64,000 bases of DNA, taken from assembly GCF_000297025.1 (NCBI RefSeq), contig NZ_CAKD01000024.1, positions 1 to 64,000 on the forward strand, written 5' to 3'. Source of the DNA: Lactobacillus pasteurii DSM 23907 = CRBIP 24.76. GTDB taxonomy: Bacteria > Bacillota > Bacilli > Lactobacillales > Lactobacillaceae. Of this stretch, positions 1 to 64,000 are shown piece after piece. The notes under the pieces were generated by a model. The model saw nothing but the letters and a program-made list of their open reading frames with translations, was not told the DNA's origin and made no database searches. A program made the translations under genes and the position numbers. Position 1 is the first letter of the stretch. Each line of letters starts with the position of its first letter.

Positions 1-34
1 CATTACGGCAAATTACTATAATTGGGATATTGGG
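1..34. repeat. Left attachment-site repeat (34 bp)
   Basis: It is identical to 5970-6003 and in the same orientation. The match ends after position 34 (AATC here, GCTC at the other copy). It carries only the last 13 nt of the tRNA-Gln gene (22-34) plus 21 bp of its downstream flank, so it is the chromosome-side att scar distal to the tRNA. Confidence 0.85.
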
Positions 35-87
35 AATCATACCAAGCCCCCTTAAATCGTTGTTATATCAAGGTTTAAAGAGTTAAA

Positions 88-118
88 TTAAAAATTTGGT
101 CCCCGAATTTGGACCCCT
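88..118. repeat. 31-bp repeat, likely integrase arm site (left)
   Basis: It is identical to 5862-5892 in the same orientation. Internally it holds two 12-mers, AATTTGGTCCCC and AATTTGGACCCC, separated by one G; GGTCC and GGACC also form a short inverted repeat. One copy lies within about 110 bp of each element end, the expected place for arm-type binding sites of a tyrosine integrase with an N-terminal arm-binding domain. The function is inference. Confidence 0.65.
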
Positions 119-123
119 TGACC

Positions 124-1281
124 CTAAAAACCCACATATTCAGCAAACTTTTCAGCTGTTTCACCCTTTTTGTCTTTTGTAACGTGGGTATAAATATTTA
201 AAGTTGTTGCGGTGTCTGCGTGTCCTAGCCGTTCGCTAACTTCTTTTATTGTCCTACCAGCTTCAAAAAGTAATGAAGCGTGCGTATGCCTGAACCCGTG
301 TATTTTAATTCTTCTAAGATTGTAAGCCTTACATATTGCACGGTTCCATTGGTCGGGCTTTGAAACTTGTGTAATACCATTGTTAGTATTAGCAAAAATA
401 AAATTATTCTTGCTTAAAAAATTATATCCCAGCTGTAACATTTGTTTTTGCTGAATAGTCCGCCACTCTTTCAAGTAGTTCATTGTCTGCGTGTCCATGT
501 CTATTAGTCTAATACTGCTTGCTGTTTTACCGTCTGATAAGTAAAGTCGGTTCTTTTCGCCAGTAGTAACCGACTTAGTAATATTGATAGTATTACTTTT
601 AAAACTAATATCTGACCATTTGAGGGCTAGGCACTCACCTTTTCGCATCCCAGAAAATGCCAAAAGCCTAAAAAATACAAAGTATTTAAAATTATAGCTC
701 TTAGCACATTCTAGAAACTTCTTTAATTCATCCTTTGAGTAAAAGTCATGAAAAGAATTTATGTTTTTAGGCGTTTTAGGTCTAACAACTTTACTCATTG
801 GATTTTTTTCGATTACTTCTATATCTATTCCATAATTTAGCACATTGGATGCATACCGCAAAAAACGCTTATAAGTTCTAGGAGCTTCAATAAACCATTC
901 ATTAACTGCTTGTTGACACTTTAAAACGGTTAACTTATCAAGAAACACATTGCCCAGCTGTTTTAAAATGTGATCGTTGAAATATCTAACAGTTGTTACG
1001 TATGTGCTCTCTTTTACCGTGTTCTTATAGTTTTTAAGCCACATTGCGTAAAGGTCTTTGAATTGCATATTTTTGCTTCTTACTGGTTCATATTCACCCT
1101 TTACCACTTGCAATTTTAAGGCTAATAAACTTTCAAGCGCTTCTTGCTCTGTCAAAAAGCCAGTTTTTTTAATTCTAATAGACTCCCCCGTCTTATCATC
1201 TTTACCAACGTAAAGACGAAACATAAAACGTTGTTTTCCTTTACCTGTCTTATAAGGAACTATTTTTGTTTCATCTTTCAT
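124..1281 (-). CDS. int: Tyrosine recombinase (element integrase)
   Basis: The 385-residue integrase catalyses site-specific integration and excision. An N-terminal AP2-like arm-binding domain (about residues 5-60) is followed by a SAM-like core-binding domain (about 70-160) and the catalytic domain. The catalytic set is visible: R213 (in GMRKGE), H328 and R331 (HGFRH), H354 (RLGH) and the nucleophile Y364 (IYTHV). I chose the ATG at 1281, preceded by AAGGG, over an upstream GTG at 1311 that would add ten residues and has no ribosome binding site. It is the last gene at the left end and reads toward the att site, as usual for tRNA-targeting elements. It is transcribed away from the replication module. 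Confidence 0.93.
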   Translation of the reverse strand: MKDETKIVPYKTGKGKQRFMFRLYVGKDDKTGESIRIKKTGFLTEQEALESLLALKLQVVKGEYEPVRSKNMQFKDLYAMWLKNYKNTVKESTYVTTVRYFNDHILKQLGNVFLDKLTVLKCQQAVNEWFIEAPRTYKRFLRYASNVLNYGIDIEVIEKNPMSKVVRPKTPKNINSFHDFYSKDELKKFLECAKSYNFKYFVFFRLLAFSGMRKGECLALKWSDISFKSNTINITKSVTTGEKNRLYLSDGKTASSIRLIDMDTQTMNYLKEWRTIQQKQMLQLGYNFLSKNNFIFANTNNGITQVSKPDQWNRAICKAYNLRRIKIHGFRHTHASLLFEAGRTIKEVSERLGHADTATTLNIYTHVTKDKKGETAEKFAEYVGF

Positions 1282-1298
1282 AATTAAAAGCCCTTCTA

Positions 1299-1324
1299 AT
1301 AGCCCACACACCTTAAAATGGCTA
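1299..1324. repeat. 26-bp direct repeat, copy 1
   Basis: It is identical to 2961-2986. It begins ATAGCCCACACACC and ends AAAATGGCTA, with terminal inverted halves TAGCC and GGCTA. It lies between the repressor stop and the integrase ribosome binding site. The other copy lies just upstream of the unknown gene at 3009. It could be an operator shared by two element promoters or an Xis or Int site; the role is unknown. Confidence 0.7.
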
Positions 1325-1355
1325 GAAAAAACTTTTTACTATGAGGGATGCATTA

Positions 1356-2090
1356 CTAATCTAAATACTTTTCAACCTTTTCAGCGTCAATATTTGGGTT
1401 ATCTGGTAGCCCTTCAAGTGATTTAGAAAAGCTATTAATGGTATCAACTAACTTATTATTGAACTCCAAAACCTGCTTCTTAGTTCCATAAGTTGTAATT
1501 AAATCTGCTACATTCAAACATTGCTTAATATCTGGTTTAACTTCTGTGTTAAATCGCATATTAATTAGGGATGCATTACTATTTTTTTCAATTTCCTTAC
1601 TAATCTTAATCATGAATTCAAATGTAAGCTTATAACGGCTAATAGTATCAAAATCAATTGTAAAATTTTCAGGGTGTTCGACCCCGAAAGCCTTTTTATA
1701 ATTAGCATCAAAGATAAAACCAAAATATTTAAGCCAGTAATCTTTTACGCTGTCTGTTAATTCTTCTAATTGCTCAGCTGTAAATAATTGTTCTGGTTTA
1801 ATTGCATTGATAAAGTCTAAATAATAAATGATTTTAGGTCTTAGCATTGAATTCTTATCCAAGTAGGAATTATTAAACACAGTTAGTAATTCTTTTTTGC
1901 TGTATGTGTTACCTTTTAAATAATCTATACTAGAATCAAGTATTTTAGATAATTTGGAATAAGAATTTTCATTTGGTTCCCGTTTGTCGTTCTCATATAA
2001 GCTTATAGCTTGTTGAGTTGTCCCTATTAACTCAGCGAGCTTTTTTTGGCTTATTTTTTTTGCTTTTCTAGCTTCTTTTATTCTATTCAT
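1356..2090 (-). CDS. cI-like HTH repressor
   Basis: This 244-residue protein has a Cro/C1-type helix-turn-helix at residues 1-60 (KKISQKKLAELIGTTQQAISLYEND). A longer C-terminal part, for which I recognise no peptidase motif, follows. It is therefore probably not a LexA-like self-cleaving repressor. It is transcribed divergently from the Cro-like gene at 2213, across a 122-bp control region with inverted repeats. This is the standard lysogeny-type switch, so it probably keeps the replication and excision genes silent. The same strand continues into int, 75 bp downstream. What relieves repression cannot be told from the sequence. Confidence 0.85.
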   Translation of the reverse strand: MNRIKEARKAKKISQKKLAELIGTTQQAISLYENDKREPNENSYSKLSKILDSSIDYLKGNTYSKKELLTVFNNSYLDKNSMLRPKIIYYLDFINAIKPEQLFTAEQLEELTDSVKDYWLKYFGFIFDANYKKAFGVEHPENFTIDFDTISRYKLTFEFMIKISKEIEKNSNASLINMRFNTEVKPDIKQCLNVADLITTYGTKKQVLEFNNKLVDTINSFSKSLEGLPDNPNIDAEKVEKYLD

Positions 2091-2212
2091 GTTTTCACCA
2101 CCTTTATTAAAAATATCGTATCATAGTTTCTAGCAAAAAGTTACACCTTTGCTGTTGTTTTTGCTGAAAATGTGTTCTATAATGTAAAAAACATCTAACG
2201 GAGGTGTAAAAA
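2091..2212. promoter_or_regulatory. Divergent control region of the element
   Basis: On the plus strand TTGTTT (2155-2160), a 17-nt spacer and a perfect TATAAT (2178-2183) form the early promoter, followed by the ribosome binding site GGAGGTG. An inverted repeat AGCAAAAA (2132-2139) / TTTTTGCT (2157-2164) overlaps the -35 hexamer and is the best candidate for a repressor or Cro operator. The leftward repressor promoter must also lie here but shows no clear consensus. Confidence 0.65.
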
Positions 2213-2431
2213 ATGAAACTTAGCAATAAACAAGCAATTGCATTAAGACGTTTACGAGGTGAAAAGAATTTAACTATAACCGAATTAGCAAAAGAACTAG
2301 GCGTTAATGTCTATACTGCTAAAAAGGCGCTTGTAACTGATAATGCTAACTTTAACCCGACAACGGTTAATAAAATTACTAATTGGATTATTGACCAATA
2401 CACACCAATTACAGTAAGCGAGGTGAAATAA
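2213..2431 (+). CDS. Cro-like small HTH protein
   Basis: The 72-residue protein is almost entirely a helix-turn-helix domain (LTITELAKELGVNVYTAKKAL, residues about 20-40). It starts at an ATG behind a strong GGAGGTG site and is the first gene rightward from the divergent switch, the position of a Cro-type antirepressor in temperate elements. Its stop codon directly abuts the ATG of the next gene, so the two are translationally linked. The Cro assignment rests on position and fold, not on a close family match. Confidence 0.75.
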   Translation: MKLSNKQAIALRRLRGEKNLTITELAKELGVNVYTAKKALVTDNANFNPTTVNKITNWIIDQYTPITVSEVK

Positions 2432-2872
2432 ATGAAGGCAGAACACAAGGAACAAAAAGAAAAAATTCAAATGGAATTTGATTTTCTAGCTCCTACCCCT
2501 ATCAGTTTTAGGGATGAAATAACAAAGCTCACTAAATCAGAAAAGGCGCTTTATAAAATCATCCCTACGGGAAAAAAGAACGCTGTAAATACTAAGCAAT
2601 TAGCAAAAACAATAGGCGTTGAATATAGGCGCATAACTGCGCTAATTCAACAAATAAGGCGCAAAAATATTGCTATTTGTTCAAGTCAAGAACCTAATTA
2701 CAGTGGTATTTATAAGCCGGCTAATATTGTAGAGTTTGCGGAGTTCTTTAATCGTTACCAACGGGCAAACCGTGAGAGAAACAAAACGGAGACCGCTCTT
2801 AAATATTCCGAATATGGAATTAAACTTTTAACGTGTGGAACGACAAAAAAGCCACCTGATAAAAGCAATTGA
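2432..2872 (+). CDS. Unknown early protein with winged-helix-like segment
   Basis: I do not recognise this 146-residue protein. The N-terminus is charged (KAEHKEQKEKIQMEFDF). The middle, about residues 55-90, looks like a DNA-binding helix-turn-helix (TKQLAKTIGVEYRRITALIQQIRRKNI). The C-terminus is basic. It starts immediately after the Cro-like stop, with the ribosome binding site GAGGTG inside the upstream gene. A stem-loop at 2891-2923 closes this two-gene unit. Similar small HTH proteins are common in the early regions of lactobacillus prophages; a role in switching to replication or excision is inference. Confidence 0.65.
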   Translation: MKAEHKEQKEKIQMEFDFLAPTPISFRDEITKLTKSEKALYKIIPTGKKNAVNTKQLAKTIGVEYRRITALIQQIRRKNIAICSSQEPNYSGIYKPANIVEFAEFFNRYQRANRERNKTETALKYSEYGIKLLTCGTTKKPPDKSN

Positions 2873-2890
2873 ATTGCTACAAGCACTAAA

Positions 2891-2923
2891 AAAGCCCGTT
2901 ACACGGCTAATGTAACGAGCTTT
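2891..2923 (+). terminator. Stem-loop after the early genes
   Basis: AAAGCCCGTTACA pairs with TGTAACGAGCTTT around a 7-nt loop with one mismatch. The U-tract is poor (TTTAAACAATAATATTT), so termination may be partial. Confidence 0.5.
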
Positions 2924-2960
2924 AAACAATAATATTTATAAATTTTTTACAGTTACGATT

Positions 2961-2986
2961 ATAGCCCACACACCTTAAAATGGCTA
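2961..2986. repeat. 26-bp direct repeat, copy 2
   Basis: It is identical to 1299-1324. Here the terminal inverted halves extend to ATAGCC and GGCTAT. It sits 22 bp upstream of the ATG at 3009, between the stem-loop and the second rightward gene group, where a promoter or operator would be expected. Confidence 0.7.
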
Positions 2987-3008
2987 TCAGAAAAAAGGAC
3001 TTTTAACA

Positions 3009-3326
3009 ATGGTAGAAAAGACAGAAAAGGAATTTATTATTTTCGATAAGTACGGAAATGTGCATTATACAAGCAATTTAAAAATTAAGAAAAGCGTTTC
3101 AAAGCCTTTAAACTCTTATATTTTGAAGTGTGATGCATCCCTATTCTTGGATTTAACGGAGGTGTTTTGTCTCTTTGTTCATGATTTAGATTTACATAAG
3201 TTTTATTCATGGTATGAGATAGATAATTCATTTGTCGAATCAGAGGACGGAACAAGTTTTTATAGAATGGCAAACATAGCTGTTAAACGCTATATAAAAC
3301 ATGAAGGATTGAAGGAGCTTAAATAA
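3009..3326 (+). CDS. Unknown element protein (105 aa)
   Basis: I do not recognise this protein. It is 105 residues, without transmembrane segments, mixed acidic and basic, and rich in aromatic residues in the middle (HDLDLHKFYSWYEID). It follows the 26-bp repeat and an AGGA ribosome binding site. It overlaps the excisionase-like gene by one base (TAATG), so both belong to one transcript leading to the initiator gene. By position it could help excision or replication; no function can be assigned. Confidence 0.7.
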   Translation: MVEKTEKEFIIFDKYGNVHYTSNLKIKKSVSKPLNSYILKCDASLFLDLTEVFCLFVHDLDLHKFYSWYEIDNSFVESEDGTSFYRMANIAVKRYIKHEGLKELK

Positions 3327-3595
3327 TGCTATTTCAACTAGACAAAAACGAAGAAACAGAATTAAAAAAGTACGTTCTAACAATTGTAAAAGATGCTATT
3401 AAAAGCGGTATTGAAAACAATAAACCTTATCTAACTAGAAAAGAGGTAGCAAAGTTTTTGGGCGTTGCTGAATCAACTGTTACAAATTGGGTATCATTAG
3501 GGATGCCAGTTGCAATTATTGACGGGCGCAAACTTTACGGCAAACAAAGCATTTTAGAATGGCTTAAAAGTCATGAAGTAAGTTCTAAGCAATAG
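3326..3595 (+). CDS. Excisionase-like HTH protein
   Basis: The 89-residue protein has a MerR/HTH_17-type DNA-binding domain in its C-terminal half. The segment LTRKEVAKFLGVAESTVTNW is followed by a wing (GMPVAIIDGRKLYGK) and a final helix. This is the usual fold of excisionases (Xis) and of small element-encoded regulators. Its start overlaps the upstream stop (TAATG). A perfect hairpin follows three bases after the stop. Excision partner of the integrase is the likeliest role; a regulator of the downstream initiator is the alternative. Confidence 0.75.
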   Translation: MLFQLDKNEETELKKYVLTIVKDAIKSGIENNKPYLTRKEVAKFLGVAESTVTNWVSLGMPVAIIDGRKLYGKQSILEWLKSHEVSSKQ

Positions 3596-3597
3596 AA

Positions 3598-3620
3598 AAG
3601 CATCCCTAAAAGGGATGCTT
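3598..3620 (+). terminator. Terminator-like hairpin with AGGGATGC arms
   Basis: AAGCATCCCT, an AAA loop and AGGGATGCTT form a perfect 10-bp stem followed by ATTTGTTT. Both arms are copies of the motif that recurs through the element. It separates the excisionase-like gene from the initiator gene. Confidence 0.65.
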
Positions 3621-3680
3621 ATTTGTTTACGAACATGTGCAAGTTTATTAAAAGTATTCAAGTATAGGATAGTTCAAAAA

Positions 3681-4610
3681 ATGGAAAAAAACAAGTTTAT
3701 TATTTCCAGCTGGAATAGTAACAACCCAGTTAAAGGGTCAAAATTTGACCCCCACCAAAAAAGCCTTGAAGAAATTTGCTATATTTCCATTGATTGGATC
3801 ACAATAACAGGGCTATTTTTAAAAAGCTCAGCAAAACAGGAATTAACTTCTATTGGTTGGGTTATTGCTAAGTCAGTAAATAGAGAGGTATTTAATTTAG
3901 AGTTGCAAGAAAAGAAAATCAATCATATTACTAACAAAGTCGATATAAATGTAAAAGCACGCATACAACCTAATGAGTATAGAGACACTTGGAGTCTAAG
4001 AACGTCTAATCATATCACTAAATCAGATAAAGAAAAGATTTTAAAAGCTGTCTCCTACTTCATAAAGCCTAAAATTACTAGAATCGATTTAGCATTTGAC
4101 TTCATTAATTTCAATGATGCAGGGATGCATTATAGATTTTATAAGACAGGCACGAAGACAACAACAATAACTAATACCAGTGGTAAGGTTGAAACTATTT
4201 ATTGCGGGTCGTCTAAATCTAATAGACAATACAGGTATTACAACAAATTGAGAGAACGCACGAACAATAAAGCGGAGGACATACCAAAAAGCTATTACAG
4301 TTGGGAACGGCTAGAATTAACCACCAAAAACAGGGATTTAGACCATGAAGTAAAAAGAATGTTAACATGTTTCAAGCGTCCTAAATATGCTAGCAATAAT
4401 TTAAAAGGTACTGCGAAAATAGCATTTATAGGATTGTCGGAGCATCCCGAACTAATAAGCGTGCTATCTAAGAACACAAAGAAAAAATACAAGGAATATT
4501 TAGAAAAGTATCAAGGATATGATGCCAATTATTCCGAACTAGCTTTAAAGGTATTCAATGCAAACAAAACAGAGATAGTAAAAGAGATTGAATCATTTAT
4601 CAAGGAATAG
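3681..4610 (+). CDS. Rep_trans-family replication initiator or MobT-type relaxase
   Basis: The 309-residue protein shows the conserved blocks of the Rep_trans family (pT181-type initiators and Tn916 Orf20/MobT relaxases). These are an N-terminal ISIDWITITG strand, ITRIDLAFDF, ETIYCGSSKSNRQYRYYNK (which should hold the catalytic tyrosine) and WERLELTTK. Such proteins nick one strand at a specific origin. I chose the ATG at 3681, because the upstream ATG at 3615 lies inside the terminator hairpin. No N-terminal HTH domain is present, unlike many MobT proteins. The tandem repeats and hairpin downstream suit a replication origin. Replication versus mobilization cannot be settled from sequence alone. 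A perfect 17-bp palindrome (GGGTCAAAATTTGACCC, near 3736) lies inside the 5' coding region. Confidence 0.82.
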   Translation: MEKNKFIISSWNSNNPVKGSKFDPHQKSLEEICYISIDWITITGLFLKSSAKQELTSIGWVIAKSVNREVFNLELQEKKINHITNKVDINVKARIQPNEYRDTWSLRTSNHITKSDKEKILKAVSYFIKPKITRIDLAFDFINFNDAGMHYRFYKTGTKTTTITNTSGKVETIYCGSSKSNRQYRYYNKLRERTNNKAEDIPKSYYSWERLELTTKNRDLDHEVKRMLTCFKRPKYASNNLKGTAKIAFIGLSEHPELISVLSKNTKKKYKEYLEKYQGYDANYSELALKVFNANKTEIVKEIESFIKE

Positions 4611-5010
4611 AAATGTTTTTTAAGTAGGGTCAAATATTTGAGCGTTTAACTGTCCCCACCAAAAGTATTTATTATGATAATAATAAATACAGAGATATAA
4701 ACGGTCGGGCAAAAATAAAAAGCGTTTTTTCGCATCATGGCTGTAATTTATTGTTGGAGGGTCGGGCACTGGTTAACCCTATCAACTAATACAAATGGCT
4801 TTATATCAAGCTTTATTTAAAGCGACTAGGAATTATAATTCACTACCCACACGAAATACAGTTCATGGGATGCAATAATATTAGGGATATGAGGGCTAAA
4901 AGCCCTTTTTGTTTTACTTCAAGTTAAAAAACCAATCGAAGAAAATCGAATATAGGCGAAAATGCTATAATACAGGCGTTTTTTAAAGCTTGTAATAGTT
5001 ATGTGCTTAC
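4611..5010 (+). other. Non-coding origin-like region after the initiator
   Basis: No convincing gene lies here. From left to right: GGGTCAAATATTTGAG (near 4627) with CCCCACCAAAA, resembling the palindrome inside the initiator gene. Then a perfect 11-bp inverted repeat GTATTTATTAT / ATAATAAATAC (4665-4675, 4680-4690) around GATA. Then two GGTCGGGCA repeats (about 4703 and 4756). Then a terminator GGGCT-AAA-AGCCC-TTTTT (4893-4910), and an extended -10 (TGC TATAAT, 4966-4971) with a poor -35 firing toward the tandem repeats. A nick site (double-strand origin or oriT) in this stretch is inference. Confidence 0.55.
4893..4910 (+). terminator. Rho-independent terminator downstream of the initiator
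   Basis: GGGCT, an AAA loop and AGCCC are followed by TTTTTGTTTT. It lies about 280 nt after the initiator stop, so the initiator mRNA would carry a long untranslated tail through the origin-like region. Confidence 0.7.
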
Positions 5011-5210
5011 AAATTGAACACATTAAAAAAGAAAATGTTTGCTTTATCCGGACAAATTGGACACATTAAAAAGAAAATACTTGCTTTATCCGGACAAATT
5101 GGACACCCTAAAAAAGAAAATGTTTGCTTTATCCGGACAAATTGGACACATTAAAAAGAAAATACTTGCTTTATCCGGACAAATTGGACACCCTAAAAAA
5201 GAAAATGTAA
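5011..5210. repeat. Tandem 42/43-bp iteron-like repeats
   Basis: Four full units start at 5041, 5083, 5126 and 5168, and a decayed half unit precedes them at 5011. Each begins GCTTTATCCGGACAAATTGG followed by ACAC, then an A-rich spacer. Two spacer types alternate (ACATTAAAAAG and ACCCTAAAAAAG), giving an 85-bp superperiod. This suggests that a two-unit block was duplicated. Within each unit GGACA occurs twice, 9 bp apart. Directly repeated units of this size near an initiator gene resemble iterons. They are not CRISPR, because the intervening sequence is itself repeated. Confidence 0.85.
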
Positions 5211-5219
5211 AGATATATG

Positions 5220-5672
5220 CTAATTTTCTTCTAAAAGGTCTGGTAACTCTGACACATTCCGTTTAATCCGCCAGTAATTCAAACGTTCAGCAAATTCAAT
5301 GCATCCCTGATTTAATTGTTGTCTTAGCTTGTAATTTGAAAAGCTTAATTTAATTGCTGTTTGTTCCTGCGTCAATTGCTGAATGTACAAACTATATAAA
5401 ATAGTCTTTCTTTTCTGATATTCAAAGTCGGAACAATCGTACAAGGCTAAAAGAATTGTAATTGCTATATATTGGGCTCTGTCTGCCTTATCGAGCGTGT
5501 TTATTACGTTTTCTTCTAACCCGTTTACATTGCTTGTATTGGTAGCTATTGCATCAAAATTAGCGCTTTTAAGCGTTGTCGGACGTATTCCGCCTAATTG
5601 GATATAATGCCAAAAGTCCCCCGTTAAAAATGATTTTACATTTGAAATAGTATTCTTTTCGTTTACTGTCAT
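5220..5672 (-). CDS. ArpU-like phage transcriptional regulator
   Basis: The 150-residue protein resembles ArpU/RinA-type late regulators of Firmicute phages. Its C-terminal half (about residues 80-140) looks like a sigma region-4-type helix-turn-helix: RKTILYSLYIQQLTQEQTAIKL, then SFSNYKLRQQLNQGCIEFAERL. It has a strong AGGGGGG ribosome binding site and a perfect TATAAT at 5696-5701. It is convergent with the rightward genes, its stop lying next to the tandem repeats. In phages such proteins switch on late genes. This element has none, so the target may be on a helper phage, or in the element itself. That is inference. Confidence 0.68.
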   Translation of the reverse strand: MTVNEKNTISNVKSFLTGDFWHYIQLGGIRPTTLKSANFDAIATNTSNVNGLEENVINTLDKADRAQYIAITILLALYDCSDFEYQKRKTILYSLYIQQLTQEQTAIKLSFSNYKLRQQLNQGCIEFAERLNYWRIKRNVSELPDLLEEN

Positions 5673-5712
5673 GATAATTATTCCCCCCTGCTAACATTAT
5701 ACAGGACGCAAA

Positions 5713-5737
5713 AAAGCACCCCTGTTAGGGATGCTTT
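5713..5737. terminator. Imperfect hairpin with AGGGATGC arm
   Basis: AAAGCACCCCT and AGGGATGCTTT pair around GTT with one mismatch. It resembles the hairpin at 3598-3620. It lies upstream of the ArpU-like gene and could act in either direction. Confidence 0.45.
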
Positions 5738-5861
5738 AAGGTAGTACAATAAAATGTACTAAGTAAAGTAAAATGCTTTATCTAACCATTTTAAGGCGCT
5801 TTAAGGCTATAATAAATAATACAGTATACCAATTTTATAAAATTATTGATAACTAACAAAT

Positions 5862-5892
5862 TTAAAAATTTGGTCCCCGAATTTGGACCCCT
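5862..5892. repeat. 31-bp repeat, likely integrase arm site (right)
   Basis: It is identical to 88-118 and in the same orientation, about 78 bp inside the right attachment core. The two AATTTGGWCCCC half-sites inside each copy suit cooperative binding by an integrase arm-binding domain. The rest of 5673-5969 holds no gene. Confidence 0.65.
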
Positions 5893-5938
5893 AAAAACAA
5901 ATTTTCAGCTAATTCCACGTAATCGCAAAAAACAAAAA

Positions 5939-5979
5939 TGCCGTAATGTCGGGCTTTTAAGCTATCCCACATTACGGCA
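5939..5979 (-). terminator. Terminator of the tRNA operon, half supplied by the element
   Basis: On the minus strand TGCCGTAATGT (5979-5969) pairs perfectly with ACATTACGGCA (5949-5939), followed by TTTTTGTTTTTT. The promoter-proximal arm lies in the att repeat and the distal arm and U-tract lie in the element. So the element restores a terminator behind the tRNA-Gln gene that it enters. Confidence 0.75.
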
Positions 5980-6003
5980 AATTACTATAATTGGGATATT
6001 GGG
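5970..6003. repeat. Right attachment-site repeat (34 bp)
   Basis: It is identical to 1-34. It covers the last 13 nt of the intact tRNA-Gln gene (discriminator, 3' acceptor strand and part of the T stem) and 21 bp of flank. Integration therefore leaves a complete tRNA gene at this end. Confidence 0.88.
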
Positions 6004-6063
6004 GCTCGAACCCAAACATCCAGGAACCAGAATCCTGTGCCTTACCAATTTGGCTATATCCCA
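5991..6063 (-). tRNA. tRNA-Gln (anticodon CUG)
   Basis: The 73-nt cloverleaf has acceptor TGGGATA/TATCCCA with discriminator A. The D stem is GCC/GGC, the anticodon stem CAGGA/TCCTG with loop TTCTGGT (anticodon CTG), and the T arm TTGGG-TTCGAGC-CCCAA. U1-A72 is typical of tRNA-Gln. CCA is not encoded. It reads CAG codons and is the second gene of a two-tRNA transcript; its 3' end is the element attachment site. Confidence 0.93.
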
Positions 6064-6068
6064 ATAAA

Positions 6069-6140
6069 TCACCCGTACGAGAATCGAACTCGCAATTCCA
6101 CCTTGAGAGGGTAGCGTCTTAACCATTTGACCAACGGGCA
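6069..6140 (-). tRNA. tRNA-Glu (anticodon CUC), unusual acceptor end
   Basis: The 72-nt gene has anticodon stem CTACC/GGTGG with loop CTCTCAA (anticodon CTC), D stem GTC/GAC and T arm GCGAG-TTCGATT-CTCGT. Acceptor positions 3-7 pair normally, but positions 1-72 and 2-71 are U.G and G.U wobbles, where tRNA-Glu normally has two G-C-type pairs. The gene reads GAG codons. It lies 5 nt upstream of tRNA-Gln and behind a strong promoter, so it is probably expressed. Whether it is fully charged is open. Confidence 0.82.
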
Positions 6141-6155
6141 AATTCAACATTAATT

Positions 6156-6184
6156 ATTATGATAGTATTTCATAGCCTTGTCAA
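6156..6184 (-). promoter_or_regulatory. Promoter of the tRNA-Glu/tRNA-Gln operon
   Basis: A perfect -35 TTGACA (6184-6179), a 17-nt spacer and CATAAT (6161-6156) lie 16 bp before the first tRNA. Confidence 0.85.
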
Positions 6185-6227
6185 GTGTTTTCGACTATAA
6201 TGAGTATCATTGAAAGGATTGGAAAAT

Positions 6228-7244
6228 ATGATTGATTATCTTGAGACACAACATCTAATAGACTCTCTGGTTACTGAAAGAGTAGTACCTGGTGTGAACT
6301 ACGCTTTCATTCATGGCGACCAAATTTTCTCTTCAACTGTCGGCTTTGCCAGCATCTATCCTGAAATCACTCAACTAAGTCCTTTTGCACAATATGATTT
6401 AGCCAGCTTGACCAAGGTAATTGCAACTGAAAATGTCTTATTGAAGCTCTATGATCAAGGAAAACTCAATTTCACCGAAAAGCTTTCAGACTTTATTCCT
6501 AGTTTTGCCAATACGCCTATTCGTCTATCCCACCTTCTCACCCACTCCAGTGGTATTCGTGGCTGGATTCCTCACAGAAACGAATTAAATCACGATGAGC
6601 TAATCGATGCAATCGTGCATCTTCCAGTTACTGATGAGTTCGAGCACAAAATGCGCTATGCAGATACGAATTTTATTCTGCTAGGACTAGTTATCAAAAA
6701 AATATTTGGTCAGCCTGTACAAGATGTAGCGATGCGAGAAGTTATCAAGCCAATGAACTTGGCTAATACTACTTTTCATCCCCAACCAGAAAAATGCATT
6801 CCAACTGCCTTATTAAATGATCAAGTCTTACAAGGCCTAGCCCATGATCCAAAGGCCAGACAATTAGGTAGCGACTGCGGTTCAGCTGGTCTGTTTTCAA
6901 CACTTGAAGATCTCATCAAAGTCAGCCGCGGATTTTTAGGCCTAGACAAAGATATTCTCCCCTTTAGCCAAGAAACCGTTAGTCTATTGTTTGATAACAA
7001 GCTAGGCCAAGATCTCAAGCCACGCTCTTGGGGATGGGATTTAAGATTCGATCCTAATCTGCACTATCCAATCATTCTACATACTGGCTTTACTGGAACT
7101 TTAATTATTCTAGACCGACATCGCCAATCTGGTTTAATTTTATTGACTAACCGAGTACATCCTACAGGTATCAATACAATTTTCCTAACAATGCGCGAAA
7201 AAATCATTCAATCATTTCTTAAAGAAAACTCCTATAAATGGTAA
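6228..7244 (+). CDS. Serine hydrolase, beta-lactamase/PBP-like (class C fold)
   Basis: The 338-residue protein belongs to the beta-lactamase/EstB-like serine hydrolases. It carries the SxxK catalytic motif S60-L-T-K63, a Y144-A-D motif in place of YxN, and a late HTG in place of KTG. No signal peptide is visible, so it is probably cytoplasmic. Its substrate (ester, D-amino-acid peptide or similar) cannot be told. I chose the ATG at 6228, nine bases after AAAGGA, rather than an in-frame TTG at 6210 that lies next to that site. It is a single gene, closed by the terminator at 7248-7274. Confidence 0.85.
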   Translation: MIDYLETQHLIDSLVTERVVPGVNYAFIHGDQIFSSTVGFASIYPEITQLSPFAQYDLASLTKVIATENVLLKLYDQGKLNFTEKLSDFIPSFANTPIRLSHLLTHSSGIRGWIPHRNELNHDELIDAIVHLPVTDEFEHKMRYADTNFILLGLVIKKIFGQPVQDVAMREVIKPMNLANTTFHPQPEKCIPTALLNDQVLQGLAHDPKARQLGSDCGSAGLFSTLEDLIKVSRGFLGLDKDILPFSQETVSLLFDNKLGQDLKPRSWGWDLRFDPNLHYPIILHTGFTGTLIILDRHRQSGLILLTNRVHPTGINTIFLTMREKIIQSFLKENSYKW

Positions 7245-7247
7245 AAA

Positions 7248-7274
7248 GACGATTGGTGTTCAATCGTCTTTTTT
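7248..7274 (+). terminator. Rho-independent terminator of the serine hydrolase gene
   Basis: GACGATTG, loop GTGTT and CAATCGTC are followed by TTTTTT, four bases after the stop codon. Confidence 0.9.
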
Positions 7275-7311
7275 CTCACATTCATTCATCCAATGACTAT
7301 TATAATCTACC

Positions 7312-7506
7312 TTACATCCGATTTTCCATAGATTTTTTTGATCCTGATGAAATTAAGCTTACTACCAAGTCAATAACAGATTGCAAGAACATGCCACCTG
7401 CCATCCAGTACATCGCTAACATCATCTGTCCAGTAAAAGTATAGTAGGCAGTAAAGCTATAAATTACTACCCACAAGAACTTCAAGAACAAATTATCTAC
7501 CATCAT
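7312..7506 (-). CDS. Small two-helix membrane protein (64 aa)
   Basis: The 64-residue protein has two hydrophobic helices (about residues 6-24 and 28-52) and a short basic C-terminus (SSGSKKSMENRM). I do not recognise a family. It has a GGGGG ribosome binding site 11 bases before tandem ATG codons. Its promoter has TATAAT at 7544-7539 and a cre box over the -35, which argues for a real gene under carbon catabolite control. A plus-strand reading frame over the same DNA lacks such signals. Confidence 0.65.
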   Translation of the reverse strand: MMVDNLFLKFLWVVIYSFTAYYTFTGQMMLAMYWMAGGMFLQSVIDLVVSLISSGSKKSMENRM

Positions 7507-7538
7507 AATAAAATACCCCCGCTTCTTTATCTAAAGCT

Positions 7539-7575
7539 ATTATAACGCTTTTTATTAATCGTGAAAGCGTTTTCC
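7539..7575 (-). promoter_or_regulatory. Promoter with overlapping cre box
   Basis: On the minus strand TTTCAC (7566-7561), 16 nt and TATAAT (7544-7539) form the promoter. TGAAAGCGTTTTCC at 7562-7575 matches the CcpA cre consensus at all but its last position and covers the -35. A TTGACA-CGA-TGTCAA palindrome lies just beyond it (7588-7602). Confidence 0.6.
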
Positions 7576-7671
7576 TGAAGTTATTTATTGACACGATGTC
7601 AAGAATTGAATCAAGCTTTATTTATCAGTTTTCGTTATTTTTATAAATAAGCAAAAAATTTTTCCAAACTA

Positions 7672-9066
7672 CTATTTAGTATGATTTTTTTCTTTCTTGT
7701 AATTAAACAATTTGAAGTAGCAGAAAATTATGATCACAACCAAAATAGCTGTCATTATGAAAGCCATTTGACTTCCCTTAGCCGTTGCAAGTTGGTAATT
7801 ATTAGCACCTGCTTGATGGATACTGATAATCGCTGCCAAAATTGCAGTACCTAATGATCCTGCTAATTGCTGGGCTGTTTGGCCAACAGCAGTTGCATCT
7901 GATTTGAGCGAATTGCTTTGTCTTTTCAGCATTTCTGCCATGGTATTGCTGAAAGCCATCTTATGCCCAAATGACACAAAAGTATAATAGATGACAATTA
8001 TCACAACAGTTAATTTTGAACCAAGTACTGAAAAACATGCTGTCCCTATCAGCATCAATGTAGCACCGCCAAACAGTGGCAACTTGCCGCCAAACCTGTC
8101 ATATAACATACCAAAGACTGGATTTAAAAGAGCTGATGCAATGCTTCCAGGCAATAATGCTAGTCCACTAACTAGTGAAGTTTGCTTGTCGACAATTTGA
8201 ATATAGTTAGGCAAAACAAAACTAATCCCGATGTTGATAAACTGCAACAAGAAGTAGGCCATCAGTCCATAGTTAAAAGCTTTATTTGAAAAAACACTCA
8301 AATTAATCAAAGGAGAGTCAATTTTTGCTTCGTATTTGACAAAAGTAATGAAAGAAGCGATGGAAATAATAACAAAAAGCCACAATTGCCAGTCTTCAAA
8401 TCCATTGCTAATTTGATTTGCCGCTAAAGTTAAGGTAATGAATGCTAGACTCAAAACAACAAATCCGAGCCAATCGAATCTTACTTTTTCTGCTGGTCGG
8501 TAATTTTCCAGAACTAACAGGCCGCAGACCAAAACAATTATTGCAAAAAGCGATGCAATCAGAAAAATAGATCTCCAGTTAAGATAATAACTAACAAAAC
8601 CACCAAAGGTTGGTCCTAAAGTTGGCGCTAGTGCAATTACCAAACCTGCAATCCCCATGTAGCTTCCCCACTTATTCTGAGGCATAATCTCTACAATCAA
8701 GTTAAACATCAATGGCGTCGAAATACCTGCACCAGTTGCCGATAGAATTCTACCTAAAAGAACTAGGCTAAAGCTTGGGGCAAATGCACTAATCAACGAT
8801 CCAATCAGAAATCCCAAAGCAGAAATTATGAATAGCTTTCTTGTCTCAATTCTTCGATTCAAAAATGATGACGTAACCATTACTATCGCAATAGTCAATA
8901 AATAGCCAGTGGTCGTCCATTGCACGGTATTTAGATCTATCTTGAATTGTTTCATCAAAGCTGGATAAGTTACATTCAAGCTAGTTTCCGTCAAGATTCC
9001 AACAAATGACATCATCGAAGCAGAAATTATTGCCAGAGTATGTTTTGCATTTTCTTTTTGCATCAA
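7672..9066 (-). CDS. MFS multidrug exporter, DHA2 (EmrB/QacA-like)
   Basis: The 464-residue protein has about 14 hydrophobic helices and belongs to the DHA2 branch of the major facilitator superfamily, proton-driven drug exporters in the cell membrane. Visible family features are the N-terminal ASMMSFVGILTETSLNVTYPAL segment with its acidic residue in helix 1. The helix 2-3 region is ALMKQFKIDLNTVQWTTTGYLL, and motif C-like glycines (GLVIALAPTLGPTFGG) lie in helix 5. The start is supported by GGAGG. No regulator gene is adjacent, and the substrate is unknown. Confidence 0.88.
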   Translation of the reverse strand: MMQKENAKHTLAIISASMMSFVGILTETSLNVTYPALMKQFKIDLNTVQWTTTGYLLTIAIVMVTSSFLNRRIETRKLFIISALGFLIGSLISAFAPSFSLVLLGRILSATGAGISTPLMFNLIVEIMPQNKWGSYMGIAGLVIALAPTLGPTFGGFVSYYLNWRSIFLIASLFAIIVLVCGLLVLENYRPAEKVRFDWLGFVVLSLAFITLTLAANQISNGFEDWQLWLFVIISIASFITFVKYEAKIDSPLINLSVFSNKAFNYGLMAYFLLQFINIGISFVLPNYIQIVDKQTSLVSGLALLPGSIASALLNPVFGMLYDRFGGKLPLFGGATLMLIGTACFSVLGSKLTVVIIVIYYTFVSFGHKMAFSNTMAEMLKRQSNSLKSDATAVGQTAQQLAGSLGTAILAAIISIHQAGANNYQLATAKGSQMAFIMTAILVVIIIFCYFKLFNYKKEKNHTK

Positions 9067-9093
9067 ATTCCTCCATTTATTTTGAAATAAAAA

Positions 9094-9123
9094 AGTAGAA
9101 GCGGTAAAAATGCCGTTTCTACT
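9094..9123 (-). terminator. Terminator of pgi
   Basis: An 11-bp stem AGTAGAAACGG / CCGCTTCTACT (minus strand, one wobble) with an 8-nt loop is followed by TTTTTTATTTC. It lies about 70 bp after the pgi stop and also insulates the exporter gene. Confidence 0.8.
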
Positions 9124-9195
9124 CTTTCTTTAGTTATTGCTAACTATATTAGGATGTATAAGAGTCATTCCTTATACTGAGTATGATTTGTTTTA

Positions 9196-10533
9196 TTATA
9201 AACGACTTACTAAGTCATCGTGTAAGTCTTCGTAACCTGGCTTGTTCAAAAGACCAAACATGTTACGCTTGTATGCTTCAACACCTGGTTGGTTGAATGG
9301 GTTAATACCGTTAAGGTAGCCTGAAATAGCAATTGCTAATTCGAAGAAGTAAATCATGTAACCCAAAGTGTGTTCAGTTTGATCTGGAATGTTAACAGTC
9401 ATAACTGGTACGCCACCATCAGTGTGGGCCAAAACTACACCTTCGTATGCACGGTCGTTTACGTAGTTCAAGCTCTTGCCTTCCAAAAAGTTCAATTGAT
9501 CCAAGTTCTTTTCATCACCTGGGATAGTTACATCGTGACGTGGGTTTTCAACGCGGATAACTGTTTCGAACAAGTTACGCAAACCTTCTTGGATGTATTG
9601 ACCCAATGAGTGCAAGTCAGTAGTGAAGTTTGCACTTGATGGGTAGATACCCTTTTGGTCCTTACCTTCTGATTCACCCATCAATTGCTTGCACCATTCG
9701 CTAAACATTCTAAGGCTTGGTTCGTAGTTTTCAACAATTTCAGTAGTGTAACCCTTACGGTATAAGATATTTCTCAAAGCAGCGTATTGGAATGGTGATT
9801 GCTTAGACAAGTCAGTGTCTTGGTAATCTGCGCGAGCGTCAGCAGCACCCTTCATCAAAGCGTCGATATCTGCACCTGAAGCAGCGATTGGCAACAAACC
9901 AACAGCTGAAAGAACGCTGAAACGACCACCAACATCATCAGGAACAACGAATTCTTCGTAACCTTCAGCATCAGCTTCAGTCTTCAAAGCACCCTTTTGA
10001 CGGTCAGTAGTTGCGTAAATTCTCTTAGCAGCTTCTTCCTTACCGTACTTCTTGATCAACTTGTCCTTGAAGATACGGAATGCTACTGATGGTTCAGTAG
10101 TAGTACCTGACTTAGAAATAACGTTGATACTGAAGTCGCGGTCGCCTACCCATTCGATCAAGTCGTACAAGTATGAACCTGAAAGTGAGTTACCACAGAA
10201 AACAACAAATGGCATGTCAGTCTTTTCCTTGCCGTAGAAGTTGCTGTTTAAGAATTCAATAGCTGCTTGTGCACCAAGGTACGAACCACCAATACCAATA
10301 CAAATCAAAACTTCTGAATCGCTTTGAATCTTCTTGGCAGCTGCCTTAATTCTTGCAAATTCTTCTTTGTCGTAATCAACTGGCAAATTCAACCAACCAC
10401 GGAAATCGCTACCTGCACCAGTGCCATCTTGCAATTCGGCGTTAGCAGCGTTAACCATAGCTTGCATTTCGCTTAATTCATTTTCGTGAACAAATGCGTC
10501 TAATTTACTACTATCAAAATTAATTAAACTCAT
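9196..10533 (-). CDS. pgi: Glucose-6-phosphate isomerase
   Basis: The 445-residue enzyme interconverts glucose-6-phosphate and fructose-6-phosphate in glycolysis. Family signatures are visible: [12 protein letters not shown] (phosphate binding), [17 protein letters not shown] with the conserved arginine, the [14 protein letters not shown] segment near residue 85, and a C-terminal [14 protein letters not shown]. The length is that of Gram-positive Pgi (about 445-450). It stands alone. An extended -10 (TGC TAAAAT, 10584-10579) lies upstream and the terminator at 9094-9123 downstream. Codon use is highly biased, as expected for an abundant glycolytic enzyme. Confidence 0.96.
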
Positions 10534-10626
10534 ATATCTGCTTCCTAACTAGATAAAAATTATTAATTTCACAAGACTATTTTAGCAATCTTACCTGATA
10601 AATTCTAGTGCACATAAATAAAAAAA

Positions 10627-10657
10627 CAAAGAAACTGTAATTTGTTTAGCTTCTTTG
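10627..10657 (-). terminator. Terminator overlapping the VanZ-like gene end
   Basis: On the minus strand CAAAGAA pairs with TTCTTTG across a 17-nt loop that contains the stop codon, followed by TTTTTT. The short stem and large loop make it only moderately convincing. Confidence 0.5.
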
Positions 10658-11260
10658 CTTCTTTCTTGTAAAAATCCAAAAAATAAAATATCCCAGCAAC
10701 ATCCCACAGGTATTGAAGAAAACATCATCTATATCTGTGACCCCTGTTAGCAAAACAAATTGAAAGGCTTCAATCGTGATTGAGATTAACATCCCTGCCA
10801 AAACGACTCTCAATAAAGTCTGCTGCTTTGAAAAAACTATCGGCGTCAATATTCCCAGCGGAATAAAGCATAAGATATTGCCAAACAAATTGTAAATAAA
10901 ATCGACGCTGCTTTGAGCATAGATCATTTTCCAAGTTTCCTTGAAGAAAATCAGATTAATATCGCTCAGTGGCCGATCCCAATAAAAAGTTAGCTGCCAA
11001 GGGAAGTATGATTTTCTAAAAGTCGTAAACATAAAGAGAAAGATCAAATAAAATGTCCATAGCCATACGCTGGCTTCGGATTTTACCGTTCTACGATGTC
11101 TAATGCATAACAGCCAAATCAGCCTAATAACTGCAAAAATCAAAAAATAAAATATTGTCTTGTCTAAAGCTAACATCCCCAGCTTGATCAAGGCGAAGTG
11201 GTTAATACTGGTGGCATATTTCCTAGCGAGGATGGTGTAAATTGGACCTAAAAATAGCAT
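10646..11260 (-). CDS. VanZ-family membrane protein
   Basis: The 204-residue protein has five or more hydrophobic helices. Its VanZ-type core includes YNLFGNILCFIPLGILTPIVF, ITIEAFQFVLLTGVTDIDDVFFNTCGMLLGY, with the acidic residues typical of the family. VanZ is linked to low-level teicoplanin resistance, but most homologues have no proven role. An AAAGGAAA site precedes the ATG. It is divergent from the LtaS-type gene. A second, shorter VanZ-like gene lies at 26771. Confidence 0.85.
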   Translation of the reverse strand: MLFLGPIYTILARKYATSINHFALIKLGMLALDKTIFYFLIFAVIRLIWLLCIRHRRTVKSEASVWLWTFYLIFLFMFTTFRKSYFPWQLTFYWDRPLSDINLIFFKETWKMIYAQSSVDFIYNLFGNILCFIPLGILTPIVFSKQQTLLRVVLAGMLISITIEAFQFVLLTGVTDIDDVFFNTCGMLLGYFIFWIFTRKKQRS

Positions 11261-11351
11261 TGAAGCAGTTTCCTTTACTACATGATAATTACTATTATAC
11301 CCATTTTGTATGCTACAAATTTATAAGAAATTGCTAACTCTCCAAATTTAA

Positions 11352-11380
11352 TTGTTTTACTTGATCATAACCTTTAAAAT
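11352..11380 (+). promoter_or_regulatory. Promoter of the LtaS-type gene
   Basis: TTGTTT (11352-11357), a 17-nt spacer and TAAAAT (11375-11380) lie 26 bp before the TTG start codon. Confidence 0.65.
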
Positions 11381-11406
11381 TATCTTATCAAAGGAGAAAA
11401 ACAATC

Positions 11407-13587
11407 TTGAAAAGACAAAAACTAATTGCCTTTATCCAAACTAGACCGGGCTTTTTCACCCTTTTAGTTTTGCTATATTGGCTCAAATATTTGATGGTGG
11501 CTTATTTTGACTTCAATCTTGGACTTAGCGATCCATATCAGCACATCATCATGTGGACCAGTCCATTTGGAGCATCCATCATTTTATTAAGCATTGGCTA
11601 TTATTTCCCTAAGCCTGTGGTTTCTTATATTGTTACCCTTGTGCTAGATTTTGCCAATACTGCCTTGTTATTTGCTAATGTACTCTATTATCGCCAATTT
11701 TCTGATTTTTTGACGATTAAGACTATGACTAATGTAAGCAAGGTAGCGCCAGGCCTTGGAAAAAGTTCCGTTGCCTTGCTTCATCCAACAGATTTATTCA
11801 TTTGGCTGGATCTAATTGTCATAGTAGCTTTACTGCTGGCTAAAAAAATCAAAATCGATCAAAAATCTTACGGAATCTCTAACTCTTTTGCCGTAACTTC
11901 GATTGGGGCATTTTTGCTAGGATTAAATATGTTTTTGACAGAATCATCCCGTCCGCGGCTATTGAGAAATACTTTTGATCGATCTTACGTGGTCAAATAT
12001 CTCGGGCTTAACACCTATACCGTCTACGATGGCATCAAGAGTGCGCAGACAGTTGAAGTTAGTCGCAACGCCAATTCTTCTGACTTAAACAAGATATTGA
12101 CCTACGTCAAAGAAAATCACGCTCCAGCTAATCCTCGCTACTTTGGCATTGAAAAGAACAAAAATGTGATCATTATCCACCTGGAAAGTTTTCAACAATT
12201 CTTGATCAATCTAAAGGTTAACGGCAAAGAAGTTACCCCATTTTTGAATTCAATCTATAAGAACAAACACACTCTAGCCCTTTCTAACTTCTATCATCAA
12301 GTTGGTTTAGGTCGAACTAGTGATGCAGAAAACATGTTAGAAACCAGTACTTATGGTATTTTTGACGGTTCTTTATTCACTTCTTTGGGATCTGAAAATA
12401 CCTTCCAAGCGGCTCCGCAAATTCTAAAACAGGATGGCTACACATCAGCAGTCTTTCACGGCAATGTTGGTACTTTTTGGAATCGAAATGAAGTCTACAA
12501 GAATATGGGCTACAACTATTTCTTTGATAAGAATTACTTCTCTAATCAGAATAAAGATGCAATTGGCTATGGCCTAAAAGATAAGCTGCTATTTTCAGAA
12601 AGTATTAAATATTTGGAGCAAATGCAGCAGCCATTTTATGCAAAATACATCACGGTTACCAACCATATTCCATTTGACATGGATAAAGAAGATCTTGATC
12701 CAAGTTTTAAGACGACCAATACTAGCGATCAGACCATCAATAATTATTTCCAAACCGCCCATTATCTCGATCAAGCTATCAAAGAATTCTTCACTTATCT
12801 AAAGAAATCTGGCCTATATAAAAACAGTATGATAGTGATCTATGGTGACCACTACGGCTTAAGCAATTCCGAATACCAGGCTTTAGCACCCGTTATTGGC
12901 GAACGAGCTGATACTTGGGACAACTACAACAATATCCAAATGCAGCGCGTTCCATTTATGATCCACTCAGCCAATTTAAAGGGTGGCATCAAGCAGGAAG
13001 TTGCTGGCGAAATCGATGTCTTGCCTACCCTTTTGCACCTACTTGGCATTCACAATAAGAACTATGTTCAATTCGGCAATGACTTATTATCGCCAAAATA
13101 TAAAAAATGGGTCGTCTTTAGAAATGGAACTATTGTCAGCCAAAAATACGTAATCGTTGGTAATAAGGGCATTAAAGGAACTGTCTATAACCGTGAAAAT
13201 GGTCGACAAATCGTCAATTATACTCAAGAAGAAAAAGTCGAGATAGCTCAACTAACTAAATTAGCCCAACTATCTTTGAAGTACTCTGATTTGCTCAATA
13301 ATCATAATTTGCTTCGCTTCTACACTCCGGCAGGATTCATCCCTGTTGATCCAACTCAGTATGATTACATGTCAAACTACCAACAAATGGTTGAACTGCG
13401 CAAGCAATTAGGCAAGGCTTCAAGCTCCTTATATAGCCATAATCACAACCGAACTACTACTAATTTGTACAAGACGGATGCACCTGAATTAATTAATCAC
13501 CAAGATGAAATAACTCAGATTCCGTCATCTGTTTTAGAAAATAAATTAAATACCAAGTCATCTACTGATAAAAGCAGTAGTAAGTAA
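11407..13587 (+). CDS. LtaS-type phosphoglycerol transferase (lipoteichoic acid synthase family)
   Basis: The 726-residue protein has five N-terminal membrane helices (residues 10-180) and an extracellular sulfatase-fold domain (about 245-560). Metal and catalytic residues are recognisable: E260 in HLESFQ, nucleophile T304 in GLGRTSD, and D and H in YGDHYGL. Such enzymes transfer glycerol phosphate from phosphatidylglycerol to build lipoteichoic acid or modify glycolipids. The start is TTG with AAGGAG just upstream. The C-terminus is a long low-complexity tail ending in serines and lysines. It is not clustered with other wall genes. Primary LTA synthase versus a paralogue cannot be decided here. 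Confidence 0.9.
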   Translation: MKRQKLIAFIQTRPGFFTLLVLLYWLKYLMVAYFDFNLGLSDPYQHIIMWTSPFGASIILLSIGYYFPKPVVSYIVTLVLDFANTALLFANVLYYRQFSDFLTIKTMTNVSKVAPGLGKSSVALLHPTDLFIWLDLIVIVALLLAKKIKIDQKSYGISNSFAVTSIGAFLLGLNMFLTESSRPRLLRNTFDRSYVVKYLGLNTYTVYDGIKSAQTVEVSRNANSSDLNKILTYVKENHAPANPRYFGIEKNKNVIIIHLESFQQFLINLKVNGKEVTPFLNSIYKNKHTLALSNFYHQVGLGRTSDAENMLETSTYGIFDGSLFTSLGSENTFQAAPQILKQDGYTSAVFHGNVGTFWNRNEVYKNMGYNYFFDKNYFSNQNKDAIGYGLKDKLLFSESIKYLEQMQQPFYAKYITVTNHIPFDMDKEDLDPSFKTTNTSDQTINNYFQTAHYLDQAIKEFFTYLKKSGLYKNSMIVIYGDHYGLSNSEYQALAPVIGERADTWDNYNNIQMQRVPFMIHSANLKGGIKQEVAGEIDVLPTLLHLLGIHNKNYVQFGNDLLSPKYKKWVVFRNGTIVSQKYVIVGNKGIKGTVYNRENGRQIVNYTQEEKVEIAQLTKLAQLSLKYSDLLNNHNLLRFYTPAGFIPVDPTQYDYMSNYQQMVELRKQLGKASSSLYSHNHNRTTTNLYKTDAPELINHQDEITQIPSSVLENKLNTKSSTDKSSSK

Positions 13588-13598
13588 TTAACATAAAA

Positions 13599-13627
13599 AG
13601 GGATCTGGCCCAAATCGGCCAGGTCCT
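13599..13627. terminator. Bidirectional terminator between ltaS-type gene and sensor kinase
   Basis: AGGGATCTGGCC and GGCCAGGTCCT pair around CAAATC, with CTTTTT on the plus side and CCTTTTTATG on the minus side. The genes on either side converge here. Confidence 0.88.
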
Positions 13628-13638
13628 CTTTTTATGTT

Positions 13639-15090
13639 TTATTTAGTCTTTTTTTCGTGTCCTTCATCATAAAGGATAATTGTAAAAGTAGATCCCTTCT
13701 GCGGAATCGAATCAACATAAATTTCGCCGCCATGCTGCGTAACAAGTGAAGATACAATTGCTAACCCTAAACCTGATTCACCTGTACCAGATTTGGTTCT
13801 TGATGGATCGGCCTTGAAGAAGCGTTCAAAAATGTACTTTGACTCTTCCTCAGTCATTCCAATTCCAGTATCCTCAACTTGGAACTTAGCACCGTGAGAT
13901 ACTCGTTTAGCTCGAATGGTAATTTCGCCATCATGGGTGAATTGAATCGCATTTTGGATCAAATTTACCATCATTTGCGTGAAGCGATCTGGATCAGCAT
14001 AAACGAAAATGCTCTTAGGAATCTCTAGCTTCAACTGATCATTGGCCTTGCTGGCATTTTGTTGCATTTGATCTTTAACATTGATCAATAGATCTCTAGC
14101 ATCAAACTTAGTCTTGATCAATTTTACGCTATTGCTACGAATTCGCTCGTAATCCAGATTTTCATTAACTAAGCGAATAAGTCTCTTAGTCTCTTTATTC
14201 ATCAACTCAATCGACTTAGGCTTAGAATCTTCAGGAATTGCATCATATTGCAATCCCTCTAAGATTCCATTAATTGTAGTCAGTGGAGTACGCATTTCAT
14301 GTGCAACGTCAGCCATAAACTTATCGCGGCGTTTTTCCTGCGCCTTGATCTCTTCGCTTGATTGCTTAAGCTTTTGAACCATATAGTTGAAGTTGCTGGC
14401 TAATTGATCAATTTCATCATGATTCTTGTGATCAATCTGAACATCAAAATCGCCTCGAGCAACCTTTTGCGTAGCTCGTGACAATTTTTTGATCTTGGTT
14501 GTTGAGTAATATGCCAAAATCAAACTCAAAATAACCCCAACAATCAAGCTGACTAACAAGGCATTGATCAAGTTCTTCTTGGCCATTTGAATTGGCTTTT
14601 CAACATTTCTAACAGTCGAACCAATCCAAACAACGCCAACTAGCTTTTTGCCATGGAACCAAGGAAAGAGTACACCTGTATAAGCATTTTTGGTTGTACC
14701 AATATAGGAAGTCTCTGTATTGTTGTTCTTAATTCTAATTTCCTTGCCTTTTTTCAGAATTTTGAATACTGATGGTGCGAGTTTAATTTTCTCACCATTG
14801 GTATTGGGATAAATCTGAACTGAGTTTGCATCAAAAATTTGAATATGAACTTCATCGTCTCGCAAAACATATTGCAATTGATTCAAAAATTGATTGTTTA
14901 GCAGTGCTGTCCCATCTTGAGAATTGCTAGCTGCTAGTGACCCTAGCGATTGAGCATAGCCTTCCATTCGATGGAAATTCTGCATGTAAGCTTGATTGCG
15001 GGCATAATCCAGTTCGGCATAGCCGATGATTGATACCGTTGAAACAATAATTAAAAATAGCCCTAAAAGATGTTGATATATTAGTTTCAT
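13639..15090 (-). CDS. Sensor histidine kinase
   Basis: The 483-residue membrane kinase has a helix at residues 5-25 and an extracytoplasmic sensor region to about 170. A second helix follows (172-195), then a HAMP domain, the phosphoacceptor box with H264 (DVAHEMRTPL) and an ATPase domain. That domain shows the N (LIQNAIQF), G1 (DTGIGM) and G2 (GLGLAI) boxes. It is the typical HAMP-HisKA-HATPase type paired with OmpR-like regulators. Its ATG overlaps the stop of the regulator gene (TAATG). The signal sensed is unknown; the SdpI-like gene ahead of the pair may hint at envelope stress. Confidence 0.93.
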   Translation of the reverse strand: MKLIYQHLLGLFLIIVSTVSIIGYAELDYARNQAYMQNFHRMEGYAQSLGSLAASNSQDGTALLNNQFLNQLQYVLRDDEVHIQIFDANSVQIYPNTNGEKIKLAPSVFKILKKGKEIRIKNNNTETSYIGTTKNAYTGVLFPWFHGKKLVGVVWIGSTVRNVEKPIQMAKKNLINALLVSLIVGVILSLILAYYSTTKIKKLSRATQKVARGDFDVQIDHKNHDEIDQLASNFNYMVQKLKQSSEEIKAQEKRRDKFMADVAHEMRTPLTTINGILEGLQYDAIPEDSKPKSIELMNKETKRLIRLVNENLDYERIRSNSVKLIKTKFDARDLLINVKDQMQQNASKANDQLKLEIPKSIFVYADPDRFTQMMVNLIQNAIQFTHDGEITIRAKRVSHGAKFQVEDTGIGMTEEESKYIFERFFKADPSRTKSGTGESGLGLAIVSSLVTQHGGEIYVDSIPQKGSTFTIILYDEGHEKKTK

Positions 15091-15821
15091 TATTTTCCTA
15101 CTTGTGAATCATCAAATTTATATCCAACACCCCAAACAGTCTGAATAACTTGTGGCCCAACTTTTTCAAGTTTTTGGCGCAATTTTTTGATGTGAGCATC
15201 TACGGTTCTTTCTTCACCATAATACTCATAACCCCAAATAAGTTCAAGCAATTGTTCTCTAGAAAAAACTTGCTTCGGCTTTTGACTCATTGTATATAAC
15301 AATTCAAATTCCTTTGGTGTCAATGTATTAACATTATGACCATCGAATAAGACTTCTCTTCTTGATTTAGAAATCTTAATATGTGCTGTTACGACATCAT
15401 AATCTTCATTTTGACTTTCTTGATCAGTCTTAAAGCTGCTCTCCTCCATCATAACGCGACGGTGGAGTGCTTTAATCCGCGCAATCAAGGCAATCGGACT
15501 AAATGGCTTTGATACATAGTCATCAGCACCTACTTCTAATCCTAAAACCTGATCAGATTCACTACCGCGCGCCGTTAACATGATAATTGGAACAGTTGGC
15601 GTTATTTGTCTAATTTCTTTGGCAACCTGAATCCCATCTTTTTTGGGTAAATTCAAGTCTAAAGTAATGATGTCATATTTGGTTGGGTTTTGTCTAAAAA
15701 TTTCAACAGCTTGCTCACCATCAGTGGCAATATCTTGTTCCCAATTTTCTTTTCTGAAAAACATCCCCATCATTTCAGCAACAGAAGTGTCATCTTCTAC
15801 CATTAAAATCTTTAGTGTCAT
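15090..15821 (-). CDS. OmpR-family response regulator
   Basis: The 243-residue regulator has a receiver domain with D10, D11, phosphoacceptor D55 (IITLDLNLP) and the conserved lysine in VSKPF. A winged-helix DNA-binding domain follows (LTPKEFELLYTM, EERTVDAHIKKLRQKL). The linker is unusually long and acidic (EESSFKTDQESQNEDYD). One-base overlaps join it to the SdpI-like gene upstream and the kinase downstream, so the three are co-translated. The target genes are unknown. Confidence 0.94.
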   Translation of the reverse strand: MTLKILMVEDDTSVAEMMGMFFRKENWEQDIATDGEQAVEIFRQNPTKYDIITLDLNLPKKDGIQVAKEIRQITPTVPIIMLTARGSESDQVLGLEVGADDYVSKPFSPIALIARIKALHRRVMMEESSFKTDQESQNEDYDVVTAHIKISKSRREVLFDGHNVNTLTPKEFELLYTMSQKPKQVFSREQLLELIWGYEYYGEERTVDAHIKKLRQKLEKVGPQVIQTVWGVGYKFDDSQVGK

Positions 15822-16213
15822 TATTTATCCCTAAATCCCTTTGTTCTAGTTTTCTTTACTTTATCCGGTTCAACATAGTCGGGTGGCAAATTGCCACGCT
15901 TTTCCAAAAATACCTTGAGTTTCTTTTCGGTTGCAATTATGGGAAAAATAATAAAAAGATAGAACGTCAACAGCCAAACTAAGAAGTAGCGATCCCAGTT
16001 CAAAAAATGAATTATTAATCCTAAAACAAACTGAATCCCGCCAAACAATATGTTGTAATACGATGCCCACTTCTGAGCAAACTTAAAACTATCTTGATTG
16101 ACTTGAGCTAGATAAGATAAATATCCATATATTCTATTAGGGGTTTTGGCTGGAGAAATCAGCCATAGCAAACCCACTACCATTAACAATCCACCGCAAG
16201 CAACGAAGATCAC
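15821..16213 (-). CDS. SdpI/YhfL-like membrane protein
   Basis: The 130-residue protein has three hydrophobic helices and a basic C-terminal tail (KKTRTKGFRDK). The segment RIYGYLSYLAQVNQDSFKFAQKWASYYN resembles the SdpI-family core. In Bacillus subtilis SdpI is both an immunity protein and a membrane signal transducer. Here the gene starts a three-gene unit with a regulator and kinase and overlaps the regulator start by one base. A sensory or accessory role is inference. The start is GTG, behind AGAAGTGG. Confidence 0.68.
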   Translation of the reverse strand: MIFVACGGLLMVVGLLWLISPAKTPNRIYGYLSYLAQVNQDSFKFAQKWASYYNILFGGIQFVLGLIIHFLNWDRYFLVWLLTFYLFIIFPIIATEKKLKVFLEKRGNLPPDYVEPDKVKKTRTKGFRDK

Positions 16214-16243
16214 TAAATTCCACTTCTCTCTAAAATAAATTAA

Positions 16244-17209
16244 TTATTCTTCACCAGGTGCAGAAATAACTAATCTCATTTTACCAGTGAAAGTAAAATT
16301 CTTCATCTCATTTGGAATAATCAAATTGCTGCCTAACTTAAGATCCCATTCTTGGCCTTCAGACTTCAACTTTCCTTCCCCCTTGATTACCGAAACCAAA
16401 AGATAAGGATGTCCATTTAAACTACTATCCCATTGTCCATCTAGATCAATTTGCCATAGATAAAAATGTGGCGATACAGGTGGCTCAACCAAGGTTTTGA
16501 TTTGTGCATCTTGATCGCGGTGAATTTGAACATTCAACTTTGGATCAACATGCGGAACTGTCGTTACATCGATTGACTTTTGCGTATGAAGTTCACGCTT
16601 TTGGCCGGTCTTTGAATCAACGCGGTCATAATCATATAAACGATAAGTAACGTCACTTGATTGCTGAGTTTCAATAACTAAACTACCCTTGGTCAAGGCA
16701 TGGATTGTTCCTGCTGGAACGTAGAAGAAGTCACCTTCCTTGATTGGAACTTTGCGCAATAACTTATCCCAATCTCCTTCTTCAATCATCTTAGCTAATT
16801 CTTCGCGGCTATGAGCGTTGTGACCATAGATCAAGTAAGCACCCGGATCAGCTTGTAAAACATACCAGCTTTCAGTCTTGCCTGAATCATGTTCAACCTT
16901 AGCAGCATAGTCGTCATCTGGATGCACTTGAACTGACAAGTTATCATTGGCATCCAAGAACTTCACCAAAAGTGGAAATTCCTTGGCCTTAGGATTGCCA
17001 AACAATTCTGGCTGTTGATGATACAAGTCTCTTAATGACAAGCCGGCAAATTCGCCATTTGTCACTACAGATGCATCGTCTTTATAGCCTGAAATAATCC
17101 AAGCTTCGCCTACCTTACCTCCAGGTATATCATAATTAAAAATTGTATTTAATTTTCTACCACCCCAAATTTTGGGTCTAAAATATGGCTTTAAAAAAAT
17201 TGGTTCCAT
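16244..17209 (-). CDS. manA: Mannose-6-phosphate isomerase, class I
   Basis: The 321-residue cupin enzyme interconverts mannose-6-phosphate and fructose-6-phosphate. The zinc-site motifs VQVHPDD, the glutamate-bearing GKTESWYVL and IHALTKGSLVIE (with the last histidine) are visible. I chose the ATG at 17209, seven bases after GAGGTG, over an upstream in-frame ATG at 17251. It lies between the C-S lyase gene and the SdpI-like gene on the same strand with short gaps. Co-transcription with them is possible but not shown. Confidence 0.95.
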   Translation of the reverse strand: MEPIFLKPYFRPKIWGGRKLNTIFNYDIPGGKVGEAWIISGYKDDASVVTNGEFAGLSLRDLYHQQPELFGNPKAKEFPLLVKFLDANDNLSVQVHPDDDYAAKVEHDSGKTESWYVLQADPGAYLIYGHNAHSREELAKMIEEGDWDKLLRKVPIKEGDFFYVPAGTIHALTKGSLVIETQQSSDVTYRLYDYDRVDSKTGQKRELHTQKSIDVTTVPHVDPKLNVQIHRDQDAQIKTLVEPPVSPHFYLWQIDLDGQWDSSLNGHPYLLVSVIKGEGKLKSEGQEWDLKLGSNLIIPNEMKNFTFTGKMRLVISAPGEE

Positions 17210-17265
17210 TAAAATCACCTCATTTAAACTATATACTTTTTTAGTGATCAAATGAAACCCCTTTT

Positions 17266-18426
17266 TTATTTGTTAACAAATTTATTTACACCTTTTGCTA
17301 AACGGTTCATCCCATCTTTAACCAAAGATAGTGGACAAGCTAAATTGATACGAATAAATTCAGGTCCATTGCCACGATAAACCTCTCCAGCTGAAACTAT
17401 CAAGCCGGTTTCTTTACGCAAAAATTCTGCCAAAGTAGCCGAATCGGTATTTAACTTACTAATATCAATCCACATCAGATAAGTAGCTGTGCCAGGGACA
17501 ACTTTTAAGATCGGCAATTCATCAGCAATAAATGAACTAGCGTAATCAAAATTGATATTCAGCTGTTCTATCAACTCATCTCTCCAAGTCTTGCCCTGAG
17601 TGTAAGCGGCAATTGTTCCAGGAATTGCCAACAAGTTAGGTTCAGCTAACTCATCGCTATTAAGTCCGCGGCTAACGGATTGACGCAAATTCTTATCAGG
17701 AATAATCACCGTAGCAGCATGCAAAGCGGCAACGTTGAAAGTTTTGCTTGGCGATACTAAAGAAATTGTCTGCTTATGATGCTTTAGCGCAAAAGCTGGC
17801 GTGTAGTCGACCCCATGGCGAATTAAGTCACCATGAATTTCATCAGATACCAAAATTACATGATGCTTTTCGCAAAGAGCGCTGATTTTTTCAAGCTCAT
17901 CTTTTGTCCAGACCTTGCCAACAGGATTATGCGGATTGCACAAAATCATCATTGTAGTCAGTGGCAAGGACAACTTTTCTTCTAAATCATTCCAATCAAT
18001 TGAATAGCTGTGGCCATCATAGTGCAAATCGCTAGAAATGACATGACGGCCAGCATTTTCGATTGAATTATAGAAAATGTTGTAAACAGGTGCTTGAACC
18101 AAAACGTTATCAGCTACATGCGAAACTCTTCGCACAATTGATGATAAAGCAGGGATAACTCCTGTCGCAAAAATCATCCAGTCCGCTTCTAGATGGGCAT
18201 TATGCACTTGCTCATACCACTGGATAACTGCATCGAAATATTCTCGATCAGCTTCTTCATAGCCAAAAGCTTGCAGAGCCAATTTTTCCTTCATAGCTTG
18301 AATGATCTCTGGGCAAACTTTGAAATCCATGTCTGCTATCCACATTGGCAACTCACTTGCTTCAACATCCCATTTAATTGAATTAGTGTTGCGCCGATCG
18401 ACTATTGTTTCAAAATCATATTTCAT
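17266..18426 (-). CDS. MalY/PatB-type PLP-dependent C-S lyase
   Basis: The 386-residue protein is a fold-type I aminotransferase-like enzyme of the MalY/PatB group, which usually acts as cystathionine beta-lyase or cysteine desulfhydrase. Visible motifs are ELPMWIADMDF near the N-terminus, CNPHNPVGKVW, VSDEIHGDL, the PLP lysine in SPSKTFNVA and a late EFIRINLACP. It overlaps the upstream DUF3737 gene by 11 bp, suggesting translational coupling. Its substrate could be cystathionine or another beta-substituted cysteine. Confidence 0.9.
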   Translation of the reverse strand: MKYDFETIVDRRNTNSIKWDVEASELPMWIADMDFKVCPEIIQAMKEKLALQAFGYEEADREYFDAVIQWYEQVHNAHLEADWMIFATGVIPALSSIVRRVSHVADNVLVQAPVYNIFYNSIENAGRHVISSDLHYDGHSYSIDWNDLEEKLSLPLTTMMILCNPHNPVGKVWTKDELEKISALCEKHHVILVSDEIHGDLIRHGVDYTPAFALKHHKQTISLVSPSKTFNVAALHAATVIIPDKNLRQSVSRGLNSDELAEPNLLAIPGTIAAYTQGKTWRDELIEQLNINFDYASSFIADELPILKVVPGTATYLMWIDISKLNTDSATLAEFLRKETGLIVSAGEVYRGNGPEFIRINLACPLSLVKDGMNRLAKGVNKFVNK

Positions 18427-19318
18427 ATTCTTTCACCTTAGGAGTTTGATTTAAATCTGAACTATCCATTCTCTTCAAAATGTTATTGCAGATAACTTGC
18501 GTCTTATCTGGATCAACTTTCGTCTGATCCAAAATTAGCGTTCCAATTTCAGGAGCAACAATTCTACCTGAAATTGGATTTTTCACACTAACTAGAGCAT
18601 TATCTACTTCTATGTCAATCCTACTACAATATTCAAATAGCAACTCAGAATTTAAAATTTTACTATGCTTGATAGTCAAATTGTCGATATAGTTCAATCC
18701 TTGACTGCTAGTAATTTGACAATTGATCAAAGTAATATTCTTGGTATTCCAAGCCAGGTATTCGCCATCGATAACTGAGTCATAGATTTTGACATTTTCG
18801 CAATTCCAGAAGGCATCCTTAGAAATAAAGGTCGAATTATGGACCTCAATATTTTTTGCTCCATCAAAAACATAGTTGCCAATCACTGACACATGATCTA
18901 GGAAAATGTCTTGACTATCCTTGCCAAAGTAATCTCCATTGATAGTCGAATCTGTTATCCTAATTTGCTTGCAGGACCACATAGTCTCTTCAGCATTGGC
19001 AAAATGAACATGCTCTAAGTCAATTTGGCTGCAACGGCGGAACAATTTAGGCGCTTGCAGGGCTGAACTACTGATTTTAATATCATCAGTATACCAAATG
19101 CCACTTCTAGCCATAGTTTCAAACGTAGTATTGTCGACTTTAATATGTTGGTCGTACCAAAGAGGATATTTCCAAGTAAAAAAAGAGTCCTTGATTTCTA
19201 AATTGCGAGCTTCTTTAAGTGGCGACTCCCCTTTGCCAAAAGTAACTCCCTCAAGTTTTGCATCTTTTAAACCGTATAAAATTCTTTCCCCAGTAAAATA
19301 TTTGTTTGTAATTTGCAC
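18416..19318 (-). CDS. DUF3737 family protein (right-handed beta-helix)
   Basis: The 300-residue protein matches my memory of DUF3737. It is built of short repeated strands (NLEIKDSFFTW, NTTFETMARSGIWY, HNSTFISKDAFWNC, and so on) typical of a right-handed parallel beta-helix. The GTG at 19318 is preferred because GAGGTG lies six bases upstream; an earlier GTG at 19327 overlaps that site. No signal peptide is present, so it is cytoplasmic. The function is unknown. Overlap with the C-S lyase gene hints at a shared pathway, but that is inference. Confidence 0.8.
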   Translation of the reverse strand: MQITNKYFTGERILYGLKDAKLEGVTFGKGESPLKEARNLEIKDSFFTWKYPLWYDQHIKVDNTTFETMARSGIWYTDDIKISSSALQAPKLFRRCSQIDLEHVHFANAEETMWSCKQIRITDSTINGDYFGKDSQDIFLDHVSVIGNYVFDGAKNIEVHNSTFISKDAFWNCENVKIYDSVIDGEYLAWNTKNITLINCQITSSQGLNYIDNLTIKHSKILNSELLFEYCSRIDIEVDNALVSVKNPISGRIVAPEIGTLILDQTKVDPDKTQVICNNILKRMDSSDLNQTPKVKEYEI

Positions 19319-19483
19319 AATAATCACCTCACGTTACTATTTATTTTAATTCTTTGATGTAGATAGTCTAATAGTTATTGCTATCGATTATCTATAACTA
19401 AAAGTTATTTTTAAATTGTTGAAGGCAAAATATGAAGCCTAAAAGGGCAAATTTGGGAAAATTTTAAAACGAGGAAAATAAAA

Positions 19484-19530
19484 AAATGCCTTAATATCAA
19501 CGTTTATAACGTATTGATATTAAGACATTT
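19484..19530 (-). terminator. Terminator of ssrA
   Basis: A 17-bp stem (AAATGTCTTAATATCAA / TTGATATTAAGGCATTT on the minus strand) with a 13-nt loop is followed by TTTTATT. It lies directly after the tmRNA 3' end. Confidence 0.85.
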
Positions 19531-19539
19531 ACCCTGTGA

Positions 19540-19901
19540 TGGAGATGAGGGGAATTGAACCCCTGTCCAAACGCATCCCGTCACTGACCTCTACAATCAT
19601 AGTTATATTATTTGAGCTTCACTAGTCCAAAACGCCATATAACAGGGCTAGAATGAACTAGCTAACCTGTTAGACTCTTTTTAACTATTCAGGTGAGGTA
19701 GTTAAACGTAACTCGCTAATGTTGATACTTATAACTGGCCACGAGTAAGCTAATTATAAGCAACACATGCGCTAATTAAGCAGCTAATGCGTAAGAATTA
19801 CTGTTTTTTGCAGTTAAATTTTAAGTAACGTTTTTACGTAGACGTAACCTACGAATCGCAGTCAATGCGGATCTACGCCTGTCGAATCCCAAAACATCCC
19901 C
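19540..19901 (-). ncRNA. ssrA: Transfer-messenger RNA (tmRNA)
   Basis: The 5' end GGGGATG pairs with CATCTCC at the 3' end, followed by discriminator A. The T arm is GGGG-TTCAATT-CCCC, and the start GGGGATGTTTTGGGATTCGA is characteristic. CCA is not encoded. The tag reading frame runs from the resume codon GCA at 19811-19809 to TAA at 19778-19776 and encodes AKNSNSYALAA after the tRNA-borne alanine. The ALAA end targets trapped proteins for proteolysis. An extended -10 (TGT TAAAAT, 19920-19915) precedes it. Confidence 0.95.
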
Positions 19902-19952
19902 TTGAGACTCTACTATTTTAACATAATCCGCATCAAAATGCGACTAAGAGAC

Positions 19953-21140
19953 TTACTTGTCTAACTTAGCCAATCTAACTACGTCGCGTTCAATCATTAA
20001 TTCTTCATCAGTTGGCACAATCAAGGCTTGAATCTTTGATTCTGGCTTAGAAATTATCTTTTCGCCATTAGTTTTGTTAGCTTCGTAGTCTCCTACTAAG
20101 CCCATGAATTCTAAGTCCTTCATCACGCCTTCACGAATACCTGAGTCATGTTCACCAATACCAGCAGTAAAGGTAATTGCATCAACACCGTGCATTTCTG
20201 CAATGTAGCTACCTACATAAGAAATTACTCGACTGATAAAAATCTTTCTAGCAAGATCAGCAGTTGGCTTGTCACTCTTGATCAAGTCTCTCATGTCTGG
20301 TGAAACGCCAGATATACCTAGCAAACCAGACTTCTTGTTCAAGATTTCAATCATTTCATCCATTGAGTAGTGTTCTTTTTCCATAATAAATTGCAAGGCT
20401 GAAGCATCAACATCACCAGATCTAGTTGCCATTGTAATACCAGCAAGTGGTGAAAAGCCCATCGAAGTATCAAATGACTTGCCATCTTTTACTGCTGTGA
20501 TTGAAGCACCTGAACCTAGGTGCAAAACGATCAACTTCAAATCCTTAACGTCTTTGTCCAACAATTCTGCAGTACGGTTAGCAACATAACGAACTGAAGT
20601 ACCATGAGCGCCGTACTTACGAACCTTATACTTGTCGTAGTATTCATATGGCAATGAGTACAAGTAATGAACAGGATCCAGAGTTTGGTGGAATGATGTA
20701 TCAAATACACCAACTTGTGGTACACCTGGAAGTAACTTCATGAACGCTTCAATACCACGACCTTCTGCTGGGTTATGCAATGGAGCATATTCCTTCAAGT
20801 CGTAGATCTTCTTTAATTGTTCTTCATCAATTAAGGCAGAATCCTTAAAGTATTCTCCACCAGCCACAATTCTGTGACCAACACCAGCTATTTCTGCGAA
20901 ATCTTCAACAACGTGGTACTTCTTTAAACTATCAAGCAAAAGCTTAACTGCAACTTCTTGATCTGGAACTGCAACTTCTTCAAAATGTTTTGTACCATCA
21001 GGTAACTTGATCTCAAATGTAGAATCAGCTAATCCAACACGATCAGCAATACCTTCTGCCAAAACTGATTCATCTTCTAAAGAGAACAATTTATATTTAA
21101 AAGTTGAACTTCCTGAGTTAATTGCTAAAACTTTCTTCAT
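19953..21140 (-). CDS. ackA: Acetate kinase
   Basis: The 395-residue enzyme converts acetyl phosphate and ADP to acetate and ATP. Signatures are LAINSGSSTFKYKLF at the N-terminus, HRIVAGGEY, FDTSFHQT, LHLGSGASI and ITFTAGIGEH. GGAGG precedes the ATG. It follows the methyltransferase and com genes on the same strand, an arrangement shared by many lactobacilli and streptococci, and precedes ssrA. The partner enzyme Pta is encoded at 49891. Confidence 0.97.
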   Translation of the reverse strand: MKKVLAINSGSSTFKYKLFSLEDESVLAEGIADRVGLADSTFEIKLPDGTKHFEEVAVPDQEVAVKLLLDSLKKYHVVEDFAEIAGVGHRIVAGGEYFKDSALIDEEQLKKIYDLKEYAPLHNPAEGRGIEAFMKLLPGVPQVGVFDTSFHQTLDPVHYLYSLPYEYYDKYKVRKYGAHGTSVRYVANRTAELLDKDVKDLKLIVLHLGSGASITAVKDGKSFDTSMGFSPLAGITMATRSGDVDASALQFIMEKEHYSMDEMIEILNKKSGLLGISGVSPDMRDLIKSDKPTADLARKIFISRVISYVGSYIAEMHGVDAITFTAGIGEHDSGIREGVMKDLEFMGLVGDYEANKTNGEKIISKPESKIQALIVPTDEELMIERDVVRLAKLDK

Positions 21141-21177
21141 GAAAAAACCTCCAAAATCACCAATAGTAATTCACAAA

Positions 21178-22179
21178 CTAATCATTAGTTTCAGTATACC
21201 ACTCATTTAGCTTAACATTAAGCTTAAACAATGCCTCTTCTTGCTTGAGAGAGTCCAACTTTGTGAGCAAAACCCTACTAGAATAAGCGCTTTCACCATG
21301 ATTTTGGAAAATTAAAATTGTTTTTTGATTTGAATTATTTTGAAACATTTTATCTGGCAAATCTATAATTGCCTTCAAATATACTTTATTGGAAAGCCAA
21401 GGCATGAAATCTGCTCCTGTTTTTCCAGATAAAATTGACTTAGGTACAACTAACATTGCGTAGCCAGATTCTTTCAAGTTTTTGATAATTTGTTCAATGT
21501 ACAATAAATGTGCAAATGAATGGCCTTTATCGCTCTTTGTCGCGAAGTTTTCGGCATTTTCGTCAATTGGGTAATAACCTACTGGCAAGTCGCTGACAAT
21601 TAAATCTGGATCCTTAATCATCCAAGGAAGCAAAGCGTCTTGGTGATATAGCTCAATTGGCAATTTATTCAAGTGGGCTGCAATATCAGCTAGATCCAAC
21701 ATCTCCTCATCATTATCTATCCCATAAAGCTCAAAGTTGTCCTTAGAGTGGTTCTCAGCTTTCAATTGCTTTGCCACGGTATATAATAAATTGCCTGAAC
21801 CAATAGCTGGATCAACAATTTTCAACTTTTGATTTGGCAATAGCTTTTGAATAAACAAAGCAAGCACTGTTGCAATAATTGGTGGAGTTGGCATTTGATT
21901 AAAGTCTCGACCATCTTCATTAACAGCCTTTAAAGTAAGAAAAGTAAATAATTGTGATTTAATTTTGGGGCTGAGATTGTCATAATCGAGTTCTTGATAA
22001 AGTTGACCAAGCTTAGCAACCGTCTCTTGGTCTGGTGCTCCCATTTCAACCTTAATTCGGTCATTTTCCAAATTATCAAAAGTTTCAGTCAACGCTTCAC
22101 CGAAGGAAACATTTAAGGCTTCCTGCAATGTGACTACGCTTTGAACGAATTGATTGAATAAATTTTCAAGATTTTCCAT
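21178..22179 (-). CDS. Class I SAM-dependent methyltransferase (YtxK-like)
   Basis: The 333-residue protein has the N6-adenine methylase-type core. Motif I is IVDPAIGSGNLLY, and the catalytic-type motif IV is DLIVSDLPVGYYP (DLPVGYY in place of NPPY). An N-terminal helical region precedes it. It lies between comG and ackA, a position conserved in related genera. It is usually co-transcribed with the com operon, but no substrate is established. With DLPVGYY instead of NPPY, DNA methylation is not assured. Confidence 0.88.
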   Translation of the reverse strand: MENLENLFNQFVQSVVTLQEALNVSFGEALTETFDNLENDRIKVEMGAPDQETVAKLGQLYQELDYDNLSPKIKSQLFTFLTLKAVNEDGRDFNQMPTPPIIATVLALFIQKLLPNQKLKIVDPAIGSGNLLYTVAKQLKAENHSKDNFELYGIDNDEEMLDLADIAAHLNKLPIELYHQDALLPWMIKDPDLIVSDLPVGYYPIDENAENFATKSDKGHSFAHLLYIEQIIKNLKESGYAMLVVPKSILSGKTGADFMPWLSNKVYLKAIIDLPDKMFQNNSNQKTILIFQNHGESAYSSRVLLTKLDSLKQEEALFKLNVKLNEWYTETND

Positions 22180-22240
22180 AAACTACCTACTTTCTATTCC
22201 TTTACATTTTAAATAAAGGGAAAAATAGGTGCAAGTAAAG

Positions 22241-22426
22241 TCAATTGGATTCCAAAAATTCGATAATCAATTGACTACTTTTCATACTGTCTAGGTAAAG
22301 TTCGCTATAAAATTGCAAAAACAATAAGCAAGTAGTTAAAACCAGTATGCTACTAAGTAGGGCGCTGGCTTTTACCTTTTTTGTCTTCTTTGTCATGATC
22401 TTTTTCTTTGTCCTTATCTTTGTCAT
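22241..22426 (-). CDS. comGG: ComGG-like small membrane protein
   Basis: The 61-residue protein has a very basic N-terminus (TKIRTKKKIMTKKTKKVK) and one hydrophobic helix (about residues 22-42). It is the last gene of the comG operon and overlaps comGF by 74 bp. The assignment rests on position and topology. A second ATG at 22396 is an equally possible start. It is shorter than ComGG of Bacillus. Confidence 0.6.
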   Translation of the reverse strand: MTKIRTKKKIMTKKTKKVKASALLSSILVLTTCLLFLQFYSELYLDSMKSSQLIIEFLESN

Positions 22427-22892
22427 CTTCTTGGTCTAGCTTGAAGTATAAGTAGGATACGCGACCATCTTTTTCTGTCAATATGATTCGAATTCTATCT
22501 TTATTGGTTGAAAAACTTGTACTAGTACCCTTAATATTAAGCAACAATGGCATATGCCCACCTTTTGAGCCTCTAACTCTGATCATATTGCCATATTGTT
22601 CAATGTAATAAATCTTTTCGTCTGTAGCTTTTTTAATTTTAAAAGAAGCTATTTTAAAGCTTGAACCTTGAAGATTAGCCACAACCTTCTCGACATCATC
22701 ATCATGAATAAAACGGTAAAATTGCGTATATGCATAAGCAACATCTGTCTGATGAACAGATTGCCTATGAGCATCACGCAAGCTCTGCAGAAGCATTTGC
22801 AAAGTAATTATAACAACTGTAGTAATTAAGATCGCTAGCATTGCTTCTCCAAGCAAGAAGCCTTTAGCTTTAACGGGTGTATTCTCTGTCAT
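22353..22892 (-). CDS. comGF: ComGF minor pseudopilin
   Basis: The 179-residue protein has a class III-like leader (KAKGFLLGEAMLAIL) with a hydrophobic helix at residues 13-33. An extracellular ComGF-type domain and a strongly charged tail of alternating D and K (DDKDKDKEKDHDKED) follow. The tail-coding DNA overlaps the start of comGG. ComGF is a minor component of the competence pseudopilus. The charged tail is not a standard part of the family. Confidence 0.85.
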   Translation of the reverse strand: MTENTPVKAKGFLLGEAMLAILITTVVIITLQMLLQSLRDAHRQSVHQTDVAYAYTQFYRFIHDDDVEKVVANLQGSSFKIASFKIKKATDEKIYYIEQYGNMIRVRGSKGGHMPLLLNIKGTSTSFSTNKDRIRIILTEKDGRVSYLYFKLDQEDDKDKDKEKDHDKEDKKGKSQRPT

Positions 22893-23085
22893 GAATTATC
22901 ACCCGATCTAGATCTTTATTTTCTTTTAGCATGTGTTTAGCTAGAGCTTGATCCTCTCGTTTTTCCATTTTAAGTTCGTTTTTCTTGAAGTTAACAATTG
23001 TCATAGAAAAAATCGAAACGCCAATCACTGTAATCAAAAGTGCTACGATTGCTTCAAGCAGTAAAAAGCCTTTAACCTTTTGCAT
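22870..23085 (-). CDS. comGE: ComGE minor pseudopilin (short)
   Basis: The 71-residue protein consists of a leader (KVKGFLLLEAIVALL), a hydrophobic helix and about 40 charged residues. It overlaps comGD and comGF by 14 and 23 bp. It is shorter than the Bacillus homologue, but short ComGE proteins are common in lactobacilli. It probably helps initiate the competence pseudopilus. Confidence 0.8.
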   Translation of the reverse strand: MQKVKGFLLLEAIVALLITVIGVSIFSMTIVNFKKNELKMEKREDQALAKHMLKENKDLDRVIIHDREYTR

Positions 23086-23500
23086 CGATTACCCGCCCCC
23101 ACGTCATTTGAAAATTGAGTTTTATACTTTTTCCGTTTTCAGCTTGCAATGAAATAGAGGTTGGCGGAGTATTGCCATTTTTAGAGATTTTAACCCCACC
23201 TCTTGTCAGTAGTTTAACTGAATCTGGTAAAAATAGCTGTTTATCATAGCCACCAGTAAATGTTATTTTCCTAGAAGCTGGATAATATACAACTGAGCTG
23301 CCTTCTTCCTGAAGCAAGCTATATTTAGCCGCCTGAGCCATCGTAACCTTAACTTCTCTAACCGCACTTTCAAAAACTAGCTGCTGTTGATATTTCTGCA
23401 AATTCAGCGTTCCAATCGTTGTCAACATCACTACTATCAGCAAGACAATAATCGTCTCCACCAACGAAAAAGCTGCTAGATAAGGCCTACGATTTTCCAT
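23072..23500 (-). CDS. comGD: ComGD minor pseudopilin
   Basis: The 142-residue protein has a prepilin-type leader (AFSLVETIIVLLIV) cut before the phenylalanine, a single helix and a pilin-like globular domain. It overlaps comGC and comGE by 14 bp each. It is part of the DNA-uptake pseudopilus. Confidence 0.88.
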   Translation of the reverse strand: MENRRPYLAAFSLVETIIVLLIVVMLTTIGTLNLQKYQQQLVFESAVREVKVTMAQAAKYSLLQEEGSSVVYYPASRKITFTGGYDKQLFLPDSVKLLTRGGVKISKNGNTPPTSISLQAENGKSIKLNFQMTWGRVIDAKG

Positions 23501-23849
23501 TCTTATCGACTATCTTTCCAGAGTCCTGATATTCATAGCCATATTTGCCAAACTTCTCAACTTGATCCTTAGTGAGCATCCCTTCATTAACCAATTCCGA
23601 CAAGCCCTTTGGCGTTTCATTGTGCTCTACTCGATACAATTCGACTTGAGTTTCAACAGTTTGCTTAAGTGCAACCTTGCTCTTGTTTTCAGCTGTTTCG
23701 CGCTGCTTAGCTAAATTAGGCGCAACAATAATCAATAAGATTACAATGATCGCAATCACAACCACCATTTCAATCAAAGTAAAGCCTTTTTTCTTGCTTT
23801 GCTTCATTTGCTTCAAACGGTTAAACAATTTCTTTTGTAGTTTTTTCAT
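23487..23849 (-). CDS. comGC: ComGC major pseudopilin
   Basis: The 120-residue protein has a basic leader and the textbook prepilin cleavage site KKKGFTLIEMVVV with the glutamate at +5. A hydrophobic stem and a short charged domain follow. It should be processed by a ComC peptidase, which is not in this window. It is the main subunit of the competence pseudopilus. Confidence 0.93.
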   Translation of the reverse strand: MKKLQKKLFNRLKQMKQSKKKGFTLIEMVVVIAIIVILLIIVAPNLAKQRETAENKSKVALKQTVETQVELYRVEHNETPKGLSELVNEGMLTKDQVEKFGKYGYEYQDSGKIVDKNGKS

Positions 23850-23862
23850 TTTTTACCTCACG

Positions 23863-24870
23863 TTAAATTCCTTGCATCATCGAGTACATCGGCAATAATA
23901 GCTTCAAGTACACACCAATTACGCATATTCCAATCAAGATAAAGCACAGTGGTTGAACGTTAACCACCAGTTTTTCAATTCTACAAGTCAGATCAATAAA
24001 TAGTCCCTTACCAAGTACTAAAAATTGCTGACTAAGAGTCTGCCTCTGTGATCCTGTCTTAAGGAGCAAAATCAAATTATCTGGCAAAAATGGCTCATCT
24101 TTAATCACTTCAGTCAGTGCCTTACCGGAATTGAGCTGCTGACTGATTTTTTGGCCAATTGCTTGTTGCAAAGATCCAGGCTCTTGGCTAGAAGCGTAAG
24201 AACACATTTTCTGCAGCGAAAAGCCACTTGATAAAAGCAAGCCGATATCATACACCAACAGATAATTGACATAGATTTTGATAACTTCACCAATCAATGG
24301 ATACTTAATCAAAGTTAGCATCGACTTATAATCCTGCCTTTTTAATAAACTAAGGATATGCACTAACATAGCTACTAAGGCCCCAATGAGACCAAATAGG
24401 CCAATAATCAAGACATCTCCGCTATTATCTGAGCCTCCGTTTAATTTATCCATAACAAAATTTTGCATAAAAGCTAGCAAAAATAGCATCATCCCTGCTA
24501 AAACAAACGGATATGATAACTCTGCCTTTAGCATTTTGAACTGCTCATTTTTTAGTCTTTCTAAAATTGTCACCTGCTCCAAACACTCGACTAGGTTTCC
24601 TTGTTGCATCGCCATATTGATTTGGGTTGCAATAGTCTTAGAAAAGCCTAGGCGTAGTAACTCGCTAGAAAGCCTCGCTCCCTGTTTCATTGCCTGATCA
24701 AGTCTTTTCATCATTTGGGCTTTCTGAGGCCAAAAGACGATCATCAATTCAATGCTGCTATTTAGCGAAAAGCCATTTTTCAAACTGTTTTGCAAATAGT
24801 CCAAAAAGACCAACTGCTCTTCTTGATTCAGCTTAACCCTTCTTAAATTGGTCAAAGATATGGTCATCAA
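23863..24870 (-). CDS. comGB: ComGB, type II secretion-like inner membrane protein
   Basis: The 335-residue protein belongs to the GspF/PilC family, with cytoplasmic domains carrying paired helices and three membrane segments (about residues 115-135, 150-175 and 305-330). It anchors the ComGA ATPase and the pseudopilus at the membrane. It overlaps the comGA end by 38 bp. The reading frame is intact throughout. Confidence 0.9.
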   Translation of the reverse strand: MMTISLTNLRRVKLNQEEQLVFLDYLQNSLKNGFSLNSSIELMIVFWPQKAQMMKRLDQAMKQGARLSSELLRLGFSKTIATQINMAMQQGNLVECLEQVTILERLKNEQFKMLKAELSYPFVLAGMMLFLLAFMQNFVMDKLNGGSDNSGDVLIIGLFGLIGALVAMLVHILSLLKRQDYKSMLTLIKYPLIGEVIKIYVNYLLVYDIGLLLSSGFSLQKMCSYASSQEPGSLQQAIGQKISQQLNSGKALTEVIKDEPFLPDNLILLLKTGSQRQTLSQQFLVLGKGLFIDLTCRIEKLVVNVQPLCFILIGICVIGVYLKLLLPMYSMMQGI

Positions 24871-25810
24871 TTCTTCCCTCCTCTCTGAGCTGTTTCAAGT
24901 TCTCCTGCCAATTGACAAAGTCTGCCCTCTGACTGCAGAGAATCTGTTCTTTGAGATAGTCACCGCTAGCAATGTCCATCAAGCAAGAAAAATTGCCGGC
25001 CAAATCTGGCAAAAGCCGTTGATAGCTAACTGCGGTCAAACAATTTAGTAGCTCTGAGCGACTGATATTCAGCCCCTCCAATCTAGAGATTGTCTGCAGC
25101 GTGCTTTTGGCATGCAATGTGGCTAGCACCAAGTGACCACTTAAAGCAGCATCGACTGCTAGTCTAGCTGTTCCAGGATCGCGAATTTCCCCGATAATTA
25201 AAATATCAGGACGGTGCCTTAGGGCTGCTTTTAACAATGAAAAATAATCAATTCCGGCTTCATTGTTAACCTGCGTTTGCAAAAAGCTCCCTTCATGCAC
25301 TTCAACTGGATCTTCGATGGTCATGACAACACTATCTCTGCCGACATTTTTGGCTAATTCATACATGGTTGTCGTCTTGCCTGATCCTGTTGGTCCACTA
25401 GTTAAGATCAAACCTCGGCTAAATGACAGTTCTGCAAGCTCAGTCAACTGCTTTGGAAAGAAGTAGCTACTGTGATCAATCTGATAAATGATCCGGATAA
25501 CTAACGACTCAGCATCATTAAAATCGCCCAAACTAGATAAACGCAGATAGTAGCTATCATTTTGATAAAGATAGGTCATCGCACCAACTTGCGGTCTTCG
25601 GTGTTCCGAAATATCCATCTGGGCAATATACTTAAAATAATTTATTGCCTCCATTCCCTCACTCAAGGAAAACTTGCGCAAGTTAGACAAACTATCTCCT
25701 GATCGAATATCGATGTGATAGCAGTCATCTTTAGGCAAAATAAAGATGTCGCTGGCATGTGCATCGATTGACTCTTGAATTATCTGATCGATAATTTCTC
25801 TGATTTCCAA
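24833..25810 (-). CDS. comGA: ComGA traffic ATPase
   Basis: The 325-residue GspE/PilB-type ATPase powers pseudopilus assembly. Walker A GPTGSGKTT is at residues 139-147. The Asp box (TIEDPVE), Walker B (DILIIGEIRDPGTA) and His box (LVLATLHAKS) are also present. I chose a TTG start at 25810, behind a perfect GGAGGTG, over an ATG 39 bases upstream that precedes that site. It is the first gene of the seven-gene comG operon. The A/T-rich stretch upstream shows no evident ComK-type box. Confidence 0.94.
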   Translation of the reverse strand: MEIREIIDQIIQESIDAHASDIFILPKDDCYHIDIRSGDSLSNLRKFSLSEGMEAINYFKYIAQMDISEHRRPQVGAMTYLYQNDSYYLRLSSLGDFNDAESLVIRIIYQIDHSSYFFPKQLTELAELSFSRGLILTSGPTGSGKTTTMYELAKNVGRDSVVMTIEDPVEVHEGSFLQTQVNNEAGIDYFSLLKAALRHRPDILIIGEIRDPGTARLAVDAALSGHLVLATLHAKSTLQTISRLEGLNISRSELLNCLTAVSYQRLLPDLAGNFSCLMDIASGDYLKEQILCSQRADFVNWQENLKQLREEGRIDDHIFDQFKKG

Positions 25811-25914
25811 AAAATCACCTCCATATATTAAATACGCAAAAAATCGCAAAAAATTTTTTTAAATTTTATTTTTTTGCATTTTTTACAAAAAAGAAGAAAA
25901 AAGGGCACAAAAAA

Positions 25915-25938
25915 ACACTTAGTCGTCTGACTAAGTGT
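25915..25938 (-). terminator. Terminator of yebC
   Basis: ACACTTAGTC and GACTAAGTGT form a perfect 10-bp stem around a 4-nt loop, followed on the minus strand by TTTTTTTGTG. It separates yebC from the comG operon. Confidence 0.9.
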
Positions 25939-25956
25939 CTTATTGATTAAATATGA

Positions 25957-26685
25957 TTAATCTTCATCTGCTGCAGCAGTGTAAACATTTTGAACATCGT
26001 CGTCGTCTTCTAAGGCGTCAACCAAATGTTGGAATTGTTCCTTCTTGTCTTCTGGAACTGGAGTAGTGTTTTGTGGAATCATAGTCAATTCAGCAGCTGC
26101 TAACTTATAACCAGTCTTAATCAAAGCGTCACGAACTTGTGCGAATTGCTTTGGATCAGTATAAATTTCGTATGCTTCATCGCTAGTTTGCAAGTCGTCA
26201 CCACCAGCATCCATAACATCAAGTAAAACTTGATCTTCGTCAGCATCAGTAGTTGAACGATCAATTACAATGTAGCCCTTGCGATCAAACATGTAAGCAA
26301 CTGAACCAGTAGCTCCCATAGTACCACCGTTACGAGTAAAGGCTACACGCACAGCTGAAGCAGTTCTATTCTTGTTATCTGTCAAAGCTTCAACGAAAAC
26401 AGCTACACCACCTGGTGCATAACCTTCGTAAGTAATTTCGTCGTAATGTTCTTCTGAGTTACCTTCAGCCTTCTTGATAGCACGTTCGATATTGTCCTTA
26501 GGCATGTTGTTTGAACGAGCCTTATCAATAACTAAACGCAATGCAGGATTCCCTGAAGGGTCAGGACCACCACTCTTTGCAGCCATGTAAATTTCACGAG
26601 ATAACTTTTGGAAAATCTTACCTCTCTTAGCGTCTTGCGCATTCTTGCGGCCTTGAATATTGTGCCATTTTGAATGTCCTGACAT
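25957..26685 (-). CDS. YebC/PmpR-family protein
   Basis: The 242-residue protein starts with the family signature [13 protein letters not shown] and contains [16 protein letters not shown] and YEGYAPGG. Members have been described as transcriptional regulators, and more recently as ribosome-associated factors that help translate difficult stretches such as polyproline. The length is normal. A terminator follows, so it is probably monocistronic. Confidence 0.93.
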
Positions 26686-26770
26686 AAAGGATCCTTCTTT
26701 CTGTATTATAAAATCATTAACGATAATAATCTTAACTCACTGGCTGTTAAAATTCAATAAAGATCGGCAG

Positions 26771-27289
26771 TTAAGCTTGTTTTTTAGCAAATTTTTTTAT
26801 TAGCCAAATAATTATTATCGCTATAACTATTGCACACAGTCCCCCAAAGCCATCTAACATTACATCGTGAATGCTAGGCGTGCGATCTCCAGTCAAATAT
26901 TGATGATATTCGTCTAGAGCCGCAAAAGCCAGCACGATCATCCATGAAATAATTGGTGCTACAGCTTTGATTTTAAAAATTCGCCTGATTCCCAAAAAGC
27001 CAAATAAGCCTAAGCAAAAATAGCTGCTAAAATGAGCAAGCTTACGCAAAACAAATTGCGTCATCCCAGCCTGTCCGCCATCTAAAGCGGCATTATGCCA
27101 GCGACCACCATAATAGATATTCCAATTTCCTACAATATTTTCGAGCAGACCAAACTTTTGATTGATAAATCCCGGACTCATCTTCTGCTGATGATAAGTC
27201 ATTGAACTTGAAATAAATAGCGTTAAAAGCACAAAAAAAGCCAACAAGAGATAGACTTTTTCTTTGCGAGTAAATGTAAATTTTTCCAT
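26771..27289 (-). CDS. VanZ-family membrane protein (short)
   Basis: The 172-residue protein has four hydrophobic helices and the VanZ core (LRKLAHFSSYFCLGLFGFL, ALDEYHQYLTGDRTPSIHDVMLDGFGG). It shares that core with the gene at 10646 but is not adjacent to it. The function in this genus is unknown. An in-frame start 13 bases upstream is in a different frame and was not used. Confidence 0.85.
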   Translation of the reverse strand: MEKFTFTRKEKVYLLLAFFVLLTLFISSSMTYHQQKMSPGFINQKFGLLENIVGNWNIYYGGRWHNAALDGGQAGMTQFVLRKLAHFSSYFCLGLFGFLGIRRIFKIKAVAPIISWMIVLAFAALDEYHQYLTGDRTPSIHDVMLDGFGGLCAIVIAIIIIWLIKKFAKKQA

Positions 27290-27345
27290 TTAAAACCCTC
27301 AATAAAAATAATTAAGTCTATCTTACCATTGTTGGCTAAAAATTA

Positions 27346-27450
27346 TTAACGATGTCTTCTAACTTCTTGTGGAACCGGCGTTTGTTTTCCAGCAGTTAAA
27401 GAAAATAAAGTGATCACGATAATACCGATTGCGAATAATTGTGCTGTCAT
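27346..27450 (-). CDS. 34-aa membrane miniprotein
   Basis: This short gene starts with ATG at 27450, five bases after a perfect GGAGG, and encodes 34 residues. Residues 4-20 are hydrophobic (QLFAIGIIVITLFSLTA) and the tail is basic and proline-containing (PVPQEVRRHR). TTTACT, 17 nt and a perfect TATAAT precede it, flanked by two palindromes. I know no family name. Ribosome binding site, promoter and hydropathy together make it a likely real small membrane protein. It is divergent from the APC permease gene and might modulate it; that is inference. Confidence 0.65.
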   Translation of the reverse strand: MTAQLFAIGIIVITLFSLTAGKQTPVPQEVRRHR

Positions 27451-27488
27451 AATTTACCTCCATTTAAAATTCATATCTAGCTATCTGC

Positions 27489-27532
27489 TTACTTTTTGTA
27501 ACCATTATACGCTCTTATTTTTTGTAAGTAAA
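27489..27532 (-). promoter_or_regulatory. Promoter with two palindromic operators for the miniprotein
   Basis: -35 TTTACT (27532-27527), 17 nt, -10 TATAAT (27509-27504). The palindromes TTAC-TTTTT-GTAA (27489-27501) and CTTA-TTTTTTG-TAAG (27514-27528), centres about 26 bp apart, bracket the -10 hexamer. They look like tandem binding sites for a dimeric repressor. Confidence 0.6.
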
Positions 27533-27555
27533 GCCAAAAATCAAAAAATAACCCT

Positions 27556-27569
27556 CGAAAGCGTTTACT
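27556..27569 (+). promoter_or_regulatory. cre-like box upstream of the APC permease
   Basis: CGAAAGCGTTTACT matches the CcpA cre consensus at 12 of 14 positions. It lies in the 216-bp gap between the miniprotein and permease genes and could act on either. Confidence 0.5.
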
Positions 27570-27666
27570 ACTCGCGATTTTTGAAAAAAATTGTAGAATA
27601 AACTTATTAACTATTTTTAAAGAATTTGGTTAATAAGTTATAAATAGAAAAGGATGCATACAAAAA

Positions 27667-29292
27667 GTGGATGAGTTAAATGAATTAAATCCTGCCAAAA
27701 AGTATATTTCTTGGCAGACTCTCTTCTTGATGGCGCTATGTACTGTTATCGGTTTAGATGACATTATGTACAACTTCCAAAACCAAGGAATGTCCGTCAT
27801 CTTTTCATGGATCGTCATGGTTATCTTCTATGTCTTCCCTTATTCATTAATGGTTGGACAATTAGGATCAGTCTTCAACAAAGAAGGCGGCGGTCTTTCT
27901 TCTTGGGTTAGAGGTACTGACGGTGAATTCTTAGGATACTTCACCGCTTGGACTTACTGGGCTGCTTCAATTCCTTACGCAGTTGACTCAGCTAACGAAA
28001 TTATTGTTGATATTGGTTGGGCCTTAACTGGATCTGAAAAGTTCCAAGATAAGATTCCTAACTCTTTATTTGCAATTTTGACTTTTGTAACATTTATCGT
28101 CTTCATCATCGTTGAACACCATTTCTCAAATTCAATGGAATTCCTGTCAACTATCGGTGGTGGATTGATGGTGTTAATGACCATCCTATTCGTAGTCTTG
28201 GCCTTTTGTGGTTTGGCTAAAAGTGGTGGTCACATGGCAACTACAAACTTTACTTGGAAATCTATCTTCCCTAAGTTTGACTGGCACTACTTCTCAACAA
28301 TAGCAATGCTGATCTATGCCATGAACGGATGTGAGCTGGTCGGTCCTTACGTAACCAAGATGAAGAAGCCTAAGGATGACTTCCCTAAGGCTATGGTTAC
28401 TTTGGCAATTATGACCGCCTTCTTAACAATCTTCGGTTCATTTGCTTTGGGTATTTACTTCAATGCAAACCACATGCCTAACGACTTGAAGATGAACGGT
28501 GCTTACTACGCCTTCAAGATGATTGGTCACCAATACGGCATCGGCGACTTCTTACTTTACTTCTGGGCTTGGACTTCTGTCTTCTTCAACTGTGCGCTTT
28601 TAGCTGTTTTACTTGATGCGATGACTAGAATGTTGATCTCTGATACTGGTGACCGCTACATGCCAGAATTCTTGCGTAAGAAGGACAAGAACGGCTTGCC
28701 AATCAATGGTTACGTTTTGACTGTTTCATTAGCTGCCTTCATCATGATCTTGGGTATCTTCTTGCCTGACATGAACGACATCTTTAACTGGCTATTGAAC
28801 TTAAACGGTATTGTTTCTCCAGGTGTTACTTGCTGGATCTTCTACTCATTTATGAGAATTAGAAAGAACTCCAAGAAGTACCCTTCAGAATATGTCTTCA
28901 TCAAGAATGACAAAGTTGCTTACGGCGTTGGATTTGCCTTATTAATCGTGACTGCAGCTGCTACAATCATGGGTGTTACTCCTCAAGACGTAGCACAAGG
29001 TAGTTCGATTTGGTGGTACGAATTGATTATCAACATCGTATCTGTTGTAGTATTGATCGGTCTTGGTGCTATCTTGCCAGGTATCCGTAAGCGTGAATTG
29101 GAATACGGTATTGCCTTTACCAAGAATCAATGGATCTGGATGGGTATCTTGATCATTGGTTCTATCATCTTAGACATCTACATTGGTGGCTTGAAGCACT
29201 TGCCATTAAGAGGAGCTTACATTGCAGTTGAAGCAACAATTGCTCTAATCATTACTTGGCTAATTGGTAGACGCAAACCTGTTCAAAACTAA
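27667..29292 (+). CDS. APC-superfamily amino acid permease
   Basis: The 541-residue protein has about 12 hydrophobic helices and resembles the glutamate:GABA antiporter/YjeM branch of the APC superfamily. The N-terminal MALCTVIGLDDIMYNFQNQG and helix 3 region FPYSLMVGQLGSVFNKEGGG are the clearest blocks. It imports or exchanges amino acids across the cell membrane; the substrate is not evident. The start is GTG behind AAGGATG. A related permease at 61426 shares the same blocks. A cre-like box upstream suggests catabolite control, and a terminator follows directly. Confidence 0.9.
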   Translation: MDELNELNPAKKYISWQTLFLMALCTVIGLDDIMYNFQNQGMSVIFSWIVMVIFYVFPYSLMVGQLGSVFNKEGGGLSSWVRGTDGEFLGYFTAWTYWAASIPYAVDSANEIIVDIGWALTGSEKFQDKIPNSLFAILTFVTFIVFIIVEHHFSNSMEFLSTIGGGLMVLMTILFVVLAFCGLAKSGGHMATTNFTWKSIFPKFDWHYFSTIAMLIYAMNGCELVGPYVTKMKKPKDDFPKAMVTLAIMTAFLTIFGSFALGIYFNANHMPNDLKMNGAYYAFKMIGHQYGIGDFLLYFWAWTSVFFNCALLAVLLDAMTRMLISDTGDRYMPEFLRKKDKNGLPINGYVLTVSLAAFIMILGIFLPDMNDIFNWLLNLNGIVSPGVTCWIFYSFMRIRKNSKKYPSEYVFIKNDKVAYGVGFALLIVTAAATIMGVTPQDVAQGSSIWWYELIINIVSVVVLIGLGAILPGIRKRELEYGIAFTKNQWIWMGILIIGSIILDIYIGGLKHLPLRGAYIAVEATIALIITWLIGRRKPVQN

Positions 29293-29305
29293 AATAATCA
29301 AAAAA

Positions 29306-29335
29306 ACTATCGCGATTATGCGATAGTCTTTTTTT
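29306..29335 (+). terminator. Terminator of the APC permease gene
   Basis: ACTATCGC, loop GATTAT, GCGATAGT and TTTTTTT. It also faces the convergent DUF441 gene, and A-runs on the left side allow action in both directions. Confidence 0.88.
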
Positions 29336-29337
29336 GC

Positions 29338-29793
29338 TTAAAAATGTATATTAAACAAACTTATCACTATGTAAGTCATTCCACTAGCAATTACCGGTCC
29401 AGCTGCTACACCTTTAAAAGCAACAACGCCAATGATTGTGCCTAATACCAGCATGACGGTAACTTGTGGAACGCTGGCAAGCTGATCTACGCCATATTTT
29501 GATAGAATCGCTACAGCAATACCAGCTGAGATAGCAACCCAACCTGCAGGAGTTTTGAAGGCATTGAATAAATCATCAAAGCCAATCTGACCTCGAGCGA
29601 TCGGTACCAAAATTGCAATTGAAATAATCGTTACTCCCCAATTGATTCCTTTGGCTTGAATAATTGGAAACCATTTTGACGCAACTGGTAGCAGCTTGAT
29701 AATCATAACAACGATCGAGGCAATAATCAACGAAGTGTTTTTAGCTAAAACTGCCACTAGTAATATTAATCCTAAAAAAAGCCAACTCTGCAT
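29338..29793 (-). CDS. DUF441 family membrane protein
   Basis: The 151-residue protein has four or five hydrophobic helices with the DUF441 features [25 protein letters not shown] and a C-terminal [14 protein letters not shown]. The function is unknown. It follows the asparaginase gene on the same strand after 18 bp, so co-transcription is likely. Nothing links the two biochemically. Confidence 0.85.
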
Positions 29794-29811
29794 ATCCCAC
29801 CTCTTGATCGA

Positions 29812-30795
29812 TTAGATAGTAATTTCACCGACAATATCTTGTTCAAAAAAGCCCTTTACTTCTTCTAAATTCATCCCTTGACCTAATGCCCACATCAACT
29901 TCGTAATTGCACTCTCTGTCGTCATATCGCGGGCACTGATAGCCCCTTCAAGCAAGGCCAGTCTTCCTACTTCATAGCGTGTCAAGTCGCTTCTTTCGTA
30001 TAAGCATTGGCTGCTGGCAATTACCGGAATGCCCCGACGAATCAATTCTCCAATTGCCGCTACCATATTTCTGCGGATATAGTTCATTCCGCCAAGACCG
30101 TAGCCTTCAATGACAATCCCCTTACAGCCACTATCTGCCATGGCAAAAAGTAATTTAGGATCAAAGCCAGGAAAAAGCTTAACCACTGCAACATGCGGAT
30201 CAATCTTAGTATTTAATTGGCACTTTCCTTGCTTAAGTTCAGGATCGTGGATATATTCAATTCCATCAGAAGTTACTTCTGCAATCGGTGGAACATTGAC
30301 GCTTTCAAAGGCATCAAAGTTAGTCGTTCTAACCTTAACTGTTCGACAGCCTAGCATCACTTTTCGATTGAAGGCCAAATAAATTCCCGGCTTACAAGTA
30401 GCAGCGGCAGCAAAAGCCAAGCGCAAATTATCTGGTGCGTCACTCAAAACCACATCCATTGGCACCTGACTTCCAGTTAGAACTACCGGAATTTCAATTT
30501 TTTGCAACATAAAAGACAACATTGAAGCCGTATAAGCCATCGTATCTGTCCCATGCGACAAAACTATGCCATCGTAATCCGTCCGATATTTATATATCTT
30601 TTCTGCAATAAACTTCCATTCTTCAGGCTGAATATTTGAAGAATCTAATTGCAAAATGTCATCTGTATCAATCTCATAAGGCAATTTTCCAATCATAGCG
30701 ATCAAATCCTTGCCTTTATCTTGCGGAATCAACCCATTATTTGAAGCTCTAGAAGCAATTGTTCCACCAGTTGATAATAATAGTAATTTTTTCAT
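29812..30795 (-). CDS. L-asparaginase
   Basis: The 327-residue enzyme hydrolyses asparagine to aspartate and ammonia. Both catalytic threonine blocks are visible: LLLLSTGGTIASRA at the N-terminus and VLSHGTDTMAYTA near residue 90. The lack of a signal peptide suggests the cytoplasmic type I enzyme. The gene is 13 bp downstream of the phosphatase gene and upstream of DUF441, and probably shares their transcript. Confidence 0.93.
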   Translation of the reverse strand: MKKLLLLSTGGTIASRASNNGLIPQDKGKDLIAMIGKLPYEIDTDDILQLDSSNIQPEEWKFIAEKIYKYRTDYDGIVLSHGTDTMAYTASMLSFMLQKIEIPVVLTGSQVPMDVVLSDAPDNLRLAFAAAATCKPGIYLAFNRKVMLGCRTVKVRTTNFDAFESVNVPPIAEVTSDGIEYIHDPELKQGKCQLNTKIDPHVAVVKLFPGFDPKLLFAMADSGCKGIVIEGYGLGGMNYIRRNMVAAIGELIRRGIPVIASSQCLYERSDLTRYEVGRLALLEGAISARDMTTESAITKLMWALGQGMNLEEVKGFFEQDIVGEITI

Positions 30796-30807
30796 TTAAG
30801 TCCTACC

Positions 30808-31260
30808 TTACTTGGTCAATTCCTTCAATAAGCCTTCACATCCTCTTTTGATATCTGCAAAAGCAGCATCAAAATCATGAGTGTACCAAGGATCATCGAT
30901 ATCATTATAGCTTCCGGCAAAATGCAATAACTTATATTCTTTGCGGTCTGGATCGCCCGAAGTAATTCGGTTCATATCCATAAAGTTTTCCTCATCCATG
31001 CAGATTAAGTAATCATAAGTCTGATAGTCTTCTGCCGTCATCTGACTAGCAACATGGCCTGAATATCTTATCCCCTGCTTATCAAGTTCGCGCTTAGTTC
31101 GCGGATCCATCCCATAGCCGACTGCATCCTGAGTTGCAGCTTTAGAGTCAATTTGAAATTCATCTTCTAAGCCGGCTTTTTTAACTAGATCTTTCATCAC
31201 AAATTCTGCCATTGGGGACCGACAAATATTTCCGTGACATACAAATAAAATTTTCTTCAA
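30808..31260 (-). CDS. Low-molecular-weight protein tyrosine phosphatase
   Basis: The 150-residue enzyme has the P-loop CHGNICRS near the N-terminus and the general-acid motif DPWYTHDF near the C-terminus. I chose the TTG at 31260, seven bases after AAGGGAG, so that the protein begins KKILFVCHGN as in relatives. It dephosphorylates tyrosine (or arginine) residues. The substrate is unknown; capsule regulation genes are not nearby. Confidence 0.92.
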   Translation of the reverse strand: MKKILFVCHGNICRSPMAEFVMKDLVKKAGLEDEFQIDSKAATQDAVGYGMDPRTKRELDKQGIRYSGHVASQMTAEDYQTYDYLICMDEENFMDMNRITSGDPDRKEYKLLHFAGSYNDIDDPWYTHDFDAAFADIKRGCEGLLKELTK

Positions 31261-31340
31261 TGTTTTCTCCCTTCCCAACCAATATGCTTAATTTTATAAC
31301 AAATTTTGCTCAAGAAAAAAGCTAAATGCCTTAATCGCAT

Positions 31341-31706
31341 CTAGCCCAAAATATTTCCAAGACAAACTCCTAGATATAGCAAGATAAAGCCAGCAACATA
31401 AGTCAAAGCCAAGTACCATATCAAGGTTAAATTTTGTTTATTTTTTACTAAAGCATAAAGCTCCGTATTTAAAGTTGAAAAAGTAGTATAGCCGCCCATC
31501 ATCCCTGTTCCAAGGAACAAATACGCAAAAGTATTTAATTTCAATGCATAAAAAAGGCCCAATAAAAAGGCGCCTGTCAAGTTGATAATTAAGGTTGCAA
31601 TTGGAAGAGCAAATTTATTTTGCCAGTGCTTTTTACCATAGTTAGTAAGAAAGTAGCGCGAAATTGCCCCAAGCGAAGCTCCAAATCCTGTCAGCAAAAT
31701 CTCCAT
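31341..31706 (-). CDS. crcB: FluC (CrcB) fluoride channel subunit
   Basis: The 121-residue protein has four helices and the Fluc motifs GFGASLGAISRYFLTN and GMMGGYTTFSTLNTE. It exports fluoride from the cytoplasm. The ATG at 31706 overlaps the stop of the preceding crcB gene (TAATG), with GGGGGAG upstream. Together with its neighbour it probably forms a heterodimer, as tandem pairs in Gram-positives do. Confidence 0.93.
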   Translation of the reverse strand: MEILLTGFGASLGAISRYFLTNYGKKHWQNKFALPIATLIINLTGAFLLGLFYALKLNTFAYLFLGTGMMGGYTTFSTLNTELYALVKNKQNLTLIWYLALTYVAGFILLYLGVCLGNILG

Positions 31707-32086
31707 TAAACTCTCCCCCATTCTTTTCTACCTAGCTTAATTCCCAAATTAGCGCCAATTGCAGCACAGAGAAAACCAATTAAGATGGTTCCTATAAAAT
31801 ATAATCCTGCTGCCGGCGCACTAGTTTGTAAGAGCTTAAAGCTATCCAAATTAAAGGTCGAGAAAGTGGTAAATGCGCCAACAAAACCCGTTCCTAAGCC
31901 AGTTACTAGCCAAGAAGGCAAACTCTTGAATTCTAGAGAAAAGTAGGTCAAAAAGGCTAGCAAAAAGCAACCTAACACATTTCCTAAAAAAGTACCTAAA
32001 AAACTAAACTGACTATTCAGCAACATGCGCGCTATTCCACCAAAAAAAGCGAAAAAAGCGACGCTTAGATATTTCCAAAATTTCAA
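31706..32086 (-). CDS. crcB: FluC (CrcB) fluoride channel subunit, partner
   Basis: The 126-residue protein has four helices and the motifs [12 protein letters not shown] and [17 protein letters not shown]. It is the first gene of the pair. No fluoride riboswitch is possible in the 25-bp gap to the preceding gene, and none was seen elsewhere. Its partner overlaps it by one base. Confidence 0.92.
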
Positions 32087-32111
32087 CCTGCCATTACTCC
32101 CATTCTAATTT

Positions 32112-32927
32112 TTAAAGCACAAGTTTCTTCAATGCTTTAGCAATTCCGTTATGATCATTGTCATCAGTCACATAGTCTGCTCGATCTTTAATATCTTCGA
32201 TTGCGTTACCCATTGCGACTTTATAAAAGCCTGGATTTTCAAACATGGACAAGTCATTGCCTTGATCGCCAAAGATCATTACTTCGTTTGCCCGAAGATT
32301 CAACCGACTAGCTAAATTCATCAAAGCATTGCCCTTAGATGCACCAATAGCATTTAATTCGATGCAATTATCAAGGGACCTTACTATGTCATAAGATTGA
32401 AAGGCCCAATCAGGAATAGTTTGCCACAACTTTTCAATTTGATCGCTAGATCTGTCACAAGTAAAGCCTACTTTGTTGAAAGTAAAGTCTTGTGGTATTT
32501 CTTTGCGATCGCGCACGCGTAATTCGTTGTTGGTTAAGGCCGCATTGATTTGCATTTGCACAGATAGATCTCGGTCCAAAGTCCAAAAACATTCAGTTGT
32601 CTCAAAGTGCAAGTTAACGTGACTCAATCTTTGCAAACGGAGCATCAAATTAAAGTCGCGGTAATCCATTTCTTGACTCATCAAAACATCGCCGTTAATG
32701 GCCTGAATAACTGCTCCATTGAAAACAACAGCATATTGGTCTGCTCCATCTAAACCTAATTGCTTTGCATAGTCTACTACTCCAGATAAGGGTCTGCCTG
32801 AAGCTAAGACGATTTTTATCCCTTTATTGCTAGCTTCTTGTAAAGTCTTTTGTGTTTCTGAAGAAATATAGTTGCCTGAGGTCAATAATGTACCGTCTAG
32901 GTCAACTGCCACCATTTTTATAGCCAT
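32112..32927 (-). CDS. HAD-superfamily phosphatase, Cof type
   Basis: The 271-residue protein has the HAD motif I DLDGTLLTSGN, motif II ASGRPLSG and motif IV GDQGNDLSMFE. A C2-type cap domain lies between them. Such enzymes dephosphorylate sugar phosphates or flavin and pyridoxal phosphates; the substrate is not evident. I chose the ATG at 32927, six bases after GGAGGG, over an upstream ATG at 32981. A second family member is encoded at 51657. Confidence 0.92.
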   Translation of the reverse strand: MAIKMVAVDLDGTLLTSGNYISSETQKTLQEASNKGIKIVLASGRPLSGVVDYAKQLGLDGADQYAVVFNGAVIQAINGDVLMSQEMDYRDFNLMLRLQRLSHVNLHFETTECFWTLDRDLSVQMQINAALTNNELRVRDRKEIPQDFTFNKVGFTCDRSSDQIEKLWQTIPDWAFQSYDIVRSLDNCIELNAIGASKGNALMNLASRLNLRANEVMIFGDQGNDLSMFENPGFYKVAMGNAIEDIKDRADYVTDDNDHNGIAKALKKLVL

Positions 32928-32976
32928 AATTTTCCCTCCTGTAAATCTTACAATGTTAATTATAAAGTAAAAATAA

Positions 32977-33010
32977 AACACCTGAAAGATTTATCTATCC
33001 TTCAGGTGTT
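32977..33010 (-). terminator. Terminator of the mannitol operon
   Basis: AACACCTGAA and TTCAGGTGTT pair around a 14-nt loop that can pair further (GAT/ATC). On the minus strand the hairpin is followed by a short T-rich tract (TTATTTTTA). It lies about 54 bp after the mtlD stop. Confidence 0.85.
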
Positions 33011-33063
33011 TTCACTATCCGAGTATTTTATCTAGAATTGGATTTAACTATGTTTGAATAAAA

Positions 33064-34218
33064 TTATTTTTCTGCTGCCTCGTAAGACGATTCGATCTCC
33101 TTGATTAAAGATTCATCCTTTAAGCCGGTCGTCTCCACAATAACTTGCTTCAAAGGTTCGCTCTTTAACATTTCTTGTAATTTGACGCTTTCGCTATCAT
33201 TTGGTTCATCAAAGTGATAGATCTTGCCAACAGTTTCCATTAAAGCTTGGTAGCCTAAGTTTCTTTCCTTCAATTCACGAATTGGACGAATGAATCTTTC
33301 GTCATAACCCAACTTACGAATTGGGGTTCTACCTACACGAGCAATATCATCTGAGATATATGGGTTTTGGAATCTGTTAACGATCTTTTCATGGTAAGCT
33401 TCAAGTTCTGCCTCATCGAATTCCTTACCCCACTTGTTAAGGATCAATGATCTAGTTTCACTTAATACACGCTTAACTTGCTTTAAGACTGCCTCGTCTT
33501 TAATAGCATCTCCAATAGTTGAGTAGCCTAAGCTCTTGCCAGTATAAGCTACTGTTGCGTGACCGGTGTTAACTGAGAATAATTTTCTTTCAATGTAAGG
33601 CTCTAGATCTGGAGCATAGTGTACGCCCTTCAAATGAATATCCGTATTCTTCATTTGACTTTCGTCAATTACCCATTCCTTGAAGTCTTCAACTGAAACA
33701 AACAATGGATCTTCGTTGTGTTGAATTGGGACAATTCTGTCTACAGCTGCGTTAGGGAAGCCAATGTATTGATCAACTTCTGGCTTAACGTCATCTGCTA
33801 AGTGCTTGTAAACTTCTTCTTTAAGATGTTCTGATCCACCAATCATGTTTTCACAAGCAATAACATCTAATGGTTGGTGGTTGCCAGCAGCTAGTCTTGC
33901 AGTTAAGCCTTCAGCGATTAAAGGTGCGATTAGAGCTAAAATCTTTGGACCAATTGCAGTAGTTACAATGTCAGTGTTCTTAATTGCTTCAACTACCTTT
34001 TCAGGATTCTTAGCATTGTTAATACCATCAACATTTGTGACATGAATTTGCTTCTTGCCTGGTGCTGCTAGTTCAATATCATATTCTCCACGCTTGTTCA
34101 ATTCATCAATAATTGTTTCGTTAACATCAACAAAATCGATGCCAAAGCCGTTGTCAGCTAAAGTTTCACCAATAAATCCACGACCAATGTTTCCTGCGCC
34201 AAAATGTACTGCTCTCAT
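33064..34218 (-). CDS. mtlD: Mannitol-1-phosphate 5-dehydrogenase
   Basis: The 384-residue NAD-dependent enzyme oxidises mannitol-1-phosphate to fructose-6-phosphate. The N-terminal [13 protein letters not shown] is the nucleotide-binding loop. Family blocks [21 protein letters not shown] and [11 protein letters not shown] are present. It is the last gene of the mtl operon, one base after mtlF. Confidence 0.96.
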
Positions 34219-34219
34219 T

Positions 34220-34666
34220 TTACTTTCCGACCTCTTTTAATAAATCTATGACTTCTTGTTCTGTTTGGGCATCTGCTAGTTTAGCCACATTTGAAACATC
34301 ACTACAGAAGATAGCGATTTGTGACAAAAGATTAAGGTGCTCATTGTTCAAACCAGCAATACCAAAGACAACTGTTACTAGCTGTTCAGTATCGTCATCT
34401 GGGTTACTAAAATCTACACCCATAGGAATTTGTACAACAGAAATACCTGTTTTCTTAATATGCTTCTTGCCTTCATCAGTGCCGTGAGGAATGGCAATGA
34501 AGTTACCCATATAGGTTGAAACATCATTGTTTCTAGCGATCATTGACTCGATATATTCTGGTTCAACACATCCACCATCAACCAGCAATTGTCCAGCCAT
34601 TCTGATTGCTTGATCACGCGTTGGCACGTCTTGATTAAGCTTGATCATATTCTTTTGTAGTTCCAT
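34220..34666 (-). CDS. mtlF: PTS mannitol-specific enzyme IIA
   Basis: The 148-residue phosphocarrier passes phosphate from HPr to the EIIB domain of MtlA. The active histidine lies in [12 protein letters not shown] near residue 65. I chose the ATG at 34666 behind GAGGAT; an ATG 30 bases upstream would overlap mtlA more deeply without a ribosome binding site. Confidence 0.94.
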
Positions 34667-34679
34667 ATCCTCATCCCCT

Positions 34680-36461
34680 TTACTGCAACTTAGCAATTAC
34701 ATCCTGTAACTTCTTATCTTGAAGCAAGTCATCTACTACTACGACTTGAACATCACTGTAGCGGACAACTAGGTTCTTCTTAGCTTGAGGAGTTACAATA
34801 ACCAAATTAGTAGCTTCATCTGGCAATTCATTAATCTTGACTGCTGAAACACCGACATGCTTATCTGCTTTCTTGACTGCATTAGCGAACAAGTTAGTTG
34901 CCATTGTTGCTGTACCAACATGTTGATCGTGTCTGATGAAGTAAACATTCTTGATCTTGCTAAAGTCAATGTCATCGACTACGCCTTTTGACTTAGGTTT
35001 TTCAGTTTCTTTTGGCTTTTCTTGGACTTGGGATAAAGCCTTAAGGTTAGCAACAATACTGTCGTATTTTGGACTGTTCAAGAAGTTGCCTACTGCAACT
35101 CTCATCGCACTTGGAGCCTTTTCAGCAGCTCTATCTGCTAATTCTTCTTGAGTAACTACCAATAAGCCATCTTCGTCTTTTAAGTTTCTAACTGCAATGT
35201 TAGTTACAGGAATATCAATTTTTGCTTTCTTAAATTTATCACGTAGAAGTGATGCACCCATTGCTGATGATCCCATTCCGGCATCACAAGCAAAGATAAC
35301 TTTCTTAACATCTGCGTATGAATTTACTGAATCGCTAGCAAGTTGTTCTGAAGGCATTGCTTGACCCTTTGATTCAGCCTTCATAGCTTGCATTTGCTTA
35401 GTCTTTTCTTCTAAGTCATCATCAGTTGACTTGTCGCGCTTCAAAATTACTGCAGCAACCAAGAATGAAACGATTGCTGAACCAAGAATACCGATGATGT
35501 TGCCAAAATATGCATCCTTTGCTGAAACTAACAAAACAGCAATAATTGAACCTGGTGAAGCAGCAGCCTTAAGACCACCACCAAGCATACTGAACAACGC
35601 TGTACCTGTAACACCACCAGCCATAGCTGCGATAATCAAAGCAGGCTTCATCAATACGTATGGGAAGTAAATTTCGTGAACACCACCCAAGAATTGGACG
35701 ATAATTGCACCAGGTGCTGAACTCTTTGAGCTACCTTTGCCAAAGAATACAAAGGCAAGCAAGATACCAAGACCAGGACCAGGATTTGATTCCATCAAGA
35801 ACAAGACTGACTTACCCACTTGAGCAGCTTGTTGAATACCTAATGGAACCAAAATACCATTACCGATCGCATTGTTTAAGAACAAAACCTTAGCTGGTTC
35901 AATAATGATGTTGGCAAGTGGCAACAAGTGAACCTTGATAATTGCATCTACTCCTGCACTAGCCCAGTTGCTACCAGTAACCATAACTGGGTTAATTACG
36001 AAGTAAGCAAAGATTGCCAAGATCATTCCTAAGATACCAAGTGAGAAGTTGTTGTAGATCATTTCGAAACCAGTCTTGATCTTACTTTGGAACTTGTCAT
36101 CAAGTTTCTTAAGCAACCAACCACTCAAAGGTCCCATAATCATTGCTCCTAGGAACATTGGTTGTTTTGAACCTACGATAACACCAATTGTACCTACAGC
36201 ACCAATTACGGCTCCTCTATCATCGTGGACCATCTTACCACCAGTGTAACCAATCAAAAGTGGCAATAGATAAGTCAACATAGGACTAACTAAATTATTG
36301 ATTTGTTTGTTAGGGATCCAGCCGTTAGGACTCATAAAGATGGCTGTTAAAAGTCCCCACGCAATTACGGCACCAATGTTTGGCATGATCATACCAGACA
36401 AAGCTGTACCGAATTTTTGAATCTTTACTTTAAGTGAAGATTTATTATTTTCCTGTGCCAT
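34680..36461 (-). CDS. mtlA: PTS mannitol-specific enzyme IICB with a second, degenerate IIB domain
   Basis: The 593-residue transporter has an EIIC membrane domain (about 15-342) with the mannitol motif [11 protein letters not shown] cytoplasmic EIIB domain follows, with the phosphorylated C392 in [13 protein letters not shown] further 110 residues (about 500-593) align with EIIB but read [10 protein letters not shown], so the cysteine is replaced by H511 and the loop is changed. It imports mannitol and phosphorylates it. The order mtlR-mtlA-mtlF-mtlD is conventional. A cre box overlaps the promoter. The C-terminal domain may be structural or regulatory; a similar extension may exist in other lactic bacteria. 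Confidence 0.94.
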
Positions 36462-36497
36462 GAGAATTTTCCTTTCCGCTTTTCAACTTACATCTTT

Positions 36498-36526
36498 ATC
36501 CTAAGATATATGGTAAGCGTTTACAA
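36498..36526 (-). promoter_or_regulatory. mtlA promoter with cre box
   Basis: -35 TTGTAA (36526-36521), a 17-nt spacer and TAGGAT (36503-36498). TGTAAACGCTTACC (36525-36512) matches the CcpA cre consensus at 13 of 14 positions and covers the -35. Repression of mannitol uptake by preferred sugars is expected. Confidence 0.75.
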
Positions 36527-36588
36527 GAAAAGGAAAATAGAACTGTGTCACAGATAATCGTGCCAAACTTTATTAAATATTTCACAAG

Positions 36589-38640
36589 TCACAAACTAGC
36601 CTTTAAATCGCTTAAATACTGGTTTGCGATCGCATCCTTGATCATATCTTGTGATCCTAAATTGAAGAGTTTTAGATTGTTGTCATTCATTACAATCATG
36701 CTAGAGACCATACTCATTACAGCTTGTTCATCTTCAGATAATCTTTCAGGCCCAAGCATTAGCAGCATCCGAGTTACCGTTATTTGATTATGATCCATAG
36801 CCTCCATTTCTATCCCCTGCTCCAAATCAAATGCCAAAAACATGCAACGTTTGATTTGACTACCACTTGTGTGCAAGAGCGCCATATTAGAATTAGGCAA
36901 GCCAATTGGAGCTAATTTAATTCTAGAGATAATCTTCTGCGCAATCTGTTCCTTATCCTTAACCAAACTGCTATCGATGCGGTCTAAGATTACTCTGATT
37001 AACACTTCGAGGTCTGTCGAATTCTTCAAAATTTGTTTTACTTTGATGCCATTGACTAATTCTAGGCAGAAAAGATTGGCAATAGAAATTTTTGAAAGTT
37101 TTTCTGCGTCATACTTCTTTTCAACATTATGCGTATCTGCTGCTTGAACATACTTGTGCTCATATGAGCGCAAATCCAACTTAATACGGTCGATCTCATC
37201 TTGCAATAATAAGGGACTGACTAATTCGTAGTCGCGTGAAAAGCCGTTCAATTCTAAAGTTGAAACAATCAATTCGTATTGATCAATATCAATATTTGGT
37301 AGATCAGAAACTTTCGAAAGTTTAATTTGTTTGATCTCAGGAAATTCCTGCTTCAAGCGATTGCTTAAAATTGCGGAAGTACCAATTCCATTTTCGCAAA
37401 TAACTAAAACATTGAGCTTTTGCACATTTTGTCTGCTGGTGTATTCGTTAGCAAAATAAAGCAAGAGCAGCTGAAGCTCTGAGGTAGTCAGATTTTCCTC
37501 AGGGAATTTAACCTGCCAAATCTCTTTGATCACTTCAAACAATTGATTGAACCTCTTGCTTAATTCATCAAGACTCTCAATTTTCGTATTTGGCAAAGGA
37601 CTGACATGATGACTTAATAAAGCTAAAACATGCTGAGTTAGGCGATTGACAAAGCTAGGATTTTTCTGAAAATCCCAATTCATCTGATCCGAAACTTGAC
37701 GGATAAAGTTTTTGACCTTGAGCGAAATATTAAGTTCATAATCGTTATCATAATAAAGCTGCTGTTCAGGTTTATCACTGGCAAGCAGTTTACTAGCCAA
37801 ATAAGAAACATCTCCCGGCAAAACTTTAACCGCTTCTTTTTTGGTGTAGACAGATAAAAAGCTATAGATCAAGCCTTGATACTTAAGCAGACTTGAGGCC
37901 TTATTTTCATTTTTGATATTTTGATTTTTCTTAATTCGCATTAAGCTAATAGCAAATGTCAAAATCAATTCTGTTATTCGCCGATCTGAATCGGGCTGGA
38001 TTTTTTCGAAAATAGTTTGATCAAGACAAGTTTTGATCCAATTTAATTCAGCTAAATCAAAAATATTCAAGAAGAAGTCGTTTATTTCTTCTTTTCCATG
38101 CAAGTATCTAAAAAATGTATATTCATTGGTTTGGCTTAAGATTGTGCCAATTAACATTTGACGCCGTTTGATTTCATCGCATTCAACATAAATGCCAACT
38201 CCTTTATGGCGAACTAGTTGAATATTGTAGTCTTTTAAAGTGCGTTCAATTGTATCTAGATCATTTTTGATAGTTGCTTCTGATACATTCAAATCTAAGG
38301 CAAATTGCAGTATTTTCTGTGGTTCATCTCTTAAGAGCAATAAAACCGTCAGCGCACTTTCTCTTTGAGAAATAGTCATTACTTCTTGTTGCTGATTTTG
38401 GTTGACTATCTCCTTAATTTTATCCAAATCTTGATTATTTCCCTGCAGACTGTATTTGCGCTTATCGCTGGCTAACTCTATACCTAGTCTCGCCAATAGC
38501 CCTCTAAGGTCTTCAAATTCGCGATAAATAGTCCGTCTACTGACGCCAATTCGTTTTTCTAATTGGCCAATTGTAATTCCTTCGGGACTAGTGTATAAAT
38601 TGCTAATAATTTGCTTTTGCCGATCTGTCATATATAACAT
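36589..38640 (-). CDS. mtlR: MtlR-type PRD transcriptional activator
   Basis: The protein of about 683 residues has N-terminal DNA-binding winged helices (GITIGQLEKRIGVSRRTIYREF and a second one). Two PTS regulation domains, an EIIB-like domain (LNVLVICENGIGTSAIL) and a C-terminal EIIA-like domain (NSNMALLHTSG) follow. This is the MtlR/ManR activator architecture, controlled by phosphorylation of its PRD, EIIB and EIIA residues. It lies upstream of mtlA on the same strand. The start is uncertain among an ATG at 38640, an ATG at 38631 and a GTG at 38652. Confidence 0.9.
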   Translation of the reverse strand: MLYMTDRQKQIISNLYTSPEGITIGQLEKRIGVSRRTIYREFEDLRGLLARLGIELASDKRKYSLQGNNQDLDKIKEIVNQNQQQEVMTISQRESALTVLLLLRDEPQKILQFALDLNVSEATIKNDLDTIERTLKDYNIQLVRHKGVGIYVECDEIKRRQMLIGTILSQTNEYTFFRYLHGKEEINDFFLNIFDLAELNWIKTCLDQTIFEKIQPDSDRRITELILTFAISLMRIKKNQNIKNENKASSLLKYQGLIYSFLSVYTKKEAVKVLPGDVSYLASKLLASDKPEQQLYYDNDYELNISLKVKNFIRQVSDQMNWDFQKNPSFVNRLTQHVLALLSHHVSPLPNTKIESLDELSKRFNQLFEVIKEIWQVKFPEENLTTSELQLLLLYFANEYTSRQNVQKLNVLVICENGIGTSAILSNRLKQEFPEIKQIKLSKVSDLPNIDIDQYELIVSTLELNGFSRDYELVSPLLLQDEIDRIKLDLRSYEHKYVQAADTHNVEKKYDAEKLSKISIANLFCLELVNGIKVKQILKNSTDLEVLIRVILDRIDSSLVKDKEQIAQKIISRIKLAPIGLPNSNMALLHTSGSQIKRCMFLAFDLEQGIEMEAMDHNQITVTRMLLMLGPERLSEDEQAVMSMVSSMIVMNDNNLKLFNLGSQDMIKDAIANQYLSDLKASL

Positions 38641-38692
38641 AAATCTCACCACTTTCTTACCACAAAAATTATACCTAATCTCAAAAGAAAAA

Positions 38693-38715
38693 ACAGATCT
38701 CGAATTGAGATCTGT
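38693..38715 (-). terminator. Terminator of glmS
   Basis: ACAGATCTC and GAGATCTGT form a perfect 9-bp stem with a 5-nt loop, followed on the minus strand by TTTTTTC. It lies 11 bp after the glmS stop. Confidence 0.9.
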
Positions 38716-38725
38716 CTTTCGTAAA

Positions 38726-40537
38726 TTATTCTACAGTAACACTCTTAGCCAAGTTACGTGGCTTATCAACATCTAAGCCCTTATCCTTAGATGCATAGTA
38801 AGCCAATAATTGAGCTGGAACTACTGTCAATAATGGTGATAAGTAGTAGTTCAATGATGGCAAAACAATGTCGTCGCCTTCTTTAGCAAATTCCTTGCCA
38901 ACGATTGTAATTACGCTTGCACCTCTTGAAGCTACTTCTTGAATATTTCCTCTAGTAAGTTCAGCAGTAACTGGATCGTTGATCAAAGCAATAACTGGCG
39001 TACCATTTTCAATCAAGGAAATTGTACCGTGCTTCAATTCAGCAGCAGCAAAGCCTTCAGTTTGAATGTAAGATACTTCCTTCAACTTCAAAGCACCTTC
39101 CAAAGCTACTGCATGGTCAACCCCGCGGCCGATGTAAAAGGCGTTGCGTGAATCAATTAAGTATTTCTTAGCTAATTCGTCAAACTTTTCTTTGCCGTCG
39201 ACGATTTCTTGAATGCCTTCAGCAGCTAAAGCTAATTGATGCTTTAAATCGAAGTCCTTAGCTTCTTGCTTGCCTAGCTTTTCACCAACTGCCTTAACTA
39301 AAATGGCTTGCAAGGCAATTTGTGCGGTATAAGCCTTAGTTGAAGCTACGGCAATTTCTGGACCAGCTTTTAAAAGCATGGTGAAGTCTGCTTCACGAGA
39401 TAAAGTTGAACCTTGAACGTTAGTCATAGTCAAACTAGTGATTCCGCGCTTGTTAGCTTCTTTCAAAACAACACGAGAGTCAGCAGTTTCACCTGATTGA
39501 GACAAGAAGATAAAGAATGGATTCTTGCTCATGATTGGGAAGTGGTAACCAGCTTCTGAAGCATAGCCAACTTCAGTAGGAATGCCAGTGTACTTTTCAA
39601 ATAATTCCTTACCAACCAAACCAGCATGGTAACTTGTACCAGCTGCAAAGATATAAATTCGGTCAGCCTTTGATGCTGCTTCGACGATTTCAGGATCAAC
39701 GATAGGAGTACCATTTTCGTCTAAGTAGTCTTGTGATAAACGACGCATCACGCCAGGTTGTTCATCAATCTCCTTTAACATGTAAAATTCGTAAGTACCC
39801 TTTGAAGCGGCATTTGGATCAATATCAAGTACATGTGCTTCGCGTTCAACTTTTTCGCCATCGATATTTTCGATTACGTAAGCATCCTTGGTGATATCAC
39901 CAACATCACCATCGTGTAAATCAACGAACTTCTTAGTTTGGTCTAAAACAGAGATAGCATCTGAAGCAATAATGTTGAAACCATCGCCCAAGCCAAGCAT
40001 CATTGGTGACTTGTTCTTAGCAATGAACACATGATCAGGTTCTGTATTGTCAACTAATAAGAAGGCATATGAACCCTTAACTAACTTCAAGGCCTTCTTA
40101 AAGGCAGAAAAGCCATCCAAATCTTCGTCATAAGCAATCTTGGCAATTAATTGTACAACTACTTCAGTATCAGTTTCTGACTTGAATTCCACGCCTTCAA
40201 GATATTTTTCTTTAAGTTCAAGGTAGTTGTCAATCACACCATTGTGAACCAAGTAAAATCTTCTACTACTGTCAAAATGTGGGTGGGCATTATCTTCAGT
40301 TGGCTTGCCGTGAGTTGCCCAACGAGTATGACCAATACCTACTAAGCCTTGTTCATCATCTGTCAACTTATCCTTAAGGTTGCTGATACGACCAACAGCC
40401 TTAGTTAAGTATTCATTTCCTTGTAAATCATTTAAGTAGATACCGGCTGAATCGTAGCCACGATATTCAAGATTAGTCAAACCATTAAGGATAATATCCC
40501 TTGCAGCTTTACCAACTACACCAACAATTCCACACAT
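38726..40537 (-). CDS. glmS: Glutamine-fructose-6-phosphate aminotransferase
   Basis: The 603-residue enzyme makes glucosamine-6-phosphate, the first committed step toward UDP-GlcNAc. The glutaminase domain starts with the N-terminal cysteine nucleophile (MCGIVGVVG). Two SIS domains follow (AAGTSYHAGLVG, SQSGETADSR), and it ends with the conserved KPRNLAKSVTVE. No glmS ribozyme is visible in the 199-bp leader. Instead, GntR-type operator-like palindromes flank the promoter. Confidence 0.97.
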   Translation of the reverse strand: MCGIVGVVGKAARDIILNGLTNLEYRGYDSAGIYLNDLQGNEYLTKAVGRISNLKDKLTDDEQGLVGIGHTRWATHGKPTEDNAHPHFDSSRRFYLVHNGVIDNYLELKEKYLEGVEFKSETDTEVVVQLIAKIAYDEDLDGFSAFKKALKLVKGSYAFLLVDNTEPDHVFIAKNKSPMMLGLGDGFNIIASDAISVLDQTKKFVDLHDGDVGDITKDAYVIENIDGEKVEREAHVLDIDPNAASKGTYEFYMLKEIDEQPGVMRRLSQDYLDENGTPIVDPEIVEAASKADRIYIFAAGTSYHAGLVGKELFEKYTGIPTEVGYASEAGYHFPIMSKNPFFIFLSQSGETADSRVVLKEANKRGITSLTMTNVQGSTLSREADFTMLLKAGPEIAVASTKAYTAQIALQAILVKAVGEKLGKQEAKDFDLKHQLALAAEGIQEIVDGKEKFDELAKKYLIDSRNAFYIGRGVDHAVALEGALKLKEVSYIQTEGFAAAELKHGTISLIENGTPVIALINDPVTAELTRGNIQEVASRGASVITIVGKEFAKEGDDIVLPSLNYYLSPLLTVVPAQLLAYYASKDKGLDVDKPRNLAKSVTVE

Positions 40538-40549
40538 ATTATTTTCTCC

Positions 40550-40682
40550 TTTTGGTCTAGTTCAATTTAAGTATTGGACTAACTATGTTTTATTAATACA
40601 GTAGCTATATTAGTACTTTATTTTTAATTGGTCAAGAGAAAATACACAAATGGTTTATCCTTTTATCTGTATAGACCAATAT
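40550..40682 (-). promoter_or_regulatory. glmS promoter with GntR/NagR-like operators
   Basis: -35 TTGACC (40635-40630), a 17-nt spacer and TAATAT (40612-40607). Sites resembling the HutC/NagR palindrome ATTGGTCTAGACCAAT lie on both sides. TTTGGTCTAGTTCAAT (near 40551-40566) is close to the start codon, a weaker ATTGGACTAACTAT lies near 40573, and ATCTGTATAGACCAAT (40665-40680) is upstream of the -35. This suggests repression by an amino-sugar-responsive GntR regulator, as known for NagR in streptococci. Confidence 0.6.
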
Positions 40683-40700
40683 CAATTATAATAAAAAAGA

Positions 40701-40722
40701 GATCAATTCTTTCGAATTGATC
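40701..40722 (-). terminator. Terminator of glmM
   Basis: GATCAATTC, a TTTC loop and GAATTGATC, followed on the minus strand by TCTTTTTTAT, 15 bp after the glmM stop. Confidence 0.9.
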
Positions 40723-40736
40723 CCTAATAATTAATC

Positions 40737-42089
40737 CTAGTTGCCCATTTCTGCTTTAACAACTTGAACTACACGATCAACATATGTATCGGTAACTTCT
40801 TGAGTTGGACCTTCAGCCATTACTCTCAATAATTCTTGAGTTCCTGAAGGACGAACAAAGATACGTCCATTGCCATTCATTTCTTCTTCAACTGACTTAA
40901 TTGCATCAAGAATTGGTTGGTGCTCTTGCCAAGTTTGCTTATCCTTAACTGGAACATTTACCAAGCATTGTGGATATTCCTTGAAATCTTCCAATAATTC
41001 AGATAACAACTTGCCAGTCTTCTTCATTACAAGCAATAAATGCAAACCAGTCAACATACCATCACCAGTGTTGTGATAGTCGCTCATAATAACGTGACCA
41101 GATTGTTCTCCACCAAGATTGTAGCCATTAGCACGCATTTCTTCAGAAACATAACGGTCACCAACTTGAGTTCTAACATTCTTAATGCCCTTGCGTTCTA
41201 ATGCTTTGGTAAAGCCAAGGTTACTCATAACAGTTGTTACGATAGTATCCTTCTTCAAGCGACCATGTTCTGCCAAATATGTTCCAAGAACGTACATAAT
41301 ATGGTCACCGTCTACTTCGTTACCCTTTTCGTCAACTGCAATACAACGGTCTGCATCCCCGTCAAAAGCAAGTCCCAATTGAGCACCTTGCTTAACAACT
41401 TCTTCTTGCAATCTCTTAGTATGGGTTGCACCAACATGGTCGTTGATGTTTAGCCCATTTGGATGAGTTGCAATGGTAGTGAAGTCAACGCCGCAGTCAG
41501 CAAACAATCTTGAAATCAAGGCACTAGCTGCACCATTGGCACCATCAACAACAACCTTGATGCCACTTAAGTCTTCTGGAATAGTATTTTCAATAAATTG
41601 TAAGTATTTTGAACTACCTTCGTGGAAGTCAGTCACAGTTCCTAAGCCTTCAGCTGAAGGACGTGGCAAAGTATCTTCTTCGGCGTCGATCAATTTTTCA
41701 ATTTCTTCTTCCATTTCGTCAGAAAGCTTCAAACCATCGCTACCAAAAAACTTAATACCGTTGTCTTCTACCGGATTATGTGAAGCAGAAATTTGAACAC
41801 CTGCATCTGCTCCTTGGGCTCTAACTAAGTATGACAAACCTGGAGTAGTAATTACACCTACTTCCAAAACTTCAATCCCAACTGAAAGCAAACCTGAAAT
41901 CAAAGCGTATTCTAACAATTGGCCTGAAATACGAGTATCTCTAGAAACAAGTACTCTAGCTTGCTTGTTGTCAGTCTTTTCTTTGGTTAAAACATAACCA
42001 CCGTCACGACCTAGTTTAAATGCCATTTCTGGTGTCAAAACTTTGTTTGCTTCACCACGAACGCCGTCTGTTCCAAAATATTTCAACAT
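40737..42089 (-). CDS. glmM: Phosphoglucosamine mutase
   Basis: The 450-residue enzyme converts glucosamine-6-phosphate to glucosamine-1-phosphate. The active serine is in [15 protein letters not shown], the metal loop is DGDADRC and the sugar loop is GGEQSGHV. It is the last gene of the cdaA-cdaR-glmM group, a widespread Firmicute arrangement in which GlmM also binds and modulates CdaA. Confidence 0.97.
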
Positions 42090-42118
42090 TATTTGTTTCC
42101 CCTTTTCACTTACTAATC

Positions 42119-43102
42119 CTAACCTTGGGTTGAACTTGAACTAGTACTACTTGCTTTCTTTACTTTAATTTGTACTCTAACGGTTGAAGGGTCCGACATT
42201 GCTACTCCTTCCGGCAATTTAACCGGTATTTCCCGTACCGTTGAGGACTTAACTCCCTTTAGATCGACCACTAGCTGCAATTTTGAAATTTTAGCTAAGG
42301 CATCTTTTGTTCCATAAAGCTTAACTGCATCTTGACTAGCCGTTACTGAATAAACCAACTTGCTATTTTCATTCTTAGCATCAAGTTCTAGTTTTACTTT
42401 TTTGCTGGAAACCGTTATCGGAATTGTTACTTTAGCTGTTGCTGGCGAAATAACCACATTGAGCTGTCTGCCCTTTTTATCTTCTGCAATGAGCATAACT
42501 TGCCTTTCATAGTTATTTCTAATACCGTTAGGCATTGAAACTTTGGCTACGATCTGGTCAATTTCATTGACCGTCCCTCTTGATCCAGTTACAGAAACCT
42601 GACTTGGACTTACAGAAGGCGCGCCTAGTTCATACCCTTTAGCCACAGCATTTTTATTATACTCTATTTGTACCGGCAATGTACGCGATTTTCTCAACTG
42701 AATATTAACTGTGACATATTTTGGCTTAATTGAATAAGCTATCTGCTTGCTTAAGCCACTGACTTGCACTTTTACTCTGTGCTCGCCAACTTTTTTCTGG
42801 CTTAGATCAATATATGCCCTAAAATTTTGCGTATTAACAACTGAAGTTACTAAAGCATTAGGTCCTTCCAAAGTGACCTTGACTTTTTCTGGATATCCTA
42901 CCACGTAATATTTATCTGTATCAACTGACACCTGCAAGGGTACGCTGATAGTTTCAGTTTCGCTAGCCGTTTGCTTGGTCTTGGTTATTTCGCTTTGAGT
43001 AAGAAAACCAGTCTGGGTATTATCGATGTAGATTACTATTAGAATCGCAATCAGCAAGGAAACAACTCTTAAAAACCATAATTGATTCCAAAACTTTTTC
43101 AT
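42119..43102 (-). CDS. cdaR: CdaR (YbbR-domain regulator of CdaA)
   Basis: The 327-residue protein has one N-terminal membrane helix (about residues 9-27) and an extracytoplasmic stretch of YbbR repeats of about 85 residues each. The tail is serine/threonine-rich. It overlaps cdaA by four bases (ATGA). CdaR interacts with the membrane cyclase CdaA and adjusts c-di-AMP synthesis. Confidence 0.9.
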
Positions 43103-43941
43103 CGACTAGCACCCCATTTCCAAATCTTATCCAAAAGTTGTTGATACCATTTTCGCTCTTCTTCAGCAGGAACCAAAGCAGCATTCAAATATTTCAGATA
43201 CTCTTCTTGGGTCAAATCTAATAAAAATCGTCCATTGCGAGTAATCGTTACGCCACCTGTTTCTTCTGAGACAACGATTGTAATGGCATCTGTTACTTCA
43301 GAAATACCCACAGCTGCCCTGTGACGAGTACCTAGACGCTTAGGAATAAAAGTACTATCTGACAAAGGCAAATAAGCCGCTGCAACAGAAACGCGATTTT
43401 TATTGATGATTACCGCACCGTCGTGCAAAGGCGTATTAGGAATAAAAATATTAATCAATAATTCGCCGGTAATGTCAGCATCAATCTTAATTCCAGTTTC
43501 AACATAGTCTTCTAGACCTGTTTCTTGTTGGATTGTAATCAAGGCACCAATTCTTCTTTTTGACATGTATTGAATGGCCTTGTCCAGTTCCTTAACCATC
43601 TTAACTGACTGATCGTGCAGACTGGTTCCCCGTCCGCCAAACATCGGCATACGACCAAGGTGTTCCAAGCCACGTCTAATTTCTGGTTGAAAAATTATCA
43701 AGATACCGACTACAGACCAAGAGACAACCTGATCAAGAATGTAGGTTACAGCATGCAGCTGGGTAAAGCCGGCAATAATTCTCAATACGAAAATAAAGAC
43801 TATTCCTTTGGCTAATTGAACGGCTTTTGTTCCTCTTACTAGAATAATCAAGCGATAAACTAGAAACCAAATAATCAAAACATCTAGCGCAATCGAAATA
43901 TTATTCACAGTAAATAAGCCTGATAAATTGATATTATCCAC
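43099..43941 (-). CDS. cdaA: Diadenylate cyclase CdaA
   Basis: The 280-residue enzyme has three N-terminal helices and a DAC domain with the catalytic motifs LHDGAVII and GTRHRAAVG. It condenses two ATP to c-di-AMP, which controls potassium, osmolytes and wall homeostasis. It lies 36 bp after potD on the same strand, so the potABCD transcript may continue into it. Confidence 0.96.
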   Translation of the reverse strand: MDNINLSGLFTVNNISIALDVLIIWFLVYRLIILVRGTKAVQLAKGIVFIFVLRIIAGFTQLHAVTYILDQVVSWSVVGILIIFQPEIRRGLEHLGRMPMFGGRGTSLHDQSVKMVKELDKAIQYMSKRRIGALITIQQETGLEDYVETGIKIDADITGELLINIFIPNTPLHDGAVIINKNRVSVAAAYLPLSDSTFIPKRLGTRHRAAVGISEVTDAITIVVSEETGGVTITRNGRFLLDLTQEEYLKYLNAALVPAEEERKWYQQLLDKIWKWGASR

Positions 43942-43977
43942 TTTTTCCTCCTTCTAGATAAGATTTTATACCGAAAA

Positions 43978-45051
43978 TTATCGTGCATACATTTTAAATT
44001 CTAAAAATAGATCATTGTAATTTTGGGTAATTTTTGGTCCAAGATCTCTATAAACTTGCAAATGCTTCAAAGTCGACATTGGTGGGTAGAATTGTTTATC
44101 CTCGCGGACTTTCTTAGGCAAATATTTCTTGGCTACACCAACTGGCGTTGCATATCCAACGTATTTGGCATTTTGGGCCGCATTTTGCGGTTTAAGCATA
44201 AAGTTGATAAAAGCATAGGCTGCTTTTTTATTTTTAGCAGTCCTTGGAATTACCATATTGTCAAACCAAAGATTTGAGCCTTCGCTAGGGACAACATAAT
44301 GCAAATGCTTATTGCTTTCCATAACTTCGGCTGCCTCTCCTGACCAGGTAACGCCAATTGGAGCCTCGTTTTGGACCAGATACATCTTCATTTCGTCAGA
44401 AATTACCGCCTTAATATTAGGTCCAAGTGCATTAAGCTTGGTTAGTGCCAACTTAAGCTTTAAATTTGAAGTAGTATTCATTGAATAGCCTAAAGATACT
44501 AGCGACATCCCCATTGCATCCCTAGCTGAATCAACTAATAAAATGCTGTGGCGGTACTTTTTCGACCATAAATCATTCCAATGCTTGATACTACCTGGCT
44601 TAACGTATTTGTCGTTATAAATGATTCCTAAAGTTCCCCAGAAATATGGAACTGAATATTCATTGTTGGGATCAAACGACCTATGCAAAAAGCTTGAACT
44701 AATATACTTGAAGTTTGACAACTTGCTGGTATCAATCTTATCAAGCAAGTTTGCCCGCTTCATTTTCATGATCATATATTCTGAAGGAATGGCGATATCA
44801 TAAGCCGTTCCACCTTGCTTAATCTTGGTGTACATGGCTTCATTAGAGTCGAAAGTTTCGTAGATGACATGATAACCTGTTTCTTTTTCGAATTTTTTCA
44901 AAAGATCAGGATCAACATAATCGCCCCAATTATAAATTATCAAACTTTTGTTCTTGCCTTGAATGTCTGATTGCTGCAGTCGACTAACTTCATAAGCCAT
45001 TCCAGCACAAGCAAGCAAAATAGCAACTACTGTCCAAATTAGCTTTTTCAT
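43978..45051 (-). CDS. potD: Spermidine/putrescine-binding lipoprotein PotD
   Basis: The 357-residue solute-binding protein has an N-terminal membrane segment ending in LLAC (C15), which fits a lipobox. The polyamine-binding fold follows (IYNWGDYVDPDLLKKFEKETG). It delivers spermidine or putrescine to PotBC. Its start overlaps potC by four bases. Confidence 0.93.
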   Translation of the reverse strand: MKKLIWTVVAILLACAGMAYEVSRLQQSDIQGKNKSLIIYNWGDYVDPDLLKKFEKETGYHVIYETFDSNEAMYTKIKQGGTAYDIAIPSEYMIMKMKRANLLDKIDTSKLSNFKYISSSFLHRSFDPNNEYSVPYFWGTLGIIYNDKYVKPGSIKHWNDLWSKKYRHSILLVDSARDAMGMSLVSLGYSMNTTSNLKLKLALTKLNALGPNIKAVISDEMKMYLVQNEAPIGVTWSGEAAEVMESNKHLHYVVPSEGSNLWFDNMVIPRTAKNKKAAYAFINFMLKPQNAAQNAKYVGYATPVGVAKKYLPKKVREDKQFYPPMSTLKHLQVYRDLGPKITQNYNDLFLEFKMYAR

Positions 45052-45860
45052 TTGATCAACTCCCGCATTATTCCTCTAGCCTTCTTGCCACGTTTGGTTG
45101 AAATAAAGTAATAAATTAGAACCAAAACTAGCACAAAGACAAAGATAACTGTACTTAGGGCATTAATCTCTAAGTCGATTCCTTGACGAGCACGTGAATA
45201 GATTTCTACAGATAGCGTAGAAAATCCGTTTCCCGTTACAAAAAATGTAACTGCAAAGTCGTCCAAAGAATAAGTTAAAGCCATAAATAGCCCCGAAGCA
45301 ATCCCGGGCAAAATCGCTGGAATCATAACATTACTAAAGACTTGGTAGTTATTAGCTCCTAAGTCGCGAGCTGCATCGATTAAAGAGTAATCCATCTCAT
45401 TTAATCTTGGCAAAACCATCAACACAACAATCGGAACTGAAAAGGCAATGTGACTTAGCAAAACCGACCCAAAATTCAAGCCAATTCCTAAAGCCGTAAA
45501 AAAGACCAAAAAACTTGCCCCGATAATAACATCAGGCGAAACCATTAAAACGTTATTTAAGGCTAATAAAGTCTGCTTATGCTTTTTGCTTCTAACCCGA
45601 GAAATTGCAATTGCTCCCATCGTACCAATGATCGTTGCAATCAAACTTGATAAAAGAGCTAAGATAACCGTATTTAAAAAAATTGCAATCAAGCGATTAT
45701 CTTGCAATAAAGTCTGATAATGAGCGAGGGTAAAATGCTGGAACTTGTTCATATTTTTTCCACTTGAAAAAGAGAAATAGATCAAATAGAAAATTGGAAC
45801 GTATAAAATAATCAAAATGAAGTAAAGGTATAACCGAGCAAAAATCTTTCTATTTTTCAA
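45048..45860 (-). CDS. potC: Polyamine ABC permease PotC
   Basis: The 270-residue permease has six helices and the ABC coupling motif DAARDLGANNYQVFSNVMIPAILPG. ATGA overlaps join it to potB and potD. With PotB it forms the membrane channel for polyamine import. Confidence 0.95.
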   Translation of the reverse strand: MKNRKIFARLYLYFILIILYVPIFYLIYFSFSSGKNMNKFQHFTLAHYQTLLQDNRLIAIFLNTVILALLSSLIATIIGTMGAIAISRVRSKKHKQTLLALNNVLMVSPDVIIGASFLVFFTALGIGLNFGSVLLSHIAFSVPIVVLMVLPRLNEMDYSLIDAARDLGANNYQVFSNVMIPAILPGIASGLFMALTYSLDDFAVTFFVTGNGFSTLSVEIYSRARQGIDLEINALSTVIFVFVLVLVLIYYFISTKRGKKARGIMRELIK

Positions 45861-46672
45861 AGGTCTACCTTCTTTCTCTTAATCTTGCTTCCTGTCAAAA
45901 GCATAACTGCAACCATCAAAATAATCAAAACTACACCAATAGTTGCACCCATATTCCAGTTCATCGTGGTCAAGAAGTACTCTTCAATTGCCGTACCCAA
46001 AGTAATTACCCTATTTCCGCCGATCAAACGCGTTAGCATAAATAGTGATAAGGATGGAATAAAGATGGCCTGAATGCCACTTTCTACCCCTGACCAAGAT
46101 AAAGGCCATAAAACATACTTAAAGGTCTGCCATTTGCTTGCACCTAAATCTTCTGAAGCCTGAATAATTACTGGATTGATTTCTTTAATTGCGTTATAAA
46201 TTGGCAAAATCATAAATGGTATTTCAATATAGGTTGCTACAAAAATAAAGGAAAAGTCTGTAAACAAAATATTTACCGGTCCAATACCAAAGAGTTGCAA
46301 GAATTGATTAGCCAAACCACTATTGCTCAAAATTCCAATAAAAGCATAGGCCTTAAGCAATAAGTTAATCCAAGTTGGCAAAATGATCAACAAGAGCCAA
46401 ATTTGCTGGTTTTTCATTTTGGTTAAGAAATATGCTGCCGGATAAGACACCAGCAAGGTCACAAAGGTAATCAAGAAGGCATACCAAAACGAATTAAGCA
46501 TCATTTTTAAGAAGGTGCCATTATGGAAAAACAATTCAAAATTAGCCAAAGTAAACTGCTGACTTTGATTGGTTAAGGAATACCAAAGAATCAACAAAAT
46601 TGGCAAGATTACAAATAAAATGATCCATAAAAGATACGGAATCATAAATAGAATCTTATTTCTATTACTCAT
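45857..46672 (-). CDS. potB: Polyamine ABC permease PotB
   Basis: The 271-residue permease has six helices and the coupling motif [26 protein letters not shown] chose the ATG at 46672, which follows GAAGGTGA and overlaps the potA stop by eight bases. An ATG 15 bases upstream lacks a ribosome binding site. Confidence 0.94.
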
Positions 46673-47759
46673 CGCGTTCACCTTCATAGCTTTCTAGTCG
46701 GGCATCAAAGTCTTCTTGGCTTTCATGTTTTCTCATAACGTGAATATCTTCTGGATCAAAGAAAAGACCAATTGGCTCATTTAGCTCACAACCATTAGTT
46801 GAATGAATTAGCCATTCATTTTCATCACTATCTAAAGCCTTAATTTCAAAGTGATCACCCAAAAATAGTTGCGTTTTGGCAATTACGACAAGCTTGCCTT
46901 TTTCAGGCTCTGTAATATCAAGGTCTTCAGGTCGAATAACAATTTCTACCCTTTCATTTGGCTTCATTCCGGCGTCTGCACACTGGAATCTCTTATTGGC
47001 AAATTCCACCTCAAAATCCTTGATCATTCTTCCTGGCAAAATATTTGAATCCCCAATAAAGCGCGCAACAAAGTTGTTAATTGGTTCATCATAAATATCT
47101 ACAGGAGTGCCATTTTGCTCGATCTTGCCATCATTCAAAACGAATATTTCATCACTCATTGATAAGGCTTCTTCTTGATCGTGAGTAACAAAAATAAAAG
47201 TTATCCCTAATTTTTCTTGAATTGCCCGCAATTCAAATTGCATTTCTTTTCGCAAACGCTTGTCAAGAGCTGACAAGGATTCATCCAAAAGCAAAACCTT
47301 AGGCTTATTCACAATAGCTCTAGCAATAGCAACACGTTGTTGCTGCCCACCAGACAGTTCTGAGATTTCGCGATTGGCATATCCATCTAAGCGCACCGTA
47401 TGCAAAGCTTCTTTAACTAAAGGCTTAATCTCATTTAAAGGCATTTTCTTGATTTTCAAGCCAAATGCCACATTTTCAAAAACATTCAAATGTGGAAACA
47501 AGGCATAGTTTTGAAAGACTGTGTTAATTTGTCTTTTAGCTGGATCAAGGTCTGTTATATCCTTGCCATCAAAATAAACTTCACCTTCAGTTGGTCGACT
47601 AAATCCAGCAATAATTCTCAAAATAGTTGATTTACCTGATCCACTAGGTCCCAAGAGAGAATAGAATTTACCAGATTCTATTTCTAAGTTTATGTCGTTT
47701 AAAGCTACGAAGCCGTCATCGTAGACTTTTTTAACATGCTTTAATTCGATAATCTTCAT
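46665..47759 (-). CDS. potA: Polyamine ABC ATPase PotA
   Basis: The 364-residue ATPase has Walker [15 protein letters not shown], signature [14 protein letters not shown], Walker [14 protein letters not shown] and a C-terminal TOBE-like regulatory domain. The ATG at 47759 is preferred; an ATG at 47774 lies against the T-run of the preceding hairpin. It begins the potABCD set immediately after murB, a linkage known from streptococci and lactobacilli. Confidence 0.95.
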
Positions 47760-47774
47760 ATTATTTACACCCAT

Positions 47775-47804
47775 AAAAACAGCCGCAAGCCAATGGTTTG
47801 CAGC
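47775..47804 (-). terminator. Weak hairpin between murB and potA
   Basis: GCTGCAAACC and GGCTTGCGGC pair around ATT with two imperfect positions, followed by TGTTTTTATGG. It may only attenuate, letting murB transcription continue into potABCD. Confidence 0.45.
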
Positions 47805-47812
47805 CTTATAAT

Positions 47813-48706
47813 TTATCTATTACCAATGATTCTTACTTCTGTCTTAAGATCAATATCATAGACTTCTTTAATTCGTTTTTGAATTAGGTGGATCAATTCA
47901 ATATAGTCAGTCGCCGTAGCATTACCGCGATTTACGATAAAACCTGCATGTTTGGTTGAATTTTGCGCTCCACCAATTTGAGTTCCTTGCAAACCTGCTT
48001 TAATAATCATTGGACCAACAAAATGTCCGGCTGGACGCTTAAAGACACTTCCACATGATGGATACTCTAGTGGTTGTTTATAGCGTCTTAATGCATTTAA
48101 ATAGTGCATTTCGTCCAAAATTTCCAACTTGTTGCCCTTCTTCAATTTAAAGGTTGCACTAACAACAATGTCATCATTGGTTTGAATTAAAGAATGACGG
48201 TAAGAAAATTGTAATTCTTCGTTAGAATAATCTTTAAGTTCTCCTTCTGGCGTCAAGACAGTTGCCTTTTCGATTACGTCTTGTGTTTCTCCGCCGTAGG
48301 CTCCAGCGTTCATAAACACTGCTCCTCCGATGCTTCCAGGTATTCCAGCTGCAAATTCCATACCTGTTAGGCTCTGATTAGCTGCAGCAAAAGCTGTGTC
48401 GACAATCTTTGCTCCTGCAGCTGCGGTTACTTCTGTACCAGAAATTTCAATTTTATTCATCTCAGTTGTAATGATAACTAATCCTGAGATTCCACCATCG
48501 CGAATTATCAAATTAGAGGCATTTCCGATTACTGTCAATGGCATATTATTTGCTTTAGCAACTTTTACTAATTGCTTTAATTCATCAACATTCTTAGGGA
48601 AAGCCAAGTATTCGGCTCGGCCACCTGTCTTGGTAAAGGTATACCTACTTAAAGGTATTTCTTCTTGGATATCAATTCCATTATTTTTCAAATCAAGTAG
48701 CTGCAA
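47813..48706 (-). CDS. murB: UDP-N-acetylenolpyruvoylglucosamine reductase
   Basis: The 297-residue FAD enzyme makes UDP-MurNAc. FAD-binding segments [15 protein letters not shown] and [21 protein letters not shown] are visible. SYRHS carries the catalytic region, and the type II C-terminal signature SCGSVFKRP is present. I chose a TTG start at 48706, eight bases after AGGGGGT, so the protein begins [12 protein letters not shown] as in relatives. An ATG 36 bases upstream is less likely. Confidence 0.95.
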
Positions 48707-48852
48707 CGAAACAGACCCCCTTGTTAAATCTACTCTCTCCATTTTACCGCATAACCAACCATCGCTCCACTAAAAATAACTTGAGCTATTAATTTTGATA
48801 ATGGTATGTGATAATTTACTTGTTATTATTTTTCAAAATCGAGGCAGAAAAA

Positions 48853-49386
48853 ATGAATTTTATTGCAATGGATTTCGAAACAGCCAATCGTTATCCTGAA
48901 AGTGCCTGTTCACTGGCACTAGTCATGGTTAGAAATAATCAAATCGTCGATCGCTTTTATACTGTGATTAATCCGCAGATGCCCTTTGATGCGCAAAATA
49001 TCAAAGTCCATGACATCACTGCAGAAGACGTCAAAGATGCCCCTACAATGGCAGAAGTTTGGCCATATATCAAAGAGCTATACCAACCAGGTATGTTAGT
49101 TGCAGCCCACAACGCAAGATTTGACACCAATGTCTTAAAACAATCCTTAGCTAGATATGACATTCCTGAACCTCATTATTTAGTGATTGATTCGCTTAAA
49201 ACTAGCCGAAAGTTTGAACCAGAATTACCAAATCATAAGCTTGACACTGTATCTGAGGCCCTAGAAGTTGAACTTTGGCACCATCACAATGCGCTTAGCG
49301 ACAGTGAAGCTTGCGCTGGAATTTTATTAGCTCAGCGAAAGCTTTTTGGAGACGAAGCAATTAAACAATTTGTCTATCAAATCTAA
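48853..49386 (+). CDS. DNA polymerase III epsilon-like 3'-5' exonuclease
   Basis: The 177-residue protein is a stand-alone DEDDh exonuclease. Exo I is AMDFETAN, exo II is AAHNARFDTNVL and exo III is HNALSDSEACAGILL. It is too short to be PolC and probably acts in DNA repair or nucleic-acid trimming. I chose the ATG at 48853 behind GAGG over an upstream in-frame ATA/ATG region without a ribosome binding site. It is monocistronic and closed by a terminator. Confidence 0.9.
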   Translation: MNFIAMDFETANRYPESACSLALVMVRNNQIVDRFYTVINPQMPFDAQNIKVHDITAEDVKDAPTMAEVWPYIKELYQPGMLVAAHNARFDTNVLKQSLARYDIPEPHYLVIDSLKTSRKFEPELPNHKLDTVSEALEVELWHHHNALSDSEACAGILLAQRKLFGDEAIKQFVYQI

Positions 49387-49390
49387 AAAA

Positions 49391-49414
49391 ACTCGGATCG
49401 CTCCGAGTTTTTTC
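49391..49414. terminator. Bidirectional terminator between exonuclease and tsaE
   Basis: ACTCGGA, loop TCGC and TCCGAGT, with TTTTTT on the plus side and an A-run before the stem giving a T-run on the minus strand. Confidence 0.9.
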
Positions 49415-49415
49415 T

Positions 49416-49889
49416 TTATTCGAATTCTTTCATGATCTTGCTTAGCCAAGCCTCATTGCGCTCGCCTTTAGCAATAAATTCTACTCTACGAGTAGTTGAA
49501 TCCCACTCATTGTCGATTCGAGTAATTTTGAGTTCTAAATATTCATCCGGCAAGTCGTTGATAATCAATTCTGGCCATTCGATCACCACAATTCCGCTAG
49601 CCGTCAAATATTCTGATAAATCGATTGAAGACAAATCATCATTTTCCAGACGATAAAAGTCCATATGGAATAATGGCAACTTGCCTTCGCGATATTCTCG
49701 CACAATCGTAAAGGTTGGACTCTTGACTGGGCGTCTAATTCCTAAAGCTCTACCAAGTCCTTGGGTCAAAGTGGTCTTTCCTGCTCCAAGATCTCCATTC
49801 AATAGCAAGAGATCATTTCCCTTAGCAGTATCAGCAATTGCTTGCCCTAACTTTTGCATTTGTTGAGAAGAATTTATTTCTAGTTTCAT
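49416..49889 (-). CDS. tsaE: TsaE, tRNA t6A biosynthesis ATPase
   Basis: The 157-residue P-loop ATPase has Walker A LNGDLGAGKTTLTQGLG and the family block SPTFTIVREY. The segment HMDFYRLE follows. It works with TsaB, TsaC and TsaD to make threonylcarbamoyladenosine at position 37 of ANN-decoding tRNAs. It follows pta by one base and so is translated from the same mRNA. Confidence 0.95.
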   Translation of the reverse strand: MKLEINSSQQMQKLGQAIADTAKGNDLLLLNGDLGAGKTTLTQGLGRALGIRRPVKSPTFTIVREYREGKLPLFHMDFYRLENDDLSSIDLSEYLTASGIVVIEWPELIINDLPDEYLELKITRIDNEWDSTTRRVEFIAKGERNEAWLSKIMKEFE

Positions 49890-49890
49890 A

Positions 49891-50868
49891 TTAATCCTTA
49901 AATACAGCCTGTGCAGCTGTCAAAATTCCTAAATCATACACATCTTGACTACTTGCACCGCGAGATAGGTCATTGATTGGCTTAGCCAAGCCTTGTAAAA
50001 TAGGACCTACAGCTGTGAAGTTTCCTAATCTTTGAGCTAATTTATAGCCAATATTTCCAGATTGCAATTCTGGGAAGACAAAGACATTAGCATGTCCTGC
50101 AACTTCAGACCCTGGTGCCTTGCGTTGTCCCACACTTGGGACAAAAGCTGCATCAAATTGCAATTCGCCGTCTGCTGGAATATCAGGGTAATTTTCTTTA
50201 AAGATCTTAGTTGCTTCTACGACCTTATCAATCATATCGCCTTTAGCAGAACCCTTAGTTGAAAAACTCAAGAACGCAACCTTTGGCTCTAATCCGACCA
50301 TCTTGGCACTTTGAGCTGATTGATAGCCGATTTCAGCCAAAGTAGCAGCATCAGGATCAATGTTGATGGCAGCGTCTGCAAAAATGTACTTTTCATCCCC
50401 GCGTTCCATTACAAATGAACCAGATACCCTGTGCATCCCTGCTGCAGTCTTAACAATCTGCAAGGCAGGACGAACAGTATCAGCAGTTGAATGAACTGCT
50501 CCTGAAACCATCCCATCGGCTAAGCCCTTGTAAACAAGCATTGTACCAAAGTAGCTAACATCTTTTAAGGTTTGCTTAACTTCTTCTAAGGTGCTCTTGT
50601 TCTTGCGCAATTCATAAAGGTCAGCTGCTAAATTGTCAAAATCGGCATAAGTTGCTGGATCGATAATTTCCACATTATCAAGTTTCAAATTCAACTTTTG
50701 AGCTAATGCCTGAATATCATCTTCCTTGCCTAAAACAATCGCATCAATAATTCCATCAGCAGTCAAGCGATCAACTGCAGTCAGCACGCGTTCATCTGTA
50801 CCTTCTGGAAAAACCAATCTCTTTTTATCTTTCAACGCAATTTGTTTTAAAACATCAAAAACAGCCAT
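49891..50868 (-). CDS. pta: Phosphate acetyltransferase
   Basis: The 325-residue enzyme interconverts acetyl-CoA and acetyl phosphate. Family segments VFPEGTDERVL, the DGMVSGAVHSTADTVRPAL block and SFSTKGSAKG are visible. The ATG at 50868 follows AGGAGG; an ATG 30 bases upstream precedes that site. With ackA at 19953 it completes the Pta-AckA route. It lies between ung and tsaE. Confidence 0.96.
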   Translation of the reverse strand: MAVFDVLKQIALKDKKRLVFPEGTDERVLTAVDRLTADGIIDAIVLGKEDDIQALAQKLNLKLDNVEIIDPATYADFDNLAADLYELRKNKSTLEEVKQTLKDVSYFGTMLVYKGLADGMVSGAVHSTADTVRPALQIVKTAAGMHRVSGSFVMERGDEKYIFADAAINIDPDAATLAEIGYQSAQSAKMVGLEPKVAFLSFSTKGSAKGDMIDKVVEATKIFKENYPDIPADGELQFDAAFVPSVGQRKAPGSEVAGHANVFVFPELQSGNIGYKLAQRLGNFTAVGPILQGLAKPINDLSRGASSQDVYDLGILTAAQAVFKD

Positions 50869-50884
50869 AAAAATCCTCCTAGAA

Positions 50885-51571
50885 TTAAGATAACTCAACT
50901 ACTTTTGGCAATTGCCAATCAATCGGTAACTCACCAAATTTTGCTAAAGCTTGATTGCATCTAGAAAATGGTCTGGACCCAAAAAAGCCTCGATCAGCAG
51001 AAAATGGGCTTGGATGGGCAGATTTGATGATTACATTTTTACCTTCATCGATTAGCGGAATCTTATTTTGTGCAAATCTTCCCCATAAGATAAAGACGAC
51101 CTTGCCTCGATCGCTCAGAGCCTTGATTGCAGCGTCTGTGACCATTTCCCAGCCCTTGCCCTGGTGACCATTAGCATGGCCATAAGGCACTGTCAAAACG
51201 GTATTCAACATCAAGACGCCCTGATCGGCCCAAGATTTCAAATAACCGTGGTCAACTGGTTGGGCTCCCACGTCATCGTATAATTCCTTATAGATATTCC
51301 GCAAGGATGGTGGCAATTTGGCCCCTGGCAATACGGAAAAACTTAATCCATGCGCCTGACCAGGATTATGATATGGATCTTGTCCCAAAATAACCACCTT
51401 TGTCTTGGCAAAAGGTGTCAATTTGAAAGCAGAAAAAATATGGTACATATCTGGATAGATTTGCTTAGTTGCATATTCTTCTTTCAAGAAATCATGCAAT
51501 TGCTGGTATTTTTCACTCTCAAAGATTGGATCTAATACTTCATCCCAATCGTTGCCAATTAATTTTTTCAT
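50885..51571 (-). CDS. ung: Uracil-DNA glycosylase
   Basis: The 228-residue family 1 enzyme removes uracil from DNA. The catalytic aspartate is in [18 protein letters not shown] and the C-terminal DNA-contact loop is [19 protein letters not shown]. It starts the ung-pta-tsaE group and is divergent from the HAD phosphatase gene. Confidence 0.96.
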
Positions 51572-51656
51572 GAATATTCTGCACCCTCTTTTCTACTATT
51601 CTTATGGTATCATGAATTTGTAAGACTATCCGATTTTTATAGAAAGATTGAAAAAA

Positions 51657-52535
51657 ATGATTAAATTAGTTGCTTGTGACCTAGATGGCACATTATTTAA
51701 CAGTGATATGATTGTTTCTGAAGAAAATGCTAAAGCAATTCATGAAGCTCAAGCTAACGGAATTGAATTCTTGGTTGCAACCGGTCGTGCTCCGCAAGAA
51801 TCTCGGTCATTGCTTCAAGATGCTGATGTAAAATCGGGCTTCATCAACTTGAATGGTGCTCTAGTATTTGATCAAGCTGGCAAGTTAAGAGTCAAGCATA
51901 CAATTTCTTCTGACAAGGCACAAAAAATCTGCCAATTGCTCCATCAATATGGCTTCTACTTCGAAATTGTAACTGCAGATAACAACTATACTGAAAATCT
52001 AAATGCCAGAATTTCTAACGTTGCCCACTTGATGGTGGACTTAAACCCTGGCATGAATTTCAAGCTCGCTGTGGCAATTTCTGCTGGTAGCGAATCGATT
52101 ATGAACATGACTCAGGTGGACTCATTTGAAGAATTATTCAAAAATCCTAAGATCGAAGTAATGAAAATCATTGTCTTTGATCATCGTGGTCACGAGGCCT
52201 TTGATGATGTAATTCCAGCCATCGAGCAATTAGGCGATTTAGTAGTTACTTCCAGCTCTTCATCCAACATCGAAATCAACTCAGTCAAAGCCCAAAAAGG
52301 CCTGGCTCTTTTAGACTACGCTGAAAGTAAAAATATCAAGCGCGAAGAAATCGCTGCAATCGGTGATAATTTGAATGATGAAAGTATGATTCGTGAAGCT
52401 GGAATTGGGGTAGCTATGGGCAACGCCGTCCCAGCAATCAAAAAGCTAGCTCAAGTAGTTACCAAAACCAATAATGAAGATGGCGTAGCCTTTATTTTGA
52501 GAAAGTTCATTGAAGATAACAAGCTTTCTAGGTGA
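51657..52535 (+). CDS. HAD-superfamily phosphatase, Cof type
   Basis: The 292-residue protein has HAD motifs DLDGTLFNSD, the serine/threonine-type ATGRAPQES and GDNLNDESMI, with a C2 cap. I chose the ATG at 51657; a TTG nine bases upstream lies too close to the AGAAAG site. It is related to the gene at 32112. The downstream LURP-one-like gene starts four bases after its stop. Confidence 0.9.
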   Translation: MIKLVACDLDGTLFNSDMIVSEENAKAIHEAQANGIEFLVATGRAPQESRSLLQDADVKSGFINLNGALVFDQAGKLRVKHTISSDKAQKICQLLHQYGFYFEIVTADNNYTENLNARISNVAHLMVDLNPGMNFKLAVAISAGSESIMNMTQVDSFEELFKNPKIEVMKIIVFDHRGHEAFDDVIPAIEQLGDLVVTSSSSSNIEINSVKAQKGLALLDYAESKNIKREEIAAIGDNLNDESMIREAGIGVAMGNAVPAIKKLAQVVTKTNNEDGVAFILRKFIEDNKLSR

Positions 52536-52539
52536 TTAA

Positions 52540-53061
52540 ATGGAGTTTATTCTAAAATTAACTCAAGAACGTGCCTACGGGCAAATTCTCGTAGTCGACG
52601 AAAATGGAAAAATTTCTTATATTGTCAAAGGTAATCTCGATAATCCTAACCACACCCTTTATCTATGTGATTACAACCAAGTTGAGATCGGTCGCCTTTA
52701 TACTGATGGAAGTGGCGTCATCTCCTCTTTTACAATCGATGTAATCAATCACTCCTTAGTTAAGGTAAAGCGGGTAAATAGTTCTTTGACCAACCTCTTT
52801 TACATTACTAAGCTAAATTACATTGTGGCTGGGAGCATAAAAAATGGCACTTACACCTTTAGAAATGGTTTCAAAAAGGTTGCAAGTGTCAAAACAATTA
52901 TGAATAGCAGTGGTGTTATTCTTAAATGCAATATTAGTTTGCCGGAAGATATCCCATTCATCTTGCTGACGACTGTTTTGCTCACTCAATGGCATGTTAC
53001 CCCACTAAGGTTGCCTAATTTGCCAAAATTAGACCGAAAACTTTCAACTAATCCAAATTAA
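52540..53061 (+). CDS. LURP-one/Tubby-C-like protein (YxjI-like)
   Basis: The 173-residue protein lacks membrane helices. It is made of short beta strands (GQILVVDENGKISYIVKG, YLCDYNQVEIGRLYTDG) typical of the LOR/YxjI fold related to Tubby C-terminal domains. The function of bacterial members is unknown. AGGTGATTAA before the ATG overlaps the HAD stop. Its 3' end overlaps the convergent acetyltransferase gene by four bases. Confidence 0.65.
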   Translation: MEFILKLTQERAYGQILVVDENGKISYIVKGNLDNPNHTLYLCDYNQVEIGRLYTDGSGVISSFTIDVINHSLVKVKRVNSSLTNLFYITKLNYIVAGSIKNGTYTFRNGFKKVASVKTIMNSSGVILKCNISLPEDIPFILLTTVLLTQWHVTPLRLPNLPKLDRKLSTNPN

Positions 53062-53624
53062 AGTTCTTTGATCATGTGATCGTATACTCGATCGCCAATG
53101 GTCATCGACTTGGTTGTCTTAAAGCCCTTGTACTCATACAAACGTTGAGCACGAGGGTTTTCTTTGTCTACATTTAAACTTAATTTCTTATAGCCTTTCT
53201 TTTTGGCATAGCCTTCCGAAAATTCCATCAACTGGCTAGCATATCCTTTGCCCCAGTGATCTGGATGAACAGCTAACGAATCAAGGTACCATTCATGAGG
53301 CCAGGCTTCTTGATCATCAAAAATTATCGTTGAAGTTGGCAAACCTACCTTAGGCATTTCTCGCTTCAAAACGAAATCAATAATTTGTTGGTCTTTGTAA
53401 GGATACATAACCAAAATTGCGCATACTTGACCTGCCTTATTTTCATATACCCAAGTTCGACGATATGAATAACGATAATTGTCAGAAATAAAGCCTAGCT
53501 TCATCAAGCTATAAAACTGATCTTCAGGCAATCGTTTGATCGATTCCATATCCATTTCTTCAAAAATCTGCTTAACTATTGGATAAACAAATGGAAAATC
53601 TGATTTTCTTGCTTTTCTAATCAT
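53058..53624 (-). CDS. GNAT-family N-acetyltransferase
   Basis: The 188-residue protein has the acetyl-CoA motif A HPDHWGKGYASQLM and the block GYKKLSLNVDKENPRAQRLYEYKGF. The substrate is unknown. GAGAGG precedes the ATG. It lies downstream of tpiA on the same strand, behind the tpiA terminator, so it is probably separately expressed. Confidence 0.9.
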   Translation of the reverse strand: MIRKARKSDFPFVYPIVKQIFEEMDMESIKRLPEDQFYSLMKLGFISDNYRYSYRRTWVYENKAGQVCAILVMYPYKDQQIIDFVLKREMPKVGLPTSTIIFDDQEAWPHEWYLDSLAVHPDHWGKGYASQLMEFSEGYAKKKGYKKLSLNVDKENPRAQRLYEYKGFKTTKSMTIGDRVYDHMIKEL

Positions 53625-53667
53625 AATTACCTCTCAACTAACTAGAACAACTATTTTATGTATAAAA

Positions 53668-53701
53668 AAATAAGACTGACGAAGTCTCATCAGTCTTATT
53701 T
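53668..53701 (-). terminator. Terminator of the gap operon (after tpiA)
   Basis: AAATAAGACTGA and TCAGTCTTATTT pair around a 10-nt loop, followed by TTTTATACA on the minus strand, 17 bp after tpiA. Confidence 0.88.
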
Positions 53702-53718
53702 TAACATTTATTTGCTAA

Positions 53719-54474
53719 TTAGTCTTGGTAGTTAACTAGTGCCAAGTATGATTCAGGATCAAGAGCGGCACCACCGATCAATCCACCGTCAATGTTTGGC
53801 TTAGCCATAATTTCCTTAACGTTAGCAGGCTTTACTGAACCACCGTATTGGATACGAACGTTTTCAGCAGTTTCTTCATCGTACAAGTCCTTGATAGTTT
53901 CACGGATAGTCTTGCACATTTCTTCTGCTTGGTCAGCAGTAGCAGTCTTACCAGTACCGATTGCCCAGATTGGTTCGTAGGCAATTACTAATGAAGATAC
54001 TTGTTCAGCAGTCAAGCCTTCAAGATCAGCCTTGATTTGACCAACAACCCATTCTTCTTGCTTGTTAGCTTCACGAGTTTCCAAGCTTTCGCCACAGCAA
54101 AGAATTGGAGTTACGTTGTTAGCAAATAAAGCCTTAGCCTTCTTGTTGATGTCTTCATCAGTTTCGTGGAAGTAACCACGACGTTCTGAGTGACCAATGA
54201 TGCAGTAGTGGATACCCATTTCGTTTAATACCTTAGGTGAAGTTTCACCAGTGAAGGCACCTTCTACTTCGAAGTAAGCATTTTCTGCACCGATGTGCAA
54301 GTTTGAACCTTCAGCAGCTTTTCTCAAAGCGTCAAGGTCAACTGCAGGAGCACAAATTGCTGATTCTACCTTACTTGCGTCAGGTAATTTTGACTTAACA
54401 GCATTTACAAACTCTACAGTTTGTTCTGGGTTCATATGTAACTTCCAGTTACCAGCAATAATAGGTGTACGCAT
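53719..54474 (-). CDS. tpiA: Triosephosphate isomerase
   Basis: The 251-residue glycolytic enzyme interconverts dihydroxyacetone phosphate and glyceraldehyde-3-phosphate. GNWKLHM holds the N-terminal lysine, IIGHSERR the catalytic histidine and [14 protein letters not shown] the catalytic glutamate and loop. It is the last gene of cggR-gap-pgk-tpiA. Confidence 0.97.
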
Positions 54475-54492
54475 TAAAAAATCCTCCTAAAT

Positions 54493-55704
54493 CTACTTGT
54501 CTGAAATGCAGGCAATACCTGGTAATTCCTTACCTTCAAGGTAGTTAAGTGATGCACCACCACCAGTAGAAATGTGGGTAATCTTAGGTGCGATACCCAA
54601 TTGCTTAGCAGCAGCAGTTGAGTCACCACCACCGATAACAGTAGTAGCGTCAGTCAATTCAGCCAAAGCACGGCCTACTTCAAGAGTACCTTCAGCGTAG
54701 TTTGGCATTTCGAATGCACCCATAGGTCCGTTCCAAACAACAGTCTTAGCGTCCTTAAGGATTTCACGGAACTTTTCAACAGACTTAGGACCAATGTCAA
54801 GACCCATTTCGTTGTCAGGAATATCTTGACCAACCACTTCGTGAGCTGCATCGTTTGAGAATTCAGTAGCTGCTACGTTGTCAACTGGAAGAACGATCTT
54901 GTCGCCAGCCTTTTCCAAAAGGCTCTTAGCAAGGTCAAGCTTGTCAGCTTCGAACAATGACTTACCGATCTTGTGGCCTTGTGCTGCCAAGAAAGTGTAA
55001 GCCATACCACCACCGATTAAGATGTGGTCTGACTTAGGAATCAAGTTTTCGATAACACCGATCTTGTCTGATACCTTAGCACCACCCAAGATAGTTACGA
55101 ATGGGTGAACTGGGTTTTCAACAGCGTCACCTAAGAACTTGATTTCCTTTTCCATCAAGTAACCTGCTGCAGCTGGCTTGCCTTCTGCCTTCATAGCAGT
55201 AGCAATACCAACGTTTGAAGCGTGACTTCTGTGAGCAGTACCAAATGCGTCGTTTACGAACATGTCGCCAAGGCTTGCCCAGTATTCGCCAAGCTTAGGA
55301 TCGTTCTTTGATTCACGCTTGCCGAAGTCGTTGTCAATATCTTGGAATCTAGTGTTTTCAAGAACTACAACGTCGCCGTCCTTCATAGCAGCAACTGCGT
55401 CTTCAACTTCCTTGCCTTCGTTTGAAGCAACAAAAGTTACAGGCTTTTCAAGCAATTCACCTAATCTTGCAGCAACTGGCTTCAATGACAAGTTCTTCTT
55501 GTCATCTTCGCTCTTAATTCTACCTAAGTGGCTGAGCAAGATTGCCTTACCACCATTGTCAATGATGTACTTAATAGTTGGCAAAGCAGCTACGATACGG
55601 TTATCATCACCGATAACGCCGTCCTTAATTGGAACATTAAAGTCTACACGAACTAAAACTTTTTTGCCTTTAACATCGAGATCTGAAACGATTAACTTAG
55701 CCAT
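54493..55704 (-). CDS. pgk: Phosphoglycerate kinase
   Basis: The 403-residue enzyme makes ATP and 3-phosphoglycerate. The substrate arginine loop [17 protein letters not shown] and the ATP-binding GGGDSTAA near the C-terminus are visible. It lies 18 bp before tpiA. A hairpin in the gap-pgk space may lower its expression relative to gap. Confidence 0.97.
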
Positions 55705-55738
55705 CAGAAACCTCCGAATAAAAATTTTTCTTCAAAAA

Positions 55739-55768
55739 AAGGCGGAAGGAAGAATCTCCCTCCGCCTT
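55739..55768 (-). terminator. Internal terminator/attenuator between gap and pgk
   Basis: On the minus strand AAGGCGGAGGGA pairs with TCCTTCCGCCTT with one mismatch around a short loop, followed by TTTTTG. Because pgk and tpiA follow with no obvious promoter, it probably terminates only part of the transcripts, favouring gap. Confidence 0.75.
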
Positions 55769-55811
55769 CTCAATTACCACTTAATGTTAAATCATTTAAC
55801 TTAATTAATGA

Positions 55812-56828
55812 TTAAAGAGTAGCAAACTTCAATAGAGTACGAACCATTTGGCAAGTGAATGACCATTCGTTGTCGTACCAAGCAACAGTCTTAACTAATT
55901 GCTTGTCACCTGCAGTAGTTACCATAGTTTGAGTTGGGTCAAAGATTGAACCAGCAGTCATACCAACAATGTCGCTTGAAACAACGTTGTTTGGTTCGTA
56001 AGCAAATGATTCACTTGCGTTCTTCTTCATAGCTTCGTTGATTTCATCAGCAGTTACGCTCTTCTTAAGGATTGAAACCAATTCAGTTACAGAACCATCT
56101 GGAACTGGAACACGTTGTGCGTGACCGTTCAACTTACCGTTCAATTCTGGAACAACAAGACCAATAGCCTTAGCAGCACCAGTTGAGTGAGGAATGATGT
56201 TAACTGCTGCTGCACGAGCTGCACGCAAGTTACCACCACGAACTGGACCGTCCAAGATCATTTGAGTTGAAGTGTAAGCGTGGATAGTAGTCATAGTACC
56301 TACTTCAACACCAAATTCCTTTTGCAATACGTTAACCATTGGTGCCAATGAGTTAGTAGTACATGAACCAGCTGAAACGATAGTGTCTTCTGAAGTCAAA
56401 GTGTCTTCGTTTACTGAGTAAACGATAGTCTTCAAGTCGTTACCTGCAGGAGCAGAAATCAATACACGCTTTGCACCAGCATCGATGTGAGCTTGTGACT
56501 TAGCCTTGCTAGTGTAGAAACCAGTACATTCAAGAACAAAGTCAACGCCATCGTTCTTAACCCAAGGAATGTTTTGAGCTTGTGGTTCTGCGTATACACG
56601 GTATTTCTTGCCGTCAACAACGATTGAGTCTTCAGTAGCTGAAACTTCGTGGTTGAAAGTACCATGAGTTGAGTCGTACTTAAGCAAGTGTGCCAAAAGT
56701 GCTGGAGTAGTCAAGTCGTTAATAGCAACAACTTCGATGTCCTTTGACTTTTCGCCCAAGTCCATAATACGACGGAAAGCTAAACGTCCGATACGGCCGA
56801 AACCGTTAATACCAATTTTAACTGTCAT
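55812..56828 (-). CDS. gap: Glyceraldehyde-3-phosphate dehydrogenase
   Basis: The 338-residue NAD-dependent enzyme starts with [15 protein letters not shown] (Rossmann fold). It carries the catalytic cysteine in [13 protein letters not shown]. It is the first glycolytic gene after cggR and shows very biased codon use typical of highly expressed genes. Confidence 0.97.
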
Positions 56829-56881
56829 AACCTAAAGTCCTCCTTAAGAACTATAAACAACAATTTTATTTTAAACGAGAA

Positions 56882-57913
56882 TTATTTCTCCTTTAAAATC
56901 GCATTTGAGGCGCCTTCATCAGTAATTAACCAGGTTTGATGAGGTGCATTGTACATATAAGCTTTAATGGCCACAGCCTTAGACTTACCACAAGCAAAAG
57001 CAAATATGTGGGGTATTTTGCTTAGATTGTCAAACTGCAATCCAACCTGGGTGATGCGGTCAACAATCTTTCCATCTTCACCGAAGAAACACCCGAAGCA
57101 TTCGGTGATCGCCTTCTTCTCTCGCAATTCAGATAACTTTATCGAATCATAGCCTCTGCGCTTAGCCATATCCTGTGCTAAACCAATACCATGAATTACC
57201 AAATCACTTTGAGAGATATCCTGCAAAAGATCTGCAATTGCAGGCTCGCGAATCAATGAATTATAAGCCTGCTCCGAAACCTGCTCTGGCAAATACAAGG
57301 TCTTGTACTTGCCACCTGTCCGAGCTGCCATCTCCTGAACAATCGTATTGCTTTGAGTCTTAACATTTTCGCCCAAAGCACCTCGCCCAGGAACAAATTC
57401 AAGTTCGCGATTATTTCCTAAGGTCTTTGAAAGATATCTAGCTGATTTTGCAATCGCCATACCACCAAGCACAGTAATAATTGAATGCCCTAATGGCAAA
57501 AGCAAATTAAGTGCTTGATTCAAAGCCTCGCCCATCTCTTGATAAACTCGATCTTGTAAATCAGCATCCCCAGGAACGATAATCGTTCGCTCGATTCCCA
57601 ATTTACGCGCTAACTTAACTTCCGTTTCGTCAGCATTGAAAAGTCTATCAATCAAAGGAGCACTATCTTGCAAAATCTTCTTGCCCTTTTCTGTCAGAAA
57701 CATGCCAAAACTCTTAATTTCGATTAAACCAAGCTTGCGCAAAGTTTCCGTTTCGGTCCGAACATTCCGTTCCGATAAACCCAGACGCTGAGCAACCAAC
57801 CTTCTACCCACTGGAGCATTGATTGATATTTGCTCAAGAACAAGATACCTTTGTCGAAGAGTTGGTAAGACATCAGGCGCAAGAGTTTCGAGCAAGGATA
57901 AATCCGAGTTCAT
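56882..57913 (-). CDS. cggR: Central glycolytic genes regulator CggR
   Basis: The 343-residue SorC-family repressor has an N-terminal winged helix (GRRLVAQRLGLSERNVRTETETLRKLGLI, cut here as residues about 35-70). A sugar-phosphate-binding domain follows (GGMAIAKSARYL, ELEFVPGRGALGEN). In Bacillus it is released from DNA by fructose-1,6-bisphosphate. I chose the ATG at 57913 behind GGTGGAG. An operator-like repeat lies in its own leader, so it should repress the whole cggR-gap-pgk-tpiA transcript. Confidence 0.93.
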   Translation of the reverse strand: MNSDLSLLETLAPDVLPTLRQRYLVLEQISINAPVGRRLVAQRLGLSERNVRTETETLRKLGLIEIKSFGMFLTEKGKKILQDSAPLIDRLFNADETEVKLARKLGIERTIIVPGDADLQDRVYQEMGEALNQALNLLLPLGHSIITVLGGMAIAKSARYLSKTLGNNRELEFVPGRGALGENVKTQSNTIVQEMAARTGGKYKTLYLPEQVSEQAYNSLIREPAIADLLQDISQSDLVIHGIGLAQDMAKRRGYDSIKLSELREKKAITECFGCFFGEDGKIVDRITQVGLQFDNLSKIPHIFAFACGKSKAVAIKAYMYNAPHQTWLITDEGASNAILKEK

Positions 57914-57933
57914 AAGCTCCACCTTTCTAGTGG

Positions 57934-57971
57934 GACACATAATGTCCATACTTGTGTCATTATCTGTCCCA
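57934..57971 (-). promoter_or_regulatory. CggR operator
   Basis: On the minus strand TGGGAC-N6-TGAC is followed six bases later by ATGGAC-N6-TGTC. This resembles the Bacillus CggR operator (CGGGAC-N6-TGTC-N4-CGGGAC-N6-TGTC), but with a 22-bp rather than 20-bp period. It lies between the promoter and cggR, in the leader. Confidence 0.7.
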
Positions 57972-58042
57972 GTTTGTCCAAAAATATAAGAGAAACGTAG
58001 ATTTTCAGCCTTCGCTTTCTCCCATTTCTCATCGACACTGTT

Positions 58043-58071
58043 AGTATAACAATCTATTTTTTAGAATTCAA
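58043..58071 (-). promoter_or_regulatory. Promoter of the cggR-gap-pgk-tpiA operon
   Basis: -35 TTGAAT (58071-58066), a 17-nt spacer and TATACT (58048-58043). The leader to cggR would be about 120 nt and contains the operator. Confidence 0.7.
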
Positions 58072-58108
58072 GTAAAAAATTTATAAAGGCAATTTTATTA
58101 TTAAGCTC

Positions 58109-58137
58109 TTTCATTTTGGTAATATTTCTGTTATAGT
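58109..58137 (+). promoter_or_regulatory. Promoter of tRNA-Arg
   Basis: TTTCAT (58109-58114), a 17-nt spacer and TATAGT (58132-58137), 13 bp before the tRNA. Confidence 0.6.
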
Positions 58138-58150
58138 TTGTTATGTCTTT

Positions 58151-58222
58151 GGACCCTTAGTGTAATGGATCGCACGTAAGATTCCGGTTCTTAAAATCTG
58201 GGTTCGACTCCCAGGGGGTCCA
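58151..58222 (+). tRNA. tRNA-Arg (anticodon CCG)
   Basis: The 72-nt cloverleaf has acceptor GGACCCT/GGGGTCC with discriminator A. The anticodon stem is TAAGA/TCTTA with loop TTCCGGT (anticodon CCG) and the T arm CTGGG-TTCGACT-CCCAG. CCA is not encoded. It reads CGG, a rare codon in low-GC lactobacilli. A terminator follows. Confidence 0.93.
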
Positions 58223-58234
58223 TATATTTGTTTG

Positions 58235-58268
58235 ACAAGTACCGACTTTTATCGGTACTTGTTTTTTA
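58235..58268 (+). terminator. Terminator of tRNA-Arg
   Basis: ACAAGTACCGA and TCGGTACTTGT pair perfectly around a 6-nt loop, followed by TTTTTT. Its T-run touches the stop of the convergent glycosyltransferase gene, whose own transcript may use the same hairpin. Confidence 0.9.
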
Positions 58269-59195
58269 TGCCTTTTCATCAACGATATAAATCGGCCGAT
58301 CCTTGACTTGCAGATAAATTTTGCCAATATAGCGTCCAATTATGCCAATACATAGTAGTTGCAAGCCACCGATCAGCAAGATAATACATACAACTGAAGC
58401 CCAACCCACAATCGCTAGACTGGGGTTGATAATGTGTCTGACTACTACAAAAATTATCCCTAAAACTGCCGAAATAAACGATACACTGCCAATCCACACT
58501 GCAATATTAAGTGGCAATAGCGAAAAGTCGGCAATTCCAGCAAAAGCATACTTAAAAAGTTGCCAAGTACTCCAAGAAGTCTCACCGGCTACTCGTTCAA
58601 CATTGTGATATTCCAAGAATTTCGTCTTAAAGCCGACCCAAGAAAAAATTCCTTTTGAAAAACGACTATACTCTTTCATTGATAAAACTGCATTAACCAT
58701 TTTTCGCGTCATCATTCTAAAGTCGCGGGCGTTAGGAACAATTTGCGTATCAGAAATCCGATTAATCAATTTGTAGAAGCCTTCGCTTAGCCAGGCACGA
58801 TACTTTTTCTCGCCAGTTCGATCAACTCGCCTAGTTCCAACGCAATCCCAGTCGCCCGTTTCTAAAAGAGCCACCATTTTAGGCAAAAATGAAGGCGGAT
58901 CTTGTAAGTCTGCATCCATAATAACTACATAATCGCCCTCAGCCGCCTTTAGGCCCGCATACATAGCTGCTTCTTTGCCAAAGTTTCTTGAAAAAGACAA
59001 ATAATGAACCTGATCAGGATTTTGCTGGTGCAATTTTTTCAATTTTGCCAAAGTTTGATCACTTGAGCCATCGTTAATGAACCAATATTCTGTCAGCAGC
59101 TTTAATTCATCTACTACCTTCTTGACGGCAGGATAAAATAAGCCCAGTGCTTCTTCTTCGTTATAACAAGGAACGACGATCGATAATTTTTTCAC
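58266..59195 (-). CDS. GtrB-like family 2 glycosyltransferase
   Basis: The 309-residue protein has a GT-A domain (VVPCYNEEEAL, DADLQDPP) and two C-terminal membrane helices (about 230-255 and 265-290). This is the polyprenyl-phosphate glycosyltransferase type (GtrB, DPM1-like). It loads a sugar onto undecaprenyl phosphate on the inner membrane face. It lies 21 bp after a GtrA-like gene, the expected flippase partner. The acceptor could be lipoteichoic acid, wall teichoic acid or another wall polymer. Confidence 0.9.
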   Translation of the reverse strand: MKKLSIVVPCYNEEEALGLFYPAVKKVVDELKLLTEYWFINDGSSDQTLAKLKKLHQQNPDQVHYLSFSRNFGKEAAMYAGLKAAEGDYVVIMDADLQDPPSFLPKMVALLETGDWDCVGTRRVDRTGEKKYRAWLSEGFYKLINRISDTQIVPNARDFRMMTRKMVNAVLSMKEYSRFSKGIFSWVGFKTKFLEYHNVERVAGETSWSTWQLFKYAFAGIADFSLLPLNIAVWIGSVSFISAVLGIIFVVVRHIINPSLAIVGWASVVCIILLIGGLQLLCIGIIGRYIGKIYLQVKDRPIYIVDEKA

Positions 59196-59216
59196 GCAAG
59201 TTTTCCCTCCATTCTT

Positions 59217-59627
59217 CTATTTCTTGAAAGTAACAATCTTATTGACGAAAAATTGAATCAAAGTTGCCACGATTGTTGAAATCATCTTAACTACTAGACT
59301 ATCTTGTTTTAGCAAAGTTACAAAAATAAAAATACTGATTGTGGTCATAACTGTAGTAATCTGACCAACCAAATAATATTCGATGAATCTTCTCCACAAG
59401 TGATCGCGTACTTTGAAATTAGCAAAACTATTCCAAAAAAAGTTGTTGATCAACCCACAACTAGAAGAAATTACGTTGGCGACTTCTTTATTTATTCCGA
59501 ATTCAAAAGTAAAAATGCTATAAACGCCAAAATCAACAATTAATCCTAATACGCCAATCATCCCATATTTGATCAGCTGAATAAGATCTTGATACGAGCG
59601 CAATTTATCAATATATTCTTTTATCAT
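59217..59627 (-). CDS. GtrA-family membrane protein
   Basis: The protein of about 136 residues has four helices and the GtrA pattern (QLIKYGMIGVLGLIVDFGVY, SSSCGLINNFFWNSFANF). GtrA proteins are thought to flip lipid-linked sugars across the membrane for GtrB-type partners, here the next gene. The start is uncertain: ATG at 59627, 59633 or 59660. GGGATGAT upstream favours the first. Confidence 0.87.
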   Translation of the reverse strand: MIKEYIDKLRSYQDLIQLIKYGMIGVLGLIVDFGVYSIFTFEFGINKEVANVISSSCGLINNFFWNSFANFKVRDHLWRRFIEYYLVGQITTVMTTISIFIFVTLLKQDSLVVKMISTIVATLIQFFVNKIVTFKK

Positions 59628-59694
59628 TATCATCCCGTAAAAATAATTCGTTATAACCATTTTACGAAATAATCGATTATTTTGCCGAAAAAAA

Positions 59695-59733
59695 ACCGAT
59701 ATTTAACATTACTTATAAATGTTATCTATCGGT
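59695..59733 (-). terminator. Terminator of the secreted-protein gene
   Basis: ACCGATAGATAACATT and AATGTTAAATATCGGT (minus strand) pair with few mismatches around a 7-nt loop, followed by TTTTTTTT, about 20 bp after the stop. Confidence 0.85.
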
Positions 59734-59753
59734 ATTTTTCTTATTTGTTATTT

Positions 59754-61250
59754 TTACTTGATCTTGCTAGCAGTCAATTCTGAACGTTGAGCAAATTGAA
59801 CGTACAAGTTGTCACCATCAACAGCCATACCTTCAATTTCACGACGAGTGTTGAACTTGTATTGCTTTACTGCAGTACCATCTGTTCTAACCTTGAAGAT
59901 GTGGTCATTAAAGCCAACGAAGAAGTACCCGTTGCCATAAGCAAAGCCTTGAACTGGTGAGTTAGTTATAAAGTCGCCCTTAGTTGCGCCAACTTTTGTA
60001 CCTACCCAGTTATCGCCTGAACGACTCACTCTCCAGTATTCGTACAAGTGGTTTGCACCATTGTGGAATAAGGCGTACATGGTGCCGTCATCAGTAAAGG
60101 TTGCGTTGTGGATGTAGCGGTTGTTAGCAATCTTGAAAGTCCAGATCTTTTCAATTTGCATATCTGACTTGCGGATTTGCAAAATTTCTTCTGATTTTGG
60201 ACCGTTCTTGTACTTGTTTTCATTAGCCATTACATAAATGTATGAAGCTGATTGGCCAAGAGATTGACCGTGTCCAAGCTTGATGTAAGGACTAACCTTA
60301 ATGTTCTTAGAGTATGACTTGAAGCTGCCAAATGACATAGTAGTCAAGTTTTGTGCAGCGTACTTACTCTTAATCGCGTTCAAGTTGTATGAAGCTAAGT
60401 GACCGCGACTAGCTGAATTGCTTGTGAACAAAGAAGTTACAAATAAGCCGCCACGCATGCTCATACCTTCTGGGATAACCCCAACTTGGCCCATTGCATC
60501 GCCAGCTTCATCATAACCTAATGAAAGGAATCTTGGTTCAAATAGCTTGGTCTTCAAAGTCAAATCGCCACTCTTGAAAGTGTTGCTTCTAGTTTCTGAA
60601 CGGTATCCAGCTGCTGCATTCCAGTTGCGTGAAGAACCCTTTGAGCCACCTGTCCAAGTAGTAGTGTTCTTAAAGCCTGGCTTAGCTGAAGCTGAAGAAT
60701 AACCTTCTTGCCATGGGTGAACTGTAACAGTGGTAGTTGCCTTAGCCTTGCCATAAGTATAGGTAACAGTTGCGTTTGAACTTACGTTTTCTTGAGAAAC
60801 TGAAACCTTATCAGGGTTAATAGCAGTACCTTGACTGTTAGTTGCGTAGTTGATTGCATCCCTAGTCGAGAAGCTGTAGCTTGGATTTTGTACTAAAGAT
60901 ACTTCCTTAGCAACGGAAATAGTGTTTCTAGCAAAGAAGTTTTGATCAACCCAACCAACATGACGACCGTTTACATAGATATCCCAGAAAGTACCCTTCT
61001 TAGTTGAAAGATATCTCTTTGATTGGATTTGTCCATATTTGAAATACCTGGTAGAAGTAAACTTACCTGAAGGACCGTTGCTAGTTACATTGTGGTAAAT
61101 AGCATAGTCCTTGTTGCCGGCGATCTTGGTAACAGCCTTGCTAAAACTTGCTGCATCTGCAGTATTAGCCTTAGCTGAACCAAACATACTCATTCCAGCT
61201 AAAGTAGCCGCAGCTACTAAAGCTAACTTAAAACTGTTCTTACGCTTCAT
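59754..61250 (-). CDS. Secreted protein with GW/SH3-like and propeller-like domains
   Basis: The 498-residue exported protein has a signal peptide (FKLALVAAATLAGMSMFGSAKA, about residues 7-28). A GW/SH3-like wall-binding segment (about 35-110; FWDIYVNGRHVGWVDQNFF) and a beta-rich linker resembling an Ig-like fold follow. The C-terminal half is made of repeated strands such as GNGYFFVGFNDHIFKVRTDG and REIEGMAVDGDNLYVQF that look like propeller blades. GGAGG precedes the ATG at 61250. A paralogue of the C-terminal half is encoded at 63415. It probably sits on the wall or is released. I recognise no named family. Confidence 0.75.
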   Translation of the reverse strand: MKRKNSFKLALVAAATLAGMSMFGSAKANTADAASFSKAVTKIAGNKDYAIYHNVTSNGPSGKFTSTRYFKYGQIQSKRYLSTKKGTFWDIYVNGRHVGWVDQNFFARNTISVAKEVSLVQNPSYSFSTRDAINYATNSQGTAINPDKVSVSQENVSSNATVTYTYGKAKATTTVTVHPWQEGYSSASAKPGFKNTTTWTGGSKGSSRNWNAAAGYRSETRSNTFKSGDLTLKTKLFEPRFLSLGYDEAGDAMGQVGVIPEGMSMRGGLFVTSLFTSNSASRGHLASYNLNAIKSKYAAQNLTTMSFGSFKSYSKNIKVSPYIKLGHGQSLGQSASYIYVMANENKYKNGPKSEEILQIRKSDMQIEKIWTFKIANNRYIHNATFTDDGTMYALFHNGANHLYEYWRVSRSGDNWVGTKVGATKGDFITNSPVQGFAYGNGYFFVGFNDHIFKVRTDGTAVKQYKFNTRREIEGMAVDGDNLYVQFAQRSELTASKIK

Positions 61251-61425
61251 ATGTTTCCTCCTTAATACATACACTTACATACTTTTTATTAATGTTACCA
61301 TAATAATGCTTACATCGTCACAAAAAATAACCTACAATGTCCCGATTCAAATATTATTAAGAATTTTCAAACTAGTTGTTATATAATTGAACAGTTAAGT
61401 AAATTATTAGTTAAAGGAGAACCAT

Positions 61426-62856
61426 ATGGTCGAATCTCAAAGTAATCCCAAAAAGATGATGTGGACTACTTTAGCAATGATGGCCTTCTCCACTGTATGG
61501 GGATTTGGTAACGTTGTTAACGGGTATGTCTACTTTGATGGAACTAGAGTTGTTTTCAGCTGGATCTTAATGTTCTTGCTATACTTTGTTCCATATGCAC
61601 TGATGGTTGGTGAACTAGGTGCAACGTTTAAAGATGCTGAAGGTGGCGTTTCTTCATGGGTAAATGCTACTATGGGTCCAAAATGGGCTTATTACGCTGG
61701 CTGGACTTACTGGGCTTGTCACATTGTTTATATTTCAAGTAAGGGTACTGGTGGTCTTAGAGCCATGTCCTGGGGAATTTTTGGTAATACTACTTGGTAT
61801 GACTCAGTTCCAACCGCTTGGACTCAAGCTGCTACCTTGCTAGTCTTCTTGCTCTTTTGCTGGGTGGCTAGTCGCGGTATTCCTGTTCTTAAAAGCTTGA
61901 CCACAATTGCTGGTACATCAATGTTCATTATGTCAATTTTATTCATTGTGATGATGTTTGCAGCACCTGTGATTAATCCACACGCTAGCTACCTATCACT
62001 TAACCTTAACTGGAAGAGCTTGATGCCAACTTTCAATCTTAAGTATTTCAGCTCCTTGTCAATCTTGGTCTTTGCGGTTGGTGGATGTGAAAAAATTTCC
62101 CCATACGTAAACAAGGTTGAAGATCCAAGCAAGAATTTCCCTAAAGCAATGATGGCTTTAGCTATCATGGTTATGGTTTCTGCTATTCTTGGTACTTTTG
62201 CTATGGCAATGATGTTTGATCCAAAAGTAGTCAATGCTAACTTGAACGAATACATTTCAAACGGTGCTTACATGGCCTTTGATCGTTTGGGTCAATACTA
62301 CCATGTAGGTGGATTATTCATGTACATCTACTCATGGTGTAACGTGATCGGTCAATTCTCAACTTTGGTATTGAGTATCGACGCACCACTTAGAATTTTG
62401 CTTGGTAGTAAAGAAGCTAAGGAATTCATTCCATCTAAGCTTTTGAAATTGAACAAGCATGGCGCTTACATCAATGGTATTTGGATGATCGTTATTTTAT
62501 CAGGAAGTTTGATTCTTGCTCAAGCCTTATTGCCAAATGCCCAAGCAGTTATGGCACAACTAGTTAAGTTAAATTCAACTACCATGCCAATGCGTTACTT
62601 GTGGGTATTTGCTGCATATATTGCCTTAAGAAGACAACAAGAAAAGTTCGAAACTAGCTATCAATTAACTAAGAAGCAATGGTTGGCTTACCTTGCTGGT
62701 TTCTGGTGCTTCATCGTTACTGCTCTTTGCTGCTTCAGTGGTATGTACTCACCTGACGGATTTACCCTCTTCTTGAACATTATTACGCCTGTAATTTTGG
62801 TTGCTTTAGGATTAATCCTTCCAGCCATCAAGAAGCGCGAAACTGCCAATATTTAA
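61426..62856 (+). CDS. APC-superfamily amino acid permease
   Basis: The 476-residue protein has 12 hydrophobic helices and is a paralogue of the permease at 27667. Both share the block FxYxxPYxLMVGxLGxxF near residue 50 and the helix block VGGCEKISPYVNK. A TATAAT with a weak -35 and AAAGGAGAA precede it. It lies between two paralogous secreted-protein genes. The substrate is unknown. Confidence 0.9.
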   Translation: MVESQSNPKKMMWTTLAMMAFSTVWGFGNVVNGYVYFDGTRVVFSWILMFLLYFVPYALMVGELGATFKDAEGGVSSWVNATMGPKWAYYAGWTYWACHIVYISSKGTGGLRAMSWGIFGNTTWYDSVPTAWTQAATLLVFLLFCWVASRGIPVLKSLTTIAGTSMFIMSILFIVMMFAAPVINPHASYLSLNLNWKSLMPTFNLKYFSSLSILVFAVGGCEKISPYVNKVEDPSKNFPKAMMALAIMVMVSAILGTFAMAMMFDPKVVNANLNEYISNGAYMAFDRLGQYYHVGGLFMYIYSWCNVIGQFSTLVLSIDAPLRILLGSKEAKEFIPSKLLKLNKHGAYINGIWMIVILSGSLILAQALLPNAQAVMAQLVKLNSTTMPMRYLWVFAAYIALRRQQEKFETSYQLTKKQWLAYLAGFWCFIVTALCCFSGMYSPDGFTLFLNIITPVILVALGLILPAIKKRETANI

Positions 62857-62866
62857 TGAAAATTAA

Positions 62867-62889
62867 AAACACCCAATGGGTGTTTTTTT
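62867..62889 (+). terminator. Terminator of the second APC permease gene
   Basis: AAACACC and GGTGTTT pair around CAATG, followed by TTTTTG, just after the permease stop. Confidence 0.85.
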
Positions 62890-62943
62890 GTTATCCATGG
62901 TAAACTATACTTAGTATAAATTAGTGAGAAAGTTGGCGAAAAC

Positions 62944-63387
62944 ATGGTAGACGTAAAAGCAACTGATTTACTGCATCAACACAACTTAAAAGCAACTAAA
63001 CCACGTTTGCGGATTTTGAATTACTTAATTGAAAATCACAATCACCCTACTGCTGACATGATTTACAAAGATTTAAGCCAAGAAACAGATCCCTTGAATC
63101 GAGCAACAGTGTACAACACCTTGAATTCATTAATTGCTGTTGGGATCGTAATCGAAATCAAAAATGGCGACAATTCTAGTCACTACGATTTCTTCGTCGA
63201 ACCACATTTTCATATTATCTGCAAAAGTTGTGGTCGCATAGCCGATGTTTATTACCCACATTTTGATGAAATAGAAGATACGATGAGATCAAATGCTGAA
63301 AAGCAAACAGGCTTCAAGACCTCCAGCAGCCATTTGGAGATTTTTGGTTTATGTCCTGATTGTCAACAAAAAGAAGCTTCCCGCTAA
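62944..63387 (+). CDS. perR: PerR-type Fur-family regulator
   Basis: The 147-residue metalloregulator has an N-terminal winged helix and the dimerisation domain with two zinc-binding pairs (CKSCGRI and CPDC). HYDFFVEPHFHIICKSC carries the D and two H residues of the regulatory metal site, and IADV has the aspartate typical of PerR rather than Fur. It probably senses peroxide by metal-catalysed histidine oxidation. A palindrome TATAC-TTA-GTATA (62906-62918) lies in its promoter region and could be its own operator. The stop lies inside its terminator stem. Confidence 0.85.
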   Translation: MVDVKATDLLHQHNLKATKPRLRILNYLIENHNHPTADMIYKDLSQETDPLNRATVYNTLNSLIAVGIVIEIKNGDNSSHYDFFVEPHFHIICKSCGRIADVYYPHFDEIEDTMRSNAEKQTGFKTSSSHLEIFGLCPDCQQKEASR

Positions 63388-63409
63388 GCTAATAGGAAGC
63401 TTCTTTTTT
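63372..63409. terminator. Bidirectional terminator overlapping the perR end
   Basis: AGAAGCTTCC and GGAAGCTTCT pair around a 13-nt loop that includes the perR stop, followed by TTTTTA. The secreted-protein gene converges from the other side. Confidence 0.88.
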
Positions 63410-63414
63410 ATTAA

Positions 63415-64000
63415 TTAATCAAGCTTGTTACTTTCAAGCAATTCTGCTCTTTGAGCCAAGTTTACGTATAAACGGTTGTTCATAACTGACATACCTTCGA
63501 TTTCACGACCAGTCGTAAACTTGAAGGACTTTTGGTAATCGCCGCTTCTGTTGATCTTAACAATCAAGTCGTTGAAAGCAAGGTAGAAGTTTTGATTTTC
63601 TGGATCATAAGTAAATCCTTGAACTGGTGAACCATCGCCAACAAAAGTTCCAGAGGTTGCACCAACGATAGTTGGGTACCAGTTATCGCCCTTACGGTTT
63701 AATTCCCAGTATTCATAACGATTGCTGGTTGGATCGTAGTAAACGCCGTACAATTGGTAATCTGAAGTAATTACGGCATTTTGGAAGTAGCGTGGCTTAG
63801 AGTCGTCGCCATCCCAACATTTAATGGTCCAGATCTTGTTGATTTCCAAGTCGCTCTTGCGAATTTGAATCAATTGTTCTGAATCCTTAGAGATCTTTTC
63901 GCTGTGGTCATTTACCAAAACATAAATGTACTTGTCAGTTGATCCCATAGCTTGACCATGTCCAATTGGCAAGTATGGACTAACCTTGATGTTCTTGACA
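63415..64000 (-). CDS. Secreted propeller-like paralogue (partial, N-terminus beyond the window)
   Basis: The visible 195 or so C-terminal residues align over their whole length with the protein at 59754. Shared blocks include NIKVSPY, GHGQ, LIQIRKSDLEINKIWTIK, SPVQGFTY and REIEGMSV, and both end in a QRAEL/QRSEL-type sequence. The reading frame is open to the right edge, so the signal peptide and wall-binding part lie outside. An internal ATG at 63972 is not a real start. Paralogy with the neighbouring gene suggests a local duplication around the permease and perR. Confidence 0.75.
   Translation of the reverse strand, partial: VKNIKVSPYLPIGHGQAMGSTDKYIYVLVNDHSEKISKDSEQLIQIRKSDLEINKIWTIKCWDGDDSKPRYFQNAVITSDYQLYGVYYDPTSNRYEYWELNRKGDNWYPTIVGATSGTFVGDGSPVQGFTYDPENQNFYLAFNDLIVKINRSGDYQKSFKFTTGREIEGMSVMNNRLYVNLAQRAELLESNKLD

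Follow-up and report, generated by a model that had tools for sequence, protein, structure and literature searches.

The first 64,000 nucleotides of contig NZ_CAKD01000024.1 of Lactobacillus pasteurii DSM 23907 (assembly GCF_000297025.1), referred to here as the window, open with a compact unit in which an integrase and a CI/Cro switch are found together with a rolling-circle initiator and an ArpU-like late regulator. What kind of mobile element is this? We consider it probable that the window element, from Lactobacillus, is a minimal satellite island that is PICI-like and falls in the size class of PICMI. Its gene combination was not found in searches of one open-access library. We regard the element as a variant inside the known range of satellites or integrative replicons, and the "undescribed class" put forward in the first-pass annotation is too strong a description.

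Ends of the element and its attachment site

The unit occupies positions 1–5969 exactly, between perfect 34-bp direct repeats at 1–34 (attL side) and 5970–6003 (attR side), as the first-pass annotation had reported. In 100 mononucleotide shuffles of window positions 1–6200, the longest direct repeat with copies at least 3.5 kb apart was 14 bp, versus the 34 bp observed. The integration target is a complete tRNA-Gln(ctg) gene on the minus strand (5990–6064), the 3′ end of which is matched by bases 21–34 of the left repeat. The element carries an inverted repeat that resembles a terminator for this tRNA (5940–5978), and similar sequence is still present at an element-free site (L029). A 31-bp repeat is found at 88–118 and again at 5862–5892; judging from the Arm-DNA-bind_4 domain, the two copies are likely arm-type sites of the integrase.

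In its own genome, the unit is found on two contigs (C7:1–5968 and C10:168041–174008) as 100% identical copies. The contigs overlap by the whole unit, and the first base of C7 is the first base of the unit, as would be expected if the reads held a head-to-tail junction. On C10, the left neighbor of the unit is murT plus 221 bp, and the notion that the window edge truncates a larger prophage, of which only the tip would be visible, is rejected on this ground, in agreement with the earlier view of a self-contained element. The 221 bp end in a copy of the right end of the element, a scar that is identical to it at 113 of 114 positions across the joint. This copy suggests that the attachment core is likely ∼14–15 bp, corresponding to the 3′ end of tRNA-Gln, and that the 34-bp repeat is longer because the scar of another element adds length. 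An empty site had been set beforehand as a test, and G026 and G010, two genomes of the genus that come from species other than the host of the element, indeed show the same junction empty.

Gene content and the initiator protein

The eight proteins of the element were scanned against Pfam, PHROGs, and NCBIfam. The minus strand encodes a tyrosine integrase of 385 aa (124–1281, with an ATG at 1281 and the longest ORF running from a GTG at 1311; PF00589, 3.7e-25) and a CI-like HTH repressor of 244 aa (1356–2090; PF01381, 3e-15). The plus strand encodes a Cro-like HTH protein of 72 aa (2213–2431; phrog_11187, 4e-11), a 146-aa protein of phrog_2113 that is present in several relatives (2432–2872), a 105-aa protein (3009–3326), an Xis/HTH_17-like DNA-binding protein of 89 aa (3326–3595; best match phrog_668, 1e-11), and a Rep_trans rolling-circle initiator of the pT181/RepDE type of 309 aa (3681–4610, with an ATG at 3681 and the longest ORF running from 3615). 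An ArpU-like late transcription activator of 150 aa (5220–5672; phrog_248, 5e-23) is again on the minus strand. With int and the master repressor directed leftward and xis and the replication gene rightward, the layout is of the PICI type. These family matches confirm the gene assignments of the first-pass annotation, the tandem repeats that it placed in the unit are likewise present, and its picture of an exactly bounded, integrase-borne element with its own initiator is supported.

HTH look-alikes aside, no phage structural or lytic gene was found among the eight proteins. An intact prophage is thus rejected, as structural, packaging, and lysis genes were not found in the window proteins, and the structural half of the earlier statement "no structural or cargo genes" stands. 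The cargo half is left without support for the 105-aa protein, a possible accessory gene product with no family match in Pfam, PHROGs, NCBIfam, or PADLOC. The strongest of the look-alike matches is that of the Xis-like protein to the small-terminase family phrog_57 (2.7e-7), which is an HTH resemblance; this protein has a homologue in all 17 other loci of the family described below, at 50–66% identity in 15 of these. Besides the tRNAs, Rfam returned a sub-threshold RefA9-like match at 2859–2922 (45 bits versus a gathering threshold of 49) and three weaker ones; nine relative loci showed no counterpart of the RefA9 match.

The initiator matches PF02486 (1.3e-7) and the RepDE structures (4cwc, 2.5e-22; 4cwe belongs to the same family). 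The motifs of pT181-type Rep_trans proteins, as given in the available part of PMC5714925, are RxD, T/SxY/ExG, YxKxxE, W/LxRxE, and an N-terminal D. All five, including the N-terminal D, can be read in the alignment of the window Rep, and it is the second motif in which the Reps of L024 and L025 depart from the list. A search of the genus with the Rep gave matches in 9 of 75 genomes, six of which are Rep_trans members of the family, with a 3.5-kb contig (G023) and weak partial matches in G046 and G041 left out of that count; the family search matched 8 of 397. Upstream of rep, a plus-strand hairpin followed by a T-rich stretch (3598–3620) resembles a terminator or attenuator. A hairpin before rep is found in six of six Rep_trans members; for L023 and L024, the test yielded nothing when the long ORF starts were used, and the hairpin folds when the likely true leader is taken. 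A hairpin before rep recalls the copy control of pT181. Conserved words near rep were searched for a double-strand origin, and nothing convincing emerged; the noncoding region between rep and arpU (4611–5219) has no relevant match to phage records.

These features raise the prospect of an autonomous integrative plasmid or replicon, in which excision, rolling-circle maintenance, and re-integration would need no more than Int and Rep, the route of spread would be transformation or generalized transduction, and ArpU would regulate the element alone. The window Rep groups with small plasmid initiators and not with relaxases, and this grouping, the RepDE match, and the recurring hairpin all speak for such a replicon. 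Plasmids of the pT181 family share the initiator family and the hairpin with the window element; they differ in that the latter is integrated at a tRNA gene and has int, a CI/Cro switch, and ArpU. We regard the autonomous replicon as rather unlikely, in view of the sibling and ArpU data presented below.

The first-pass annotation also raised an IME. In that case, the Rep_trans protein would be a MobT-like relaxase that hijacks a conjugative element of the Tn916/ICEBs1 type. According to the available text of PMC5357655, PF02486 is, among the relaxase superfamilies of streptococcal IMEs, the most abundant, with 55 in the collection, and classes 1 and 10 are integrated elements that combine, as here, a tyrosine integrase with a protein of the Rep_trans family. 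Furthermore, Rep relatives in another Lactobacillales family adjoin a MobV relaxase (L127; NF041497, 1.5e-59) or an int gene in units of a few genes (L130–L132). However, a branch with 100/99 support in the Rep tree separates the four MobT reference proteins, one of which drew a long-branch warning, from the plasmid and element Reps. In NCBIfam scans, MobT was matched by the four references but by none of three element Reps (window, L022, and L024), and the window Rep has no NCBIfam match of any kind. The window proteins include no MobV, other Mob, or coupling-protein gene by Pfam, PHROGs, and NCBIfam, they do include ArpU, and the slot occupied by Rep is interchangeable in the family, holding primase, VapE, or DnaD-like genes in siblings. 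Therefore, we consider an IME improbable.

Among 50,697 phage records, neither a relative by Rep nor a DNA match of the window element was found, which counts against the satellite interpretation. The Rep of an inovirus-like contig (L078), which carries a protein I/Zot-like gene, falls inside the element Rep group. A filamentous-phage origin was rejected, as no morphogenesis gene of the kind found on that contig was matched in the window proteins; the link would appear to extend at most to a shared Rep module.

Related islands in Lactobacillus and their likeness to known systems

A search of 75 Lactobacillus genomes with the integrase (E ≤ 1e-60) returned 19 matches, which represent 18 distinct loci spread over 17 of the genomes. 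Where both ends are visible, the units are 6–10.6 kb long. The int, repressor, and Xis-like genes are present in 18/18 loci, and an ArpU-like gene lies past the replication slot, on the int strand, in 16/18, as detected with a profile built from element and phage rows together. An independent phrog_248 search (E ≤ 1e-6) recovered 14 of these 16 genes, missing those of G005 and G003, and the ArpU identity in L090–L092 and L094 corresponds to weak phrog_248 matches (6e-9 to 8e-5). The replication module is swapped among the loci: Rep_trans in six, primase/helicase in seven (in L135, L138, and L140 by a profile built from L090–L092, and in L134 confirmed by TIGR01613), VapE in two, DnaD-like in two, and unassigned in one. 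Siblings at tRNA-Gln carry primase or VapE modules in the same chassis, which supports the "minimal satellite" of the first-pass annotation. The primase/helicase, VapE, and DnaD-like genes of the siblings are of phage families and speak against the autonomous replicon.

A decayed prophage, or a prophage fragment that retained its early genes and ArpU, would account for the phage character of int, CI, Cro, Xis, and ArpU, and scars and remnants are found at the site. Against this, the window element has exact ends and open frames, and the compact gene order is shared by 18 loci, which lie at several tRNA genes. In 16/18 loci, there are direct repeats compatible with att, with no tRNA called alongside those of L022, L024, L135, and L137 and with a 15-bp pair in L024 that could be due to chance. 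No phrog_2 terminase was found in any of the 18 intervals, and no head, tail, or lysis family was found among 28 proteins scanned with PHROGs, except for weak HTH matches. The recurrence of the compact unit already contradicts the decayed prophage, which we judge to be very improbable.

How does the satellite interpretation that we favor compare with described systems? Taking the definition of PICIs from the available part of PMC6092414, the window element resembles these in having int and a repressor on one strand, with Cro/AlpA-like, xis, and replication genes divergent from them, and in that no structural genes were found; primase or VapE modules are present in its siblings at tRNA-Gln. In contrast to PICIs, it has Rep_trans alone and no pri-rep module of primase homologue plus initiator, it is 5969 bp long versus a size criterion of ∼15 kb, no packaging or capsid gene is recognized, and an ArpU-like gene lies at its far end. 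By definition, prophages never use the att sites of PICIs; at tRNA-Gln(ctg), a scan of 16 neighborhoods, eight with an element and eight without, showed no phrog_2 terminase. In the available text of PMC10803314, the average PICI is 9.5 kbp, and PICMI is a 6110-bp satellite with rolling-circle concatemers, no terS homologue, and no cos/pac site identified. The window element, likened to it here by description, is also ∼6 kb, has little beyond excision and replication genes, and has no terS homologue or cos/pac site identified; rolling-circle type replication is reported for PICMI and predicted for the window element from its Rep type. They differ in that PICMI resides beside fis in Vibrionaceae and the window element at tRNA-Gln in Lactobacillus, and ArpU is unmentioned in the main text of PMC10803314, as far as available. 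The available main text on satellites of Streptococcus thermophilus (PMC13376191) mentions neither ArpU nor Rep_trans.

Known here from their genes alone, these islands look like stripped-down phage parasites. They would form a natural series within one genus, eight at one tRNA, in which replication differs and the phage-facing activator mostly stays. Such a series would allow two questions to be put to the test: how small the gene set of a phage satellite can be, and whether satellites of Gram-positive bacteria use an ArpU-type activator of their own to steer the late transcription of a helper. Moreover, small units of the "int plus Rep_trans" kind risk being counted as IMEs though their closest kin look like phage satellites.

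The ArpU-like gene and a possible helper phage

For a satellite, we infer excision, a circle, an origin, a helper, packaging, and a target of ArpU as follows. While integrated in the 3′ end of tRNA-Gln, the element would be kept silent by the CI-like repressor. Once induced, it would be excised by Int and the Xis-like HTH protein as a circle of ∼5969 bp, and the Rep_trans protein would nick a double-strand origin and replicate the circle by the rolling-circle mode, which can yield head-to-tail multimers. A tailed helper phage would provide the capsid and packaging, and the island ArpU would act on late transcription, be it that of the helper, that of the array beside arpU in the island itself, or both. 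In P4, the delta protein activates the late genes of the helper P2. P4-like satellites are akin to the window element by concept, through the notion that a satellite may itself encode what activates the late genes of its helper, and differ from it in the replication gene.

The host genome contains a prophage that has genes for the small and large terminase, the portal, and the major head protein. By phrog_2 alone, terminase-bearing genomes are not commoner among carriers (8/17) than in the genus (34/75). No exact 16-mer is common to the element and a 56-kb part of contig C10, of which the prophage region makes up 36 kb. Three noncoding regions compared with phage records gave nothing relevant, the best match being 33 bp (1e-3) to a staphylococcal antirepressor gene, and comparison of 16 element regions with 10 phage regions gave no element–phage pair at 0.01. 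A cos/pac site common to the element and the resident prophage or phages was thus sought in these sequence comparisons and none was found. The missing packaging signal and the lack of terminase co-occurrence are points against the satellite and for the autonomous replicon.

The window ArpU also matches TIGR01637 (2e-7), below the cut-off of that model, and is 58% identical to the ArpU of the resident prophage, to which it is sister in the ArpU tree with 100/99 support. Across 20 element and 13 phage rows, the tree requires two label changes, versus a mean of 10.5 after shuffling (0/500 as low). It contains six long branches, and the placement of L025, L133a, L136b, and L137a/b is weak. One row, L133b, was left without a group label: it is a second ArpU, encoded on the opposite strand near the end of a contig. 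Its place in the tree is among the phage rows, and counting it as an element would add it to the window ArpU as a second exception. In four element ArpU pairs, dN/dS is 0.07–0.30, and arpU is under purifying selection in the pairs measured. Purifying selection in these four pairs, and a CI/Cro switch with ArpU in 16/18 loci, are hard to explain for an autonomous replicon that has no phage link.

A wider reading, which we offer tentatively, is that these islands constitute a separate, unnamed Lactobacillus satellite lineage with a constant Int, repressor, and Xis-like protein, nearly always ArpU, and a plug-in replication engine. In such a lineage, ArpU would control helper late transcription, rolling-circle concatemers would fill a full-size capsid, and the activator would be taken from a locally common phage, as suggested by the sister relationship of the window ArpU to that of the resident prophage.

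Finally, 4.7 copies of a 42–43-bp tandem repeat, which corresponds to about four helical turns, lie immediately 3′ of arpU (5009–5208). Theta iterons are not favored as an explanation because the Rep appears to be of the rolling-circle type, and whether the array represents ArpU sites is undecided. Its words are missing from the resident prophage, and an exact search of IMG/VR with two array patterns gave no match. The TTCAACGA-like repeats of phage-type ArpU were found neither in the window element nor, in the same scan, 3′ of the resident prophage arpU, where repeats do not rise above shuffles. Repeats 3′ of arpU exceed shuffles (p ≤ 0.02) in 3/6 element regions and 9/13 phage regions tested, and TTCAACGA-like repeats occur every 10–11 bp in CR191 and the G029 prophage.

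Ends, gene content and insertion site of the unit

The first-pass annotation had described positions 1–5969 as a small integrated unit with exact ends, and this description holds. Bases 1–34 are repeated at 5970–6003, far above chance, with the second copy entering the 3′ end of the tRNA-Gln(ctg) gene (5990–6064, minus strand). The int, repressor, Cro, Xis-like, Rep_trans and ArpU-like genes and the tandem repeats that it had placed between these ends were likewise recovered. In all, the unit carries eight genes, which encode an integrase, a CI-like repressor, a Cro-like protein, a phrog_2113 protein, a 105-aa protein with no family match, an Xis/HTH_17-like protein, a Rep_trans initiator and an ArpU-like protein. 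The tandem array (5009–5208) has a period of 42–43 bp. A 31-bp repeat pair lies just inside the unit ends (88–118 and 5862–5892), as arm-type sites for the integrase would, and its copies are candidates for this role. The GC content is 32.8% vs 38.3% for the remaining window. At 2859–2922 the Enterococcus sRNA RefA9 is matched at 45 bits, below its gathering value of 49, and this match is absent from the nine relative loci searched.

The window is the start of contig C7, and a second contig of the same genome, C10, ends in a copy of the unit (168041–174008) that is 100% identical to that opening C7. A larger prophage on the left side, the alternative raised at first pass, is contradicted by C10, on which the unit is adjoined by 221 bp and then murT (identified by NF045635 at 1.5e-159, below the model cut-off). 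The empty site that had been sought was found in G026 (locus L028) and G010 (L036), both genomes from other species, in which murT adjoins the tRNA. The 221 bp on C10 end in a near-copy of the right end of the element, such that with the 34 bp included the ends are identical at 113 of 114 positions, and the terminators at the two empty sites are quite different. From these sequence comparisons, the left repeat copy of the unit is best read as a scar left by a previous element, with the last 14–15 bp of the tRNA gene as the likely att core. G015 (L029) is without the element, yet a hairpin similar to the right end remains there. Among the 15 siblings in which the repeats could be resolved, their length is 14–26 bp in 14 and 88 bp in one. 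C10 and C7 each terminate within the unit, unjoined, with C10 stopping at unit base 5968 instead of continuing through the repeat; C7 begins immediately after the single mismatch between the two end copies. This starting point and the ending of both contigs in the unit suggest that a head-to-tail junction, from a circle or a tandem, is present in the reads.

A conserved gene set with an exchangeable replication slot

An integrase search of 75 genomes of the genus Lactobacillus (E ≤ 1e-60) returned 19 matches, representing 18 distinct loci in 17 genomes, and all 18 were inspected. Units measure 6.0–10.6 kb where both ends are visible, and att-consistent repeats surround 16/18 loci, the remaining two (L133 and L140) reaching contig ends. 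Among the insertion targets are tRNA-Gln(ctg), tRNA-Gln(ttg), tRNA-Ser and tRNA-Pro, and four loci have repeats with no tRNA called beside them. Every locus has int, a repressor and an Xis-like gene, and in 16 of the 18 an ArpU-like gene lies on the int strand past the replication slot, the place of rep between the xis-like gene and arpU. An independent ArpU-like profile, phrog_248, recovers 14 of these 16 genes (E ≤ 1e-6). Outside this count, L021 is without an ArpU-like gene and the contig of L140 ends 1.4 kb past its primase gene. Two arpU copies are present in each of L023, L134, L136 and L137, and L133 has an additional ArpU-like gene on the opposite strand at its contig end. The phrog_2 terminase profile matches within none of the 18 intervals.

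The gene in the replication slot varies among the 18 loci: Rep_trans in six (the window and L021–L025), a primase/helicase in seven (L090, L091, L092, L134, L135, L138 and L140), VapE in two (L094 and L136), a DnaD/replisome-organiser-like gene in two (L133 and L137), and a gene without family assignment in one (L139). Larger members carry extra genes, namely an antirepressor gene of the Ant type (L134:4231–4929) and a gene for a PD-T4-9-like protein matched in a defence library (L139:6054–6479).

The six element Reps are alignable along their length, with RxD, YxKxxE and WxRxE invariant (motifs as listed in PMC5714925), and match the RepDE structures 4cwc (2.5e-22) and 4cwe (4.9e-21). In a 22-row tree, two rows of which carry long-branch warnings, they form a 100/100 group that includes the Rep of the inovirus-like contig L078. 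Four proteins that match the MobT relaxase model below its cut-off are separated at 100/99 from plasmid initiators, the Reps of another Lactobacillales family and the element Reps. L078 (IMG/VR, 10072 bp) also bears a protein I/Zot-like gene. In 6/6 Rep_trans members rep is preceded by a strong hairpin and a T-rich tail; in three of them (the window, L023 and L024) the longest rep ORF starts upstream of or within this hairpin, and that start is taken as wrong. At the order level, 89 of 395 genomes matched the Rep, many through weak partial matches. Six strong loci in another Lactobacillales family were inspected, and in three the Rep lies inside a larger island, with a MobV relaxase demonstrated by profile in L127 and a similar ORF seen in L128 and L129. 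The other three of these six, L130–L132, are few-gene units with an integrase and a Rep_trans-type protein, two of which adjoin tRNA-Lys.

ArpU-like genes and neighbouring repeats

Element and phage rows separate in an ArpU tree of 34 rows with two label changes, compared with a shuffled mean of 10.5. The window ArpU is the exception within the phage group, being sister to the ArpU of its own prophage at 100/99; row L133b, which was put in no group, is placed among the phage rows too. The window protein shares 58% identity with the ArpU of the resident prophage, and only 21–30% with five ArpU proteins from four other element loci. Because synonymous differences between the window and prophage genes are saturated, the apparent take-over of a prophage-type arpU by the element is not recent. 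Across four element arpU pairs, two of which involve L092, dN/dS is 0.07–0.30.

Direct repeats at 10–11-bp spacing follow arpU in phages CR191 and CV244 and in the G029 prophage, and other short repeats follow it in further phages; arrays after arpU in elements have periods of 42 bp (window), 31 bp (L023) and 10 bp (L025). The repeat sequences differ between phage and element in the regions compared, and a common ArpU binding site is thus unsupported. On visual comparison, the arrays at window 5009–5208, L023:5462–5625 and L133:8398–8470 share a related unit (TTTTTTAGGGTGTC..CAAATGTC-like), with periods of 42, 31 and 31 bp, respectively, beside arpU genes that differ in type and orientation. 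Two exact patterns of this unit gave no IMG/VR match. In four genomes, ArpU-like genes (L153 in G025 and L155 in G074) or fragments (a decayed one at G030:C2:744150–744506 and a very short one at G007:C9:162589–162759) lie next to tRNA-Gln at sites that have no related integrase, and these are probable scars of lost elements.

Proposed mechanism and possible link to phage

Exact ends, a tRNA target, a site that is empty in other species, open genes and a conserved chassis are established for the unit. In the mechanism we propose, the CI-like protein would repress the element, Int and the Xis-like protein would excise it, Rep would drive rolling-circle replication, ArpU would control late transcription and a tailed phage would package the product. 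The nearest functional model is PICMI115 (PMC10803314), a 6110-bp element that forms concatemers by rolling-circle replication and is packaged, apparently by a headful mechanism, with no cos, pac or terS identified. Two results count against the phage step. No packaging sequence common to the element and the phage or prophage DNA compared was found, and carriers are not enriched for phrog_2 terminase (8 of 17 carriers vs 34 of 75 genomes overall), a profile that may miss terminases, as several genomes have strong phage-type ArpU matches yet no phrog_2 match. A helper phage need not reside in the carrier genome. A second terminase gene is present in the window's genome (G000:C14:41574–42785), and for this reason there is perhaps a second prophage.

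Judged by title and the start of the abstract, one open-access library, searched for ArpU with satellites or islands and for Lactobacillus with phage satellites, returned no paper on this family. Lactobacilli are named among cf-PICI hosts in the introduction of PMC10803314, and satellites in this group are therefore expected.

Finally, 12 copies of the word GGGATGC/GCATCCC are present in window 1–5968, where the chromosomal background predicts 0.56, and 16 in L023:4414–14654, where the prediction is 0.99. These copies lie in both orientations, inside and outside coding sequence, and each of the four remaining Rep_trans members has 2–6.
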